The notes under the pieces are model-generated. The model was not told where the DNA came from. It saw nothing but the letters and a program-made list of their open reading frames with translations, and did not search any database. A stretch of DNA of 64,000 nt from contig NZ_CP093340.1 in the NCBI RefSeq assembly GCF_022637415.1, forward strand, positions 992,001-1,056,000, written 5' to 3'. Shown in pieces: positions 1 to 64,000 of this stretch. The position numbers and the translations under genes were made by a program. This DNA is from Luteimonas sp. S4-F44 (GTDB lineage: Bacteria > Pseudomonadota > Gammaproteobacteria > Xanthomonadales > Xanthomonadaceae). How positions within the stretch are numbered: position 1 is the first letter of the stretch; every line of letters starts with the position of its first letter.

Positions 1-2
1 CC

Positions 3-437
3 GATTTCTTCCTGATCGCGCGCACCGATGCGATCCAGGTCGACGGCGTGGAGGCCGCGATCGAACGCGCGATCGCCTGCGTCGAGGCCGGCGCCGACGG
101 CATCTTCGCCGAGGCGGCCTACGATCTGGAGACCTACCACCGGTTCGTCGATGCGGTGAAGGTGCCGGTGCTGGCCAACATCACCGAGTTCGGCAAGACG
201 CCGCTGTTCACCCGCGACGAGCTGGCCTCGGCAGGCGTTGCGATCCAGTTGTTCCCGCTATCGGCGTTCCGCGCCGCCAACAAGGCCGCCGAGCTTGTCT
301 ATACCGCGGTGCGCCGCGACGGCCACCAGCAACACGTCGTCGATGCGATGCAGACCCGCGAGGAACTCTACGAGCGCATCGGCTACCACGCCTTCGAGCA
401 GCGGCTGGACGCGCTGTTCGCATCCAACAAGCAGTAA
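3..437 (+). CDS. prpB: 2-methylisocitrate lyase PrpB, C-terminal part (cut by window start)
   Basis: Cleaves 2-methylisocitrate to pyruvate and succinate, the last step of the methylcitrate cycle of propionate breakdown. Only the last 144 codons are present; the frame is open to the left edge and begins with the FLIARTDA stretch of the isocitrate lyase/PEP mutase family, followed by the GADGIFAEA segment of the TIM barrel. It ends in KQ-stop 33 bases before prpC, on the same strand, so the two are probably co-transcribed. The identification rests on the family motif plus the prpC-acnD-prpF genes that follow. Confidence 0.92.
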
Positions 438-470
438 GCGATCCATCCAGGCATTCACCGGAGATCCCAG

Positions 471-1634
471 ATGAGCGAGACCACCGCTACCACCGCCCCC
501 GGCTTCAAGCCGAAGAAGTCCGTCGCGCTGAGCGGCACTGCCGCCGGCAACACCGCGCTGTGCACGGTCGGCCGCAGCGGCAACGACCTGCACTACCGCG
601 GCTACGACATCCTCGACCTCGCGCGTACCAGCGAGTTCGAAGAGATCGCCTATCTGCTGGTCCACGGCAAGCTGCCCAACGAGGCCGAGTTGCGCGGCTA
701 CAAGGCCAAGCTCAAGTCGCTGCGCGGCCTGCCGGCGGCGGTCAAGGCGGCGCTGGAAGAACTGCCGCCGTCGGCGCATCCGATGGACGTCATGCGCACT
801 GGCGTGTCGGTGCTCGGTTGCGTGCTGCCGGAAAAGGACGACCACAACCATCCGGGTGCGCGCGACATCGCCGACAAGCTGATGGCCAGCCTCGGCTCGA
901 TGCTGCTGTACTGGTACCACTGGAGCCACAACGGTCGGGTCATCGACGTGGAGACCGACGACGACTCGATCGGCGGGCATTTCCTGCACCTGCTGCACGG
1001 CGTCCCGCCGCGCGAGTCGTGGGTCCGGGCGATGCACACCTCGCTGATCCTTTACGCCGAGCACGAGTTCAATGCCTCGACGTTCGCCAGCCGCGTGATC
1101 GCGGGCACCGGCAGCGACCTGTATTCGTGCATTGCTGGCGGCATCGGCGCGCTGCGCGGGCCCAAGCACGGCGGCGCCAACGAGGTCGCCTTCGAAGTGC
1201 AGAAGCGCTACGACACGCCCGACGAGGCGGAGGCCGACATTCGGGCGCGTGTGGAGAAGAAGGAAGTGATCATCGGCTTCGGCCACCCGGTCTATACCGT
1301 CAGCGATCCGCGCAACGAGGTCATCAAGGAGGTCGCGCGGGAACTGTCCGACGAGGTCGGCAGTCGCAAGATGTACGACATCGCCGAGCGCCTGGAGGCG
1401 GTGATGTGGGACATCAAGAAGATGTTCCCCAACCTCGACTGGTTCAGCGCGGTGAGCTACCACATGATGGGCGTGCCGACGGCGATGTTCACCCCGCTGT
1501 TTGTCATCGCGCGCACCGCGGGTTGGAGCGCGCACGTCATCGAGCAGCGCATCGACGGAAAGATCATCCGCCCCAGTGCGCACTACACCGGTCCGGAGGA
1601 CCAGCCGTTCGTGCCGCTCGCCGAGCGTAAGTAA
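471..1634 (+). CDS. prpC: 2-methylcitrate synthase PrpC
   Basis: Condenses propionyl-CoA with oxaloacetate to 2-methylcitrate. The 387-residue product has the normal length of the short citrate synthase family. Catalytic-site segments are visible: AEHEFNAST near residue 196, PKHGGAN with His233 and GFGHPVY with His272. The start has GGAG about eight bases upstream. Citrate synthase proper cannot be excluded from sequence alone, but the position between prpB and acnD makes the methylcitrate role much more likely. The 152 bases after it hold two palindromes rather than a simple operon junction. Confidence 0.95.
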
Positions 1635-1645
1635 ACGCAGATCTT

Positions 1646-1667
1646 CTTCTCCCGCTCGCGGGAGAAG
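1646..1667. repeat. Short intergenic palindrome after prpC
   Basis: A perfect inverted repeat with arms CTTCTCCCG and CGGGAGAAG and a four-base loop lies just after the prpC stop. No T-run follows, so it is not a standard intrinsic terminator. Its core (CTCCCG...CGGGAG) resembles the other CTCCC/GGGAG palindromes of this window. Confidence 0.6.
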
Positions 1668-1730
1668 CGGACGCGTCGCCGCGGAGGCGGGCGCGTGGTC
1701 CGCCTGGGGTGCGCCCCATCCGCCTTCGGC

Positions 1731-1754
1731 CCCTTCCCCGCAAGCGGGGGAGGG
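1731..1754. repeat. CCC(T)TCCCCGCAAGCGGGGGAGGG-type intergenic palindrome
   Basis: Arms CCCTTCCCCG and CGGGGGAGGG around CAAG, upstream of acnD. The same core recurs at 54759-54782 and 62789-62809, and in related form on both sides of the DUF559 cassette at 4407-4834. Dispersed REP-like element; its function is unknown. Confidence 0.7.
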
Positions 1755-1786
1755 ACTGCCACTGTCCTTCTTCGAAGTAGCCAGCC

Positions 1787-4399
1787 ATGAACAGCCAGCA
1801 CCGCAAGCCCCTTCCCGGTACCGACCTCGACTGGTTCGACGCGCGCGAGGCGGTCGAGGCGTTGTCGCCCGGCGCCTTCGATCGCATGTCCTACACGGCT
1901 CGGGTGCATGCCGAGAACCTCGTGCGGCGCTGCGATCCGGCGCTGCTCGACGATGCGCTGCGGCAGCTGATCGAGTTGCGTCGCGACCTCGACTTCCCGT
2001 GGTATCCGGCGCGCGTGGTCTGTCACGACATCCTCGGCCAGACTGCGCTGGTGGACCTGGCGGGCCTGCGCGATGCGATCGCCGAGCAGGGGGGCGATCC
2101 GGCCAAGGTCAATCCGGTGGTGCCGGTGCAGCTGATCGTCGACCACTCGCTGGCGGTGGAATGCGGCGGCTTCGACCCCGATGCGTTCACCAAGAATCGG
2201 GCGATCGAGGACCGGCGTAATGCCGACCGTTTCGACTTCATCGACTGGACCAAGCGTGCGTTCCGCAACGTTGAGGTGATTCCGCCGGGCAACGGGATCA
2301 TGCACCAGATCAACCTGGAGAAGATGTCGCCGGTGATCTACACCCAGCATGCCCTCCAAGGGCGCGGCGTCGCGTTTCCCGACACCTGCGTCGGCACCGA
2401 CAGCCACACGCCGCATGTCGATGCGCTGGGGGTCATCGCGATCGGGGTCGGCGGCCTGGAGGCGGAGAACGTCATGCTCGGACGCGCGTCGTGGATGCGC
2501 ACGCCCGAGATCGTCGGCGTGGAGCTGGCGGGCCGGCCAGGGCCCGGCATCACCGCGACCGACGTGGTGCTGGCGCTGACCGAGTTCCTGCGCAAGTCGA
2601 AGGTGGTCGGCGCGTATCTGGAGTTCCGCGGCCCGGGTGCGGCCGCGCTGACCATCGGCGACCGCGCGACGATCTCCAACATGGCGCCCGAATATGGCGC
2701 GACCGCGGCGATGTTCTTCATCGACGACAACACGCTCGACTATCTGCGTCTGACCGGTCGCGACGACGCCCAGGTGCAACTGGTGGAGACCTACGCCAAG
2801 ACGGCCGGCCTGTGGGCCGATGCGCTCGAGGGCGCGCAGTACGAGCGCACGCTGCACTTCGATCTGTCGAGCGTGGTGCGCAACATGGCCGGCCCCTCGA
2901 ATCCGCACAAGCGGGTCGCGACCCGCGACCTCGCCGCCAACGGCATCGCCGGCGCGTGGGAGATGCCGCTTGAGGGCACGATGCCCGATGGCGCGGTGAT
3001 CATCGCCGCGATCACCAGTTGCACCAACACCTCCAATCCGCGCAACGTGATCGCCGCCGGCCTGCTGGCGCGCAACGCGAACGCGCGCGGTCTGCTGCGC
3101 AAGCCGTGGGTCAAGACCTCGCTGGCGCCCGGGTCGAAGGCAGTCGAGCTGTATCTGCGCGAGAGCGGCCTGCTGCCCGAACTCGAGCAATTGGGCTTTG
3201 GCATCGTCGGGTTCGCCTGCACCACCTGCAACGGCATGAGTGGTGCACTGGATCCGGCGATCCAGCAGGAGATCATCGATCGCGACCTTTATGCCACCGC
3301 GGTGCTCAGCGGCAATCGCAACTTCGACGGGCGCATCCACCCTTACGCCAAGCAGGCGTTCCTGGCCTCGCCGCCGCTGGTGATCGCCTACGCGATCGCC
3401 GGCACCGTGCGCTTCGACATCGAACAGGATGCGCTCGGGATCGACGCCGACGGCCATGCGGTCACGCTCAAGGACATCTGGCCGAGCGACGAGGAGATCG
3501 ACGCGGTGGTCAAGGCCAGCGTCAAGCCGGAACAATTCCGCGCCGTCTACGGCCCGATGTTCAAGCTGCACGTCGATACCGGCGAGCGCGTCGCGCCGTT
3601 GTACGACTGGCGGCCGATGAGCACCTACATCCGGCGCCCGCCGTACTGGGAAGGCGCGTTGGCCGGCGAACGCACGCTGCGCGGGATGCGTCCGCTGGCG
3701 GTGCTGGGCGACAACATCACCACCGACCATTTGTCGCCGTCGAATGCCATCCTCGCCAGCAGCGCGGCCGGCGAGTATCTGGCGAAGATGGGCGTGCCCG
3801 AAGAGGACTTCAATTCCTACGCCACCCACCGCGGCGACCACCTGACCGCGCAGCGGGCGACCTTCGCCAACCCGAAGTTGATCAACGAGATGGCCGTGGT
3901 CGATGGCGAGGTCAAGCAGGGCTCACTGGCGCGGATCGAACCCGAGGGCCAGGTCGTGCGCATGTGGGAAGCGATCGAGACCTACATGGCACGCCGCCAG
4001 CCGTTGATCATCGTCGCCGGCGCGGACTACGGCCAGGGCAGCTCGCGCGACTGGGCCGCCAAGGGCGTGCGCCTGGCCGGCGTGGAGGCGATCGTGGCCG
4101 AGGGCTTCGAGCGCATCCACCGGACCAACTTGATCGGCATGGGCGTGCTGCCGCTGGAGTTCCAGCCCGGGACCACGCGGCTGACACTGAGCATCGACGG
4201 CACCGAGACCTTCGATGTGATTGGCGAGCGCACCCCGCGCGCGATGCTGACCCTGGCGATCCACCGCAAGGACGGCACGCAGCTCGCGGTCCCGGTGACC
4301 TGCCGTCTCGACACCGCCGAAGAAGTCTCGATCTATGAGGCCGGCGGCGTGCTGCAGCGCTTCGCGCAGGATTTCCTGGAATCGTCAAAGGCCGCATGA
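1787..4399 (+). CDS. acnD: Fe/S-dependent 2-methylcitrate dehydratase AcnD
   Basis: Aconitase-family enzyme that dehydrates 2-methylcitrate to 2-methylaconitate, which PrpF then isomerises. The 870-residue product matches AcnD length. The 4Fe-4S ligands are seen as Cys412 in SCTNTSNPRN and Cys478/Cys481 in the CTTCNGMSG motif; the C-terminal swivel domain carries GADYGQGSSRDWAA. It is distinguished from housekeeping AcnA by the prpBC/prpF context, not by a unique residue. The gap before prpF, normally short, is occupied by a palindrome-flanked DUF559 cassette that starts seven bases after the acnD stop. Confidence 0.94.
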   Translation: MNSQHRKPLPGTDLDWFDAREAVEALSPGAFDRMSYTARVHAENLVRRCDPALLDDALRQLIELRRDLDFPWYPARVVCHDILGQTALVDLAGLRDAIAEQGGDPAKVNPVVPVQLIVDHSLAVECGGFDPDAFTKNRAIEDRRNADRFDFIDWTKRAFRNVEVIPPGNGIMHQINLEKMSPVIYTQHALQGRGVAFPDTCVGTDSHTPHVDALGVIAIGVGGLEAENVMLGRASWMRTPEIVGVELAGRPGPGITATDVVLALTEFLRKSKVVGAYLEFRGPGAAALTIGDRATISNMAPEYGATAAMFFIDDNTLDYLRLTGRDDAQVQLVETYAKTAGLWADALEGAQYERTLHFDLSSVVRNMAGPSNPHKRVATRDLAANGIAGAWEMPLEGTMPDGAVIIAAITSCTNTSNPRNVIAAGLLARNANARGLLRKPWVKTSLAPGSKAVELYLRESGLLPELEQLGFGIVGFACTTCNGMSGALDPAIQQEIIDRDLYATAVLSGNRNFDGRIHPYAKQAFLASPPLVIAYAIAGTVRFDIEQDALGIDADGHAVTLKDIWPSDEEIDAVVKASVKPEQFRAVYGPMFKLHVDTGERVAPLYDWRPMSTYIRRPPYWEGALAGERTLRGMRPLAVLGDNITTDHLSPSNAILASSAAGEYLAKMGVPEEDFNSYATHRGDHLTAQRATFANPKLINEMAVVDGEVKQGSLARIEPEGQVVRMWEAIETYMARRQPLIIVAGADYGQGSSRDWAAKGVRLAGVEAIVAEGFERIHRTNLIGMGVLPLEFQPGTTRLTLSIDGTETFDVIGERTPRAMLTLAIHRKDGTQLAVPVTCRLDTAEEVSIYEAGGVLQRFAQDFLESSKAA

Positions 4400-4406
4400 T
4401 CGAAAG

Positions 4407-4464
4407 CCCCTCTCCCCTTGCGGGACTAGGTGCCCGCCGGGGTAGAGGGGTTGGGGAGAGGGGG
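4407..4464. repeat. Left palindromic flank of the DUF559 cassette
   Basis: Imperfect hairpin starting CCCCTCTCCCC and ending TTGGGGAGAGGGGG. Its G-rich right arm ends one base before the ATG at 4466 and supplies the purine-rich ribosome-binding sequence of the DUF559 frame. Confidence 0.75.
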
Positions 4465-4465
4465 A

Positions 4466-6094
4466 ATGGATCAACGCGCATTCGCCAAAACGCTGCGTCG
4501 AAACATGACCGACGCCGAGCATCTGCTCTGGCGTCACCTCCGTGCCCACCGCTTCGATGGACAGAAGTTCCGCCGCCAGCAGCCGATCGGTCCTTACGTG
4601 GTCGACTTCGTGCATTTCGGTGCACGCCTGATCGTCGAGGCGGACGGCAGCCAGCACGCCGATTCGCCGAAGGATGCAGGTCGCGATGCGTGGTTGAAAG
4701 AGCAGGGCTTCCAAGTACTGCGCTTCTGGAATGACGACGTCCTGCAATGCACGGAGGCGGTGCTTGAAGCCATCTGGCATACGTTGCGGGAAGCACCCCT
4801 CTCCCCCGACCCCTCTCCCGCAAGGGGAGAGGGGAGACAAGCAAAGCAGCCTTTCTCCCGTGAGGGAGACAAGCCGACGACAAGTGAGAACGCCATGACC
4901 TGCACCCCGCAACTCCGCATTCCCGCCACCTACATGCGTGGCGGCACGTCCAAAGGCGTGTTCTTCCGGCTCGAAGACCTGCCGACCGCGGCGCAGGTGC
5001 CGGGCGCGGCGCGCGATGCGCTGTTGATGCGGGTGATCGGGTCGCCCGATCCTTATGCCAAGCACACTGATGGCATGGGCGGCGCCACGTCGTCGACCAG
5101 CAAATGCGTGATCATCGCCAAGTCCACGCAGCCCGACCACGACGTCGACTACCTCTATGGCCAGGTGGCGATCGACAGCGCGTTCGTCGACTGGAGCGGC
5201 AACTGCGGCAATCTGAGCACGGCCGTCGGCCCGTTCGCGATCGCCAACGGCTTCGTCGATTCTTCGCGCATCCCAGAACACGGCACCGTCGCGGTGCGCG
5301 TGTGGCAGGCCAACATTGGCAAGACCATCGTGGTCCACGTGCCGATTGCGGGGGGGCAGGTGCAGGAGACAGGCGATTTCGAACTCGACGGGGTGACGTT
5401 CCCGGCCGCGGAGATCGTGCTGGAGTTCGTCGATCCTGCCGACGAGGGCGAAGGGGAGGGCGGCGGTGCGATGTTCCCGACCGGCCACCTCGTCGACGAT
5501 CTCGAGGTCCCGGGCATCGGCACGCTGCGCGCGACGATGATCAATGCCGGCATCCCGACGATCTTCATCGACGCTGCGGCGATCGGCTACACCGGCAGCG
5601 AGCTGCAGGACGCGATCAACGGCGACGCGAAGGCGCTGGCGATGTTCGAGACGATCCGCGCGCACGGTGCGCTGCGCATGGGGCTCATCGGCGATCTCGC
5701 CGAGGCGTCCAGGCGCCAGCACACGCCCAAGGTCGCGTTCGTGGCGCCGCCGCGCGATCACGTGGTGTCGAGCGGCAAGGCGATCGCTGCGGGGGACATC
5801 GACCTGCTGGTGCGCGCGCTGTCGATGGGCAAGCTGCATCACGCGATGATGGGCACAGCAGCGGTCGCGATCGCCACGGCCGCCGCGATTCCCGGCACGC
5901 TGGTCAGCGACGCGGCCGGCGGCGGTGCGCGCACGTCGGTGCGCTTCGGGCACCCGTCGGGCACGCTGCGGGTCGGCGCCGAAGCGGTGGAGGTCGACGG
6001 CCGCTGGACCGTGGCCAGGGCGATCATGTCCCGCTCGGCGCGGGTGCTGATGGACGGTGCGGTCCGCGTGCCTGCCGACACGCTGCCCGGCTGA
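4466..6094 (+). CDS. DUF559 endonuclease-like domain reading in frame into PrpF (542 residues)
   Basis: The frame opens at an ATG preceded by GGGGAGAGGGGGA and has no stop until the end of prpF. Residues 1-108 are a DUF559 domain, a small PD-(D/E)XK-type nuclease fold: TDAEHLLWRHLR, KFRRQQPIGPYVVDF with Asp47, and the E-x-D pair Glu58/Asp60 in LIVEADGSQH. Residues 111-136 (PLSPDPSPARGEG and onward) are encoded by the right-hand palindrome. Residue 144 is the normal PrpF start. The cell could make a fusion, a free PrpF from the internal start, or both. Nuclease activity is inferred from the family and has no support from the neighbours. Confidence 0.7.
   Translation: MDQRAFAKTLRRNMTDAEHLLWRHLRAHRFDGQKFRRQQPIGPYVVDFVHFGARLIVEADGSQHADSPKDAGRDAWLKEQGFQVLRFWNDDVLQCTEAVLEAIWHTLREAPLSPDPSPARGEGRQAKQPFSREGDKPTTSENAMTCTPQLRIPATYMRGGTSKGVFFRLEDLPTAAQVPGAARDALLMRVIGSPDPYAKHTDGMGGATSSTSKCVIIAKSTQPDHDVDYLYGQVAIDSAFVDWSGNCGNLSTAVGPFAIANGFVDSSRIPEHGTVAVRVWQANIGKTIVVHVPIAGGQVQETGDFELDGVTFPAAEIVLEFVDPADEGEGEGGGAMFPTGHLVDDLEVPGIGTLRATMINAGIPTIFIDAAAIGYTGSELQDAINGDAKALAMFETIRAHGALRMGLIGDLAEASRRQHTPKVAFVAPPRDHVVSSGKAIAAGDIDLLVRALSMGKLHHAMMGTAAVAIATAAAIPGTLVSDAAGGGARTSVRFGHPSGTLRVGAEAVEVDGRWTVARAIMSRSARVLMDGAVRVPADTLPG
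4796..4834. repeat. Right palindromic flank of the DUF559 cassette
   Basis: Contains CCCCTCTCCCCCGACCCC followed by a hairpin with CCCTCTCCC and GGGGAGAGGGG arms. It is translated as part of the DUF559-PrpF linker. A further CTCCCGTGAGGGAG palindrome follows at about 4855-4868. Confidence 0.75.
4895..6094 (+). CDS. prpF: 2-methylaconitate cis-trans isomerase PrpF
   Basis: Isomerises the 2-methylaconitate made by AcnD so that aconitase can hydrate it to 2-methylisocitrate. Starting at the internal ATG gives 399 residues, the normal PrpF length, with the family start motif ATYMRGGTSKGVFF. The DapF-like fold segments GNCGNLSTAVGPFA and SDAAGGGARTSVRFGHPSG are present. The only upstream ribosome-binding candidate is a weak GTGAG, so translation may depend partly on the DUF559 frame that runs into it. 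It closes the prp cluster; the next gene is on the opposite strand. Confidence 0.93.
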   Translation: MTCTPQLRIPATYMRGGTSKGVFFRLEDLPTAAQVPGAARDALLMRVIGSPDPYAKHTDGMGGATSSTSKCVIIAKSTQPDHDVDYLYGQVAIDSAFVDWSGNCGNLSTAVGPFAIANGFVDSSRIPEHGTVAVRVWQANIGKTIVVHVPIAGGQVQETGDFELDGVTFPAAEIVLEFVDPADEGEGEGGGAMFPTGHLVDDLEVPGIGTLRATMINAGIPTIFIDAAAIGYTGSELQDAINGDAKALAMFETIRAHGALRMGLIGDLAEASRRQHTPKVAFVAPPRDHVVSSGKAIAAGDIDLLVRALSMGKLHHAMMGTAAVAIATAAAIPGTLVSDAAGGGARTSVRFGHPSGTLRVGAEAVEVDGRWTVARAIMSRSARVLMDGAVRVPADTLPG

Positions 6095-6119
6095 CACCGG
6101 GCAGCGTCTGGCCTGGGGC

Positions 6120-6734
6120 CTAGAGAATGCCCTCGGCCGCCATGGCTGCGCGTACGCCCGGATCGGCCAGCATCCGCGCATCGAAGGCCTGCAAGCGATC
6201 GAGGCCGCCCAGGTCCAGTTTCAAGCGCTTGGCCCATTGCAGGGTCACGAACAGATAGGGGTCGGCGATCGAACGGGTGCCGGCAAGGAAGTCGCGACCG
6301 TCCAGCTGCGCGTCGAGGCGTTCAAAGAGGCCGCGGATCTTCCGCATGGCCTGCTTGCGCGTGCGCTCGATGGCGTCGGGATCGTCGAGGTACTTGGTGC
6401 TGCCAAACAGCGGGTGGAACGCGGGGTGCAGGTCGGCATTGAGCAGCCCGAGCCAGCGGTTGACCTCGGCGCGCCCTTCGAGCGTGCCGTCTCCGCCCAG
6501 CGCGGCTTCCGGAAAGCGGTCGGCCAGATAGTTCAGGATCGCCGCGTTCTGGGTCAGCGCCCAATCGCCATCGACCAACACCGGGACCGCGCCGGCGGGA
6601 TTGAGCGCCAGGAAAGGCGGCGCTTTCATCGTGGTCGCGTCGACAATGCGCACGTCGAACGGCGTGCCGATCCAGCGCAGCGCAATGTGGTCGGCCAGCG
6701 AACAGGCGCCGGGCTTGGTGTAGAGCGTGAGCAT
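6120..6734 (-). CDS. Glutathione S-transferase family protein
   Basis: A 204-residue cytosolic GST. The N-terminal thioredoxin-like half begins MLTLYTKPGACSLADHIALRW, with the beta-class-like Cys/Ser region at residues 10-11 and the conserved cis-Pro of AVPVLVDGDW. The all-alpha C-terminal half includes FLAGTRSIADPYLFV. I start at the ATG at 6734; the same frame stays open upstream, but that extension has no GST similarity and overlaps another gene. The substrate is not evident. It faces prpF tail to tail. Confidence 0.85.
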   Translation of the reverse strand: MLTLYTKPGACSLADHIALRWIGTPFDVRIVDATTMKAPPFLALNPAGAVPVLVDGDWALTQNAAILNYLADRFPEAALGGDGTLEGRAEVNRWLGLLNADLHPAFHPLFGSTKYLDDPDAIERTRKQAMRKIRGLFERLDAQLDGRDFLAGTRSIADPYLFVTLQWAKRLKLDLGGLDRLQAFDARMLADPGVRAAMAAEGIL

Positions 6735-6793
6735 GCAGCCTCCGGACTCGGGACGGGCGGCCATCATGCGCCCGACGCGAGCTGCGGAACACC

Positions 6794-7279
6794 TCAGCCG
6801 CGGGCGGTCGTCGTCGCGGGTGCGGCGGGCTGGGGACGCAGCCGCTGGACGCGCAGGAACGTGTGGTCGCCGATCGTCGCCACCGGCGGCGCATGGCGCC
6901 AGGCGGGGGTGGCGATGCCGTGCGCCATGAAGTGGCTCGCGCCAGGCACGATCTCGCGGCGCTCGGCGCGCGGCAGCGACCAGTTGCGCTCCGAGGCCAG
7001 GGCGACGTTGACCGCTCGGGTCCACGCGTTGGTGTTCGCCAACCGGGTCTGGGGTGACACGATGGTCGGGGCGAACTGCTTGCGCGCGGTGACCACCTCG
7101 CACATCGATTCGCCCCACAGGCCGCTTTCCTGTCGGCGCAATGCGACCTCGGCGACGGCTTCCTGTCCGCGGACCGACTGGTCGCGGGCTTCGAGATAGA
7201 CCGTCGTGCTCAGACAGAGCGAATCGGCGGCCGGCGGTGGCAGCACGGAGGCCAGCCACATCACCCATTCCAGTTTCAT
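6794..7279 (-). CDS. SleB-type cell wall hydrolase
   Basis: A 161-residue protein with the Hydrolase_2 (SleB/CwlJ) pattern: LSTTVYLEARDQSVRGQEAVAEVALRR, where the Glu of YLEAR is the likely catalytic acid, followed by SESMCEVV-like and ASHFMAHG segments. The family cuts peptidoglycan. A hydrophobic N-terminus suggests export, although no classic signal cleavage site is clear. AAGGAG lies seven bases before the start. It is followed on the same strand by the GST gene after 59 bases. Confidence 0.75.
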   Translation of the reverse strand: MKLEWVMWLASVLPPPAADSLCLSTTVYLEARDQSVRGQEAVAEVALRRQESGLWGESMCEVVTARKQFAPTIVSPQTRLANTNAWTRAVNVALASERNWSLPRAERREIVPGASHFMAHGIATPAWRHAPPVATIGDHTFLRVQRLRPQPAAPATTTARG

Positions 7280-7767
7280 CGTTGACTCCTTGCTCCGTTG
7301 CGCCGTGTCGCGCTGCGCAATGCCGGTCTGGCAGGCGCGGCGGCGACGTCGGCATGGCGTCTTGGGGAGGGCGGCGACTCTATGGCGCTTTCGCCCGGGC
7401 TCCGAGCCGCGGGATCGCGGCGGGGCCGGTGTTCCGCCAAAGGCGGGCGGAACGATGTGGCGGCACGGTATTGGTGGTTTTTCGAATCAAACGTGAATGC
7501 GCGGCACTTGTGCCGACCGCCGATCTGTGGCTGGAAACAGACCAAATGGGCTCGTATTCAGTCCGAGGCGGGATCGCGAGCGGGATCGCGTGGCGCCCAA
7601 GTTTATGAACTTTCGTTCAGCTTCGTGGCCATGTCGCAGTGCAGGCACGGCCCACATTCAGCCCGGCCCGTGGCTGCATCTACCTCCGGTAACGACCTGC
7701 GGTGCAACCGGTAGCGTCCGCCTGGCGGCGGCCCTGAGGGACCTGCGGCGTCATGCCGCAGGTACCG
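7280..7767. other. 488-base non-coding stretch between hydrolase and fadH
   Basis: I see no convincing gene here on either strand; open frames in it have arginine/proline-rich, shadow-like compositions. About 7450-7660 is visibly less GC-rich than the surroundings. It contains a close direct repeat of GCGGGATCGCG near 7570 and the fadH-side hairpin at 7741-7763. It presumably holds the promoter of the hydrolase gene. Confidence 0.5.
7741..7763. terminator. Hairpin downstream of fadH
   Basis: Perfect nine-base arms ACCTGCGGC and GCCGCAGGT around a five-base loop, five bases after the fadH stop on the minus strand. No T-run follows, so this may be a processing or partial terminator structure. 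Confidence 0.45.
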
Positions 7768-10980
<3,213 letters not shown>

Positions 10981-10984
<4 letters not shown>

Positions 10985-12063
10985 GCGGGACGCTCCTGAT
11001 CGGGGACGGGGACGGGGACGGGGACGGGGACGGGGACTGGCGCCGGGCTGCGCTCGGCGAACTGCCCGTTCCAGTAAGGGTAGTAGGGATAGGGCGTCGG
11101 CACCGCGCTCGCGGCATCCAGCCGTGTCATGTGCATCGGGTCCAGCGACCAGTCGGCCGCGCCCAGGTTCTCGCGCAACTGCGCCTCGTTGCGCGCGCCC
11201 ACCAGCACCGTCGAGACGCCGGGGCGCTGCAGCAGCCAGTTCAGCGCGATCTGCGGCACGCTGTGACCGGTGTCGGCGGCGACCTCATCGAGCGCGTCGA
11301 CGATCCGGTACAGCCGCGCGTCGTCGACCGGCGGGGCGAAGGCGGCGGTCGCGTGCAGCCGGCTCGTCGTCGGCAGCGGCTGGCCGCGACGGACCCGGCC
11401 GGTCAGCCGGCCCCACGCCAGCGGACTCCACACCACCGCGCCGACGCCTTGATCGAGGCCGAGCGGCATCAGCTCCCATTCGTAGTCGCGACCGGCCAGC
11501 GAGTAGTACGCCTGGTGCGCGACATAGCGCGTCAGCCCGTCGCGGTCGGCGATTGCCAGCGCCTTCATCAGCTGCCAGCCGGCGTGGTTGGACGCGCCGA
11601 GGTAGCGCACCTTGCCGGCACGGACCAGGCCGTCGAGCGTCGACAGCGTTTCCTCCAGCGGCGTCATCGCGTCGAACGCGTGCAGTTGCAGCAGGTCGAT
11701 GTGGTCGGTGTCGAGCCGGCGCAAAGCGGTGTCGACGGCGTCGAGCAGATGCATGCGTGAGGCGCCGACCGCATTGACATCCTCGCCCACCCGCAGGCCG
11801 ACCTTGGTCGACAGCAGCACCCGGTCGCGTCGACCGCGGATCGCCGCGCCGAGGATCGCCTCCGATGCGCCGTCGGAGTAGGCGTCTGCGGTATCGAAAA
11901 AGCAGGCGCCGGCATCGAGGCACAGGTCGACGAGGCGACGCGCCTGCACGGCGTCGGTGTCGCCCCAGGCGCCGAACAGCGGGCCGCGACCGCCGAAGGT
12001 GCCGACGCCGAAGCCGAGCACGGGAACGCGCAGGCCGGAGCGGCCGAGAAAGCGGGTGTCCAT
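10981..12063 (-). CDS. Aldo/keto reductase
   Basis: A 360-residue NADPH-dependent oxidoreductase with a TIM-barrel. The catalytic tetrad is visible: Asp and Tyr in FFDTADAYSDG, Lys in LLSTKVGLR and His in LLQLHAFD. The last 25 residues are a proline-rich tail with repeated Val-Pro dipeptides, encoded by six copies of a six-base unit; this tail is not part of the fold. It is expressed first in a pair with the MDR gene and sits 45 bases from the MFS exporter, all on the minus strand. Confidence 0.88.
11001..11036. repeat. Six tandem copies of CGGGGA (potential G-quadruplex)
   Basis: Exact six-base unit repeated six times inside the 3' end of the aldo/keto reductase gene, encoding (Val-Pro)n on the minus strand. 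The plus strand has runs of four Gs every six bases, a strong G-quadruplex pattern, 17 bases upstream of the next start codon. Copy-number change would keep the reading frame. Confidence 0.9.
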
Positions 12064-12108
12064 GGAAATTTCCGTCGGAGGAGAAGGGAAGGGCGATGCC
12101 GCAGGGCG

Positions 12109-13305
12109 TCAGCAGGGTTGGATAGCGACCGGGCGTGCGCGGCCGAGCGCGAGCACCGACACGACGACACCGGCCAGCGTGATCAGCGCCCCGGCCGTGC
12201 CCAACCGCGCCAGGCCCCCGCCATGGCCGACGACGAGGCCGCCGAGCCAGGCGCCTGCTGCATTGCCGAGGTTGAACGCGCCGATGTTGAGGCTCGAGGC
12301 GAGGTTGCGGCCGTCGTCTCCGGCGCGCTGCAGCACCCAGGCCTGCAGTGGCGCGACGGTCGCGAATGCGGCCACGCCGAGCAGACCGGTGGCGATCACC
12401 ATCGCCGGCGCCTGGTGCATCGCGGCGCCGAGCAGTGCGAGTACGGCGGCGAGCGCGAGCAGCGTCGCCGGGATCGCGGCCGTCGGTGCGCGATCGGCGA
12501 ACCGGCCGCCGAGCAGGTTGCCGGCGATCATGCCGACCCCGAACACCAGCAGCACCGGCGAGACCGCGCGATCGGGCAAGCCGCTCACCTGCACCAGGAC
12601 CGGCTGGATGAAGGTGTAAACCGTGAACACGCCGGCATAGCCCAGCGCCGTCGTCAGCAGACCGAGCACCACCGGTGGCCGCGAGACCGCCGCGAGTGCA
12701 CGACGGACGCTGCCGGTCGCGACGGCCGCGCGGTCGGCCGGAACCAGCAGCGCGATCACCACGGTCGCCAGTGCCCCGATCGCAGCGACCGCCCAGAACG
12801 TGGCGCGCCAGCCCGCATGCAGGCCCAGCCACGCGCCGGCCGGCACGCCGAGCAGGGTGGCGACGGTCAGGCCGGTGAACATTACCGAGATCGCGCGCGC
12901 GCGCCGTTCCGCCGGCACCAGGCCCGCGGCGACCACCGCGCCGACGCCGAAGAAGGTGCCGTGGGCGAGCGAGGTGATCACGCGCGCGGCCATCAGCCAG
13001 CCGTAGTCGGGCGCCAGCGCGCAGGCCAGGTTGCCGAGCGTGAACACCGCCATCAGGCCGATCAGCACCGCTTTGCGCGGCAGCCGGTCGGTCGCGAGCG
13101 TGAGCAGCGGCGCGCCGACGAACACGCCCAGCGCATAGCCGGAGATCAACAGTCCGGCTGCGGGCAGGCTCACCTGGAGATCGGCCGCGACCTGGCTGAG
13201 CAGGCCCATGATCACGAATTCGGTGGTGCCGATGCCGAATGCGCCTGCGGTCAGCGCATACAGCGCCGCTGGCGTGCGGAAGGACGGAGCGGGAGAACGG
13301 GGCAT
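12109..13305 (-). CDS. MFS efflux transporter (AraJ/YdhP-like)
   Basis: A 398-residue major facilitator with 12 predicted hydrophobic segments, starting ALTAGAFGIGTTEFVIMGLL, the signature of the DHA1 sugar/drug exporter group, and carrying GRFADRAPT in the central loop. I start at the ATG at 13305; an upstream in-frame start would reach into the divergent promoter. It is transcribed away from a LysR regulator 99 bases distant, the typical regulator-target arrangement, so the LysR protein probably controls it. The substrate is unknown. Confidence 0.87.
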   Translation of the reverse strand: MPRSPAPSFRTPAALYALTAGAFGIGTTEFVIMGLLSQVAADLQVSLPAAGLLISGYALGVFVGAPLLTLATDRLPRKAVLIGLMAVFTLGNLACALAPDYGWLMAARVITSLAHGTFFGVGAVVAAGLVPAERRARAISVMFTGLTVATLLGVPAGAWLGLHAGWRATFWAVAAIGALATVVIALLVPADRAAVATGSVRRALAAVSRPPVVLGLLTTALGYAGVFTVYTFIQPVLVQVSGLPDRAVSPVLLVFGVGMIAGNLLGGRFADRAPTAAIPATLLALAAVLALLGAAMHQAPAMVIATGLLGVAAFATVAPLQAWVLQRAGDDGRNLASSLNIGAFNLGNAAGAWLGGLVVGHGGGLARLGTAGALITLAGVVVSVLALGRARPVAIQPC

Positions 13306-13381
13306 GGTCGCGACCGGTGCGGGAGGGCGGCCATTCTCGAAAGCGACGATCCGGAGGAACAGGTTTAGGATCGACAATGAC

Positions 13382-13400
13382 TTTCAACCGAAGATTGAAA
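13382..13400. promoter_or_regulatory. Candidate LysR operator TTTCAA-N7-TTGAAA
   Basis: Perfect six-base inverted repeat with a seven-base spacer between the divergent MFS and LysR genes. It contains the T-N11-A spacing expected for LysR-type regulators and lies immediately before the lysR start, suggesting autoregulation as well as control of the exporter. Confidence 0.5.
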
Positions 13401-13404
13401 ATCG

Positions 13405-14349
13405 ATGACGCGGCTCGACGACATCGCCCTATTTCTGCGCGTGCTCGATCTGGGCTCGATCAGCGCGGCCGCGCGCGCCCTGGACCTGTCGCCGGCCGTG
13501 GCCAGCCAGCGCCTGAAGCGCCTGGAGAGCGGCCTCGGCGTGCGGCTGCTGCATCGGACCACGCGCCGGCTGCATCCCACCGCCGAGGGCCGCGCGCTGG
13601 CCGTGGGCGGGCGCGCGCTGGTCGATGATCTCGACAGCCTCGCCGCGGGGCTGCGTGAGAGCGGGGGACGCGGTGTGGCCGGCACATTGCGGGTGACGAT
13701 GTCGGCCTCGTTCGGGCGCCAACATGTCTCGCCGCTGCTGCCGCGGTTTCTGGCCCGGCATCCCGAGCTGCGGCTGAGCGTGCACATGAGCGACCAACTG
13801 GTGGACCTGGTGCGGGAGGGCTTCGACCTGGCAATCCGGATCGGCGAACTGGACGACTCGCGCCTGGTCGCACGCCCGATCGCCGCCAACGAGCGCGTGC
13901 TCGTCGCCTCGCCGGACTACCTGCATCGGCGCGGTCACCCGCGCGTGCCGGCCGACCTGGCCGATCACGCGTGCCTGTTGCTGGTCGGCAGCCGCGGGCG
14001 CCAGGACCACTGGCCATTGCTCGACCGCAATGGGGTCCGCACCGAGGTCGCGGTGTCGGGGCGCATGGAAAGCACGCTGGGTGAGATCCTGCGCGACGCT
14101 GCGCTCGCAGGCGAGGGCATCGCGATGCATTCGGTGTGGCATGTCGCCGACGACCTGCGTGCGGGACGACTGGTCCGGGTGCTGCCAGGATACGCGCCGC
14201 CGACCACCGGCATCCATGCGGTCATGCCCGAGCGCCGGCTGGTGCCGCCGCGCACGCGCGCATTCGTGGATTTCCTGGTCGAGGAGTTGGGCCGATCGCC
14301 GCCCTGGGTGGCAGCCGCGGAACACGTGGCGGCCCAGAAGCCGGGGTGA
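13405..14349 (+). CDS. LysR-family transcriptional regulator
   Basis: A 314-residue regulator. The N-terminal winged helix-turn-helix is MTRLDDIALFLRVLDLGSIS followed by AAARALDLSPAVASQRLKRLE; the C-terminal half is the periplasmic-binding-protein-like effector domain (GTLRVTMSASFGRQHVSPLL). It is divergent from the MFS exporter, with a TTTCAA/TTGAAA inverted repeat between them. The effector cannot be told from sequence. The Shine-Dalgarno is weak, and the operator overlaps the translation start region. Confidence 0.92.
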   Translation: MTRLDDIALFLRVLDLGSISAAARALDLSPAVASQRLKRLESGLGVRLLHRTTRRLHPTAEGRALAVGGRALVDDLDSLAAGLRESGGRGVAGTLRVTMSASFGRQHVSPLLPRFLARHPELRLSVHMSDQLVDLVREGFDLAIRIGELDDSRLVARPIAANERVLVASPDYLHRRGHPRVPADLADHACLLLVGSRGRQDHWPLLDRNGVRTEVAVSGRMESTLGEILRDAALAGEGIAMHSVWHVADDLRAGRLVRVLPGYAPPTTGIHAVMPERRLVPPRTRAFVDFLVEELGRSPPWVAAAEHVAAQKPG

Positions 14350-14593
14350 GCGTTAAGCGCGTCTTGACGCCACGCCGACATCGAATGCAGACAATGCGCG
14401 CCGTTGGGAGTTCCCGCCGTAGCCCAAGGCTGGATGAACGGTAAGGTGTCGTTGTGTTGGAATCTTTCAACCGTTAGCTTAGTGTTAACGACGCCTTCAC
14501 ACAGCTGACTTTAGGCTATGTCCAAGGCGTGTGCGTTTGACGCCTCAAACCGATGCCATGACGCATTCCCCCTAGAACAGGAGCTGATACAAC

Positions 14594-15667
14594 ATGAATA
14601 AGAAACTCCTCTGCGCCGCTCTGCTCGGCGGCCTCGGCTTGGTGCAGGCCGCCAATGCCCAGGAGTTCGACGACCGCTGGTACTTGACCGGCTCCGTCGG
14701 CTACAACTTCCAGGCCGAAGATCGCCGCACCGACGACACCCCGTTCGGCACCATCGGTTTCGGTCGTTTCATCAGCCCGAACTGGTCGATCGACGGTGAG
14801 CTGAACTATCAGAACCCTGGTTTCGACAGCAGCGTCGAGGGTGCGAACCCTGACCTGAACTGGAGCCAGTACGGCGCCTCGATCGACTTCCGCTACCACT
14901 TCATCTCCGAAGGCCGTGGCTGGAACCCCTACCTGCTCGCAGGCGTCGGCTACCAGCGTTCGGAAGAAGAGTTCAACGCGTTCCCGAGCCCGAACTCGCC
15001 TGGCGAGCGTAAGGATGGCAACTTCGCTGCCAAGGTCGGTGCCGGTCTGCAGACCACCTTCGACAAGCGCGTCGCCGTGCGCGCCGAAATCGCCTACCGC
15101 GCTGATTTCGACGACAGCAGCATCGCCGCCAACGGTCCGCGTGACTGGGCCGGCTACCCGCACAACGCCAACGAGAGCTACTTCGGCGACGTGCTGGCCT
15201 CGGTCGGTGTCGTGGTGCCGCTCGGCCCGCCGCCGGCGCCTCCGGCTCCCCCGGCTCCGCCGCCGCCGCCGCCGGCTCCCGCCCCGGCTCCGCCGCCGCC
15301 GGCTCCGATCACCATCGATCTGAACGGCGTGAACTTCGACTTCGATCGTTCGACGCTGCGTCCTGACGCGGTGGCGATCCTGAACGAGGCCGTCGAGATC
15401 CTGCGTCGCTACCCCGAACTGCGCGTCGAAGTTGCAGGCCACACGGACTCGAAGGGTCCGGATGCCTACAACCAGCGCCTGTCGGAGCGCCGTGCGAAGG
15501 CCGTGTACGACTTCCTGACCAGCAACGGCATCACTGCCGATCGCCTGGTGGGTCCGGTCGGCTACGGCGAGAGCCGTCCGATTGCGCCGAACACCAACCC
15601 GGATGGTTCGGACAACCCGGAAGGCCGCGCGCGCAACCGCCGCACCGAGCTGAACGTCCAGAACTAA
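14594..15667 (+). CDS. OmpA-family outer membrane protein
   Basis: A 357-residue porin-like protein. Residues 1-22 are a signal peptide ending ANAQ. Next comes an eight-strand OmpA beta-barrel (WYLTGSVGYNF, YHFISEGRGWNPYLLAGVGY), then a low-complexity Pro/Ala linker at about residues 212-238, then the peptidoglycan-binding OmpA-C domain (NFDFDRSTLRPDAVAIL, VAGHTDSKGPDAYNQRLSERRA). AGGAG lies nine bases before ATG, codon use is strongly biased, and a clean terminator follows, fitting an abundant monocistronic envelope protein. Confidence 0.95.
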   Translation: MNKKLLCAALLGGLGLVQAANAQEFDDRWYLTGSVGYNFQAEDRRTDDTPFGTIGFGRFISPNWSIDGELNYQNPGFDSSVEGANPDLNWSQYGASIDFRYHFISEGRGWNPYLLAGVGYQRSEEEFNAFPSPNSPGERKDGNFAAKVGAGLQTTFDKRVAVRAEIAYRADFDDSSIAANGPRDWAGYPHNANESYFGDVLASVGVVVPLGPPPAPPAPPAPPPPPPAPAPAPPPPAPITIDLNGVNFDFDRSTLRPDAVAILNEAVEILRRYPELRVEVAGHTDSKGPDAYNQRLSERRAKAVYDFLTSNGITADRLVGPVGYGESRPIAPNTNPDGSDNPEGRARNRRTELNVQN

Positions 15668-15691
15668 TTCTGGCGCCAGCGAAGCAACACG

Positions 15692-15722
15692 AAGAAGCCC
15701 GGCTGATGCCGGGCTTCTTTTT
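15692..15722 (+). terminator. Rho-independent terminator of the ompA-like gene
   Basis: Perfect 12-base arms AAGAAGCCCGGC and GCCGGGCTTCTT around a TGAT loop, ending in a T-run, 24 bases after the stop codon. Textbook intrinsic terminator. Confidence 0.95.
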
Positions 15723-15993
15723 GGGTCTTCTCCCCCCGACGGCGGGGATCGGAAGGTGGCTCGTGCGGCGCTGCCGCGCGACTTGACGAACGTCCAGCGT
15801 ATCGCGGGGGACTGACCCGGTCCTCGAAGACGACATGGAATGACCGGATGCGGAGCAGCTCGAGGTCGACGCGGCGCAATCGCCGTACGGACAGACACTC
15901 ACCGATGTGAATGCGCGAAAGAAGAATTTCCCTTGTCGGCCGGTAACTTGGCGCATACACTTCAGGCCAATTCGACTCCTGGGACCCTTGCCC
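15723..15993. other. Non-coding stretch between terminator and next secreted-protein gene
   Basis: I see no gene or repeat here. It presumably contains the promoter for the gene starting at 15994; no confident -35/-10 pair was recognised. Confidence 0.4.
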
Positions 15994-16473
15994 ATGCGCG
16001 CCATCGTATTGACGACCCTGTTGGCCCTTCCGCTCGCCGGCCAGGCGGCAGATTGTGCCGATCTCGATACCCGCGCTGCGCGCCCGCTGCAGGCTGCCGC
16101 GCTGATGCCGCTGTCCCCGGAACTGGCTGCGCCCAGCTATCGGCTCGGCACCACCGCCGTGCTCTCGCGCGCCTACGATGATGCGCAGTCGGTCGACCAG
16201 GTGCTGCTGCGCATGGAGATTGAGCGCTGCCAGAACGTCGCGATGGCCGCCGCAGCGGCCGGTGTGGTGGAGCCCGGCGATCCGGCCGCCTACGTCAAGC
16301 AGACCGAGTTCGACAACACCCCGTACCGATTCAACATGACCCAGAGCGGCAAGCGCATGACGGCCGACGACTTCGACGCCTGGCTCAAGGCCAATGGCTA
16401 CAGCGTCGGGCGTCGCGTCGATCCCAACGCCCCGGTGGAAGCGGCCGCGGCACCGGCGACGCCGACCGAATGA
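15994..16473 (+). CDS. Small secreted protein of unknown function
   Basis: 159 residues from ATG 15994. A signal peptide is clear (MRAIVLTTLLALPLAGQAA), followed by a mature domain with Cys22 and Cys75 that could pair. No family recognised. The mature part ends in an Ala/Pro-rich tail (AAAAPATPTE). Its stop overlaps the start of the pseudouridine synthase gene (ATGA at 16470), so the two share an mRNA despite their different cellular locations. Confidence 0.75.
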   Translation: MRAIVLTTLLALPLAGQAADCADLDTRAARPLQAAALMPLSPELAAPSYRLGTTAVLSRAYDDAQSVDQVLLRMEIERCQNVAMAAAAAGVVEPGDPAAYVKQTEFDNTPYRFNMTQSGKRMTADDFDAWLKANGYSVGRRVDPNAPVEAAAAPATPTE

Positions 16474-17324
16474 CCGACCGTCCCCGACGCGTCGATGATG
16501 ACGGCCCGCGCAAGCGGGCCGTTCGTCCGTCCGGGGGCGAGGGAGGGAGCCGCGCCAGTCGAACGCCACGCGCGCAGACGGCGCCGCGCTATGGCGTGGC
16601 GCGCATCCTGTCCAAACGCGGGCTGTGCTCGCGCAGCGAAGCCGAGCGCTGGGTGCGCGAGGGGCGTGTGCGTGTGGGCGGTCGCGTGATCCGCGATCCC
16701 GAACACCCGGTCGCGCTCGACGAAGCACGCATCGTGGTCGATGGCGTGACCATGGCGGCGACGGCGCATCGCTATCTGATGCTCAACAAGCCGCGGGGCC
16801 TGGTGACGACCGCCCACGACGAGCACGGGCGCGACACCGTCTACCGGTGTTTCGACGGTGCGGGGCTGGGATGGATCGCGCCGGTCGGCCGGCTCGACAA
16901 GGCCAGCGAGGGCCTGTTGCTGTTCACCAGCGACCCGGCATGGGCAGCGGCGATCGCCGACCCCGAGCGCGGCCCCAGCAAGACCTATCACGTACAGATC
17001 GATACGCGGCCCGACGCCGCGCTGCTCGCGGGCCTGCATGCCGGCATCGAGGACGCCGGCCAGCATCTGCGTGCCGCGTCCGCGCGGGTGCTTCGCGAGG
17101 GCGGGCGCAACGCGTGGCTGGAGATCGTGCTCGACGAAGGCCGCAACCGGCAGATCCGCCGGCTGCTGGGCGCGCACGAGGTCGGCGTGCTGCGGCTGGT
17201 GCGTGTGGCGATCGGGCGCGTGGGCCTGGGCGAACTGGCCAAGGGCGCGTGGCGCGAACTGGCCCCCCACGAAGTCGAACGTCTGGCGCCGCGCTCGGCG
17301 CCGGCGACCGCCAAGCCGGCCTAG
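16470..17324 (+). CDS. rRNA pseudouridine synthase, RsuA/RluB/E/F family
   Basis: 284 residues. A charged N-terminal extension of about 35 residues is followed by an S4 RNA-binding domain (RILSKRGLCSRSEAERWVRE) and the RsuA-type catalytic domain with the active-site Asp in PVGRLDKASEGLLLFT; later motifs are SKTYHV and EGRNRQIRRLLGAHEV. It converts a specific uridine in rRNA to pseudouridine. The member (RluB, RluE or RluF) cannot be fixed without alignment. Its gene is coupled by four-base overlap to the preceding secreted protein. Confidence 0.88.
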   Translation: MTDRPRRVDDDGPRKRAVRPSGGEGGSRASRTPRAQTAPRYGVARILSKRGLCSRSEAERWVREGRVRVGGRVIRDPEHPVALDEARIVVDGVTMAATAHRYLMLNKPRGLVTTAHDEHGRDTVYRCFDGAGLGWIAPVGRLDKASEGLLLFTSDPAWAAAIADPERGPSKTYHVQIDTRPDAALLAGLHAGIEDAGQHLRAASARVLREGGRNAWLEIVLDEGRNRQIRRLLGAHEVGVLRLVRVAIGRVGLGELAKGAWRELAPHEVERLAPRSAPATAKPA

Positions 17325-17355
17325 TGCCGGCGAGGCACCCGACGCGCGCCGCGGC

Positions 17356-18549
17356 TCAGGCCGGCAACACGCCCAGTTCGCGGCCGATGCGGGTGAACGC
17401 GTCGATCGCCTGGTCCAGATGCTCACGCGTGTGCGCGGCGCTGATCTGGGTGCGGATCCGGGCCTGGTCCTTGGGCACCACCGGGAAGAAGAACCCGATC
17501 GCGTAGATGCCTTCCTCGAGCAAGCGCTCGGCAAAGCGCTGCGCCAACTTGGCGTCGTAGAGCATGACCGGGCTGATCGGATGGGTGCCGGGGCGCAGGT
17601 CGAAGCCGGCCGCGGTCATCTGCTCGCGGAAATAGCGGGTGTTCTCCACCAGCCGTTCGCGCAGTTCGCCCGCTGCGTCCAGCATCTCGAAGGCCTTGAT
17701 GCCGGCGGCGACCACGTGCGGCGGCAGCGAGTTGGAGAACAGGTAGGGACGCGAGCGCTGGCGCAGCAGTTCGATGACCTCGGCCTTGGCGGTCGTGAAG
17801 CCGCCCAGCGCACCGCCCATCGCCTTGCCGAGCGTGCCGGTGATGATGTCGATCTTCTCCAGCACGCCCTTGACCTCGGCCGAGCCGCGGCCGGTGGCGC
17901 CGAGGAAGCCGGTCGCATGGCATTCGTCGATGTGCACCAGCGCGTCGTACTTCTGCGCCAATGCGGTGATCTCGTCGAGCGGCGCGATGAAGCCGTCCAT
18001 CGAGAACACGCCATCGGTGGTGATCAGGATGGTCTTCGCGCCGTCGGCGCGCGCCTGCTTGAGCTGCGCCTCCAGGTCGGCCATGTCGCAGTTGGCGTAG
18101 CGGTAGCGCTTGGCCTTGCACAGCCGCACGCCGTCGATGATCGAGGCGTGGTTGAGCGCGTCGCTGATGATCGCGTCGTCCTCGCCGAGCAGCGGCTCGA
18201 ACAGCCCGCCGTTGGCATCGAAGCAGGCGGCGTAGAGGATCGTGTCCTGCTTGCCGAAGAACTCGGCGATGGTCGTCTCGAGCTGCTTGTGCAGGTCCTG
18301 CGTGCCGCAGATGAAGCGCACCGAGGCCATGCCGAAGCCATGGGTGTCGAGCGCGTCCTTGGCGGCGGCGATGATGTCCGGGTGGTCAGCCAGGCCCAGG
18401 TAGTTGTTGGCGCAGAAGTTCAGCACCGTGCGCCCGTCGGCCAGCGTGATCTGCGCCGATTGCGGGCCGGTAATCACGCGTTCGGACTTGAACAGGCCGG
18501 CCTCGCGGATCTCGTCGAGGGTGTCGGCGTAGCGGTCGGTCAGGGACAT
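17356..18549 (-). CDS. kbl: Glycine C-acetyltransferase (2-amino-3-ketobutyrate CoA ligase) Kbl
   Basis: PLP enzyme that splits 2-amino-3-ketobutyrate, the product of threonine dehydrogenase, into glycine and acetyl-CoA. 397 residues from [14 protein letters not shown], one shorter than E. coli Kbl. Visible motifs are [10 protein letters not shown], the substrate-domain [17 protein letters not shown] and the PLP lysine Lys242 in [13 protein letters not shown]. The longer open frame upstream is not homologous. It is on the same strand as tdh, but a metallopeptidase gene sits between them. Confidence 0.95.
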
Positions 18550-18580
18550 CGGGCGATCCGGAAGAGACGATGCGCGCAGT

Positions 18581-19597
18581 TTACCCGGCAGGCGCATGCG
18601 CGCCGCCTGGGTGCGCCATGCACCACGCGTCCCAGGCCGTCTGCAAGCCGGCGATATCGCCCGGCAGGCCGTAGGCAGCGCCTGTATCGGCCAGCCAGGA
18701 TTCGAAATCCGCGCCCGCCGCGATCGCCTCACTGATGGCGCCGAGGATGTGAGGTTGGGGGCTGCTCTGCTCGAGGAAGTCGGCAAACAGCATCGATTGC
18801 GCGTAGAACAGGCCAGCGGCGAGCGCGCCGTCGCCGGACATCGTCATGACCTGGATGCCGGACGGGGTCTGGACGCCGCTCGATTGCATCAACGCTTGCC
18901 GTTGCGCAACGATCGGGTGTGTCTGTGCCAGAAACTGCGCGAGTGGCAGGATGGCCGGTGACGCTGTCCGAAGGGCAGTGAAGAAGCTGTGCTCGTACTG
19001 CGCACGCGCCGCCTGGCCTTCCATGCGCACAGCGGCCGCTTCATCCAGCCAGTCCGGTGCGGGCGTGCCGTACTGGCCATCGACGGACTCGGCATCAGCC
19101 CAGTAGGCGGCGCGGTACTGCGCGTGACCGAGCTCGTGGCGCAGGGCATTCAAATGCTGCGCTTGTAGATGGCCCAGGACCTGCGCAACACGGTCGGCAT
19201 CGGGATTCGGATTGGCGCGGCGCATCACCGCTTCGACCTGGGCCCGTTTGTCGGCCGGTGACAGCCAGACCTGCCAGAATCCGAGGTTGTGATCCCGGGC
19301 GAAGCGTTTGGCCTGGTCACCGTCGAACGTGCTGCTCAGCACCAGCATGCCGGGCGGCAGCGTGCGTCCGAACGTGCCCCTGAACTGCGCTGTCGCGCTT
19401 TCGATCGCTTCTGCCGCCATCTGTGCGTCAGCCTGGGTGTCGGCGTACGCGAGTCCATGCGCGGTGGCCAGGCACACCGGCGCCGGCGGCGCGGCACCCT
19501 CAGGACAGATCGGTGTGTCGGCAGCGAAGGCGGTGGGCGCAATGAGTGCCAGCGCCAACGCTGCGAAAAGCTGAGCGCACGTGTGTCCATGCCGCAT
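18581..19597 (-). CDS. Secreted HExxH metallopeptidase-like protein
   Basis: 338 residues with a signal peptide ending AFAAD. The core carries a zinc-peptidase signature: His154-Glu155-x-x-His158 in [11 protein letters not shown], and a plausible third ligand Glu186 in [12 protein letters not shown], the layout of gluzincin/MA-like peptidases. The exact family is not recognised. An excellent ribosome-binding site (AGGAGGTGGTGC) precedes ATG 19597. It lies between tdh and kbl, 31 bases from kbl, with no obvious functional link to threonine breakdown. Substrate unknown. Confidence 0.75.
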
Positions 19598-19717
19598 GCA
19601 CCACCTCCTGTGGTTGTCGATTGCAGCGAGCCTGCAACGGATCGATGATCGTCGAACGTGCCGGACGTCATGCGGCGGCTATGCGCCCGGCCTTGCCGCG
19701 CGCGCCTCAGGTGCCGC

Positions 19718-20752
19718 TCAAGTCCAGTTGAGGACCACCTTGCCCGACTTGCCCGATTCCATCAGGTCGAAGCCCTTCTGGAACTCGTCGACCGGCAACT
19801 GGTGGCTCAGCACCTTGCCCAGCGGGAAGCCCGAGAGCACCAGCTGGGTCATCTTGTACCAGGTCTCGTACATCTTCCGGCCGTAGATGCCCTGGACGGT
19901 CAGGCCCTTGAAGATGATCCGGTCCCAATCGATGCCCGCGCCCTTGGGCAGCAGGCCGAGCAGGGCGACCTTGCCGCCGTGGTACATGCAGTCGAGCATG
20001 TCGTTGAACGCGCGCGGGTTGCCGCTCATCTCCAGGCCGACGTCGAAGCCCTCCATGTGCAGGTCGGCCATGACCTCCTTGAGCGAGGTATTCGACACGT
20101 TGACCACGCGCGTGGCGCCCATGTCGGCGGCCAGCTTGAGGCGGTAGTCGTTGACGTCGGTGACCACGACGTTGCGCGCACCGATGTGCTTGCAGATGCC
20201 GGCCGCCATCACCCCGATCGGGCCGGCGCCGGTGATCAGCACGTCCTCGCCGACGACGTCGAACTCCAGCGCGCAGTGCGCGGCGTTGCCGTAGGGGTCG
20301 AAGAATGCTGCCAGCTCCGACGGGATCTGGTCGGGGATCGGCCACAGGTTGGTCGCCGGCATCGCGATGTATTCGGCGAACGCGCCATCGCGGGTCACGC
20401 CGATGCCGACGGTGTTCGGGCACAGGTGCGGCTTGCCGGCACGGCAGTTGCGGCAGTGGCCGCAGACCAGGTGACCCTCGGCCGACACGCGCTGGCCGAC
20501 CGTGTAGCCGGTCACCGCCGAACCCAGTTCGACGATGCGGCCGACGAACTCGTGGCCGATGACCAGGCCGGGCTTGATGGTGCGCTGGCTCCACTCGTCC
20601 CACAGGTAGATGTGCAGGTCGGTGCCGCAGATCGCGGTCTTCTCCAGCTTGATGAGCACGTCATTCGGGCCCGGGGCTGGCACCGGCACCTCGTCCATCC
20701 AGATGCCTTTGGTGGCTTCGCGCTTGACCAGCGCCTTCATCGTCCGGGTCAT
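19718..20752 (-). CDS. tdh: L-threonine 3-dehydrogenase Tdh
   Basis: Zinc- and NAD-dependent oxidation of L-threonine to 2-amino-3-ketobutyrate, which feeds Kbl. Classic MDR zinc enzyme: catalytic-zinc Cys in [24 protein letters not shown], the structural zinc loop [15 protein letters not shown], and Rossmann [14 protein letters not shown]. The start at 20752 ([13 protein letters not shown]) gives 344 residues; the inner ATG at 20740 would give 340, matching E. coli even more closely. It is divergent from the S46 peptidase gene. Confidence 0.95.
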
Positions 20753-20931
20753 CGTCGTCGTGCCTGCAGGCAGAAAAAGAGCGGCGATTATACGGGCCGG
20801 ACGATGACCGCCCCTGCTGCACCGCACCGTCGCGGGCCCAGCGTCGGTGCCGGGCGGGCGAGGCCTGGGGTTGGCCCCTTGGCGGCGGCACGTTCTAGAC
20901 TTGGCGCCCCGACACGACCGACAGGACCACC

Positions 20932-23094
<2,163 letters not shown>

Positions 23095-23182
23095 GTGCGC
23101 GGGCCTGCTGACGCCGAGGGCCACCGCCCCTGGCGGTCGACCGCACCCGCGCGATCGGCACGGAAGCTTGAGGAAACGAACG

Positions 23183-23791
23183 ATGCGATCGTCTTCGGTC
23201 ATTCCCGTCAAGGCCTTCACCCGCTGGCACCAGTGGTCGACGCCGCTGGGCTTCGTGTTGGCATCGACGGCCTTCATCGGCATCGTGTTCGGGTCGAACC
23301 GGCCGCTGTTGGCGATCGGGGTGGCAGTGGTCGCGCTCGTTGCGCCGCCACTGGTCGCCTTTCTGGGCTTTCCCACCCGCGACCACGCGCGGATCGAGCC
23401 GGACGGCATCGTCTTTGCGCGTCGCGCGGCCGTGCGTTTCGCTGAGATTACCCAGTGGGGCACGGACGATTACTTGAAGTTGGTGCGACGCGATGCGCCC
23501 ACGGTCCTGGTGAGCGCGCTCGACGGACCGGGCCGGGATCGCCTGCTCGCGGAGTTTCAGGCCGCCTTCGGGACCTGGCAGGCGCGCCGCCCTGTGGTCG
23601 AACGCGCGGCCGTGCGCACGCATTTCTATGGCGGCGCGCGGGGGCGGCTCGTGGGGCTGCTGATCCTGGCGCTCGGCATCACTTGCATGGTGATGGCGTT
23701 GCGCCTGCGCGAACCGAACGTCGCGCTCGCCTTCACCGGGGGCCTGGGCGGCCTGTTCGGCCTGGTCATGCTGCTCGGACGACGCGGCTGA
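23183..23791 (+). CDS. Membrane protein of unknown function
   Basis: 202 residues from ATG 23183, chosen because GAGG lies eight bases upstream. Two adjacent hydrophobic helices near the N-terminus (TPLGFVLASTAFIGIVF, AIGVAVVALVAPPLVAFL) and two at the C-terminus flank a soluble middle of about 90 residues. No family recognised; the pattern resembles small bacterial PH-like membrane proteins, but this is a guess. It follows the S46 peptidase after 88 bases. Confidence 0.65.
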   Translation: MRSSSVIPVKAFTRWHQWSTPLGFVLASTAFIGIVFGSNRPLLAIGVAVVALVAPPLVAFLGFPTRDHARIEPDGIVFARRAAVRFAEITQWGTDDYLKLVRRDAPTVLVSALDGPGRDRLLAEFQAAFGTWQARRPVVERAAVRTHFYGGARGRLVGLLILALGITCMVMALRLREPNVALAFTGGLGGLFGLVMLLGRRG

Positions 23792-23930
23792 GCGCTGCAC
23801 GGCGCTCGGTGCCTCTGACGGGTCGCCCACGCATTCCCAGTGCCGGGCGTGCGCGTGGCGCCTGCCTCGGCAGGTAGACTGTCGCGCCGCGCCCAGCCGT
23901 GCAGGCGCGCCGCATTGTCGAGGACCGCGC

Positions 23931-24575
23931 ATGAGAATCCTGCTTGCCCGTCATGGCGAAACGCCGTGGAACGCCGAAGGCCGCTACCAGGGGCAGGAGG
24001 ACATCCCGCTTTCGCCGGTCGGTGAGCGCCAGGCGACCTTGCTCGGTGCGCGGCTGGCGGATGTCCGCATCGATCGCGCGGTCAGCTCGCCGCTGTCGCG
24101 TGCCAATCGCACCGCACGTCTGGCCCTGGGCGTGGATCGCGAAGCCCTGCTGACGACCGATCCCGGCCTGGCCGAAATCGCGCACGGCACCTGGGAAGGC
24201 CTGCTCGCGGCCGAGATCGGCGAGCGCGACCCCGAGCGTCTGGCGGCGTGGCGCGACGCCCCCGACACGGTGCAGATGCCCGGCGGCGAATCGCTGCAGC
24301 AGGTGCTCGATCGCGCATGGCCGGCCTTCGCGCGCTCGCTCGCGGGCCTGGGCCCGGACGACACCGCGCTGATCGTCGCGCACGATGCGATCAACCGCGT
24401 GATCCTGTGCCGTGTGCTCGGCCTGCCGCTCGCGCGGCTGTGGACCTTCCGCCAGGCGCCGACCACGCTCAATCTGCTCGAAGGGCCCGATGTCGATCGT
24501 CTCGACGTGGTCCGGTTGAACGATTGCGCGCATCACACCGCGTTCTTCGGCGAGGCGGTCCACCGCGCGCTATGA
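23931..24575 (+). CDS. Histidine phosphatase family protein
   Basis: 214 residues. The branch-1 histidine phosphatase signature is LLARHGETPWNAEGRYQGQED, with the phospho-acceptor His in RHGE and the second His in IVAHDAINRVI. Related to phosphoglycerate mutase-like and alpha-ribazole phosphatase-like enzymes; the substrate cannot be named. Its stop overlaps the folC start (ATGA at 24572), so it is translationally coupled to folate metabolism. Confidence 0.88.
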   Translation: MRILLARHGETPWNAEGRYQGQEDIPLSPVGERQATLLGARLADVRIDRAVSSPLSRANRTARLALGVDREALLTTDPGLAEIAHGTWEGLLAAEIGERDPERLAAWRDAPDTVQMPGGESLQQVLDRAWPAFARSLAGLGPDDTALIVAHDAINRVILCRVLGLPLARLWTFRQAPTTLNLLEGPDVDRLDVVRLNDCAHHTAFFGEAVHRAL

Positions 24576-25846
24576 CCGCATCCGCATCGCTCGCGGACTG
24601 GCTGGCGCGCCTCGAAGCGCGGCATCCGGTCGAGGTAGAACTGGGGCTGGAGCGCGTCGCTGCGGTCCATGCGCGACTCGACTGCGGCCGGCCGGCCACG
24701 CATGTCATCACCGTGGCCGGGACCAACGGCAAGGGCTCGACCGTCGCCTTGATCGAGGCCGCGGCGCGCGCGGCCGGTTGGCGCGTGGGCGCCTACACCT
24801 CGCCGCACCTGTTGGCCTACAACGAGCGCGTGCGCATCGATGGCGCCGATGCCGACGATGCCGCGCTGGTGGCGGCGTTCGAGGCGATCGAGGCGGTGCG
24901 CGGCGACACGCCGCTGACCTATTTCGAGACCGGCACGCTGGCCGCGATGTGGCTGTTCGCGCGCGCGGAGCTGGACCTGGCGATCCTCGAGGTCGGACTC
25001 GGCGGCCGCCTGGATGCGGTCAACCTCGTCGATGCCGATGTCGCGGTCGTCACCACGGTCGATCTCGATCATCAGGACTGGCTGGGCAATGACCGCGAGG
25101 CGATCGGCCTGGAGAAGGCCGGCATCGCGCGCCCCTGGCGTCCCCTGGTGCTCGGCGACGACGACCCGCCGGCGAGCGTGCTACAGCATGCCTACCGGAT
25201 CGGCGCGGTCGCGATCCGCGCCGGCAGCGATTTTCTGTTCGCGCCTGCGGGCGAGGGGCGCTGGATCTGGCGCGAGGTCGGCTACGAAATCGACCTGCCG
25301 CTGCCGGCGTTGGCCGCGCCCGTGCAACTGCGCAACGCCGCTGTCGCGGTAGCGGCCCTGCGCGCGCTCGACGCCGACCTGCCCGATGCCGCCCTCGCGA
25401 CGGGGATCGCCGACGCGCACGTTGCCGCGCGCTTGCAACGGTTCGAGCAGGACGGGGTCGAGCTTGTCGTCGATGTCGCGCATAACCCGCAGGCCGCCCA
25501 GGCGCTGGCGCAGTGGCTGGGCGCCGCGCCCGCCGAAGGTCGGACCTGGGCGGTCTATGCCGCATTGGCCGACAAGGATGCGACCGGCGTCGTCGCGGCG
25601 CTGGCGCCTGCGGTCGACGGCTGGTGGCTGGCGGGGCTGGCCGATGCCGGCGCGCGCAGCCAATCGGCCGAGGCCCTGCGTGCACGGCTGGCGGGCTCCG
25701 CCGCCGAGTGCGCCCCGGTGGCGGCTGACGTAGGCGGCGCACTGGCGGCGGTTCTGGCGCAGGCGCGCCCGGGCGATCGGGTCCTGGTGTTCGGCTCGTT
25801 CCATACCGCTGCGGCCGCGCTCGCGCGGTTGCAGGGCCCGGGTTAA
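24572..25846 (+). CDS. folC: Bifunctional dihydrofolate/folylpolyglutamate synthase FolC
   Basis: ATP-dependent addition of glutamate to dihydropteroate and folates. 424 residues from ATG 24572, the normal length. Motifs: VITVAGTNGKGSTVALIEAA (P-loop), GAYTSPHLLAYNERVRI, EVGLGGRLDAVNLVDADV and the C-terminal DVAHNPQAAQAL. A longer open frame upstream overlaps the phosphatase and is rejected. In relatives folC is followed by dedD, cvpA and purF; here dedD-like and purF follow, but cvpA does not. Confidence 0.94.
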   Translation: MTASASLADWLARLEARHPVEVELGLERVAAVHARLDCGRPATHVITVAGTNGKGSTVALIEAAARAAGWRVGAYTSPHLLAYNERVRIDGADADDAALVAAFEAIEAVRGDTPLTYFETGTLAAMWLFARAELDLAILEVGLGGRLDAVNLVDADVAVVTTVDLDHQDWLGNDREAIGLEKAGIARPWRPLVLGDDDPPASVLQHAYRIGAVAIRAGSDFLFAPAGEGRWIWREVGYEIDLPLPALAAPVQLRNAAVAVAALRALDADLPDAALATGIADAHVAARLQRFEQDGVELVVDVAHNPQAAQALAQWLGAAPAEGRTWAVYAALADKDATGVVAALAPAVDGWWLAGLADAGARSQSAEALRARLAGSAAECAPVAADVGGALAAVLAQARPGDRVLVFGSFHTAAAALARLQGPG

Positions 25847-25867
25847 GGCCGTGCCGGCCTCAGTGCG

Positions 25868-25873
25868 TATAAT
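25868..25873 (+). promoter_or_regulatory. Candidate -10 box before the SPOR gene
   Basis: A perfect TATAAT in otherwise GC-rich DNA, 31 bases before the ATG of the SPOR-domain gene. The only -35 candidate (TTAAGG at 25843) is poor and has a 19-base spacer, so this is tentative. Confidence 0.35.
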
Positions 25874-25903
25874 CATCGCGTCCCCTTCGCCTGCGCCCTC
25901 TGC

Positions 25904-26887
25904 ATGACGCCTGGACTCAAACAGCGCCTGATCGGTGCCGCCGTGTTGATCGCGTTGGCGGTGATCTTCCTGCCGATGCTGGTCAAGGGCCCGGCGCCCG
26001 CGAGCGGCCTGCCCGACATGCCGCTCGAGCTGCCGGACGCGCCGGACGGGCAGTACAAGACGGTCGACCTGCCGTTGGTCGCGCCGTCGCCGGCCCCGGC
26101 AGGCGGCGTGCTCGCCGAGGGCGCCCCGCGGACGTCCGCCACGCCGGCGACAGGCGCCGCGCCGAACTCGGGCGACGCGCTGCCGACCGTGGAGACCGGT
26201 GCGCAGACCGAAGCACTGCCGCCGACCACGGCCGGCGGCGGCTACGCCGTGCACTACGGCGCATTCGCCAGCGAGGCCGATGCCGAGGCGATCCTGCGCC
26301 AGCTCCGCCAGTCGTCGCTGACCGGCTATCGCGAGGCGTTCACGCTCAATGGGCGGCCGGCGCAACGCGTGCGGCTGGGGCCGTACGCGAGCCGCGCCGA
26401 AGCCGAGATCGTGCGGCTGCGCGCGGCCCAGGTGCGCGACGACGTCAACCCGCGCGTGGTCGCGCTCGACGCCGCCGCTGCCGCTCCGGCGAAGACGCAG
26501 GCGCCTGCATCGACACCGCCGCCGGTGCGCCCCAAGCCTGCGACGCCGCCGCCGGCCGAGCCGACGCGCACTGCGCAGACGCCGCCCCCGGCGGCCAAGC
26601 CGGCGCCTGCTCCAACTCCGACTCCGACTCCGACTCCGACTCGCACGGCCGATGTGGGCTTCGTGGTGCAGCTTGGCGCCTTCAGCCAGGCCGCCGAGGC
26701 CGAGCGTCTGCGCGATCGCCTGCGCAGCGCCGGCATCACCGCGTTCACCGACAGCGTCACCACCGACAAGGGACGGCTGACCCGGGTCAAGGCCGGTCCG
26801 GTCGCCAGCCGCGGCGAGGCCGACCAACTCAAGGCGCAGGTGCGCGCCAAAGTGGGGATCGACGGCCTGGTGCGGTCGCATCCCTGA
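25904..26887 (+). CDS. DedD-like protein with two SPOR domains
   Basis: 327 residues. One N-terminal transmembrane segment (GAAVLIALAVIFLPMLV) is followed by a Pro/Ala-rich region and two SPOR domains: residues about 111-187 (GYAVHYGAFASEADAE) and 248-325 (VGFVVQLGAFSQAAEAE). SPOR domains bind denuded peptidoglycan glycans at the division septum. DedD normally has one such domain, so the duplication is unusual. The linker between them contains a (Pro-Thr)n stretch from a six-base tandem repeat. It lies between folC and purF, the usual dedD position. Confidence 0.87.
   Translation: MTPGLKQRLIGAAVLIALAVIFLPMLVKGPAPASGLPDMPLELPDAPDGQYKTVDLPLVAPSPAPAGGVLAEGAPRTSATPATGAAPNSGDALPTVETGAQTEALPPTTAGGGYAVHYGAFASEADAEAILRQLRQSSLTGYREAFTLNGRPAQRVRLGPYASRAEAEIVRLRAAQVRDDVNPRVVALDAAAAAPAKTQAPASTPPPVRPKPATPPPAEPTRTAQTPPPAAKPAPAPTPTPTPTPTRTADVGFVVQLGAFSQAAEAERLRDRLRSAGITAFTDSVTTDKGRLTRVKAGPVASRGEADQLKAQVRAKVGIDGLVRSHP
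26615..26641. repeat. 4.5 tandem copies of ACTCCG
   Basis: Encodes the Pro-Thr dipeptide run in the linker between the two SPOR domains. A change in copy number would alter linker length without shifting the frame. Confidence 0.9.
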
Positions 26888-26962
26888 GGCCAGGGCGCAA
26901 CGGGGTCTCCCCCTCTTCTTTTCAATGGCGCGCGCCGCGCGCCCAGCAGGACTGGAATCGCC

Positions 26963-28429
26963 ATGTGCGGGATCGTCGGGATCGTCGGAACCTCCGAAGT
27001 CGCGGGTGCGTTGTATGACGGCCTGACCGTGCTGCAGCACCGCGGGCAAGATGCGGCAGGCATCGCCACCGCCAATGGCACTGCGCTGCGCGTGCACAAG
27101 GGCAACGGCCTGGTGCGCGACGTGTTCGACGCCAAGACGATGGCGCTGTTGCGCGGTCGTGTCGGTATCGCCCATTGCCGCTATCCGACCGCGGGTAGCG
27201 AGGGCAGCGATGAGGCGCAGCCGTTCTACGTCAATTCGCCATTTGGTATCGCGCTCGCGCACAACGGCAATCTGGTCAACACCGACCAGTTGCGCCAGCA
27301 GGTGTTCGAGACCGATCGCCGCAACGTCAATACCGAGTCCGATTCGGAAGTGCTGCTCAACGTGTTCGCGCACGAGCTCGATCGCGAAAAAGCGTTGACC
27401 CCCGAGGCCGCGTTCCGCGCGATCGAGGGCGTCAACCGGCGTGCGCGCGGTGGCTACGCGGTCGTGGCGACCGTGCTGGGCCTGGGCCTGGTCGCGTTCC
27501 GCGATCCGCACGGCATCCGTCCGCTGGTGCTCGGCCGCCGGCAGAGCGAGGAGGGCACCGAGTACGCGGTGGCGTCCGAATCGGTCGCGCTCGACATCCT
27601 CGGCTTCGAAAGGCTGCGCGATGTCGAGCCCGGCGAGGGCATCGTCGTCACCGCGCGCGGGGAACTGCACCATCGCCAGTGCGCGCCGCAACAGGCGCAC
27701 GCGCCGTGCATCTTCGAGTACGTCTACTTCGCGCGCCCCGATTCGATGATCGAGAACATTTCGGTGCACAAGGCGCGCATGCGCATGGGCGTGACCCTGG
27801 GCGAGAAGATCCTGCGGCTGCGTCCGGACCACGGCATCGACACCGTGATCCCGATCCCCGATACCTCGCGCGACTCCGCGCTGGAGATCGCCAACGTGCT
27901 GGGCGTGAAGTACCGCGAGGGCTTCATCAAGAATCGCTACGTCGGCCGCACCTTCATCATGCCGGGGCAGGGCGAACGCGCGAAGTCGGTCAAGCGCAAG
28001 CTCAACCCGATCCCGCTCGAATTTCGCAACCGTGTCGTGCTGCTGGTCGACGATTCGATCGTGCGCGGCACCACGTCCAAGCAGATCGTGCAGATGGCGC
28101 GCGATGCCGGCGCCAAGAAGGTCTACCTGGCCTCCGCGGCGCCGCCGGTCCGTTACCCCAACATCTACGGCATCGACATGCCGTCGGTCGACGAACTGGT
28201 CGCGCACAACCGCACCGAGGCCGAGATCGAGGCCTTCCTGGGCTGCGACTGGCTGATCTACCAGGATCTGGCCGATCTCGAGGCCGCCGTCGCCGGACCC
28301 AAGTTCCCCGATCTGCGCTTCGACAGCTCCTGCTTCAGCGGTGAGTACGTCACCGGTATCGAGCCGGGCTATTTCGAACGGCTGCGCCAGCTGCGCTCCG
28401 ACGAGGCCAAGAACAAGCGCCGCGCGTGA
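26963..28429 (+). CDS. purF: Amidophosphoribosyltransferase PurF
   Basis: First committed step of purine synthesis: PRPP plus glutamine to phosphoribosylamine. 488 residues. The N-terminal nucleophile Cys2 is in MCGIVGIVG; glutaminase motifs [12 protein letters not shown] and [14 protein letters not shown] follow. The C-terminal phosphoribosyltransferase domain has the PRPP loop [13 protein letters not shown] at about residues 357-369. Its stop overlaps the start of the DUF455 gene by four bases. cvpA, usually just upstream, is missing: only 75 bases separate it from the SPOR gene. Confidence 0.96.
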
Positions 28430-29253
28430 GTGCGGCGGTGGCCGACGCGCTCGACCTGCTGGCCGCGGCGCGCCAGTGCCTGGACGCGCGTGATCCCGAC
28501 ACCAAGGTCGCGCTGACCCGGCACCATGCCGCGCAGCAACGCGCCGGGCGGTTGTTGCTGCCCGCCTCGCCACCGCCGCCCGAGCCGATCCGCATGCCCG
28601 GCCGGCCGCCGCGTCCGCGGCTGGTGCATCCGCGCGAGTTGCCGCGGCGTGGGCTGGGCAGCGATGAAGGACGCGCGGCGTTTCTCCACGCGATCGCGCA
28701 CATCGAGCTCAACGCGATCGACCTGGCCTGGGATGCGGTCTACCGCTTCCGCGGCCTGCCGGATGCGTTCTACGCCGACTGGGTCGCGATCGCCGACGAC
28801 GAAGCCCGGCATTTCGTGCTACTGCGCGACCGCTTGCGGGCGTTCGGGCGCGACTACGGCGATTTCGACGCGCACAACGGCCTGTGGGAGATGTGCGAGA
28901 AGACCGCGCACGACGGCCTGGCGCGCATGGCGTTGGTGCCGCGCGTGCTCGAAGCCCGCGGCCTCGACGTGACCCCAGGGATGATCGTCAAACTGCGCGC
29001 GCTGGGCGACGACGCGACCGCCGACATCCTCGAGATCATTCTGCGCGAGGAAATCCCGCACGTCGCGGCCGGCAGCCGGTGGTTCCGCTGGTACTGCGCG
29101 CGCGATGGCATCGACCCCGAGCCCAGGTTCCGCGCACTGTTGGCCGACTACGCGCGCACGGTCCTGCACGGTCCGTTCAACCTCGACGCCCGCGCCGCCG
29201 CCGGATTCAGCGCCGAGGAACTCGCGGCCTTGCAGGCGGTCGCGCAAGGCTAG
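28426..29253 (+). CDS. DUF455 ferritin-like protein
   Basis: 275 residues from a GTG that overlaps the purF stop. It has the ferritin-like diiron layout: [20 protein letters not shown] with Glu/His ligands, then [15 protein letters not shown], and later [19 protein letters not shown]455 members are related to the MiaE-type tRNA hydroxylases but have no agreed function. Coupled to purF; the next 314 bases carry no gene, so it ends this operon. Confidence 0.85.
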
Positions 29254-29567
29254 GGCTAGGCCGCAGGTCTGCGCATCCAGTTAGGGCTCGCTGCGAGGGC
29301 AAGGACGCCGACTGCATGGCAATCATGAGCCGCCAAGCCCCGCGTCTGGTGCCGTAGCACGCAGGGTGGACTGTGACGTTCATCAAAGACGGCCTGTCCG
29401 CACAGGGCCAGTATCCCCCTGGGGCAGGACGTCCGTAGGCCGGAGTGCTACAACGCCGACGCCCCGTCCAGGTACCGCGCGTGCGTTCGACTGGAATGTC
29501 GAGCATGTGTTCCGGCGGACGTGCAAGCGGCATTCGCAAGTTGATGCAATCGACAAGGAGAGACGAC
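29254..29567. other. Non-coding leader region of the lanthipeptide locus
   Basis: No gene supported on either strand. It separates the purF operon from the lanthipeptide precursor and should contain its promoter, but I could not identify convincing -35/-10 boxes or an operator. Confidence 0.45.
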
Positions 29568-29756
29568 ATGCAGCACGACGAAATCGTTGGCGGCTGGCTG
29601 AGTGGGGCCGACACCGTAGATGGCTACGAGAACCCGGCGGGGGCATTGTATGTGGAGGGCATTGCCGCGACCGAAGCGGCGATGACCGACAAGAGTTTCT
29701 TGCTGCTGACGCAATGCAGTTCCTGTACGGCGTCGATCCCGGCGCACTGCTGTTGA
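29568..29756 (+). CDS. Class II lanthipeptide precursor (LanA)
   Basis: 62 residues with a strong ribosome-binding site (AAGGAG, seven bases before ATG). The first two thirds are an acidic leader (DEIVGGWLSGADTVDGYEN); the C-terminal third holds all four Cys (50, 53, 61, 62) among Ser/Thr: FLLLTQCSSCTASIPAHCC. Thr48, Ser51, Ser52, Thr54 and Ser56 are potential dehydration sites and the terminal Cys pair recalls lacticin-481-type cores. The leader lacks an obvious Gly-Gly processing site next to the core; AGA at 24-26 is the nearest. It is encoded 131 bases before a LanM gene, which is the main evidence for its role. Confidence 0.85.
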   Translation: MQHDEIVGGWLSGADTVDGYENPAGALYVEGIAATEAAMTDKSFLLLTQCSSCTASIPAHCC

Positions 29757-29761
29757 TAGGA

Positions 29762-29800
29762 CGCGGAAGCGGGCTCGCCGAGTGCGGGTCCGCTTCCGCG
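29762..29800 (+). promoter_or_regulatory. Hairpin between lanA and lanM
   Basis: Perfect 11-base arms CGCGGAAGCGG and CCGCTTCCGCG with a 17-base loop, five bases after the precursor stop. There is no T-run. Such stem-loops between precursor and synthetase genes commonly act as partial terminators or RNA processing barriers that leave the precursor mRNA in excess. Confidence 0.65.
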
Positions 29801-29887
29801 GCGGAGCCGGTCGCGGTCCTCGTCTCGCCGGGATGATCCGGAACACGGCTCGGAAGTGGCGATGCGCGTCATGCAGATCGGGATGCA

Positions 29888-32824
29888 ATGGCCATCGTGC
29901 TCGCAGGAGCGGAGACCGGCATGGATGACAGAGTGGCAGGTACAGAGTTCGATCGCGCGATCGACGTGATCATTTCGGATGCACGCCAGGATTTGGAGGC
30001 TCGACTGGCAGCCGTTTCGCAAAGGCTCGCACCGGAGGAACGCGGCGTCGTGTCCACCGCGGCGCATCGCGCGCTGTTGGCAAATGCGAGGCGCAAGCTC
30101 AACCGGGTGTTGTTGTTGGAACTGCACGCGGCGCAATTGGCCGGTCACCTGCAGCAGGATGGCGAGCGTGGGCGCTTTGATGAGTTCATCGAGCGCTCCA
30201 GCCAACCGGCGTTCGTCGCCCATCTCACATGGCGATATCCTGCGCTGCGCCCCCGGCTTGAGCGGGCATTGCGCCAGCAGGCATCGGCGCTGGCCTCAAT
30301 GGTGCAGCGATTGGGCAACGATCGCACCCAATTGCGCGCCCTCATCGGGGGTCAGGAGGGCATGCTGCGCGCTCTTCACCTGGGGCAGGGGGACGTGCAT
30401 AACGGTGGGCAGGCGGTCGCGCACCTGGAGTTCGAGGGCGGCAGCGTGATGTACAAGCCGCGCTCAGTGGCGATCGACATGGCGCTGGAGCGCTTTCTCG
30501 AACGGGTGCTCGGGGACGACCCGCTGCGTATCCGTGTGCCGGCGGCGCTTCTGGGGGCAGGTTATGGGTGGTCGGCATTCGCCACGCACCACTACTGCAA
30601 GGACGACGAAGAGCTGGCCGCCTTTTATCGCAACATCGGCCATTGGCTGGCCGTGATGCGTCTTTTGGGCGGCACCGACCTGCACCACGAGAACATCATC
30701 GCGGTTGGGCCGGTGCCGGTGGCGGTGGACGTCGAAAGCCTGTTCGCACCCGAGGTTGACGTGCCGTCGACGGGACTGGGCGCGGCGATGGATGCGGCGA
30801 GCCGACTGATCACCACTTCGGTATTGCGTACCGGCTTGGTGCCGTTTCGCGCACCGATGCTCGGCCTGCACGGGGTGGACATTTCGGCGGCAGGCGCGCT
30901 TCCCGACGAGCAGCCGAAGATTCGGGTCCCGCTGATCATCGACGCCGGTACGACCTCGGCCCGCATGCAGGTTGCGGATGTCGAACTGCCACCTGCACGC
31001 AATCATCCTTGTGCCCGCCCGGACATCTCCCAGTACTGGAATCATGTCGTCGATGGATTTTCCGAGCTGACCGCACGCTTTCAGGCCCTCGACCGCACTA
31101 AGGAGCTGCGCCCCTTGCTCGCGCCCTTCTTCGGTTGCGAGGCCAGGCGGATCCGGCGTCCGACGCAGGCGTACTCCGAAGTGATGCGCATGCTCTGGCA
31201 TCCCGCATCGCTACACAACGAACCTCCGGCGCTCGAGCGCGCTCGGGATATTCTGCAACGCAATGCCGCCGTATTGCCGGTCGCGCCACGCGACTCGGAC
31301 ACGATCGCCGGCGAAGTCGAAGACATGCGCTACGGCGACATCCCCGTCTTTTCCGAAATGCTGTCTGCTGTCGACATCGACGCGGCCTTGGATAGCTGGC
31401 GCGGCATGCGTCTCGAGATGGAAGAACTGACGATCCGGGGTGCGCTGGTGACGGCCTACCTTAATGGCAAGCTCGCCAATCGCGAAAGTGCGCCGCGCGA
31501 TGTCGTGGCTCGCCGCCCGCATGCCGACGGACTGGATCGCCGGCGCCGCGTGCTCGCGAGGGAGACGGTTGAGAAGTTACTGCGGCTGTCGGTGTCCGGC
31601 GAGGACGGGACGTCGGCGTGGATCAGTCCCGTGCTCGGCGCGGAGGGCTGGACGATGCGCACGCTCCAGTCCGATCTCTACATCGGGTTAGGAGGAATCG
31701 CTGTCGCGCTGGCTGGTTACCGGCATGAAGTCAGGTTGGGACGCGCTGATCCTGTGGACGGCCTGGACAGCGCCATCGCGGGCGCAATCCGGGTCGCGGA
31801 GACGCTCGAACAGCAAGAGCCGATCGATGCGGTCGGCGGGTTCATCGGCCTGGGGTCGCAGGTGCTGACTTGGACGACCCTGTACCACCTGGATAGCGAT
31901 CCCGCGATGCTCGAGCGTGCGCGCCGAAGCGCGACCACACTGGCCCGACGAGGGTTCCGCCCAGACGACAATCTGGATCTGCTCGAAGGCGTCAGCGGCG
32001 CGATCGTACCGTTGCTGCAACTGGCCCAGTTGGACGAAGACGATGCGTGGCTGGAAGTGGCCGCCGAGGCTGGGCGCCACCTGGAGGCGGCCGCGATCGT
32101 CGATGCCCAGGGGGCGCGCTGGCCGAGTGCCATCTTCGATCGGCCGCTGGGAGGCTTCGCGCACGGCGCCACGGGGAGCGGATGGGCGCTCGCGAGGCTC
32201 GCATCGAGCACCGCGGGGACGCAGCATGAGCGTGATCGATGGGCAGCGCTGGCCGAGCAGGCTTTCGTTTTTGAAGATGGTCTCTACGACCATTCAGCGG
32301 GGGATTGGATCGACGTCCGCAAGCCGGAGTCCAAGGACTTTCCCGACACGTGGTGCCACGGCAGCGTCGGCATCGGACTCGCTGCTTGCGATCTCTATGC
32401 GCGCACCGGCGGAGTGCGTCACCTCGACACGTTGCGGCGGGCGGTCCGTGCGGCTGAGCGACGCGGCTGGGGCATCAGCCACACGCTTTGCCATGGCGAT
32501 CTGAGCCTGTGGGAGCTGCTCGAGCGCGCTTCAGCGCTGGATCCGGGCTTGCGACGCGATGACGGATTGCCGGCCGGCGCCCGTATCGTCTCGGCGATGG
32601 AGGAGTGCAGTGGGGCAGTCGGCGGGCTGGCGCGCGATACCTACACGCCGGGGCTGATGAGCGGCGTGTCGGGATCGCTGCACTTCCTCAATCGCTTGCA
32701 TCCCGACTGTCGGTTGCCTTCGCCCCTGCTGTTGGAGTGCGGGCTCGACACACCGACGCTGGCGTCGTGCGCCGCGCCCGATCGCGTGGACGTGGCAGCG
32801 GAGACGGAGGTCACTCCCGGCTAG
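29888..32824 (+). CDS. lanM: Class II lanthipeptide synthetase LanM
   Basis: 978 residues, the usual LanM size. The N-terminal dehydratase (DUF4135, kinase-like) has GDVHNGGQ at 168-175, KPR at 190-192, TDLHHENII at 263-271 and VDVES at 280-284; it phosphorylates and eliminates Ser/Thr. The C-terminal LanC-like cyclase has repeated GxxG helices (YIGLGGIAVALAGY, FAHGATGSGWALA) and the zinc ligands Cys823 (WCHG) and Cys868-His869 (LCHGD). It would install lanthionine rings in the peptide encoded just upstream. The ATG at 29888 has a poor ribosome-binding site. No LanT, LanP or immunity gene is adjacent. Codon use seems less GC-biased than neighbours, hinting at acquisition. Confidence 0.95.
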   Translation: MAIVLAGAETGMDDRVAGTEFDRAIDVIISDARQDLEARLAAVSQRLAPEERGVVSTAAHRALLANARRKLNRVLLLELHAAQLAGHLQQDGERGRFDEFIERSSQPAFVAHLTWRYPALRPRLERALRQQASALASMVQRLGNDRTQLRALIGGQEGMLRALHLGQGDVHNGGQAVAHLEFEGGSVMYKPRSVAIDMALERFLERVLGDDPLRIRVPAALLGAGYGWSAFATHHYCKDDEELAAFYRNIGHWLAVMRLLGGTDLHHENIIAVGPVPVAVDVESLFAPEVDVPSTGLGAAMDAASRLITTSVLRTGLVPFRAPMLGLHGVDISAAGALPDEQPKIRVPLIIDAGTTSARMQVADVELPPARNHPCARPDISQYWNHVVDGFSELTARFQALDRTKELRPLLAPFFGCEARRIRRPTQAYSEVMRMLWHPASLHNEPPALERARDILQRNAAVLPVAPRDSDTIAGEVEDMRYGDIPVFSEMLSAVDIDAALDSWRGMRLEMEELTIRGALVTAYLNGKLANRESAPRDVVARRPHADGLDRRRRVLARETVEKLLRLSVSGEDGTSAWISPVLGAEGWTMRTLQSDLYIGLGGIAVALAGYRHEVRLGRADPVDGLDSAIAGAIRVAETLEQQEPIDAVGGFIGLGSQVLTWTTLYHLDSDPAMLERARRSATTLARRGFRPDDNLDLLEGVSGAIVPLLQLAQLDEDDAWLEVAAEAGRHLEAAAIVDAQGARWPSAIFDRPLGGFAHGATGSGWALARLASSTAGTQHERDRWAALAEQAFVFEDGLYDHSAGDWIDVRKPESKDFPDTWCHGSVGIGLAACDLYARTGGVRHLDTLRRAVRAAERRGWGISHTLCHGDLSLWELLERASALDPGLRRDDGLPAGARIVSAMEECSGAVGGLARDTYTPGLMSGVSGSLHFLNRLHPDCRLPSPLLLECGLDTPTLASCAAPDRVDVAAETEVTPG

Positions 32825-32896
32825 GCGGTGCTCCGGGGCGCGGGCGTGACGTGCCGCCACGTCCCGCAGATGGGTGGAGTTGTGGATGTCGGCCGT

Positions 32897-33631
32897 CTAC
32901 AGCGCCGAAAGGTCGAAGCGGCCGTCGGCGCTCGCGCGCAGTACCGAGCCCTGTTCGAACCAGTCGCCGAGCACAATGCGGCGGCAGGCGCGGCCGGCCA
33001 CCTGCAGCTCGTGGATCGCGGGGCGGTGGGTGTGGCCGTGGATCATCGTATCGATGCCGTAGCGGACGAACCATTCGGCGACCGTGGTCGGCGCGACATC
33101 GGTCACGGTCTCCATCGTCCCGGCCTCGCGCAGCGTGGCTGCGCGCGCCTGGCTGGCATTGCGCGCCTGCTGCGCGAACGCCAGCCGCGCGGCCAGCGGC
33201 TGGGCGAGCATCTGCGCCTGCCAACGCGGGTCGCGGGTCTGTGCGCGGATCGCCTGGTATTGGACATCGTCGGTGCACAGCAGATCACCGTGGGTCAGCA
33301 GCACCGGGCGGCCGTAGAGCAGGATCACCGCCGGGTCGGGCAGGATCCGCAGGCCCGCGCGCCGCGCCCAGGCGTCGCCAACGAGGAAGTCGCGGTTGCC
33401 ATGCATGAAGGCCACCGGCACACCCGCGTCCGACAGCGCGCGCAGGCGGTCTGCGACCAGCGCGCCGGCCTCGGATGGGTCGTCGTCGCCGACCCACGAT
33501 TCGAACAGATCACCGAGCACGTACAGGGCCTGCGCCTGTCGCGCCTCGCCATCGAGGAAGGCCACGAACAGCTCGGTGATCGCCGGTCGCGCCGGGTCAA
33601 GGTGCAGATCGGACAGGAAGTAGGTCGTCAT
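32897..33631 (-). CDS. lpxH: UDP-2,3-diacylglucosamine diphosphatase LpxH
   Basis: Hydrolyses UDP-2,3-diacylglucosamine to lipid X in lipid A synthesis, at the inner membrane surface. 244 residues. Calcineurin-like metallophosphatase motifs: [40 protein letters not shown] and [10 protein letters not shown] start at ATG 33631; the open frame further upstream reaches into gltX in the opposite direction. It is divergent from gltX, with 94 bases between starts. Confidence 0.94.
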
Positions 33632-33725
33632 CGCGCCATTGTAGAAGCCCGCCCGCCCCCCGGCGCGTCCCGGCGGCGGGGGCGGCACGAGTAGAATGCG
33701 AGGTTTCCCGTTTCGAGCGTTCCGC

Positions 33726-35129
33726 ATGAGCTGCCGTACCCGCTTCGCGCCCAGTCCCACCGGCTACCTGCACATTGGCGGCGCACGCACCGCGCTGTAC
33801 TGCTGGCTGGAAGCGCGCCGCCGCGGCGGACAGTTCGTGCTTCGCATCGAGGACACCGATCGCGAACGCAGCACGCAGGCCGCGATCGACGCGATTCTGG
33901 AGGCGATGGACTGGCTCGGCCTGGACTACGACGAAGGCCCGATCTACCAGACCCAGCGCCTCGACCGCTATCGCGAGGTCGCAGAGCAACTCGTCGCCGA
34001 CGGCAAGGCCTACTACGCCTACGAGTCGAAGGACGAGCTCGATGCCATGCGCGAGGCGGCGATGGCCCGCGGCGACAAGCCGCGCTACGACGGCGCCTAT
34101 CGCGAGCGCGGCGAACCGCGCCGCGAGGACCCGAACCGGGTGATCCGCCTGAAGAATCCGCTCGAAGGCACGGTCGTGTGGGACGACAAGGTCAAGGGCC
34201 GGATCGAGATCGCCAACAGCGAGCTGGACGATCTGGTGCTGTTCCGCCCGGACGGCTACGCGACCTACAACTTCGCCGTCGTCGTCGACGATCTCGATAT
34301 GGGCATCACCGATGTCGTGCGCGGCGACGACCACGTCAACAACACCCCGCGGCAGATCAACATCTACCGCGCACTCGGCGCGCAGCCGCCGGCGTTCTCG
34401 CACCTGCCGATGATCCTCGACGAGCACGGCGCCAAGCTGTCCAAGCGCACCGGCGCGGCCGATGTCATGCAGTACCGCGATGCCGGCTACCTGCCGCACG
34501 CGCTGCTCAACTACCTGGTGCGGCTGGGCTGGTCGCACGGCGACCAGGAGATCTTCTCGATCGACGAGATGCGCGCGCTGTTCGACCTCAAGGACGTCAA
34601 CGCCAAGGCCTCGCGCCTGGATCCGGCCAAGCTCGGTTGGCTCAATCAGCAGTATCTGAAGTCCGACGATCCAGCCGCGGTCGCCGCGCATCTGGTCTGG
34701 CACCTGCGCCGCGACGGCTACGACCTGTCGACGGGCCCAGCGCCGGCCGATGTGGTGGTCGCGCTGCGCGATCGGGTGCAAACGCTCAAGGACATGTCCG
34801 AGCGCGCGGCGGTCTGGTACCGCCCATTGACCGAGTACGACGACAAGGCCGTGGCCAAGCATCTCAAGGCCGATGCGCGCGCGCCGTTGGCCGATGCGCG
34901 TACGCGCCTGGCGGCGCTGCCGGACTGGACGGCAGAAGCGATCGGCGCGGCCTTGCACGAGACCGCCGAGGTGCTCGGCTTAGGGATGGGCAAGGTCGCC
35001 CAACCGATGCGGGTGGCGATCACCGGTACCCAGGTCAGCCCCGACATCGGGCACACGGTGTACCTGGCCGGCCGCAATGAGGCGCTGCGGAGGATCGAGG
35101 CCGCGATCGCGATGACGCCCGACGCCTGA
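33726..35129 (+). CDS. gltX: Glutamate--tRNA ligase GltX
   Basis: Charges tRNA-Glu. 467 residues from ATG 33726. Class I signatures are complete: the HIGH-type motif in [18 protein letters not shown] and the KMSKS-type motif KLSKR at residues 237-241. The catalytic domain also shows [12 protein letters not shown] longer frame starts ten codons upstream, but the motif position and the family favour this start. Single-gene unit. Confidence 0.96.
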
Positions 35130-35255
35130 GGTGTCCAGGCGTTCGTCACGAAGCTGCACGCGCTGCGAATCGCCTGCGGATGCGCGATGTGGACGGCGCG
35201 ATGAAGGCGGCTGGGCCCGCTTGAGTCCGCGTCCCGACGCCTCCATCATCTAACG

Positions 35256-35753
35256 ATGGGACAGATCAACGCCTGCACCGATCCGCATCATCACGTCGAC
35301 GACGCTGCCGGTTTCGTCCGGGCGGTCGAACGCGCCTGCAGTGAACGCGGGCTGCGGCTGACCCCGATCCGCGGCCACGTGCTGGCCTTGATCGCCAAGG
35401 CCGGCAAGCCGCTGAAGGCCTACGACCTGCTCGATCAGGTGCGCGATGGCGGGGGACCGGGCGCTGCGGCGCCGCCGACCGTCTACCGCGCGCTGGACTT
35501 CCTGCTGGCCAACGGCTTCATCCATAAGCTGCAGTCGGTCAATGCCTTTGTCGCCTGCCATCATCCGAGCACCGCGCAGCATTCGGTGCCGTTCCTGATC
35601 TGCGATCAGTGCCACAGCGCAGTGGAACTGGAAGACGAGGCGGTGGTCGCCTCGCTCGATGCGCGCGCCCGCACGCTGGGGTTCATGCCGCAGGCGCAGA
35701 CGCTGGAAGTGCACGGCCTGTGCGCCCAGTGCGTGAACGGCGGCGCCCACTGA
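35256..35753 (+). CDS. zur: Zinc uptake regulator Zur (Fur family)
   Basis: 165 residues. The winged-helix N-terminus contains RLTPIRGHVLALIAKAG and PPTVYRALDFLLANGFIH, characteristic of Fur/Zur. Structural zinc ligands are Cys116/Cys119 (CDQC) and Cys156/Cys159 (CAQC). An extra N-terminal His-rich start (PHHHVDD) is present. Zur rather than Fur is favoured by its position next to a His-rich TonB receptor and by the Zur-box-like site at 38163-38181. Represses zinc acquisition genes when zinc is sufficient. Confidence 0.88.
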   Translation: MGQINACTDPHHHVDDAAGFVRAVERACSERGLRLTPIRGHVLALIAKAGKPLKAYDLLDQVRDGGGPGAAAPPTVYRALDFLLANGFIHKLQSVNAFVACHHPSTAQHSVPFLICDQCHSAVELEDEAVVASLDARARTLGFMPQAQTLEVHGLCAQCVNGGAH

Positions 35754-35896
35754 GCCACGACGGCCGATAAGCCGCCTGCCTGCATGCGCGGGCGCGATGC
35801 AGGGCTGCGATGGGCTGCAGCGGGCCGACGCGACGTCCCGCCCCGGCGAGCCGGGACGGGACCTGGGCACAAGGTGCCGGGTGGCTCAGGACCGCA

Positions 35897-38131
35897 TCAG
35901 AAGAACACGCGGATGCCGCCGGCGATCGTGCGGCCGGGCAATGGCGCGTAGTCGCGCAGCAACGAGGTGTGCGCACGCGCTTCCTGGTCGGTCAGGTTGC
36001 GACCGTCGAGGAACAGTTCCCACTGCGTGCCGTCGGCCTCGCCGACACGCCAGGCGACCCCGGCGTTGACCAGGGTGTAGCCCGGGCTCGGGTCCTCCAG
36101 CGCGGCCACGCGGTCCTGCTTCTGGTAGCGCACCGCGCCGATGTTCGCACGCCAGCCGCCGAGGCTCCAGTTGAGATCGGCGCCGATCCGCGCCGGTGCG
36201 ATGCGCGGCAGGTTGCCGCCGAGCGGGATGTCGGCGTGGTAGTGATGCGCATGGTCGCCGTGGGGCACGTCGAAGTGCACGTGACGGGTCCCGCTGCCGT
36301 CGAGCTCGGCGCGCACGACGTCGCCGAAGACGCGCAGGTCGAAGTCGCCCGCGTCCGATTCGACCAGGTGGAACTTCGCCTCGGCTTCGGCGCCACGGAA
36401 CGTCGCATCGCCCTGGGTCCACAAGCGCACCGGGAAACCCTGCTCGGCGACGCCGGTATCGGCCAGATAGGTGTAGCGATCGAACCGCGTCTGGTAGACC
36501 GCGGCCTTGAGCTCGACCCGGTCGGTATGCGCATGCAGTCCGATCTCCAGACGCTGTCCGCGCTCGGTGCCCAGGTCCGCATCGCCGATCTCGATCGAGC
36601 GGGTGGCGATATGCGGGCCGGCGGCGAACAGTTCCTCGTTGGTCGGTGCGCGCTCGGACAGGTCGGCGCCCAGGCGCAGGTCGAAGACTTCCGACAGGTG
36701 CCAGATCGCCGCGCCCGACAGGCTGCTGGCGTCGAACTTGCGCGATGTCCCAGCCGCCGGATCGATCTCGACACGTTCGTGGCGGCCGCCGAACTCGAGC
36801 TTCACCGGCCCGAACTCTTTCTCCTGTACGACGAACAGGCCCAGCGTGTCGGTGACGCTCGGCGGTACGAACGCCTCCTCGCCGACGGCACCGAAATCGA
36901 CGTGGCCGACCTGCAGCCCAAATGCGCCGCGCCAGCCGGCGATTTCGTTCTGGATCGCTTCCAAGCGGGCCTCGGTGCCCTTGTTGGTGAAGCGCGTGGC
37001 CGCCAGGCCGCCCTCGAGCTCGACGTGCTCGTAATCGTTGTAGGCCGCGCGCAGGTTCACTGCGCTCAGGAACGGCAGCGGATCGTAAAGGCCGCCTTTC
37101 AGGTCGATGCGGTTCTGCACCATGTCGATGCGCACCGAGCCGTGGTCGTGCCCGTCCTCGCCGTGGTCGTGATCGTGGTCGTCATGGCCGTGGTCATGAT
37201 CGTGGTCGTCGTCGTGCCCATGCCCGTGGTCGTCCTCGGCATGTACGTGCGCGCCGTCGGGCAGCCCGTAGTTGGTGCGATAGGTGCTGACCGCGAGCCC
37301 CAGGTGGCCGCGTGTGCCGAACCAGGTCGCGCCGAGCGCGCCGGCGCGCGTGCGGATCGAGCTGTTGGGCAGCCGCCCGTAAGCGTTTTCGGCCTCGTGG
37401 TCGTGATCATGGTCGTCGTGGTCGCCATGATCATGGTCGCCCGGCACCTGCGCGTAGCCTGGAATGTCGAAGTCGCCGGTGTTGCGGACCAGGCCGTCGA
37501 CATGCAGCACCAGATTGTCGCCGTTGACGCCATCGAGCCGGAACATGCCGCTGCGCTCACCATTGCCGCTGGCCGCACGCAGTTCCGCGCGGCCGCTGAC
37601 CGGCCGGTCGGGCACGGCGCGCGCGATGCGGCCGTCGACGACATTGACCGCGCCGCCGACCGCGCCGCTGCCGTAGAGCAGGTTGGCCGGCCCCTTGAGC
37701 ACTTCGATCTGGTCGGCAAGGAAGGGCTCGATGCTGACCGCGTGGTCGGCGCTGACGGTCGAGGCATCCATGCTGCCGATGCCGCCGGACAGGATCTGCA
37801 CGCGCGGGCCTTCCTGTCCGCGGATAATCGGCCGGCCGACGCCGGTGCCAAAGAAGCCGCTCTGCACGCCGGGCAGCGTGGACACGGTGTCGCCCAGGTT
37901 GCCGGCCTTGCGGTCATCCAGCGCGTCGCCGTAAAGCATTTCAATGGGGTGGGCGAGGTCTTCGGCGTCGCCGCCGAGCGGGGTCGCGGTCACCTGGACA
38001 CGGTCGAGCGTGGTCGGGTGGGCATGCGTCTGGTTCTGCGCGACCGCCGCGGTGGCGGGCAGCAACAGGGCGATGGCGACGGTCAGGCGGGCGCGACGCG
38101 GCAGGCGGGGGGAAGTGCGGAGATCGTTCAT
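35897..38131 (-). CDS. TonB-dependent receptor, ZnuD-like zinc receptor
   Basis: 744 residues with a signal peptide (IALLLPATAAVAQNQ). Plug domain at about 45-170 (GDTVSTLPGVQSGFFGTGVG, RPIIRGQEGPRVQIL, IEVLKGPANLLYGSGAVGGA) followed by a 22-strand barrel ending in aromatic IRVFF. Two extracellular loops are extreme His/Asp runs: residues 231-246 (GDHDHGDHDDHDHDHE) and about 295-331 (DDHGHGHDDDHDHDHGHDD), with a third His-rich patch further on (VPHGDHAHHYHADIP). These fit zinc capture, as in ZnuD. It is controlled by the Zur-box-like site 32 bases upstream of its start and lies tail to tail with zur. Confidence 0.9.
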   Translation of the reverse strand: MNDLRTSPRLPRRARLTVAIALLLPATAAVAQNQTHAHPTTLDRVQVTATPLGGDAEDLAHPIEMLYGDALDDRKAGNLGDTVSTLPGVQSGFFGTGVGRPIIRGQEGPRVQILSGGIGSMDASTVSADHAVSIEPFLADQIEVLKGPANLLYGSGAVGGAVNVVDGRIARAVPDRPVSGRAELRAASGNGERSGMFRLDGVNGDNLVLHVDGLVRNTGDFDIPGYAQVPGDHDHGDHDDHDHDHEAENAYGRLPNSSIRTRAGALGATWFGTRGHLGLAVSTYRTNYGLPDGAHVHAEDDHGHGHDDDHDHDHGHDDHDHDHGEDGHDHGSVRIDMVQNRIDLKGGLYDPLPFLSAVNLRAAYNDYEHVELEGGLAATRFTNKGTEARLEAIQNEIAGWRGAFGLQVGHVDFGAVGEEAFVPPSVTDTLGLFVVQEKEFGPVKLEFGGRHERVEIDPAAGTSRKFDASSLSGAAIWHLSEVFDLRLGADLSERAPTNEELFAAGPHIATRSIEIGDADLGTERGQRLEIGLHAHTDRVELKAAVYQTRFDRYTYLADTGVAEQGFPVRLWTQGDATFRGAEAEAKFHLVESDAGDFDLRVFGDVVRAELDGSGTRHVHFDVPHGDHAHHYHADIPLGGNLPRIAPARIGADLNWSLGGWRANIGAVRYQKQDRVAALEDPSPGYTLVNAGVAWRVGEADGTQWELFLDGRNLTDQEARAHTSLLRDYAPLPGRTIAGGIRVFF

Positions 38132-38162
38132 ACGGTTGAGGTACACTGGTGGCCAAGACACG

Positions 38163-38181
38163 GATGTTATAATGTTACATC
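38163..38181. promoter_or_regulatory. Zur-box-like operator between receptor and MerC-like genes
   Basis: GATGTTATAATGTTACATC: near-palindromic, with a core close to the Zur consensus TGTTATA-N-TATAACA, and an AT-rich exception in this GC-rich DNA. It sits between two divergent genes (receptor start 38131, MerC-like start 38205) and overlaps a TATAAT, so one bound Zur could repress both. Confidence 0.75.
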
Positions 38182-38204
38182 GACCTTCGTATCCCCCAAA
38201 AGAC

Positions 38205-38600
38205 ATGCCTGCACACGATTCCGCCCTCCGTCGGGCCGACCGCGTCGGTTTTGCTGCCTCGTTCCTGTGCGCGATCCATTGCGCCCTGCTGCCGCTGGCG
38301 CTTGCGTTGCTGCCCGCGCTCGGGCTGAACCTGGGCGGCTGGGTCGATATCGACCAGGCCTTCGTCGTGTTCGCCACCCTGTTGGGCCTGACCACGCTGA
38401 CACTGGGCTATCGCCGGCATCGCGCGTTCCGCGCGTGGTTCCTGCTGCTGCCCGGTCTGGCACTGGTATGGGCGGGCGCGTTCACCCACCTGCACGACCA
38501 CACGCTCACCCATGTGGTGGTGATGACGATCGGCGGGCTGTTGCTGGCCGGGGCGCACCTGCTGAACCTGCGGCTGACCCATCTTCACGAGGCACGCTGA
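38205..38600 (+). CDS. MerC-like inner membrane protein
   Basis: 131 residues, four hydrophobic helices. The MerC-family Cys motif occurs in the first helix (FAASFLCAIHCALLPLALAL, Cys-x-x-x-Cys) and the C-terminus has a His-rich loop (FTHLHDHTLTHVV). MerC proteins carry mercuric ions inward; this one has no mer genes around it and shares a Zur-box-like operator with a zinc receptor, so zinc handling is the better guess. A longer upstream frame is antisense to the receptor gene and rejected. Confidence 0.85.
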   Translation: MPAHDSALRRADRVGFAASFLCAIHCALLPLALALLPALGLNLGGWVDIDQAFVVFATLLGLTTLTLGYRRHRAFRAWFLLLPGLALVWAGAFTHLHDHTLTHVVVMTIGGLLLAGAHLLNLRLTHLHEAR

Positions 38601-38709
38601 CGCGTCGCGCGGCTCCGGCCGCATGCTAGAATCCGCGGTCTTGTGCGCCCGCCGGGCGCACATTCGCGTCTACCGCATTCAATACACGCAGGACATCAGG
38701 AGCAGATTC

Positions 38710-38892
38710 ATGGGCAAGGGCGACCGCAGGACCCTCAAGGGCAAGCGCTACAACGCGAGCTACGGCAATTCCCGTTCGAAGGGCGTCGTCAAGGCCGCAG
38801 GCACCGCGACCGCACCGGTTGCGAAGAAGGCCGGCACCAAGACCGTGGCCAAGGCCCCGGCCAAGAAGGCCGTCGCCAAGAAGGCCTCCTGA
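38710..38892 (+). CDS. 30S ribosomal protein THX
   Basis: 60 residues. The first 25 (MGKGDRRTLKGKRYNASYGN) are the THX/S31e-like family core, a small peptide that lodges in the 30S head. The rest is a Lys/Ala/Pro-rich tail (AKAPAKKAVAKKA) typical of Xanthomonadaceae homologues. AGGAG lies eight bases upstream. A strong hairpin follows at 38971. Confidence 0.9.
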   Translation: MGKGDRRTLKGKRYNASYGNSRSKGVVKAAGTATAPVAKKAGTKTVAKAPAKKAVAKKAS

Positions 38893-38970
38893 CGTCGAGG
38901 CCCAGGTCCGGCGCTTGGCGCCGGGACCGGGCCGATGGCAGGACGCGACCGGTGGCGACGCCGGTCATGC

Positions 38971-38998
38971 CGAAAGCCCCGCCCAGGCGGGGCTTTCG
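38971..38998. terminator. Bidirectional terminator hairpin
   Basis: Arms CGAAAGCCCCGCC and GGCGGGGCTTTCG with a minimal loop, between the convergent THX and dipeptidase genes. Short T/A tracts lie within the arms, as is common for shared terminators. Confidence 0.8.
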
Positions 38999-39022
38999 CG
39001 TGTCACGGGCTGGCCTGCCGCT

Positions 39023-40231
<1,209 letters not shown>

Positions 40232-40253
40232 ACGGATGGGTCCTTGAGGAGGG

Positions 40254-41477
40254 TCAGGGCAGACGGTGGCCGGCGGCGAAGGCCATCTCGAGCATCGGGC
40301 CGCCGAGCCAATAGACGAGTTCTGCTGGCTGTGCGAGGCGCCAGCAGGCGAAGTCTGCGCGCAGGCCCGGCATCAGGCGCCCGCGATCGGTCAGCCCCAG
40401 CGCGCGTGCCGCGTGCACGGTCGCCCCGCGCAGGGCTTCTTCGGGGGTGAGGCGGAAATGGGTGACTGCCAACTGCATCGCCTGGCGCAGCGACAGCAGC
40501 GGCGAGGTGCCGGGGTTGCAGTCGGTCGCTACGGCCATCGGTACGCCCGCGGCGCGGAAGGCGTCGAGCGGCGGCAGCCGGGTTTCGCGCAGCACGTGGA
40601 AGGCCCCGGGCAACAGCACTGCGACCGTGCCGGCCGCCGCCATCGCGTCGACGCCGGCCTGCGAAGTGTGCTCGACATGGTCGGCCGACAGGCCGCCGAA
40701 CGCGGCCACCAGCGCGGCGCCGTCACCATCGCTGAGCTGGTCGGCGTGCAGTTTGACCGGCACGCCGAGCGCGCGCGCGACCTCGAACACCCGGCGCGTC
40801 TGCGTCGCATCGAAGGCGATGCGCTCGGCGAACGCATCGACCGCGTCCACCAGGCCTTCCTCGTGCAGGCGCGGCAGCCAATCGCAGACCGCGTCGATGT
40901 AGGCGTCGCTGCGCCCGACGTACTCAGGCGGCAGGGCATGCGCGCCAAGGAACGTCGTGCGCACGGTGATGCCCAGCGCCTGACCGATGCGCCGCGCGAC
41001 GCGCAGCATCTTGCGTTCGTGGTCGAAGTCCAGGCCGTAGCCGGACTTGATCTCCAGCGTCGTCGCACCATCGGCGATCAGCGCACGCGCACGCGGCAAC
41101 GACTGCACGAGCAGCGCGTCCTCGTCGGCGGCGCGGGTTGCGCGTACGGTGGAGACGATGCCGCCGCCGCTGCGCGCGATGGCCTCGTAGCTCACGCCCT
41201 GCAGGCGCTGTTCGAACTCCGCGGCGCGGTCGCCGCCGAACACCAGGTGGGTGTGGCAGTCGACGAGACCCGGCGTGAGCAGGCCCTCGGCCTCGATCAC
41301 CCGCTCGGCCAACTGCGCCGCCGGCGCCGGCAGCGCGGCGCGGGGGCCGACGTGCACGATCGTGCCGTCGCGCCAACCCAGTGCGCCGTCTTCGATCAGC
41401 CCATAGCCGGTGTCTTCGGCGAGCGTGACCAGGGTTGGCCCGATGATCAGCCCATCCCAGCGTTCAGTCGCTCCCAT
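40254..41477 (-). CDS. hutI: Imidazolonepropionase HutI
   Basis: Third step of histidine breakdown: imidazolonepropionate to N-formimidoylglutamate. 407 residues of the amidohydrolase superfamily with metal ligands in LVDCHTHLVFGGDRA, the KSGYGLD segment, VKLHADQLSD, and ATDCNPGTSPL. Start at ATG 41477. It is divergent from hutF, whose product takes the next step, across a 216-base shared region. A frame extending upstream of this ATG is not homologous. Confidence 0.94.
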   Translation of the reverse strand: MGATERWDGLIIGPTLVTLAEDTGYGLIEDGALGWRDGTIVHVGPRAALPAPAAQLAERVIEAEGLLTPGLVDCHTHLVFGGDRAAEFEQRLQGVSYEAIARSGGGIVSTVRATRAADEDALLVQSLPRARALIADGATTLEIKSGYGLDFDHERKMLRVARRIGQALGITVRTTFLGAHALPPEYVGRSDAYIDAVCDWLPRLHEEGLVDAVDAFAERIAFDATQTRRVFEVARALGVPVKLHADQLSDGDGAALVAAFGGLSADHVEHTSQAGVDAMAAAGTVAVLLPGAFHVLRETRLPPLDAFRAAGVPMAVATDCNPGTSPLLSLRQAMQLAVTHFRLTPEEALRGATVHAARALGLTDRGRLMPGLRADFACWRLAQPAELVYWLGGPMLEMAFAAGHRLP

Positions 41478-41693
41478 CGTCGCCTCCGTCGTTGTCGTCG
41501 CGCCCGTTGAAGCCATGGCCCATCGCCGTCGCCCGCGCCGCGGCCGTCGCGTCGCGGGCGGCGCCTGCGCCATCATCACGAGAACGCGCAGGACGTGGCG
41601 AGCACGAGCAGCAGCACCCCCACGACGCGTGCCTGCGATGCTCCCCCCGGACAGACAGGCTAGCCTATCGCACTCGCTTCCGGAGTCGCCCCA

Positions 41694-42941
41694 ATGTCAG
41701 ACCTTCCGCCGGTTCCGATCCAGCGCACGTCCGCAGGCTGGCGCCTGCCGGGCATCGCCAATCTGCACTCGCACGCGTTCCAGCGCGCGATGGCCGGTCT
41801 GGCCGAGGTGCAGACCGATCCGGCCGATTCGTTCTGGACCTGGCGCGAGACGATGTACCGGATGGCCGCGCGCTTCGATCCCGACACGCTGCGCGCGGTC
41901 GCCACCCAGCTCTACGTCGAGATGCTCGAAGCCGGCTATACGGCCGTCTGCGAGTTCCACTATGTGCACCATGCGCCCGACGGCCGACCGTATGCGCCGG
42001 TATCGGCAATGGCCGATGCGCTGATCGAGGCGGCCGAGACGACTGGCATCCGGCTGACGCTGTTGCCGGTGCTGTACATGACGGGCGGCTTCGACGGGCG
42101 GCCGCTGGGCCCGCGTCAGCAGCGCTTCGGCCACGACATCGATGGCTATCTGCGGCTGTTCACGGATCTGCACGCGCGCCAGGGGGCAGGCCTGCGCGTG
42201 GGCTGCGCGCTGCACAGCCTGCGAGCGGTCCCGCGCGATGCGATGGCGGCGGTGCTCGCCGCGCTGCCGCCGCAGGCGCGCGTGCATCTCCACATCGCCG
42301 AACAGACCGCCGAGGTCGAGGACTGCATCGCGCTGCGCGGGGCGCGCCCGGTGGCCTGGCTGCTCGATCACGCGCCGGTCGATGCGCGCTGGACGCTGGT
42401 GCACGCGACCCACCTGGACGCGGACGAGATCGCCGGCATCGCGCGCAGCGGTGCGACCGTCGCGCTGTGCCCGACGACCGAGGCCAATCTCGGCGACGGT
42501 CTGTTCCCGCTGCGCGCCTATCTCGATGCGGGGGGGGCCTGGGGCATCGGCTCTGACTCCCACATCTCGGTGTCGCCGGTCGAGGAACTGCGCTGGCTGG
42601 AGTACGGCCAGCGTCTGGCCGGGCGGCGACGTAACGTCGCGGTTGGGTCGGCATCGCCGAGCGTCGGTGCGACGCTGCTCGCCGGCGTGGCGGCCAGCGC
42701 CTCGGCGGCGACCGGGTTCGCGCAGCGCGACGATGCCGTTGTGCTCGACGCCGATGCACCGTTGCTCGCCGGTGCCACGCCGGCCGACGTCGCCGACCGC
42801 TGGCTGTTCGCCGGCAACCGGCCGCTGGTGCGCGAGGTCGAGGTCGCCGGCAATCGGCTGGTCGTCGACGGACGCCACCGGCTGCACGCGCAGGCAGCGC
42901 AGGGCCATGCCGACGCGATGCGCCGGCTGCTGGCGCTGTGA
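41694..42941 (+). CDS. hutF: Formimidoylglutamate deiminase HutF
   Basis: Deiminates N-formimidoylglutamate to N-formylglutamate, so the organism uses the five-enzyme hut route that ends with HutG. 415 residues. Motifs: GIANLHSHAFQRAMAGL (metal ligands), CEFHYVHH, HLHIAEQTAEVEDC and WGIGSDSHISVSPVEELR. GGAG lies nine bases before ATG. Divergent from hutI; hutG and hutH are not in this window. Confidence 0.94.
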   Translation: MSDLPPVPIQRTSAGWRLPGIANLHSHAFQRAMAGLAEVQTDPADSFWTWRETMYRMAARFDPDTLRAVATQLYVEMLEAGYTAVCEFHYVHHAPDGRPYAPVSAMADALIEAAETTGIRLTLLPVLYMTGGFDGRPLGPRQQRFGHDIDGYLRLFTDLHARQGAGLRVGCALHSLRAVPRDAMAAVLAALPPQARVHLHIAEQTAEVEDCIALRGARPVAWLLDHAPVDARWTLVHATHLDADEIAGIARSGATVALCPTTEANLGDGLFPLRAYLDAGGAWGIGSDSHISVSPVEELRWLEYGQRLAGRRRNVAVGSASPSVGATLLAGVAASASAATGFAQRDDAVVLDADAPLLAGATPADVADRWLFAGNRPLVREVEVAGNRLVVDGRHRLHAQAAQGHADAMRRLLAL

Positions 42942-43038
42942 CGGTGGCGCGCTGCCGCAGCGCTTGATTCAGGTCAACGCGGGGTGCCGGCCGACGTCGG
43001 TATCCTGCCCGTATTGTTCGTTTGCTGGAGGCGTGCGC

Positions 43039-44223
43039 ATGCAGGTCGACATCGCCATCGTCGGGGCCGGACCGGCCGGCTTGTGCTTCGCCCGCGCGCT
43101 GGCCGGCACGGGGTTGAAGATCGCGCTGATCGAGCGCCAGTCGCACGAGGCGATCGCCAAGCCCGCGTTCGACGGTCGCGAGATCGCGTTGACCCACGGC
43201 TCCCGCCGGATCATGGAGACCCTGGGGCTGTGGGCCCGGCTCGATCCGGCGCAGATCTTCGACCTGCGCGATGCCCGCATCCTCAACGGCGACGCCGACA
43301 CCGGCCTGACGATCACCGCCGGCGACGGCAACGGCCGCCAGCTCGGCTGGCTGGTCCCCAATCACCAGATCCGACAGGCGGCGTTCGATGCCGTCGACGG
43401 CCTGGCGAACGTGGAATTGATCTGCGACACCGCGGTGCGTGGCGTCACCCGCCGCGGCGACAGCGTCGAGCTCGCCCTCGATGACGACAAGACCGTGTCG
43501 GCGCGCCTGTTGGTCGCCGCTGACAGCCGGTTCTCGGACGTGCGCCGCATGCTCGGCATCGGCGCGCGCATGCGCGATTTCGGCAAGCGGATGCTGGTGT
43601 GCCGCGTCGCGCACGAGCGCCCGCACGACCACGTCGCCTGGGAATGGTTCGGGCATGGCCAGACGATGGCGCTGCTGCCGCTCGACGCCGGCCGGGCATC
43701 GGTGGTGCTGACCTTGGCGCCGGAGGCGATGGCGCAGGTCGAGGCGATGGACGATGTCGCGTTCGCGGCCGACATCCAGCGCCGGTTCCTCGACCGGCTG
43801 GGCACGATGACCACGGTCGGCACGCGCCATGTCTATCCGCTGGTCGGCGTCTATGCCGACCGTTTCGTCGCCGAGCGTGCGGCGCTGATCGGCGATGCCG
43901 CCGTCGGCATGCATCCGGTCACCGCGCACGGTTTCAACCTCGGCCTGCAGGGCGCCGAGCGCCTGGCCAACGGCATCCGCCGGGCACAGGACGCGGGCCG
44001 CGACATTGCCGGACGCGCGGTGCTCGCACGTTTTCAACGACAGCACCGGCTGGCGACGTGGCCGCTGTTCGCCGCGACCGGCATCGTCGCCAGCCTCTAT
44101 ACCGACGACCGCGCGCCGGCGCGCCTGGTCCGCAGCGCCACGCTGCGCATCGCGCAGCGGCTCACGCCGTTCCGGCGCCTGATCGCCGCGCATCTCACCC
44201 AGGAACGACCGGCCCTGCGTTGA
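43039..44223 (+). CDS. UbiH/UbiM-family FAD-dependent hydroxylase
   Basis: 394 residues. Flavoprotein monooxygenase of the UbiH/UbiF/COQ6 family: the dinucleotide-binding motif [19 protein letters not shown], a central VPNHQIRQAAFDAV, and the second FAD motif LIGDAAVGMHPVTAHGFNLG. The HPVTAHGFN form of that motif is closer to UbiM-type ubiquinone hydroxylases than to UbiH (HPIAGQGFN), from my memory of the families. It probably hydroxylates a ubiquinone precursor ring at the membrane. Start preceded by GGAG. No other ubi gene is nearby. Confidence 0.85.
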   Translation: MQVDIAIVGAGPAGLCFARALAGTGLKIALIERQSHEAIAKPAFDGREIALTHGSRRIMETLGLWARLDPAQIFDLRDARILNGDADTGLTITAGDGNGRQLGWLVPNHQIRQAAFDAVDGLANVELICDTAVRGVTRRGDSVELALDDDKTVSARLLVAADSRFSDVRRMLGIGARMRDFGKRMLVCRVAHERPHDHVAWEWFGHGQTMALLPLDAGRASVVLTLAPEAMAQVEAMDDVAFAADIQRRFLDRLGTMTTVGTRHVYPLVGVYADRFVAERAALIGDAAVGMHPVTAHGFNLGLQGAERLANGIRRAQDAGRDIAGRAVLARFQRQHRLATWPLFAATGIVASLYTDDRAPARLVRSATLRIAQRLTPFRRLIAAHLTQERPALR

Positions 44224-44260
44224 GTCGCACGTCGCGACAGGTCGATGCCAGGCAGGTCGG

Positions 44261-44797
44261 CTACGCGGCCGGCGCCGCCGTGTGCGCGGCGAACAGGCGG
44301 TTGGCGGCAGGCAGTGCGCCTTCGAGCTCGAGCAGGAATTGCTTCGTCGGCACGCCACCGGCGAAACCGGTCAGTGCGCCGCTGGCGCCGATCACCCGGT
44401 GGCAGGGCACGACGATCGGGATCGGGTTGCGCCCGTTCGCGGCGCCGACCGCGCGGCTGGCGGTCGGCCGGCCGAGCTCGCGTGCCAGTCCCACGTAGCT
44501 GGTTGTGGTGCCGTAGGGAATGCGCGCGAGCGCCCGCCAGACCTCGCGCTGGAACGCGGTGCCGTCGGCGGCCAGCGGCAGGTCGAAGGTCCGCAGCCGA
44601 TGATCGAAGTAGGCGCGAAGTTGCGCCGCAGTCTCGCGCAGCAGCGGGTGGTCGCCGGCCTGCCAGTGCGCGCGTCCACGCAGCGGCGGCCGCGATTGCG
44701 CGAAGTCGATCGCGTGCAGGCCGGCATCGGAAGCGGCGAGCTGCAGCGGGCCGATCGGGGTGTCGAGCGAGGTGGTGAAGACGGTCGGGAGGGTCAT
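44261..44797 (-). CDS. ogt: Methylated-DNA--protein-cysteine methyltransferase Ogt
   Basis: Repairs O6-alkylguanine by suicide transfer to its own cysteine. 178 residues. The methyl-acceptor Cys132 lies in IPIVVPCHRVIG; the DNA-binding helix RAVGAANGRNP and IPYGTTTSYVGLA precede it. Its ATG overlaps the end of the Ada/AlkA-type gene by four bases, so both repair proteins are made together. Confidence 0.95.
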   Translation of the reverse strand: MTLPTVFTTSLDTPIGPLQLAASDAGLHAIDFAQSRPPLRGRAHWQAGDHPLLRETAAQLRAYFDHRLRTFDLPLAADGTAFQREVWRALARIPYGTTTSYVGLARELGRPTASRAVGAANGRNPIPIVVPCHRVIGASGALTGFAGGVPTKQFLLELEGALPAANRLFAAHTAAPAA

Positions 44798-46314
44798 CGG
44801 GGGCTCCGGGAGCGAGAGGCGGCGGGTGAGGCCGATAGCGCGGCATCGCGCCACAGGTGGAAGACCGCGTAGCCGCGCCAGGGTCGCCAGGCCTGTGCGC
44901 GTGCCTGCAGCGCGCGCGCATCGAGCCGGCTGCCATCGGTGGGCACGGCCTTCTGCAGCACCAGGTCCTGGGCGGGAAACGCATCGGGATGGCCGAGCGC
45001 GCGCAGCGCGATGTACTGCGCGGTCCAGGGGCCGATGCCGGGCAGGGCAGTCCAGCGGGCGACCGTCTCGTCGAGCGTGCGCGCCGGGTCGAAATCCACG
45101 CGGCCGTCGAGCAGAGCCGCGGCGATCGCGCGGATCGTCGCGATGCGGCTGCCGATCAGGCCGAGGCCGTCGAAGTCGCCGTCGACCAGTGCCTCGGGCG
45201 TCGGGAAAAGATGGGCGAATCCCTGGGCGGCCAGCATCTCGGGCAGGGGCTGGCCGAAGCGCTGCGACAGCCGTGCGGTCAGCGTGCGCGCGGCGGCCAC
45301 GCTGACCTGCTGGCCGATCACCGCGCGGACCGCGATCTCGAACCCGTCCCAGCCGCTGGGCAGGCGCAGGCCCGGCCGCGCGCGCAGCAGCGGCGCCAAC
45401 CGTGGATCCTGCGCCAGGTGCGTGGCGATTGCGGTTGGCTCGGCGTCGAGATCGAACATTCGCCGCACGCGCCGCACCGTGTCCTGCAGCCGCGTCGGCG
45501 CGATGCCGTGCAGTTCGAGCCGCAAGGCATGCGCCGGCCCGGCCGCCGTGGCCGGCCAGTGCGACACGCGCAGCCAACCCGCCGCCGCCGCGTCGCCAAC
45601 GACCCGGGTGTAACTGGACTCATCGATGCGTTCAATGCCCGGCAGCGCGCGGCTGCGCAGGAAGTCCAGCATCGCGGGGAAGTCGTACGGGGGCCGATAG
45701 CCGAGCCGGAGCACCAGCCCGTCGCTCGCAACAGCCGTCCCGGGTTGCCGACGCAGATCGCGCGGCGCCATGCGGTAGGCCTCGCGGAATGCGGTGTTGA
45801 ACCGGCGCAGGCTGGCGAAGCCGGCGGCCAGCGCGACTTCGGTGACCGGCAGCGCGGTCTCGGTCAGCAGTTGCTTGGCGAACAGCAGGCGGCGCGTCCC
45901 GCGTACGCCGATCGGCGCTGCGCCCAGGCGCTCGACGAATAACCGCCGCAACTGGCGTTCGCCCAAGTGCAGCTGTGCCGCCAGCGACGCCAGCGGCGCG
46001 TCGTCGAGCGCGCCGCGATCGATCAGCGCCAGCGCACGTGCCACGACATCGTCGCCGCGGTGCCAGTGTCCGTCACCCGGTGCCAGTTCCGGGCGGCAGC
46101 GCAGGCAGGGCCGGAAGCCGTCGGCCTGGGCTGCGGCCGCATTGGCGTAATAGGTCACGTTTTCGGCCCGCGGTGGCGGTGCCGGGCACACCGGGCGGCA
46201 GTAGATGCCGGTGGTGCGCACCGCGGTGAAGAACAGCCCGTCGAAGCGGGCGTCGCGGCTCAGGCGTGCCTGCTCGCAGACGGCGGGATCGGGCAGGGCG
46301 GGGAACGACGACAT
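44794..46314 (-). CDS. Ada-type regulator fused to AlkA DNA-3-methyladenine glycosylase
   Basis: 506 residues, three modules. Residues 1-76: Ada zinc domain with Cys39, Cys43, Cys70 and Cys73 (TTGIYCRPVC, FRPCLRCRPE), which senses methyl-phosphotriesters. Residues about 85-190: AraC-type DNA-binding domain (LHLGERQLRRLFVERLG). Residues about 200-490: AlkA fold with the helix-hairpin-helix LPGIGPWTAQYIALRALG and a catalytic Asp just after (FPAQD). It joins sensing of methylation damage, gene activation and base excision in one chain. Followed by ogt with a four-base overlap, forming a compact adaptive-response unit. Confidence 0.94.
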   Translation of the reverse strand: MSSFPALPDPAVCEQARLSRDARFDGLFFTAVRTTGIYCRPVCPAPPPRAENVTYYANAAAAQADGFRPCLRCRPELAPGDGHWHRGDDVVARALALIDRGALDDAPLASLAAQLHLGERQLRRLFVERLGAAPIGVRGTRRLLFAKQLLTETALPVTEVALAAGFASLRRFNTAFREAYRMAPRDLRRQPGTAVASDGLVLRLGYRPPYDFPAMLDFLRSRALPGIERIDESSYTRVVGDAAAAGWLRVSHWPATAAGPAHALRLELHGIAPTRLQDTVRRVRRMFDLDAEPTAIATHLAQDPRLAPLLRARPGLRLPSGWDGFEIAVRAVIGQQVSVAAARTLTARLSQRFGQPLPEMLAAQGFAHLFPTPEALVDGDFDGLGLIGSRIATIRAIAAALLDGRVDFDPARTLDETVARWTALPGIGPWTAQYIALRALGHPDAFPAQDLVLQKAVPTDGSRLDARALQARAQAWRPWRGYAVFHLWRDAALSASPAASRSRSPR

Positions 46315-46403
46315 GCCCGCAGGCTAGCACCGCGCCCGGCGCAGGACTGGCCGTTTTCGGACATGAATGCAGTCCGCCCCCGCAGGGCGCGCCGCCGCCG
46401 CGC

Positions 46404-47687
46404 TCAGCGGCGATCGCCGGACCGCAGGGCTGGCAGCAGTGTCGCGGCGTCGCCATCGTGATCGGCCGGCGCCACGCCGATCAGCCGGGCCAACAACGGA
46501 TAGACGTCGACGTTGTCGAAACCGTTCAGAACGACGCCTTCGCGGAACGCCGGCCCGTGCGCGATGAACACCGCCCGCATCGATGGCAGTGCCGGATCGA
46601 AGCCGTGCGAGCCGCGTGGCCCGGCATCGCGCGTGGCGACGGTCTCGCGCGGCAGCGCGTCCCAGCCCTCGTGCATCTGGCAGACGATGGGCGGCACGCG
46701 TGGATGGCGGCCGTAGGCCCAGCGCGCCGGCAATGCCTCTTTGCGCCAGCAGTCGTAGCGCGGGTGCGCGCCGAGCAGGCGTGCAGCGACCGCGGCCTCG
46801 TGACCGGGAAGCGGCGCGATGCCCACGACTTGGCCGATCGAGACCACACGCGCTTCCTCGGGCGCCACCATGTCCTCGACCGCGATCGCGTGACCGGGCG
46901 CAACCTCGGCCATGCCGTGGTCGGAGACGACGACGATGCTTGTGCGATCGAACACGCCGCGCGCGCGCAGGCCGGCGACGAGCCGGCCGATCGCCGCGTC
47001 GACCTCGCGCAACGCCGCATGCGTCTGCGGGGCATTGGGGCCATCGTGGTGACCGGCCGAGTCCACATGCTCGAAGTACAGCGTCGCCAGCCGTGGGCGG
47101 GTGGCATCGGGTTCGGACAGCCAACCGAGCATCGTGTCCACGCGCGTGTCGAGCGGGCGGGTCTTGTCGAACGGCAGCCAGCGCGTCGGCCGCACGCCGC
47201 GCACCGGCGCCTCGCTGCCGGGCCACGACAGTGTGGCGGTCGCCAGCCCGGCGTTCTCGGCGGTCACCCACAGCGGCTCGCCATCGTTCCACCAGGCCGC
47301 GTTCTCGACGGCGCTGCGGTCGGACAGTTTGAAGTCGCCCAGCGCGGTGTCATGCATCGAGTTGTGCACGATGCCGTGGCGGTCGGGGCGCAGCCCGGTG
47401 ACCAGCGTGTAGTGGTTGGGAAAGGTCAGCGACGGATACGACGGCCGCATCCAGCCATGCACGCCGCCGCGCGCGAGCGCGTCGAGATGCGGCGTTTCCC
47501 CGCGGCCCAGATAGTCGGGGCGCACGCCGTCGAGCGAAATCAGCAGCAGCGTGGGCCGCGGGTTTGTCGCAGCGGGCGACGCGGCGCGGCTCGCGCAGCC
47601 CACCAGCACGAGCACGCTGCAAAGCACCACGGAGACAAGAACAGACGGCGCCATCCGGCGCACAAACGCGACATCGATCATCCACAC
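46404..47687 (-). CDS. Ectonucleotide pyrophosphatase/phosphodiesterase (NPP) lipoprotein
   Basis: 427 residues of the alkaline phosphatase superfamily. A lipoprotein signal ends at Cys31 (VLVLVGCAS). Catalytic centre: Asp53 in LISLDGVRPDYL and nucleophile Thr88 in YPSLTFPNHYTLVTG; later metal ligands are in YFEHVDSAGHHDGP and VVVSDHGMAEV. Related to Xanthomonas NPP, which cleaves nucleotide phosphodiesters. The start may be the second ATG (47654), which leaves a more typical signal. Stand-alone gene. Confidence 0.9.
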   Translation of the reverse strand: MWMIDVAFVRRMAPSVLVSVVLCSVLVLVGCASRAASPAATNPRPTLLLISLDGVRPDYLGRGETPHLDALARGGVHGWMRPSYPSLTFPNHYTLVTGLRPDRHGIVHNSMHDTALGDFKLSDRSAVENAAWWNDGEPLWVTAENAGLATATLSWPGSEAPVRGVRPTRWLPFDKTRPLDTRVDTMLGWLSEPDATRPRLATLYFEHVDSAGHHDGPNAPQTHAALREVDAAIGRLVAGLRARGVFDRTSIVVVSDHGMAEVAPGHAIAVEDMVAPEEARVVSIGQVVGIAPLPGHEAAVAARLLGAHPRYDCWRKEALPARWAYGRHPRVPPIVCQMHEGWDALPRETVATRDAGPRGSHGFDPALPSMRAVFIAHGPAFREGVVLNGFDNVDVYPLLARLIGVAPADHDGDAATLLPALRSGDRR

Positions 47688-47722
47688 AGGATACCGAGCC
47701 CAGATGACAGTCCAAAGCCAAC

Positions 47723-47797
47723 ACCGGGGTCAGAGTGCAATTTCAGTGGCATGGCACTGTGATCCCGTTGGCTGGAAAATTGCACTCTGACCCCGGT
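47723..47797. repeat. 21-bp perfect inverted repeat (REP-pair/MITE-like)
   Basis: Left arm 47723-47743 and right arm 47777-47797 are exact reverse complements, each containing GGGGTCAGAGTGCAATTT or its complement, separated by 33 bases. The GGGTCAGAGTGCA motif is one I associate with REP elements and RAYT transposase flanks in gammaproteobacteria. No transposase lies here, so this is a solo element. Confidence 0.85.
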
Positions 47798-47895
47798 TTT
47801 TGCGCTCTGGAAAGCTGAACGTTCAGCGGGCGCAGACCACGGGGTGGAGCGGGGAGCGTATCGTGCGCAGCAGGATCAGCAACCGGGAGTGCGCG

Positions 47896-48213
47896 ATGAA
47901 CAGCAGATGGTGGATGGCGGCGCTGTGCGCCGGCCTGGCGCTCGGTGCGGTGTCGCATGTCGCACAGGCGCAGCAGCACGAGGAAGAGGAAGAGGCGGTG
48001 CGCGAGCGCGGCCAGCGTGCCAGCCCGTCGGATCGTTTCTGCATCCGCGAGACCGGGTCGCGCGTGACCGCGGCGCGCAACGCGCGCTCCAAGCGCGCCG
48101 AGCAGGAATGTGTCAACGGTGGCGGCCGGGTCTACACCCGCAGCGACATCGAGCGCACCGGCTCGGTGGACGTCAAGGACGCCCTGCGCCGGCTGGACCC
48201 GTCGGTGTTCTGA
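47896..48213 (+). CDS. Small secreted protein with a TonB-plug-like C-terminus
   Basis: 105 residues. Signal peptide AALCAGLALGAVSHVAQAQ, then a Glu-rich stretch (HEEEEEAVRERG), two Cys (FCIRETG, QECVNGG) and a C-terminal segment YTRSDIERTGSVDVKDALRR that resembles the conserved plug-domain helix of TonB-dependent receptors. No barrel follows. Function unknown; it might be a relic or an independent small periplasmic protein. A hairpin terminator follows at 48237. The codon use looks genuine. Confidence 0.7.
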   Translation: MNSRWWMAALCAGLALGAVSHVAQAQQHEEEEEAVRERGQRASPSDRFCIRETGSRVTAARNARSKRAEQECVNGGGRVYTRSDIERTGSVDVKDALRRLDPSVF

Positions 48214-48236
48214 GCGCCGTCCAGGTGTGTGTTCGC

Positions 48237-48263
48237 GAAACGCCCGGCCTGTCCGGGCGTTTC
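48237..48263. terminator. Bidirectional terminator hairpin
   Basis: Perfect 11-base arms GAAACGCCCGG and CCGGGCGTTTC with loop CCTGT, between the convergent small secreted protein gene and the ThuA gene. Confidence 0.8.
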
Positions 48264-48274
48264 CATGTCCGGGC

Positions 48275-49048
48275 TCAGCAGTCGTCGGCCTGGCCGGTCG
48301 TCCAGCGCAGCCCCTGCAACAGATGCGCGCGGAACACCGGGTCGGCGTACAGCGCCGGGTCGTGGCCGAGCCCGGTGTACCAGGCGCGGCCGCCGGCGCG
48401 TGTGTGGCACCACGCGATGGGATGGTCGTCGCCCATGCCGCCGGCGGCATGCGAGTGCGGATCGACCGACGCGATCACCCGCACGTCCGCACGCGGGTTG
48501 CGGCGGTAGTCGTAGATCTCGTCGACGACCCGCCAGTCGCGTCGGCCCAGTGGTGCAGGGTCCTGTTCGAACACCACGCGCACCGCCTGCAGTCCCTCCG
48601 GGTGGCGCGCGAACCAGGCGCCGACCAGGTCGCCGTACCACGGCCAGGTGTAGCCGCTGTCGGCGGCGGCGTGGATGCCCAGGTAGCCGCCGCCGTGGCC
48701 GACATAGCGTTCGAAGGCCGCTTGCTGGTCTCCATCAAGCACTTCGCGCGTGGTGTGCGCGAACACGACTGCGCGGTAACCGGCCAGCGTCGCATCGTCG
48801 AAATGCGTGGGGTCTTCGCTCTCCTCGATCTCGACGCCGGCCTGTGCGCCGAGTGCGCGCAAGGTCGCGATTGTGGTGGGGATCGCCTCGTGGCGGTAGC
48901 CCGCGGTGCGGGTGAACACCAGCACGCGCGGGGCGTCGGTCTTGGCGGGGGTCGCAGCGGGGGCAGGCAAGGGTGACGCGCCGACGGCGGCGGACGCAGC
49001 AAGCACGGCGGCGATGGCGAGCGAGACGGGGCGCATGCGCGCGAGCAT
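48275..49048 (-). CDS. Secreted ThuA-domain protein
   Basis: 257 residues from ATG 49048 with a signal peptide ([18 protein letters not shown]). The ThuA fold, a glutamine-amidotransferase-like domain, shows [33 protein letters not shown] and [15 protein letters not shown], and ends [15 protein letters not shown]. ThuA proteins are linked to trehalose and other sugar metabolism, but the exact reaction is unsettled. Alternative starts at 49036 and further upstream exist. Adjacent to and divergent from hutU. Confidence 0.85.
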
Positions 49049-49141
49049 AGCGGCCGGCGGCCGCGGCATTCACGCCGCAGCGCGTCAGGCCGTCCGCTGC
49101 GCCGGTGCGATAATCGGGCCATCGCCCTATCGAGTGCCGCC

Positions 49142-50815
49142 ATGACCGACGCCTCGCGCCACGACCCGTCCCGCACGATCCGCGCGCCCCGCGGCAGCGC
49201 CCTGACCTGCCGCTCGTGGCTGACCGAAGCGCCGTTCCGCATGCTGCAGAACAATCTCGATCCCGAGGTCGCCGAACGCCCGGAGGATCTCGTGGTCTAC
49301 GGCGGCATCGGCCGCGCCGCGCGCGACTGGGCCTGCTACGACGCCATCCTCGAGACGCTCAAGACGCTCGAGGACGATCAGACGTTGCTGGTGCAGTCGG
49401 GCAAACCGGTCGGGGTGTTCCGCACGCATGCCGACGCGCCGCGCGTGCTGATCGCCAATTCCAATCTCGTGCCGCACTGGGCGACGTGGGAACACTTCCA
49501 CGAACTCGACCGCAAGGGCCTGGCGATGTACGGCCAGATGACCGCCGGCAGTTGGATCTACATCGGCAGCCAGGGCATTGTGCAGGGCACCTACGAAACC
49601 TTCGTCGAGATGGGCCGCCAGCATTACGGCGGCGACTTGACCGGCAAATGGATCCTGACCGCGGGCCTGGGCGGCATGGGCGGGGCGCAGCCGCTGGCCG
49701 CGAGCCTGGCCGGCGCGTGCTCGCTGACGATCGAGTGCCAGCAGAGCCGGATCGACTTCCGGCTCAAGACCCGCTACGTCGACGAGCAGGCCGCCGACCT
49801 GGACGACGCCCTGACGCGCATCGCGCGCTACACGCAGGCAGGCGAGGCGAAATCGATCGCGCTGCTCGGCAATGCGGCCGAGGTCCTGCCCGAACTGGTG
49901 CGGCGCGGCGTGCGTCCGGACTGCGTGACCGACCAGACCAGCGCGCACGACCCGGTGCACGGCTACCTGCCGATCGGCTGGACGGTCGAGCACTGGCTGG
50001 CCGAGCAGTCCGCCCATCCCGACGCAGTGCGCGACGCGGCGAAGGCCTCCATGCGCGTCCATGTCGAGGCGATGCTGGCCTTCCACGCACAAGGCATCCC
50101 GACCGTCGACTACGGCAACAACATCCGCCAGATGGCCAAGGACGAGGGGCTGGAAAACGCCTTCGATTTTCCCGGCTTCGTGCCCGCCTATGTGCGTCCG
50201 CTGTTCTGTCGCGGCATCGGCCCGTTCCGCTGGGTCGCGCTGAGCGGCGATCCGGAGGACATCGCCAGGACCGATGCCAAGGTCAAGGCGCTGATTCCCG
50301 ACGACCCCCATCTGCATCGCTGGCTGGACATGGCCGCCGAGCGCATCGCCTTCCAGGGCCTGCCGGCACGGATCTGCTGGGTCGGGCTGGGCCTGCGCCA
50401 CAAGCTGGGCCTGGCGTTCAACGAGATGGTGCGCAATGGCGAACTCAAGGCGCCGATCGTGATCGGCCGCGATCACCTCGATTCGGGCTCGGTCGCCTCC
50501 CCGAACCGCGAGACCGAGGCGATGCGCGACGGCAGCGATGCGGTCAGCGACTGGCCGCTGCTCAACGCGATGCTCAACGTCGCCGGTGGGGCGACCTGGG
50601 TGTCGCTGCATCACGGTGGCGGCGTCGGCATGGGCTACTCGCAGCATTCGGGCGTGGTGATCGTCTGCGACGGCAGCGAGGCCGCCGACCGGCGCATCGA
50701 GCGCGTGCTGTGGAACGACCCGGCGACCGGCGTGATGCGGCATGCGGATGCCGGCTACGCCATCGCTGCCGAGTGCGCGAAGGCGCAGGGCCTGGACCTG
50801 CCGATGCTCGGCTGA
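49142..50815 (+). CDS. hutU: Urocanate hydratase HutU
   Basis: Second step of histidine breakdown: urocanate to imidazolonepropionate, the substrate of HutI. 557 residues, the family length, with [33 protein letters not shown] and the NAD-binding [16 protein letters not shown]; the active-site region [14 protein letters not shown] is present. It lies 6 kb from hutI/hutF with unrelated genes between, and hutH is not adjacent. Confidence 0.96.
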
Positions 50816-50941
50816 CTGTGTCACCCTGACGCGCGGGTCGCGCGGCGCGGGCAGCGGCTACACGAGGGGGGCGTGCGCCGGGCGTATCGTGCGTGCGGCG
50901 GGTCTGAGTACCAGGTCAGGTCCAAGCAAGGGGGCGCGGCA

Positions 50942-52654
50942 ATGAAGCGAATCGATCGTCTGGCCGCCTGCGCGGCGTGGCTGGTGGGCGTGGCGCCGGT
51001 GGCCCTGGCGGCGCCGGTCGAGCGTGGGACGTTCGTGCAGGTCTGCAACACCGCCAGTGCCTACACCCATCTGCGCGACGGGCCGAGCGCGCGCCAGTAT
51101 CCGGCGACGGCGCGGATGCCCAACGGGCAACGCCTGCGCGTCGAGGACACCATCACCACGCCGGAGGGGCACGGCTACCATCGCGTGAGTCTGTTGGACG
51201 CGGGTGGCGGCGCACTGCGCAGCGGCTATGTGCACGACCAGACGGTGCGGGCGCGATGCGACCTGCCGGCAGCACCGGATACAGCGCTCGCGCGGCTCGC
51301 GGCCGCCCTGGCGGCCGACAATCCCGGCATCGCCGCCGCCGACATCATGGCGGTCAATGCCGGCTTCGACGGCAAGACGCTCGATCTGATGCACCTGCCG
51401 CAGTTGCATGATCTGTCTGCCCTGGCGCCCTGGGACGGACTCGAGTCGATCGACCTCAGTCGCTCCGGGGTGGTCGATGTCGCGCCGCTGGCGGGCCTGC
51501 CGTCGCTCAAGACCCTCAGCTTGTACGAGACCGCGGTGCACGATATCGCGCCGCTCTCGGCGCTGCGCACCCTGGAAACGCTCAATCTCCATGGCACGCG
51601 AATCGGCGACCTGGATGCGCTGTCGGGCTTGCCCGCGCTGCGTACGCTGTACCTGACGAGCAGTCTGGTGCGTGACATCTCCGCGCTCGCCACGTTGCCG
51701 GATCTGCGCGTGCTGACGCTGTCGCAGACCGAGGTGCAGGACTTCTCGTCGCTGGGCTCGCTCGGCGAACTGCGCCTGCTCAATCTCGCCAGCGCAGGCG
51801 TGCGCGATATCGCGTTCCTGCGCGACAAGCCCGCGCTCAGGACGCTGGACCTGGGAGACAACGCGATCGACGACCTGTCGCCGATCGCCGATCTGCCCGC
51901 GCTTGAGAGCGCCTTGCTCAACAACAATCCGTTCACCGATATCGCGCCGTTGGCCAGGCTCTCGACGCTCAGAACCTTGTCGCTGGCCAACAGCCAGGTC
52001 GCGGACTATCGGCCGCTGGCCGGCTTGACCAGGCTGACCGAGCTCGGGCTCGCCGGCAGCACGATCGCCGATCTGACGCCGCTGGCCGGGATGCGGCAGC
52101 TCGAATCACTGGCGCTGGGGTCGACCCGGGTCGCACGCATCGATGTGGTCGCCGGGATGCCGGCTCTGCGTCTGTTGCATCTGCACGACACCCGGGTCGC
52201 CGCGCTCGCGCCGGTCGCGGGCCTGCGCCGGCTCGAGCGGCTGTCGCTGACCAACGCACCGGTGCAGGATCTCTCGGCGCTGGCCGGCCATGCCCACCTC
52301 ATCGACCTGGGCCTGCGCGGAACGTCGGTGACCGATTTCTCGGTCATCGCGGAATTGACCGCACTCCAGACGCTGGACCTGGCCGATACTGCGTTCGACG
52401 ACATGGCCGTGCTCGCCCCGTTGCGGTTGCTCGAAACCCTGGACCTGTCACGCACCCCCGTCGACGATGTCTCGGTGCTGGCCGGGTTGCCCAGGCTGCG
52501 CTGGCTGACGATGGAAGAGACGCGGGTGCGCGATGTATCGCCACTGCGCGCGATGCACGGTCTGCGCACGCTGCGGCTGGCGAAGTCGCCGGTCGAGGAG
52601 GTCGGGGTGCTGACACCGCTGGTGGACGCGGGACTCGATCTGCGAACGGAGTAG
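50942..52654 (+). CDS. Secreted SH3-like plus leucine-rich-repeat protein
   Basis: 570 residues from ATG 50942, with AGGGGG ten bases upstream. Signal peptide (AAWLVGVAPVALAAP), an SH3b-like domain at about 30-105 (YTHLRDGPSARQYPA, SGYVHDQTVRARC), then from about residue 155 to the end 18 consecutive LRRs of exactly 22 residues plus a partial one, of the form LxxLxxLxLxxTxVxDIxPL. This is the internalin-type LRR, usually a protein-binding arc. No anchor or transmembrane segment follows. The partner is unknown. Confidence 0.88.
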   Translation: MKRIDRLAACAAWLVGVAPVALAAPVERGTFVQVCNTASAYTHLRDGPSARQYPATARMPNGQRLRVEDTITTPEGHGYHRVSLLDAGGGALRSGYVHDQTVRARCDLPAAPDTALARLAAALAADNPGIAAADIMAVNAGFDGKTLDLMHLPQLHDLSALAPWDGLESIDLSRSGVVDVAPLAGLPSLKTLSLYETAVHDIAPLSALRTLETLNLHGTRIGDLDALSGLPALRTLYLTSSLVRDISALATLPDLRVLTLSQTEVQDFSSLGSLGELRLLNLASAGVRDIAFLRDKPALRTLDLGDNAIDDLSPIADLPALESALLNNNPFTDIAPLARLSTLRTLSLANSQVADYRPLAGLTRLTELGLAGSTIADLTPLAGMRQLESLALGSTRVARIDVVAGMPALRLLHLHDTRVAALAPVAGLRRLERLSLTNAPVQDLSALAGHAHLIDLGLRGTSVTDFSVIAELTALQTLDLADTAFDDMAVLAPLRLLETLDLSRTPVDDVSVLAGLPRLRWLTMEETRVRDVSPLRAMHGLRTLRLAKSPVEEVGVLTPLVDAGLDLRTE

Positions 52655-52764
52655 CGCGCGCCGTATCGGGCCGCCAGGCGGCGGGACGCGGCGGGCTGGC
52701 CGGGGCTTGCAATGCGGTCTGTGCATCGCCAGTTGTTGAGGGTCGATCGCCACCGGAGCATGCC

Positions 52765-53229
52765 GTGTCCTCGTTTGATCTGCGTCCGCCCAGCGCCGCC
52801 GAGCGCACAGCCCTGGAAGCCGGCCTGTCCGCCGACGAACGCCGCGTGCTGCTGCAACACGGCACCGAGGCGCCGTTCTGCGGTGTGTTCCTCGACAACA
52901 AGCGCGAAGGCACCTACTGCTGCCGGCTGTGCGGCCTGCCGCTGTTCCGCTCCAGCGCCAAGTTTGACTCGGGCACCGGCTGGCCGAGCTTCTTCGCGCC
53001 GATCGACGACGCGCATATCGGCCGCATCCGCGACACCAGCCACGGCATGATCCGCGTCGAGGAGGTCTGCGCGCGCTGCGGCAGCCACCTGGGGCACGTG
53101 TTCCCGGACGGGCCGCCGCCGACCTATGAGCGGCATTGTCTCAACTCGGTGTCGCTGTCGTTCGTCGCGACCGGCGCGCCGCTGCCCGACCCGCTGGCGC
53201 GCGGCGGTGCGGAGGCATCGCCGGCCTGA
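52765..53229 (+). CDS. msrB: Peptide-methionine (R)-S-oxide reductase MsrB
   Basis: Reduces methionine R-sulfoxide in oxidised proteins. 154 residues from a GTG start (GGAG eight bases upstream; the nearby ATG is out of frame). Motifs: SGTGWPSFF, catalytic Cys125 in RHCLNSVS, and two zinc-binding CxxC pairs (CCRLCG and CARCGSHLGHVF). Confidence 0.95.
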   Translation: MSSFDLRPPSAAERTALEAGLSADERRVLLQHGTEAPFCGVFLDNKREGTYCCRLCGLPLFRSSAKFDSGTGWPSFFAPIDDAHIGRIRDTSHGMIRVEEVCARCGSHLGHVFPDGPPPTYERHCLNSVSLSFVATGAPLPDPLARGGAEASPA

Positions 53230-53360
53230 TTGCGTACGCATCGGCGCGGGCGGATGCGCCGGGCGCGCACGCGCGTCCGGCAGGGTGCATCGCGATCGCC
53301 GACATGGCCTTCCGCGCGGACCTCTATACTCGCGGGTCCCTGACCCGGCGAGCCTTGCCC

Positions 53361-54734
53361 ATGCGTGTGTCCAGCAATTCCGCGTCTTCCGCCGCGCCCA
53401 GCGCGACCCATCCCGCCAGCTTGCGCCGGTCGGTATCGAATACGCTGAAGGGCTCGGCCGGCAACCTCGTCGAATGGTTCGACGTCTATGTCTACTCGGT
53501 ATTCGCGGCGTACTTCGAGTCGCAGTTCTTCTCGCCCGAGGACAAGAACGCCACGCTCTACGTGTGGGGCATCTTCGCGATGACCTTCCTGATGCGCCCG
53601 ATCGGCGCCTGGTACTTCGGCCGCTTCGCCGACCGCTACGGCCGGCGCTTGGCGCTGACGGTCTCGGTGTCAATGATGGCCGGCTGCTCGTTCGTGATCG
53701 CCATCACCCCGACTGTCGCCACGATCGGCATCGCCGCGCCGATCATCCTGTTGCTCGCGCGCCTGGTGCAGGGCTTCGCGACCGGCGGCGAGTACGGTGC
53801 CAGCGCGACCTACATGTCCGAGGCCGCGATTCCCGGTCGCCGCGGCTTTCTGTCCTCGTTCCATTACGTGACCCTGGTCGGTGGCCATGTGCTGGCTCAG
53901 GCCACGTTGCTGGCGATGCTGTTGTCGCTCGACACCGCGCAGATTTCCGAGTGGGGCTGGCGCCTGGCCTTCGCGCTGGGCGGCGTCGCGGCGATCGTGG
54001 TGTTCTGGCTGCGGCGCACGATGGACGAGTCGCTGGAGACCGAATCGATCGAGGCCGCCAAGACGGGCGGCGCACGCGCATCGGGGTCGCTGCGCGAGCT
54101 CTTCGTCAACCAGTGGCGTCCGCTGCTGCTGTGCTTCCTGATCACCGCGGGCGGCACGATCGCGTTCTACACGTACTCGGTCAACGGCCCGAAGATGATC
54201 CAAACCGCGTTCGCCGGCGGCGATGCAATCACCGGCACCTGGATCAATCTGGCGCTGCTGGCCTTTTTGATGGTGCTTCAGCCGGTCGGCGGCTGGTTGT
54301 CGGACATCATCGGGCGCAAGTCGCTGCTGGTGTTCTTCGGCATCGGCGGCGTGCTCTATACCGGTTACATGGTCACCGCGCTGCCGCAGCAGACCAGCGC
54401 ACTGTCGGCGTTCCTGATCCTGGGCGCCGGCTTCGTGATCCTGACCGGCTACACGTCGATCAACGCGGTGGTGAAGGCCGAACTGTTCCCCACCCACGTG
54501 CGCGCGCTGGGCGTCGGCCTGGGCTACGCGCTGGCCAACTCGGCCTTCGGCGGGACCGCGCCGGTGCTCTACCAGGCCGCGCTCAAGTCCGACCAGGTGA
54601 CCGCGTTCGTGATCTACGCGACGACGGTGATCGCTGTGTCGCTGGTGGTCTACGTGTTCTTCCTCAAGAACAAGGGCGCGAACTGGCTCGACGACGCGCA
54701 CGTGATGCGCGAACGCGGGCAGGGCCGACGCTGA
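53361..54734 (+). CDS. MHS-family MFS transporter (KgtP-like dicarboxylate symporter)
   Basis: 457 residues, 12 hydrophobic segments. The metabolite:H+ symporter pattern is clear: GNLVEWFDVYVYSVFAAYF, FGRFADRYGRRLAL between helices 2 and 3, and RLVQGFATGGEYGASATYMSE. Closest type is alpha-ketoglutarate permease, which would fit a chromosome rich in amino acid catabolism, but the substrate is not certain. An in-frame extension upstream overlaps msrB and is rejected. A CCCTCTCCCGC palindrome follows. Confidence 0.9.
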   Translation: MRVSSNSASSAAPSATHPASLRRSVSNTLKGSAGNLVEWFDVYVYSVFAAYFESQFFSPEDKNATLYVWGIFAMTFLMRPIGAWYFGRFADRYGRRLALTVSVSMMAGCSFVIAITPTVATIGIAAPIILLLARLVQGFATGGEYGASATYMSEAAIPGRRGFLSSFHYVTLVGGHVLAQATLLAMLLSLDTAQISEWGWRLAFALGGVAAIVVFWLRRTMDESLETESIEAAKTGGARASGSLRELFVNQWRPLLLCFLITAGGTIAFYTYSVNGPKMIQTAFAGGDAITGTWINLALLAFLMVLQPVGGWLSDIIGRKSLLVFFGIGGVLYTGYMVTALPQQTSALSAFLILGAGFVILTGYTSINAVVKAELFPTHVRALGVGLGYALANSAFGGTAPVLYQAALKSDQVTAFVIYATTVIAVSLVVYVFFLKNKGANWLDDAHVMRERGQGRR

Positions 54735-54758
54735 GGCGAACGCACGCCGTCACCCGGC

Positions 54759-54782
54759 CCTCTCCCGCAAGCGGGGGAGGGC
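54759..54782. repeat. CCCTCTCCCGC-AA-GCGGGGGAGGG palindrome
   Basis: Eleven-base arms with one mismatch, 24 bases after the MFS stop. Same dispersed family as 1731-1754, 62789-62809 and the DUF559 flanks. Confidence 0.75.
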
Positions 54783-54872
54783 GCGGGACGAGGCGGCCGG
54801 CGGGCGCTCTGCTGCCGGATTCACATCCTCGGTTCTAGACTCGTCCTTCCTTCGTCTGGCGAGAGCCCACCC

Positions 54873-55241
54873 ATGTTCAAGCGCATCGTTCCCGTCCTGC
54901 TCATCGCGCTGCTGGCCGCCTGCAGCGCGCCTGCCGAGCGCGACACCGTCCGGCCCAAGGCCGGTCCCGCGGTCGCGTCGGTGACCAACGAGACCGACTG
55001 CCTGCGACGCGGCGGCGAGTGGAAACAACTGGGACGGGCGCCGGTCCCACAGTGTCTGCTGCAGACCGTCGATGCCGGCAAGGCCTGCACCGACAGCCAG
55101 CAGTGCCAGGGCCAGTGCCTGGCGCCGGAAGGCACCGTCGACAGCGCGCGCGTGCAGGGCCAGTGCAGCGTCGACACCAACCCGTTCGGCTGCCAGCAGC
55201 GGGTGCGCGACGGCGTGGCGTGGACGATCTGCGTCGACTGA
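54873..55241 (+). CDS. Small Cys-rich lipoprotein
   Basis: 122 residues with a lipobox (LLIALLAACSAP, lipidated Cys17) and eight further Cys spread over the mature part (ETDCLRRGG, PQCLLQT, KACTDSQQCQGQCLAPEG, CSVDTNPFGCQQ, TICVD), likely disulfide-bonded in the periplasm. No family recognised. A strong terminator follows at 55274. Confidence 0.8.
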   Translation: MFKRIVPVLLIALLAACSAPAERDTVRPKAGPAVASVTNETDCLRRGGEWKQLGRAPVPQCLLQTVDAGKACTDSQQCQGQCLAPEGTVDSARVQGQCSVDTNPFGCQQRVRDGVAWTICVD

Positions 55242-55560
55242 CCCGGCGCGACCGGATCGATGCAGTGTGACCGACGGGGACGGCGGAAGCCGTCCCCGTT
55301 TGCATGCCGGCCGCCGCAATCGGGACAGGGCCGCGGGCGATCGCGCTGCGTGCTCGGGTCGCTGCATTCGCCTTGCCCGGCGTGCGGCGATCGGAACCCC
55401 GGCCCGATGCGCGAGGGGCGACGCGGTCGCAAGGCGCAGCCTGCGCCATCACCGCGACCAGACCGGCCGCGCGCTAGCGTCCTGCGCACATCCCATGACG
55501 GAGTGCTCCGATGCCGATCGCGACCCACCTCGCTGACCTTGCCGCTGGAGTTCCTGCGCG
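55242..55560. other. 319-base intergenic stretch before mgtC-like gene
   Basis: It holds the terminator at 55274-55301 and otherwise nothing I can support; the remaining open frames look like shadows with no recognisable features. The promoter of the MgtC gene should lie in its right half. Confidence 0.45.
55274..55301 (+). terminator. Rho-independent terminator of the lipoprotein gene
   Basis: Perfect 11-base arms ACGGGGACGGC and GCCGTCCCCGT with a GGAA tetraloop, then TTT. Confidence 0.85.
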
Positions 55561-56076
55561 ATGAGCGTGCTCGACCAAGTGCTCGATGCCGTGGCGCGCG
55601 AACTGGCGTTGCCCGATCCCGACACCTTGACCACCATCGTGGTCCGCGTGCTGGTGGCCGCGCTGCTCGGCGGCTTGGTCGGCTGGGAGCGCGAGCACAA
55701 GGGACGCGCTGCGGGATTGAAGACGCATATCCTGGTGTCGATCGGCTCGGCGCTGTTCGTGCTCGCGCCGTTGCTGTCGGACATCGACGGCGCTGACGTG
55801 ACTCGGGTGATGCAGGGCATCGTGTCGGGTATCGGCTTTCTGGGGGCGGGCGCGATCCTCAAGCTGGACAAGGGCGAGCGCATCGAAGGCCTGACGACCG
55901 CGGCTGGAGTCTGGATGACCGCGGCGATCGGCATGGCCGCCGGCATGGGCCAGGAAATGGTGGCGCTGGCGACCACGCTCGTCGCGTTGCTGGTCGTCGG
56001 CGCGCTGCCGCGGCTGCAGCGTCCACGTGCGCGGGCGCGCCGGCGGAGCATCGATCTGGCAGGCCGCGACAGCTGA
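55561..56076 (+). CDS. MgtC/SapB family membrane protein
   Basis: 171 residues with four to five hydrophobic helices. The MgtC signature is present: RVLVAALLGGLVGWEREHKG, AAGLKTHILVSIGSALFVL and IVSGIGFLGAGAIL, then GLTTAAGVWMTAAIGMAAG. The C-terminal soluble domain of pathogen MgtC is absent and replaced by an Arg-rich tail. The family is tied to magnesium-limited growth and control of F-type ATPase, by an unsettled mechanism. Confidence 0.9.
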   Translation: MSVLDQVLDAVARELALPDPDTLTTIVVRVLVAALLGGLVGWEREHKGRAAGLKTHILVSIGSALFVLAPLLSDIDGADVTRVMQGIVSGIGFLGAGAILKLDKGERIEGLTTAAGVWMTAAIGMAAGMGQEMVALATTLVALLVVGALPRLQRPRARARRRSIDLAGRDS

Positions 56077-56168
56077 ACGCAACGGGCGCGCATTCCCGAT
56101 TCCGCCACGGCGGCTTCATCCCGGACTCCGCACGGTGATCGCACATTTCGATCAACGGAGCCAAGCAG

Positions 56169-56984
56169 ATGACCAAGCACAACGACATCCGAGACGGCGG
56201 CCGCGACCTCAATCGCGATCCGATCACCAAGACGCCCGGCGCCCATCCGATCGGCGTCGGTGTCGGCGGCGCGGCAGGCGGCATGGCCGCCGGCGCTGCG
56301 GCCGGGACCGTTTTCGGACCGGTCGGGACCCTGATCGGCGCGGCGGTCGGCGTGGTCGCCGGTGCGGCGATCGGCAAGGGCGTGGCCGAGCGCATCGATC
56401 CGACCGGCGAAGTGGAGTACTGGCGTGATGCGCATCGCGACCGCCCCTACGTCAAGCCCGAACACGACTACGACCGCGACTACGCGCCGGCATACGGCTT
56501 CGGCCTGCAGGCGCGCGAGGCGGACCGGACCCGCAGTTGGGACGAGTCGGAGGCGCAGCTGCGCCGCGATTGGGAATCGGCCAGGGCCGAGTCGAAGCTG
56601 GCGTGGGAAGACGCACAACCGGCGGTTCGCGATGCCTGGGAGCGCACGGATCGGACCTACGACCTGTACCAGCGCAGCGACGACTACCATGCCAAGGCGT
56701 TCGAGAATGCGCCGTACCGCAGCGCAGACGACCGCTACGAGGACTACCAGCCGGCGTACCGCTACGGCGCCTACGCGCGCTCGCGCCATGCCAATCGCGA
56801 CTGGGACGACGCGCTGGCAGGCGAACTCGCGCGCGACTGGGCGACGCGACGCGGCAACTCGCGTCTGGAGTGGGACCGCGCCAAGGCCGCGGTGGAGGAT
56901 GCCTACATCTCGCACGACCGCTATACGAGCGGCGAGTACACCGGCAGCGGCCGCGACGACAACGACCGTTTCCGGGTCGGGTGA
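56169..56984 (+). CDS. Glycine-zipper protein with a duplicated acidic domain
   Basis: 271 residues. Residues about 27-72 are a glycine-zipper membrane segment (GGAAGGMAAGAAAGTVFGP, GAAVGVVAGAAIGKGVAER). The rest contains two tandem copies of a roughly 55-residue unit: PAYGFGLQAREADRTRSWDE and PAYRYGAYARSRHANRDWDD start them, each followed by a W...R.ES/R.NS.L.W..A...V.DA pattern. No known function; such proteins are often stress-associated. A 14-bp-stem terminator follows. The start has GGAG eleven bases upstream. Confidence 0.8.
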   Translation: MTKHNDIRDGGRDLNRDPITKTPGAHPIGVGVGGAAGGMAAGAAAGTVFGPVGTLIGAAVGVVAGAAIGKGVAERIDPTGEVEYWRDAHRDRPYVKPEHDYDRDYAPAYGFGLQAREADRTRSWDESEAQLRRDWESARAESKLAWEDAQPAVRDAWERTDRTYDLYQRSDDYHAKAFENAPYRSADDRYEDYQPAYRYGAYARSRHANRDWDDALAGELARDWATRRGNSRLEWDRAKAAVEDAYISHDRYTSGEYTGSGRDDNDRFRVG

Positions 56985-57008
56985 CATCGTCGATCGACAA
57001 GCACGACG

Positions 57009-57042
57009 CAACGGGCGCATTCTTGGTCGAATGCGCCCGTTG
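57009..57042 (+). terminator. Terminator hairpin of the glycine-zipper gene
   Basis: Perfect 14-base arms CAACGGGCGCATTC and GAATGCGCCCGTTG with a six-base loop, 24 bases after the stop codon. No long T-run, but the stem is very stable. Confidence 0.75.
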
Positions 57043-57239
57043 TCGTTGCGGCTCCCCCGCGTTCGGCCAAGGGCGCCAGCTTGGGGGCGATATCACGCGC
57101 TGACGGCATGCCCGCATTGCGATCGGGTCACCAGCCTAATGACAGGCGGGCCGTCGCGGGTCCCGCAAGGCGCATTCACATCGCGCCGCGCGCCCGTCGT
57201 GGACCATCGTGGCTATTCCAACGTGCAGGAGATCGCTTC

Positions 57240-57476
57240 ATGAGTGGACAGGGTTCGGCTGGCAATGTCATCGCCGCCATCTGCAGTTTCATCGTGCCCG
57301 GCCTCGGGCAATTGGTTCAGGGCCGGCTGCTGTCGGCGGTGCTGTGGTTTCTGGCCGGCTGCATCGCATTCGCGATCACCTGGCTGCTGACGGTCTCGCT
57401 GCTGCCGTTCGGCTGGTTCATCGTCAGCGTGTTCTCGTGCATCAACGCAGCTCTGTATCGCCGTCCTGGGGTCTGA
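57240..57476 (+). CDS. Small membrane protein, TM2-domain-like
   Basis: 78 residues from ATG 57240 with AGGAG eight bases upstream. Two hydrophobic helices; the first follows SFIVPGLGQLVQGRLLSAVL, like the GLGQ-x-Y/L-x-G pattern of TM2/DUF5683 proteins. Function unknown. Confidence 0.75.
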   Translation: MSGQGSAGNVIAAICSFIVPGLGQLVQGRLLSAVLWFLAGCIAFAITWLLTVSLLPFGWFIVSVFSCINAALYRRPGV

Positions 57477-57531
57477 CTACGCACTCTGCGCTGTGCCCGG
57501 GGCCGACGACGGCCACCGGGCACAGGCGCGT

Positions 57532-57795
57532 TCACTTCGGTTCGCCGTTCTCCACGCCGGTATCGCTGCGCACGTCGTCGGCGAACGAATGCCCGCTTGC
57601 GTCGCGATCGCCGATTTGATCGTCGAGTTCGGGATCGAGCAGGTCAGCCTGGTCGTCGAGACCAATGTTGTCGAGCGCCGACTGCGAACGCGGGTCCTTT
57701 AACGCCGGCCCGCGCGTTGGCGGCAGATCCTCGCGGTCGCGTATCGACGATTCCTCGCTCGGGGCGTTGGGGCGGGTGGGGTTGGCTTTGCTCAT
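57532..57795 (-). CDS. Small acidic, probably disordered protein
   Basis: 87 residues on the minus strand, with GGAG a few bases before the ATG. Rich in Asp, Glu, Ser and Pro (DNIGLDDQADLLDPELDDQ), no hydrophobic core, no Cys. Resembles small stress-related cytosolic proteins in composition, but no family is recognised. It is convergent with the TM2-like gene. Confidence 0.6.
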   Translation of the reverse strand: MSKANPTRPNAPSEESSIRDREDLPPTRGPALKDPRSQSALDNIGLDDQADLLDPELDDQIGDRDASGHSFADDVRSDTGVENGEPK

Positions 57796-57947
57796 GGCGG
57801 TCTCCGGTCTGCGGTGCGGACACTATCGGCGCGACCGCGTCACGCGGGCGGCAAGCGCCTGTGAGCGCCGTGTCGTGACCCGGTCATGCCTGCGTCGCGC
57901 GTGATTGCGTGCCGCCCCACTGCCGTCGAGGCGACATCGAGCAGGCG

Positions 57948-58196
57948 TCAAACCGCGCGGCTGACCTGGCCCGCGGCCGCCGCGCGACGGTGTTCGCGGC
58001 GCGGGCGCGTGTCATGCGCATGCCAGGCCGCCTGCACTTGGGCGCGGACGTCGTGCCAGGCACGCAAGCGGCCATCGAACTCCCAGACCCGCCGCAGCAC
58101 CGGCTCGATCTCTTCCCAGGGACGCTCGGGATACGACGCACGTCCATTGCGACCCAGCGAGAGCACCAGCATCTGATCGGATTCGGAACGGGCCAT
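57948..58196 (-). CDS. Possible small cytosolic protein of unknown function
   Basis: 82 residues. The first two thirds look protein-like (MLVLSLGRNGRASYPERPW, EEIEPVLRRVWEFDGRLRAW); the last third is Arg/Ala-rich and less convincing. No good ribosome-binding site. No family recognised. It could be spurious. Confidence 0.4.
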   Translation of the reverse strand: MARSESDQMLVLSLGRNGRASYPERPWEEIEPVLRRVWEFDGRLRAWHDVRAQVQAAWHAHDTRPRREHRRAAAAGQVSRAV

Positions 58197-58294
58197 CTGC
58201 GTGTTGCCGGGAACTTGGGAGCGCGCAGGCTACGGCGCGGATCGTCTGTTTTCCGTGAATCCAATGTTGGATTTCAATGACAACGCGGCCGCGT

Positions 58295-58684
58295 TCAGAA
58301 CAGCCCCGCCAGCACCATCACCAACCCCACCGTCGCGACCGTCCAGATGGCGCTGCGCAGGTAGGGGATACCGATGCCGTACACCGGCAGATAGGCCACA
58401 CGCGCCCACAGGTACACCTGGGCGCCCAGTGCGGTGGTGGCGTCGGCGCGACCGGCCAGCACCACCGCCAGCACCGCAGCCGCGAAGAACGGAAAGGTCT
58501 CGAGGAAGTTGCGGCTCGCCGCCGACAACCGCTGCGCGGCGCCGGTGAGCGGTGGCACCGCGCCGTCGCGGTTGCTCGCGTTCCAGGCCAGGCCGCGTTG
58601 CGCGGTCGAGAACCCGGCTGCGATCAGCACGTGGACCAAGCCGAGGACGATCGACCCGGCCAGCATCTGCAATTCGATCGTCAT
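58295..58684 (-). CDS. MAPEG family membrane protein
   Basis: 129 residues from MTIELQML, chosen because GGAGG lies about nine bases upstream; an ATG two codons earlier is also possible. Four hydrophobic helices with the MAPEG pattern: GLAWNASNRDG, RLSAASRNFLETFPFFAAAV and ARVAYLPVYGIGIPYLRS. The family includes glutathione transferases and related membrane enzymes of eicosanoid metabolism; the bacterial role is unknown. Confidence 0.85.
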   Translation of the reverse strand: MTIELQMLAGSIVLGLVHVLIAAGFSTAQRGLAWNASNRDGAVPPLTGAAQRLSAASRNFLETFPFFAAAVLAVVLAGRADATTALGAQVYLWARVAYLPVYGIGIPYLRSAIWTVATVGLVMVLAGLF

Positions 58685-58760
58685 CGGCATGGCCTCCAGC
58701 GCATCATGTTCAGAGCAGGGCTTTTTATTTCAGAGTCCGGCGTTCAGGGCATGACCTTCA

Positions 58761-59300
58761 TCAGCCTGCGACGGCCTTGGCGATCGCGGCGTTGAAAGCC
58801 GGGATGTCGTCGGGCTTGCGGCTGGTGATCAGATTGCCGTCGACGACGACTTCCGCGTCCTGCCAGTCAGCGCCGGCATTGATCAGGTCGGTCTTGATCG
58901 ACGCCCAGGACGTGACCTTGCGGCCCTTGGCCAGGCCGCTTTCGACCAGCAGCCAGGGGCCGTGGCAGATCGCGGCGACCGGCTTGCCGCTCTGGCCGAA
59001 GCTGCGCACGAACGCGACCGCATCGGCGTCTTTGCGCAAGTTGTCGGGGTTGATCTGCCCGCCGGGCAGCACCAGCGCGTCGTAGCGGCCGGGATCGGCC
59101 TTGGACAGCGACACGTCGACATCGACGCTGCGGCCCCAGTCTTTCTGGTCCCAGCCCTTGATCGACTTGGCATCGCCGGGCGATACGACGTCGACGCGGG
59201 CGCCGGCCTCGCGCAGCGCCTGCAGGGGTTTTTCGAGCTCCGATTGCTCGAAGCCGTCAGTGGCGAGAATGGCGATCGTCTTGCCGTCCAGGGTCTGCAT
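58761..59300 (-). CDS. DJ-1/PfpI family protein (class I glutamine-amidotransferase-like)
   Basis: 179 residues. Nucleophile Cys112 lies in PVAAICHGPWLLVESG with the family Glu in TDGFEQSELEKPL. Closest to YhbO/PfpI-type proteins, reported as glycation-repair deglycases or glyoxalases and stress-protection factors. Only 31 bases separate its start from the first ATG of the divergent helicase frame. Confidence 0.92.
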   Translation of the reverse strand: MQTLDGKTIAILATDGFEQSELEKPLQALREAGARVDVVSPGDAKSIKGWDQKDWGRSVDVDVSLSKADPGRYDALVLPGGQINPDNLRKDADAVAFVRSFGQSGKPVAAICHGPWLLVESGLAKGRKVTSWASIKTDLINAGADWQDAEVVVDGNLITSRKPDDIPAFNAAIAKAVAG

Positions 59301-59331
59301 CGGGGTCTCCAACGGGGGAAAGGAGCGCCCG

Positions 59332-61863
59332 ATGCTAGGGCGCGGGCGGTCCTGCGCCCGTGAACGGTGGCGTCTGCGGCCGCAGTCTCGCGTTGTGAGA
59401 CGGGGCGCGGGCACGCTCGCGCCCCGCCTGCCGCCCGGAGCGTGCTGTCTGAACGCGATTCTCAAACCCGACACGCTGCCCGCGACCCCGGCCGGCACCG
59501 CGCCCGGCACTGCGCTTGCGACCAAGTTGTCGGCCAAGTATCCCGGGCGCATCACCGGCAGCCTGCTGTTGCCCGGCCAGCCAGGACGCTACGCGCCGAT
59601 GCCCGCCGACGTGCCCGAGGCGCTGGCGGGCGCGCTGCGCAGCCGCGGCATCGACCGACTCTACAGCCACCAGGCGCAGGCCTGGGCCGCGACCCAGGCC
59701 GGGCGGCACGTCGTCGTCGCCACCCCGACCGCGTCGGGCAAGTCGCTGTGCTACACGCTGCCGGTGCTGTCGGCGGCGATCACCGCGCGCAGCAAGGCGC
59801 TGTACCTGTTCCCGACCAAGGCACTGGCGCAGGACCAGGTGGCCGAGTTGCTGGAACTCAATGCTGCCGGCGAGCTCGGCCTGCGCGCGGCGACCTTCGA
59901 CGGCGACACGCCCGGGGACGCGCGCCAGGCGATCCGCATCAATGGCGACATCGTTGTCAGCAACCCCGACATGCTGCACCAGGCGATCCTGCCGCATCAC
60001 ACCAAGTGGGCGCAGTTCTTCGAGAACCTGCGCTATGTGGTGATCGACGAGATCCACACCTACCGCGGCGTGTTCGGTTCGCACGTGGCCAATGTGATCC
60101 GCCGGCTCAAGCGCGTGTGCGCGTTCTACGGCGTGACCCCGCAGTTCATCCTGTGCTCGGCGACGATCGGCAATGCCCGCGAACACGGGCGCGCGCTGAT
60201 CGAGGTCGACGACGCGCAGCTCGAGGCGATCGACGACGGCGGGGCGCCGCGCGGCGACAAGCACGTGCTGCTGTGGAACCCGCCGGTGGTCAATCCGGAC
60301 CTGGGCCTGCGCGCATCGGCGCGCTCGCAGTCCAACCGCATCGCGCGGCTGGCGATCCGCTCGGGCCTCAAGACGCTGGTGTTCTGTCAGACCCGGCTGA
60401 TGGTCGAGGTGTTGACCAAGTATCTCAAGGAGGTCTTCGACCACGACCCGCGCAAGCCGCGCCGCATCCGCGCCTACCGCGGCGGCTATCTGCCGACCGA
60501 ACGCCGGGCGGCCGAGCGCGAGATGCGCGCCGGCACCATCGACGGCATCGTCAGCACCTCGGCGCTGGAACTGGGGGTCGACATCGGCAGCCTCGATGTG
60601 GTCGTGCTCAACGGCTATCCGGGCAGCATCTCGGCGACCTGGCAGCGCTTCGGTCGCGCAGGCCGCCGGCAGCAGCCCTCGGTCGGCGTGCTGGTCGCCA
60701 GCTCCGAGCCGATGGACCAGTACGTGGTGCGGCATCCGGAGTTCTTCGCCCAGGCCAACCCCGAGCACGCGCGCATCGAGCCCGACCAGCCGCTGATCCT
60801 GCTCGACCACATCCGCTGCGCCGCGTTCGAGCTGCCGTTCGTCGACGGCGATATGTTCGGCCCCATCGCGCCGCTGCCGTGGCTGGAGGTGCTGGCCGAG
60901 TCGGGCGTGCTGCACCACGAGGGCGACCGCTGGGAGTGGATCGCCGACAGCTACCCGGCGCAGGCGGTGAATCTGCGCTCGGTCGCCGACGGCAACTTCG
61001 TGGTCGTCGACCGCACCGACGGCCGGCAGACGATCATCGCCGAGGTCGATTACTCGGCGGCCGCACTCACGCTCTACGAGGGCGCGATCCACATGATCCA
61101 GTCCGAGCCGTTCCAGGTCGAACGCCTGGACTGGGACGGCCGCAAGGCCTATGTGCAGCGCACCCATGTCGATTACTACACCGACGCGATCGACTACACC
61201 AAGCTCAAGGTGCTCGACGACGCCGAGCAGGCCGATGCCGGGCAAGGCAGCGCGCACCTGGGCGAGGTGCACGTGGTGCGGCGGGTGTCGGGCTACAAGA
61301 AGATCCGCTTCCATACCCACGAGAACATCGGCTACGGGCCGGTCAACTTGCCCGACCAGGAACTGCACACCAGCGCGGTGTGGTGGCAGTTGCCGCAGCG
61401 TGCGCTCGATGCCGCGTTCGACGCGCGGCATGAGGCGCTCGACGGATTCCTCGGCGCCTCGTACGCGCTGCACTTGGTGGCGCAGGTCGCGGTGATGGCC
61501 GAGAGCCGCGACCTGCAGAAAGCCGTGGGCAGCGGCGATGGCACGTGGTTTGCGACCGCCGACCAGCGCGGGCGCGGACAGTTGCGCGACGGCGAGGGCG
61601 CGGCGATCGACATCGCCCACATCGGCCGCTTCGCGCCGACGCTGTATCTCTACGACAACTACCCCGGCGGCGTCGGCCTGTCTTCGCCGTTGTTCGAACG
61701 TCGCGACGAATTGCTCGCGCAAGCCGCGGCGCTGATCGGCGGCTGCGGTTGTCGCGCCGGCTGCCCGGCCTGCGTCGGGCCGATTCTCGCGTCCGAGGAG
61801 GACGCCGAGCGCACGCCGCGGCAACTGGCCGCGCGCGTGATCGACCTGCTGGTGGCCGCTTGA
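59332..61863 (+). CDS. DEAD/DEAH helicase with DUF1998 domain, MrfA/YprA-like
   Basis: 843 residues from ATG 59332, which has AAAGGAG seven bases upstream; a GTG at 59395 is possible, and conserved sequence starts only near residue 65. Superfamily 2 helicase motifs: LYSHQAQAWAA, Walker A TPTASGKSLCY, VVIDEIHTYRG, ILCSATIGN, TSALELGVDIG and WQRFGRAGRRQQ. The C-terminal DUF1998-like domain ends in the zinc-type cluster CGCRAGCPACVGP. In Bacillus, MrfA works with exonuclease MrfB in a UvrABC-independent repair of mitomycin damage; the next gene here is MrfB-like, ten bases on. Confidence 0.92.
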   Translation: MLGRGRSCARERWRLRPQSRVVRRGAGTLAPRLPPGACCLNAILKPDTLPATPAGTAPGTALATKLSAKYPGRITGSLLLPGQPGRYAPMPADVPEALAGALRSRGIDRLYSHQAQAWAATQAGRHVVVATPTASGKSLCYTLPVLSAAITARSKALYLFPTKALAQDQVAELLELNAAGELGLRAATFDGDTPGDARQAIRINGDIVVSNPDMLHQAILPHHTKWAQFFENLRYVVIDEIHTYRGVFGSHVANVIRRLKRVCAFYGVTPQFILCSATIGNAREHGRALIEVDDAQLEAIDDGGAPRGDKHVLLWNPPVVNPDLGLRASARSQSNRIARLAIRSGLKTLVFCQTRLMVEVLTKYLKEVFDHDPRKPRRIRAYRGGYLPTERRAAEREMRAGTIDGIVSTSALELGVDIGSLDVVVLNGYPGSISATWQRFGRAGRRQQPSVGVLVASSEPMDQYVVRHPEFFAQANPEHARIEPDQPLILLDHIRCAAFELPFVDGDMFGPIAPLPWLEVLAESGVLHHEGDRWEWIADSYPAQAVNLRSVADGNFVVVDRTDGRQTIIAEVDYSAAALTLYEGAIHMIQSEPFQVERLDWDGRKAYVQRTHVDYYTDAIDYTKLKVLDDAEQADAGQGSAHLGEVHVVRRVSGYKKIRFHTHENIGYGPVNLPDQELHTSAVWWQLPQRALDAAFDARHEALDGFLGASYALHLVAQVAVMAESRDLQKAVGSGDGTWFATADQRGRGQLRDGEGAAIDIAHIGRFAPTLYLYDNYPGGVGLSSPLFERRDELLAQAAALIGGCGCRAGCPACVGPILASEEDAERTPRQLAARVIDLLVAA

Positions 61864-61873
61864 GCGCGCGTCC

Positions 61874-62746
61874 ATGAGCGCGCTGGCCAAGCGGCTGGGA
61901 TTGCTGCGCAACCAGGCCGGCACCGCGCTGCCGAGCGTCGCGCCGGCCCGGCCGATGGGTCCCGCGCTGCCGCCGCGCGCGCAGTGGCCGCGCGCCGATG
62001 CACAGCGTTCGCCGGAGGTCGTCGCCGAGCAGCTGCGCAAGCTGATGAAGCTGCGCACGCCGGCGATGGCGCCGCGCCCGGCCGCGCCGGTCGATCGCAG
62101 GCTACCGGGCGAGGAGATCGCGCCGGGCCTGCGCTATCTCGAGCAGGTCGCGGCCTGGTCGCACGACGATGCCGAACTGGCGCTGCACGACATTCGCCAC
62201 GACACCGCGCGGCGCGGCGACCTGCTTGCGTTCGACACCGAGACCACCGGCCTGGCCGGCGGCACCGGCACCCGCGCCTTCATGATCGGCGCGGCGGACT
62301 TCGTCGACGGCCGGCTGCGGATCCGTCAGCTGTGCATCACCACCCTTGGCGCCGAACGCGAGATGCTGAAGGTCTTCGCCAGCTGGCTGCGGCGGCAGAC
62401 CGTGCTGGTGAGCTACAACGGGCGCTGCTACGACCGTCCGCTGCTGACCACGCGCTACCGTCTGGCGCGGATGCGCGATCCGCTGATCGATCTGCGTCAC
62501 GTCGACCTGCTGCACCCGGTGCGGCGGCGCTATCGCGGCGTCTGGGCCAATTGCCGGCTGGCGACCGTCGAGCGCGAACTGCTCGGCGTGCTGCGCGAGG
62601 ACGACCTGCCCGGCAGCGAGGCGCCGGCGGCGTGGCTGGGCTATCTGCGCGGCGGCAGCGCCGACAAGCTGCGGCGCGTCGGCCTGCACAATGCGCAGGA
62701 TCTGCGAAGCCTGTTCGGGGTGCTCGAGGCGATGCGCGACCGCTGA
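61874..62746 (+). CDS. YprB/MrfB-like ribonuclease-H-fold exonuclease
   Basis: 290 residues. After an Ala/Pro-rich N-terminus the DnaQ/RNase-H-like exonuclease fold begins: LLAFDTETTGLAGGTGTRAF (catalytic D-x-E), then VLVSYNGRCYDRPLL, DLRHVDLLHPVRR and a C-terminal LRRVGLHNAQDLRSL with the final Asp. The pattern matches YprB (MrfB), partner of the helicase encoded ten bases upstream, so the pair should act together on DNA crosslink or monoadduct damage. Confidence 0.88.
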   Translation: MSALAKRLGLLRNQAGTALPSVAPARPMGPALPPRAQWPRADAQRSPEVVAEQLRKLMKLRTPAMAPRPAAPVDRRLPGEEIAPGLRYLEQVAAWSHDDAELALHDIRHDTARRGDLLAFDTETTGLAGGTGTRAFMIGAADFVDGRLRIRQLCITTLGAEREMLKVFASWLRRQTVLVSYNGRCYDRPLLTTRYRLARMRDPLIDLRHVDLLHPVRRRYRGVWANCRLATVERELLGVLREDDLPGSEAPAAWLGYLRGGSADKLRRVGLHNAQDLRSLFGVLEAMRDR

Positions 62747-63049
62747 CGCGCGCGATCGCCTTTGGCGGCTCGCCCCCACCCCGGTCCGCCCCCGCAAGCG
62801 GGGGAGGGGAAACGCGCACCGATCCGAAAGCGGTCCTCAGTCCGCCGCCACAACGCGCGTCGCCGCTTCCGTGGGCGATGCCTGTGCGTGCGATCGCGCG
62901 TCGCGCCTCAATGCGCGCGCGTCGTCAGCGGCGTGCAGTGCGGCGGCCGCGTTCACATGACTGCCATCGAGGCAGTGGTTGAATCGGATGGCCCAGCAGT
63001 CCCGCGCCGCCGGTTCGCCGTCGGCGACCTCCCGTCACTCTGGAGCCTC
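62747..63049. other. 303-base intergenic stretch before the permease
   Basis: Contains the dispersed GCGGGGGAGGG palindrome and otherwise nothing I can support as a gene or RNA. The end of the preceding gene and the GGAG of the permease frame its borders. Confidence 0.45.
62789..62809. repeat. CCCCCGC-AA-GCGGGGGAGGGG palindrome
   Basis: Same REP-like family as 1731-1754 and 54759-54782, in the same orientation. A related C-rich stretch precedes it at 62773-62784. Confidence 0.7.
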
Positions 63050-64000
63050 ATGGACGCAAGCGAACGCCGGCCCGAGATGGCCGACCCTGCGCCCCCGCGC
63101 GCCACATTACGTGCGCGCGATGCGTTCGCGATCACGATCGGCATCGTCGTCGGCGCCGGCATCTTCCGGACCCCCTCGCTGGTGGCCGGCGCCTCCAGCA
63201 GCGAAGTGGCGCTGCTGCTCGCCTGGATCGCCGGCGGTGCCCTGTCGATCGTCGGGGCGCTGTGCTACGCCGAACTGGCCACGACTTACCCGCAGGCGGG
63301 CGGCGACTACGCCTACCTGCGCCGCGCCTACGGGCCGCGCATGGCCTTCCTGTTCGCGTGGGCGCGGATGGCGGTGATCCAGACCGGATCGATCGCGTTG
63401 CTGTGCTTCATCGTCGGCGACTACATGGCGCAGCTGTTCGACCTGGGCGGCGGCGCATCGGCGCTGGTTGCGGCCGCGGCGGTGATCGCGCTATCGGCGA
63501 TCAACTGGATCGGTACGCGCCAGAGTGCGGCGGTGCAGACGTGGCTGACGATCGTCGAGATCGCCGGCGTGCTGTTGATCGTCGTCGCGGGGCTGGCGTT
63601 CGCGCCCACCGGCATCGCACCGGTGCCCGGCAGCGACGGCGACAGCGCGATCGGCCTGGTCCTGGTGTTCGTACTGCTGACCTACGGCGGCTGGAACGAG
63701 GCGGTCTACATCACCGCCGAGGTCCGCGACGCGCGCCGCTGGATGCCGCGTGTGCTGGTGCTCAGCCTGATCGCGATCGCCGCGCTGTACGTGCTGGTCA
63801 ACCTGGCTTATCTGCGCGTGCTCGGCCTGGGCGGCATGGCGGAGCACAACGCCGTCGCGGCCGAGGTGATGGGCCGGGTCTTCGGGCCGAGCGGCGCGGC
63901 GTTGATGAGCGCGATCGTGGTCGCCGCGGCACTGACCTCGGCCAATGCGACGCTGATCACCGGCGCGCGCAGCGTGTATGCGGTGGGGCGCGATTTCCCG
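63050..64000 (+). CDS. APC-family amino acid permease, N-terminal part (cut by window end)
   Basis: 317 codons from ATG 63050, GGAG six bases upstream, still open at the right edge. The APC signature GIVVGAGIFRTPSLVAG opens helix 1, followed by AYLRRAYGPRMAFLFAWAR and at least eight hydrophobic segments so far; YGGWNEAVYITAEVRDARR is typical of the LAT/basic amino acid branch. Imports or exchanges amino acids at the inner membrane; the substrate is not evident. Confidence 0.9.
   Translation, partial: MDASERRPEMADPAPPRATLRARDAFAITIGIVVGAGIFRTPSLVAGASSSEVALLLAWIAGGALSIVGALCYAELATTYPQAGGDYAYLRRAYGPRMAFLFAWARMAVIQTGSIALLCFIVGDYMAQLFDLGGGASALVAAAAVIALSAINWIGTRQSAAVQTWLTIVEIAGVLLIVVAGLAFAPTGIAPVPGSDGDSAIGLVLVFVLLTYGGWNEAVYITAEVRDARRWMPRVLVLSLIAIAALYVLVNLAYLRVLGLGGMAEHNAVAAEVMGRVFGPSGAALMSAIVVAAALTSANATLITGARSVYAVGRDFP

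Follow-up and report, generated by a model that had tools for sequence, protein, structure and literature searches.

We consider it quite likely that the 64,000-nt stretch of the Luteimonas sp. S4-F44 genome analysed here (the window) carries a functional two-gene operon for a class II lanthipeptide of the DUF6229 type, and that the product would have rhodanocin-like rings plus a fourth one and would be released through a shared, unlinked protease or exporter. The locus is a class II lanthipeptide pair of an already described family, and only the exact product is new. An earlier sequence-only reading had called the product likely new and the lanthipeptides of Xanthomonadaceae little described; the first statement stands for the exact product but not for the family, to judge from the available text of two sources (PMC9576775, PMC11451712). 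In 2022, a refactored Dyella cluster encoding a DUF6229 precursor was expressed heterologously and yielded a peptide with four dehydrations and three rings; the ring pattern was solved by NMR, the products were named rhodanocins, and it was proposed that DUF6229 proteins serve as precursors of lanthipeptides with two or more ring types (PMC9576775). A 2024 preprint mined 24 Lysobacter genomes and reported 72 class II clusters; 21 of the 27 unique class II precursors were DUF6229 proteins, and in a network the precursors formed six families (PMC11451712). In a transcriptome of L. capsici, the genes listed include three for LanM whose expression changed 1.7- to 5.2-fold (PMC10380237). Searches of full-text literature found no article naming lanthipeptide, Xanthomonadaceae and LanM together, PMC9576775 alone on rhodanocin and, for lanthipeptides and Luteimonas, no treatment of this locus in the available portions of text.

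The precursor gene lanA (29568 to 29756, plus strand) encodes 62 aa and is preceded by an AAGGAG ribosome-binding site (29555 to 29560, plus strand), read directly from the sequence 7 nt upstream of the ATG. It is followed on the same strand by lanM (29921 to 32824), which encodes a class II lanthipeptide synthetase. The purF and DUF455 genes lie on one side of the pair; on the other, a calcineurin-like phosphoesterase gene occupies the place of lpxH and a class I tRNA synthetase gene of the E/Q type that of gltX. All four are profile matches, and the names lpxH and gltX are those of the earlier reading, as the matches were made at family level without equivalog models. In the ORF list and by reading of the sequence, no further genes were seen between DUF455 and lpxH besides lanA and lanM. 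The earlier account of a Cys-containing precursor with a strong ribosome-binding site, set with its synthetase between these flanks and lacking a linked LanT, protease, regulator or immunity gene, is thereby confirmed at the locus. A scan of the locus for promoters and terminators gave no matches. Between the two genes, a 17-bp hairpin without a T run (29762 to 29800, plus strand) was assigned from folding energy as a possible attenuator. The predicted fold of the stretch from 29754 to 29890 has an energy of -72.4 kcal/mol (z -3.19 relative to dinucleotide shuffles), and the element taken as a local hairpin does not exceed the best of 10 base shuffles. Local hairpins exceeding the best of ten base shuffles were found in 16 of the 26 loci tested, the 16 excluding the window locus, and in five further loci the lanA-lanM gap is only 2–8 bases by the measure of the hairpin scan.

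LanA belongs to the Pfam family DUF6229 (PF19740), which it matches at 80.4 bits against a curated cut-off of 25. Its leader contains the conserved GWL and NPAG motifs, and its core includes T48-Q-C50-S51-S52-C53-T54-A55-S56-I-P-A-H-C61-C62. Neither of the features sought for a mersacidin/lichenicidin-type system was found: the precursor has no NCBIfam match at E 0.1 (we take TIGR03898 to be an example of a model for such precursors), and no C39 peptidase transporter is linked to it. DUF6229 is present in 23 of 297 genomes of the family, with 38 ORFs, and in 44 of 398 genomes at the order level. The sequence-only reading had let its case hang on conservation of the precursor frame beside the synthetase in relatives, and this pairing was found throughout, too regularly to be due to chance: each of the 38 ORFs is followed on its strand, at no more than 3 kb, by a LanM gene, with 322–726 bases to the DUF4135 domain, so that a precursor with Ser, Thr and Cys residues and a leader is kept beside LanM in the relatives as in the window. 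From the side of the synthetase, 35 of the 51 DUF4135 domains scoring above 180 bits (counted after 11 weak rows of 47 bits or less had been dropped) are paired with DUF6229. Sites resembling AAGGAG also occur upstream of the relatives' lanA genes, whose starts were picked partly by such sites. The leaders are alike across DUF6229 proteins (W and NPAG) and the cores vary. In a tree of 35 LanM proteins, the group with WR leaders falls on one 100/100 branch, two core types fall on one branch each, and the CSSC type appears in two places, an arrangement that still allows a single origin of this core type.

The open frame of LanM spans 29888 to 32824 (978 aa). The likelier start is probably Met12 at 29921, 33 nt past the first ATG of the frame, because the alignments with two named Luteimonas loci start close to it, at query residues 11 and 8. 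Profile matches were obtained for DUF4135 (300 bits), LANC_like (118 bits) and TIGR03897 LanM (510 bits, cut-off 304), and among solved relatives the protein matches LicM2 at 153.7 bits and CylM at 102.7 bits in a sequence search. The dehydratase domain (30236 to 31354, plus strand) was placed by the DUF4135 profile and by alignment with CylM, the LanC-like cyclase domain (31667 to 32707, plus strand) by PF05147 and by motifs shared with LicM2. Residues D169, H171, K190, D264, H266, N269, D281, R420 and T426 (978-aa numbering) align, in this order, with D252, H254, K274, D347, H349, N352, D364, R506 and T512 of CylM, which are functionally important (PMC4550811); these equivalences were counted by eye in the pairwise alignment, with motif positions located separately. 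The WCHG (822–825) and LCHG (867–870) motifs coincide with those of LicM2 in the alignment, and C823, C868 and H869 are the presumed zinc ligands. The protein thus unites a DUF4135 dehydratase and a LanC-like cyclase, as expected for class II, with the residues for phosphorylation, elimination and zinc binding in place (nine by comparison with CylM, three by the LicM2 motifs), in agreement with the earlier description of a full-length LanM with both sets of motifs intact. Judging from the family and the intact catalytic residues, LanM would phosphorylate and dehydrate Ser and Thr residues of the LanA core and would then add Cys thiols to form thioether rings. The gene is under purifying selection, four comparisons within Luteimonas giving dN/dS values of 0.138 to 0.182. 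In LanM architecture and catalytic residues the system resembles those of LicM2 and CylM. These are canonical class II systems which, as we take it, carry LanT, whereas the window has no linked LanT, no double-glycine leader end and no immunity genes.

The rings were predicted by comparison with rhodanocin (LanII of Dyella sp. 333MFSha), likewise made from a DUF6229 precursor by a class II system, in which Thr6 is linked to Cys11, Cys8 to Ser14 and Thr12 to Cys23, with Thr18 present as Dhb (PMC9576775). The comparison uses residue positions from the text of that paper, without the letters of the precursor. T48, C50, C53, T54 and S56 of the window keep the rhodanocin spacing T, C(+2), C(+5), T(+6), S(+8). 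However, where rhodanocin has a Thr at +12 and a single C-terminal Cys at +17, the window has Cys residues at +13 and +14 from T48, and its core differs further in an extra Ser after the first Cys and an extra C-terminal Cys, under a leader of the GWL type. The window LanM also lies in a different deep clade (100/100 split) from the LanM of G536, the one rhodanocin-like row in a tree that did not include the LanM of Dyella itself; the ring topology of rhodanocin therefore need not carry over. The CSSC[ST]AS...CC core subtype of the window also occurs in the genus g16 (by inference Lysobacter). DUF6229 precursors are reported from class II clusters of Lysobacter; according to the available text of that report, Cys, Ser and Thr are placed differently in the Lysobacter cores from those in rhodanocin (PMC11451712).

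The pattern [ST]xCxxC[ST]xS was found in 33 of 80 DUF6229 rows as against 51 of 16,000 shuffled C-termini, although many rows are close kin and so not independent. The 80 rows leave out G138 5400893, G283 C29, G252 4166452, G173 865908 and G273 C8, and identical LanA rows had been dropped from them (four in one set of relatives, two in another). Among the 33 rows with the pattern, a Ser follows the first Cys in all 26 that end in a C-terminal Cys pair, whereas neither Ser nor Thr does so in any of the 7 with a single C-terminal Cys. The latter come from four genomes (G484, G485, G536 and G568); by eye, four of them fit all seven rhodanocin positions and three are one residue longer. From spacing alone, we predict a MeLan ring T48-C53, a Lan ring C50-S56 with the Cys before the Ser, and a MeLan ring from T54 to C61 or C62. 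Because the Ser after the first Cys tracks the C-terminal Cys pair, S51 would be paired with the remaining C-terminal Cys in a fourth ring. By analogy with rhodanocin, which does so weakly, the product probably acts on other bacteria.

Leader removal and release would most likely be carried out by a shared, unlinked protease or exporter and not by a dedicated LanT, because the LanA leader ends without a double glycine and no linked C39 peptidase is seen in the family. A C39 search of the 23 DUF6229 genomes returned 51 places, but none was within 100 kb on the contig of any of the 35 DUF6229-LanM loci; the nearest lay at a distance of 104,828 bases, and the contigs of 20 of the 35 loci carry no C39. 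Since a C39 does lie about 8.2 kb from 3 of 10 other LanM loci of these genomes (Fisher p 0.008 against 0 of 35, the loci not being independent), the search was able to see LanT. The locus had been described as minimal, but it is not a stripped-down oddity, the missing linked C39 being common to all 35 DUF6229-LanM loci, as far as the contigs reach. No C39 at all was found in 2 of the 23 genomes (G020 and G118), so an unlinked LanT is doubtful as a general answer for DUF6229 proteins. G071, G098, G190, G273 and G283 have one C39 each with no L009-like ABC part in the surrounding stretch, and the best C39 locus of G097 also has no such part, a result covering one of its two C39 frames (the second being 742 aa).

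The sequence-only reading had suggested a genome search for an unlinked C39 peptidase transporter, and one such gene was found. The host genome, a single contig of 3,685,273 bases, has a sole C39 exporter, C39-ABC (C1:1390253-1392361), 369,712 bases from the locus. The lantibiotic could thus be an ordinary one, with its leader cut and its core exported by this single enzyme, but we regard this as rather unlikely. C39-ABC adjoins an ATP-grasp ligase gene (TIGR04187, 190 bits, below the cut-off of 350) and an ORF of 52 aa, read by eye, with a leader ending in ELTEDEVAAVAGG, whereas that of LanA ends without a double glycine; by these neighbours the exporter sits in a graspetide-type cluster with a putative precursor and ligase of its own, with which it would have to be shared. 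Orthologs of C39-ABC (at least 63% identity) are present in 14 of the 23 DUF6229 genomes as against 6 of 274 others. Within Luteimonas they occur in 4 of 5 genomes with DUF6229 and 0 of 13 without (Fisher p 0.0016), and in g16 in 10 of 13 and 0 of 4 (p 0.015), respectively, among the 17 members listed with some C39. This co-occurrence fits a role for C39 and goes against the release route that we prefer. However, the ortholog is absent from 9 of the 23 DUF6229 genomes, in a survey that scored three candidates per genome, and since the association is uncorrected for kinship and genome size it is a lead for a shared exporter, not proof. In addition, the C39 protease LahT150 failed to cut the rhodanocin precursor despite a possible double-glycine motif (PMC9576775).

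The neighbourhoods of the relatives' loci also bear on release. Among 114 neighbour proteins, taken from 28 of the 30 loci and judged by the 25 families shown out of 156, no dedicated neighbour gene and no transporter family recurs widely, ABC_tran and MFS_1 being represented by 2 each; the 114 are a lower bound, as some large or short frames, that of an AcrB-type pump included, are left out and frame picks are fallible. The AcrB-type pump gene stands beside the G070 and G144 loci, on the other strand. The scarcity of transporters, together with the lack of a linked C39 in all 35 loci, as far as the contigs reach, is what would be expected if the modified LanA kept its leader or remained in the cell and acted there. 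We nevertheless consider such a role improbable, as AspN-cut rhodanocin inhibits Klebsiella at 126 uM (PMC9576775), fast-changing cores under an alike leader look more outward and competitive, and the pump gene adjoins two of the loci. A bolder reading, to which we give a fairly low probability, is that the DUF6229 family has dispensed with LanT altogether, a general or secreted oligopeptidase freeing a peptide whose leader never had a double glycine, and that S51 in Luteimonas adds a fourth ring, to a C-terminal Cys, on the rhodanocin frame. M13 metallopeptidases are one candidate for such an oligopeptidase: they flank LanM in 5 of the relatives' 30 loci, all five Pfam-confirmed, although 4 of the 5 have neighbouring LanM proteins in the tree and the five were therefore counted as two settings.

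Within Luteimonas, a search for DUF455 in 52 genomes of the genus gave a match in 51, and 30 loci were examined. In five of these, including those of the window, L. abyssi and strain Y-2-2-4F, the DUF455 site carries lanA and lanM in the same gene order; in 23, lpxH follows DUF455 with no lan genes between, as in the close relatives G596 and G589, and the remaining 2 show neither arrangement within the available stretch. On a transfer of the whole locus between Luteimonas species the signals are mixed. LanM protein identity (74–77%) is close to that of LpxH (about 78%), in keeping with common descent at a single site. In the more distant Luteimonas comparisons, the dS of LanM is 0.89–1.18 against 0.42–0.61 for the flanks, and this could be explained by weaker codon bias or by exchange. 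The window and G574 are closer: their flanking genes are mostly 89–99% identical per 100 bases, the DUF455-lanA spacer 76–91%, and codons 1–41 of lanA nearly identical, whereas the segment that runs from the end of the core and covers the 5' part of lanM is about 51–75% identical, with higher values again towards the lanM end. Here the dS of LanM is 0.74 against 0.20–0.26 for four flanking genes. Weaker codon bias may account for part of this excess, as LanM shows about double the dS of its flanks among the more distant pairs too. G574 has two lanA genes; in codons 1–41 of the window gene, 26 informative sites match the first copy alone and 2 the second alone, whereas in codons 42–62 the sites split 7 to 9 between the copies and 3 match neither. 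This one genome pair suggests that core and synthetase were exchanged under a kept leader. It is hardly credible that the locus is decaying without a product, for although its patchy presence and the G574 lanM matches, which fall in two frames through either a real break or an error, could be read in this way, both frames of the window are open, the catalytic residues are present and dN/dS is low.

With these data, the two-gene locus of Luteimonas is tied to a family of which one structure has been solved, and what had been a likely new product becomes a testable ring prediction. Since a linked C39 exporter is missing throughout the family, the question becomes by what means Gram-negative bacteria that make DUF6229 peptides free and release them.

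Between window positions 29690 and 32800, identity to the Luteimonas relative G574 (stretch L141), which has two lanA genes, drops within lanA and across lanM, while the flanking genes are about 94% identical; in the same comparison, the G574 lanM matches are split over two frames. The drop in sequence identity suggests that the core and the synthetase may have been exchanged together.

Among relatives, a gene for an M13 metallopeptidase adjoins LanM in five loci (L046, L048, L052, L056 and L151); in L046 the two genes share a strand, with the peptidase gene 46 bases downstream. The DUF6229-LanM loci of G070 (L047) and G144 (L049) are adjoined by AcrB-type efflux pump genes on the opposite strand. 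In G536 (L156), from another family of the same order, a WR-type DUF6229-LanM locus was found near a gltX-like gene and a gene resembling the 164-aa gene that adjoins the Luteimonas lan site.

Elsewhere in the window's own genome, a graspetide-type cluster (L009:5775–9361; C1:1388775–1392361) comprises a C39-ABC exporter, an ATP-grasp ligase and a 52-aa ORF (L009:6955–7113, minus strand; leader end ELTEDEVAAVAGG). Another protein (L008:10488–13406) combines a DUF6624 domain with a partial DUF4135 of LanM type and lacks the cyclase; its gene overlaps that of a JmjC/cupin protein (L008:13145–14668; together C1:1374487–1378667). The family genome search gave weak DUF4135 matches in nine further genomes, with open frames of about 836–931 aa. 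This pair possibly constitutes an undescribed modifying system. At L006:7501–11970 (C1:3046500–3050969), the gene for LanKC, a lanthionine synthetase of class III scoring 712 bits against a cut-off of 575, is followed by an ABC transporter gene; this is a second lanthipeptide system of the genome, besides DUF6229-LanM.
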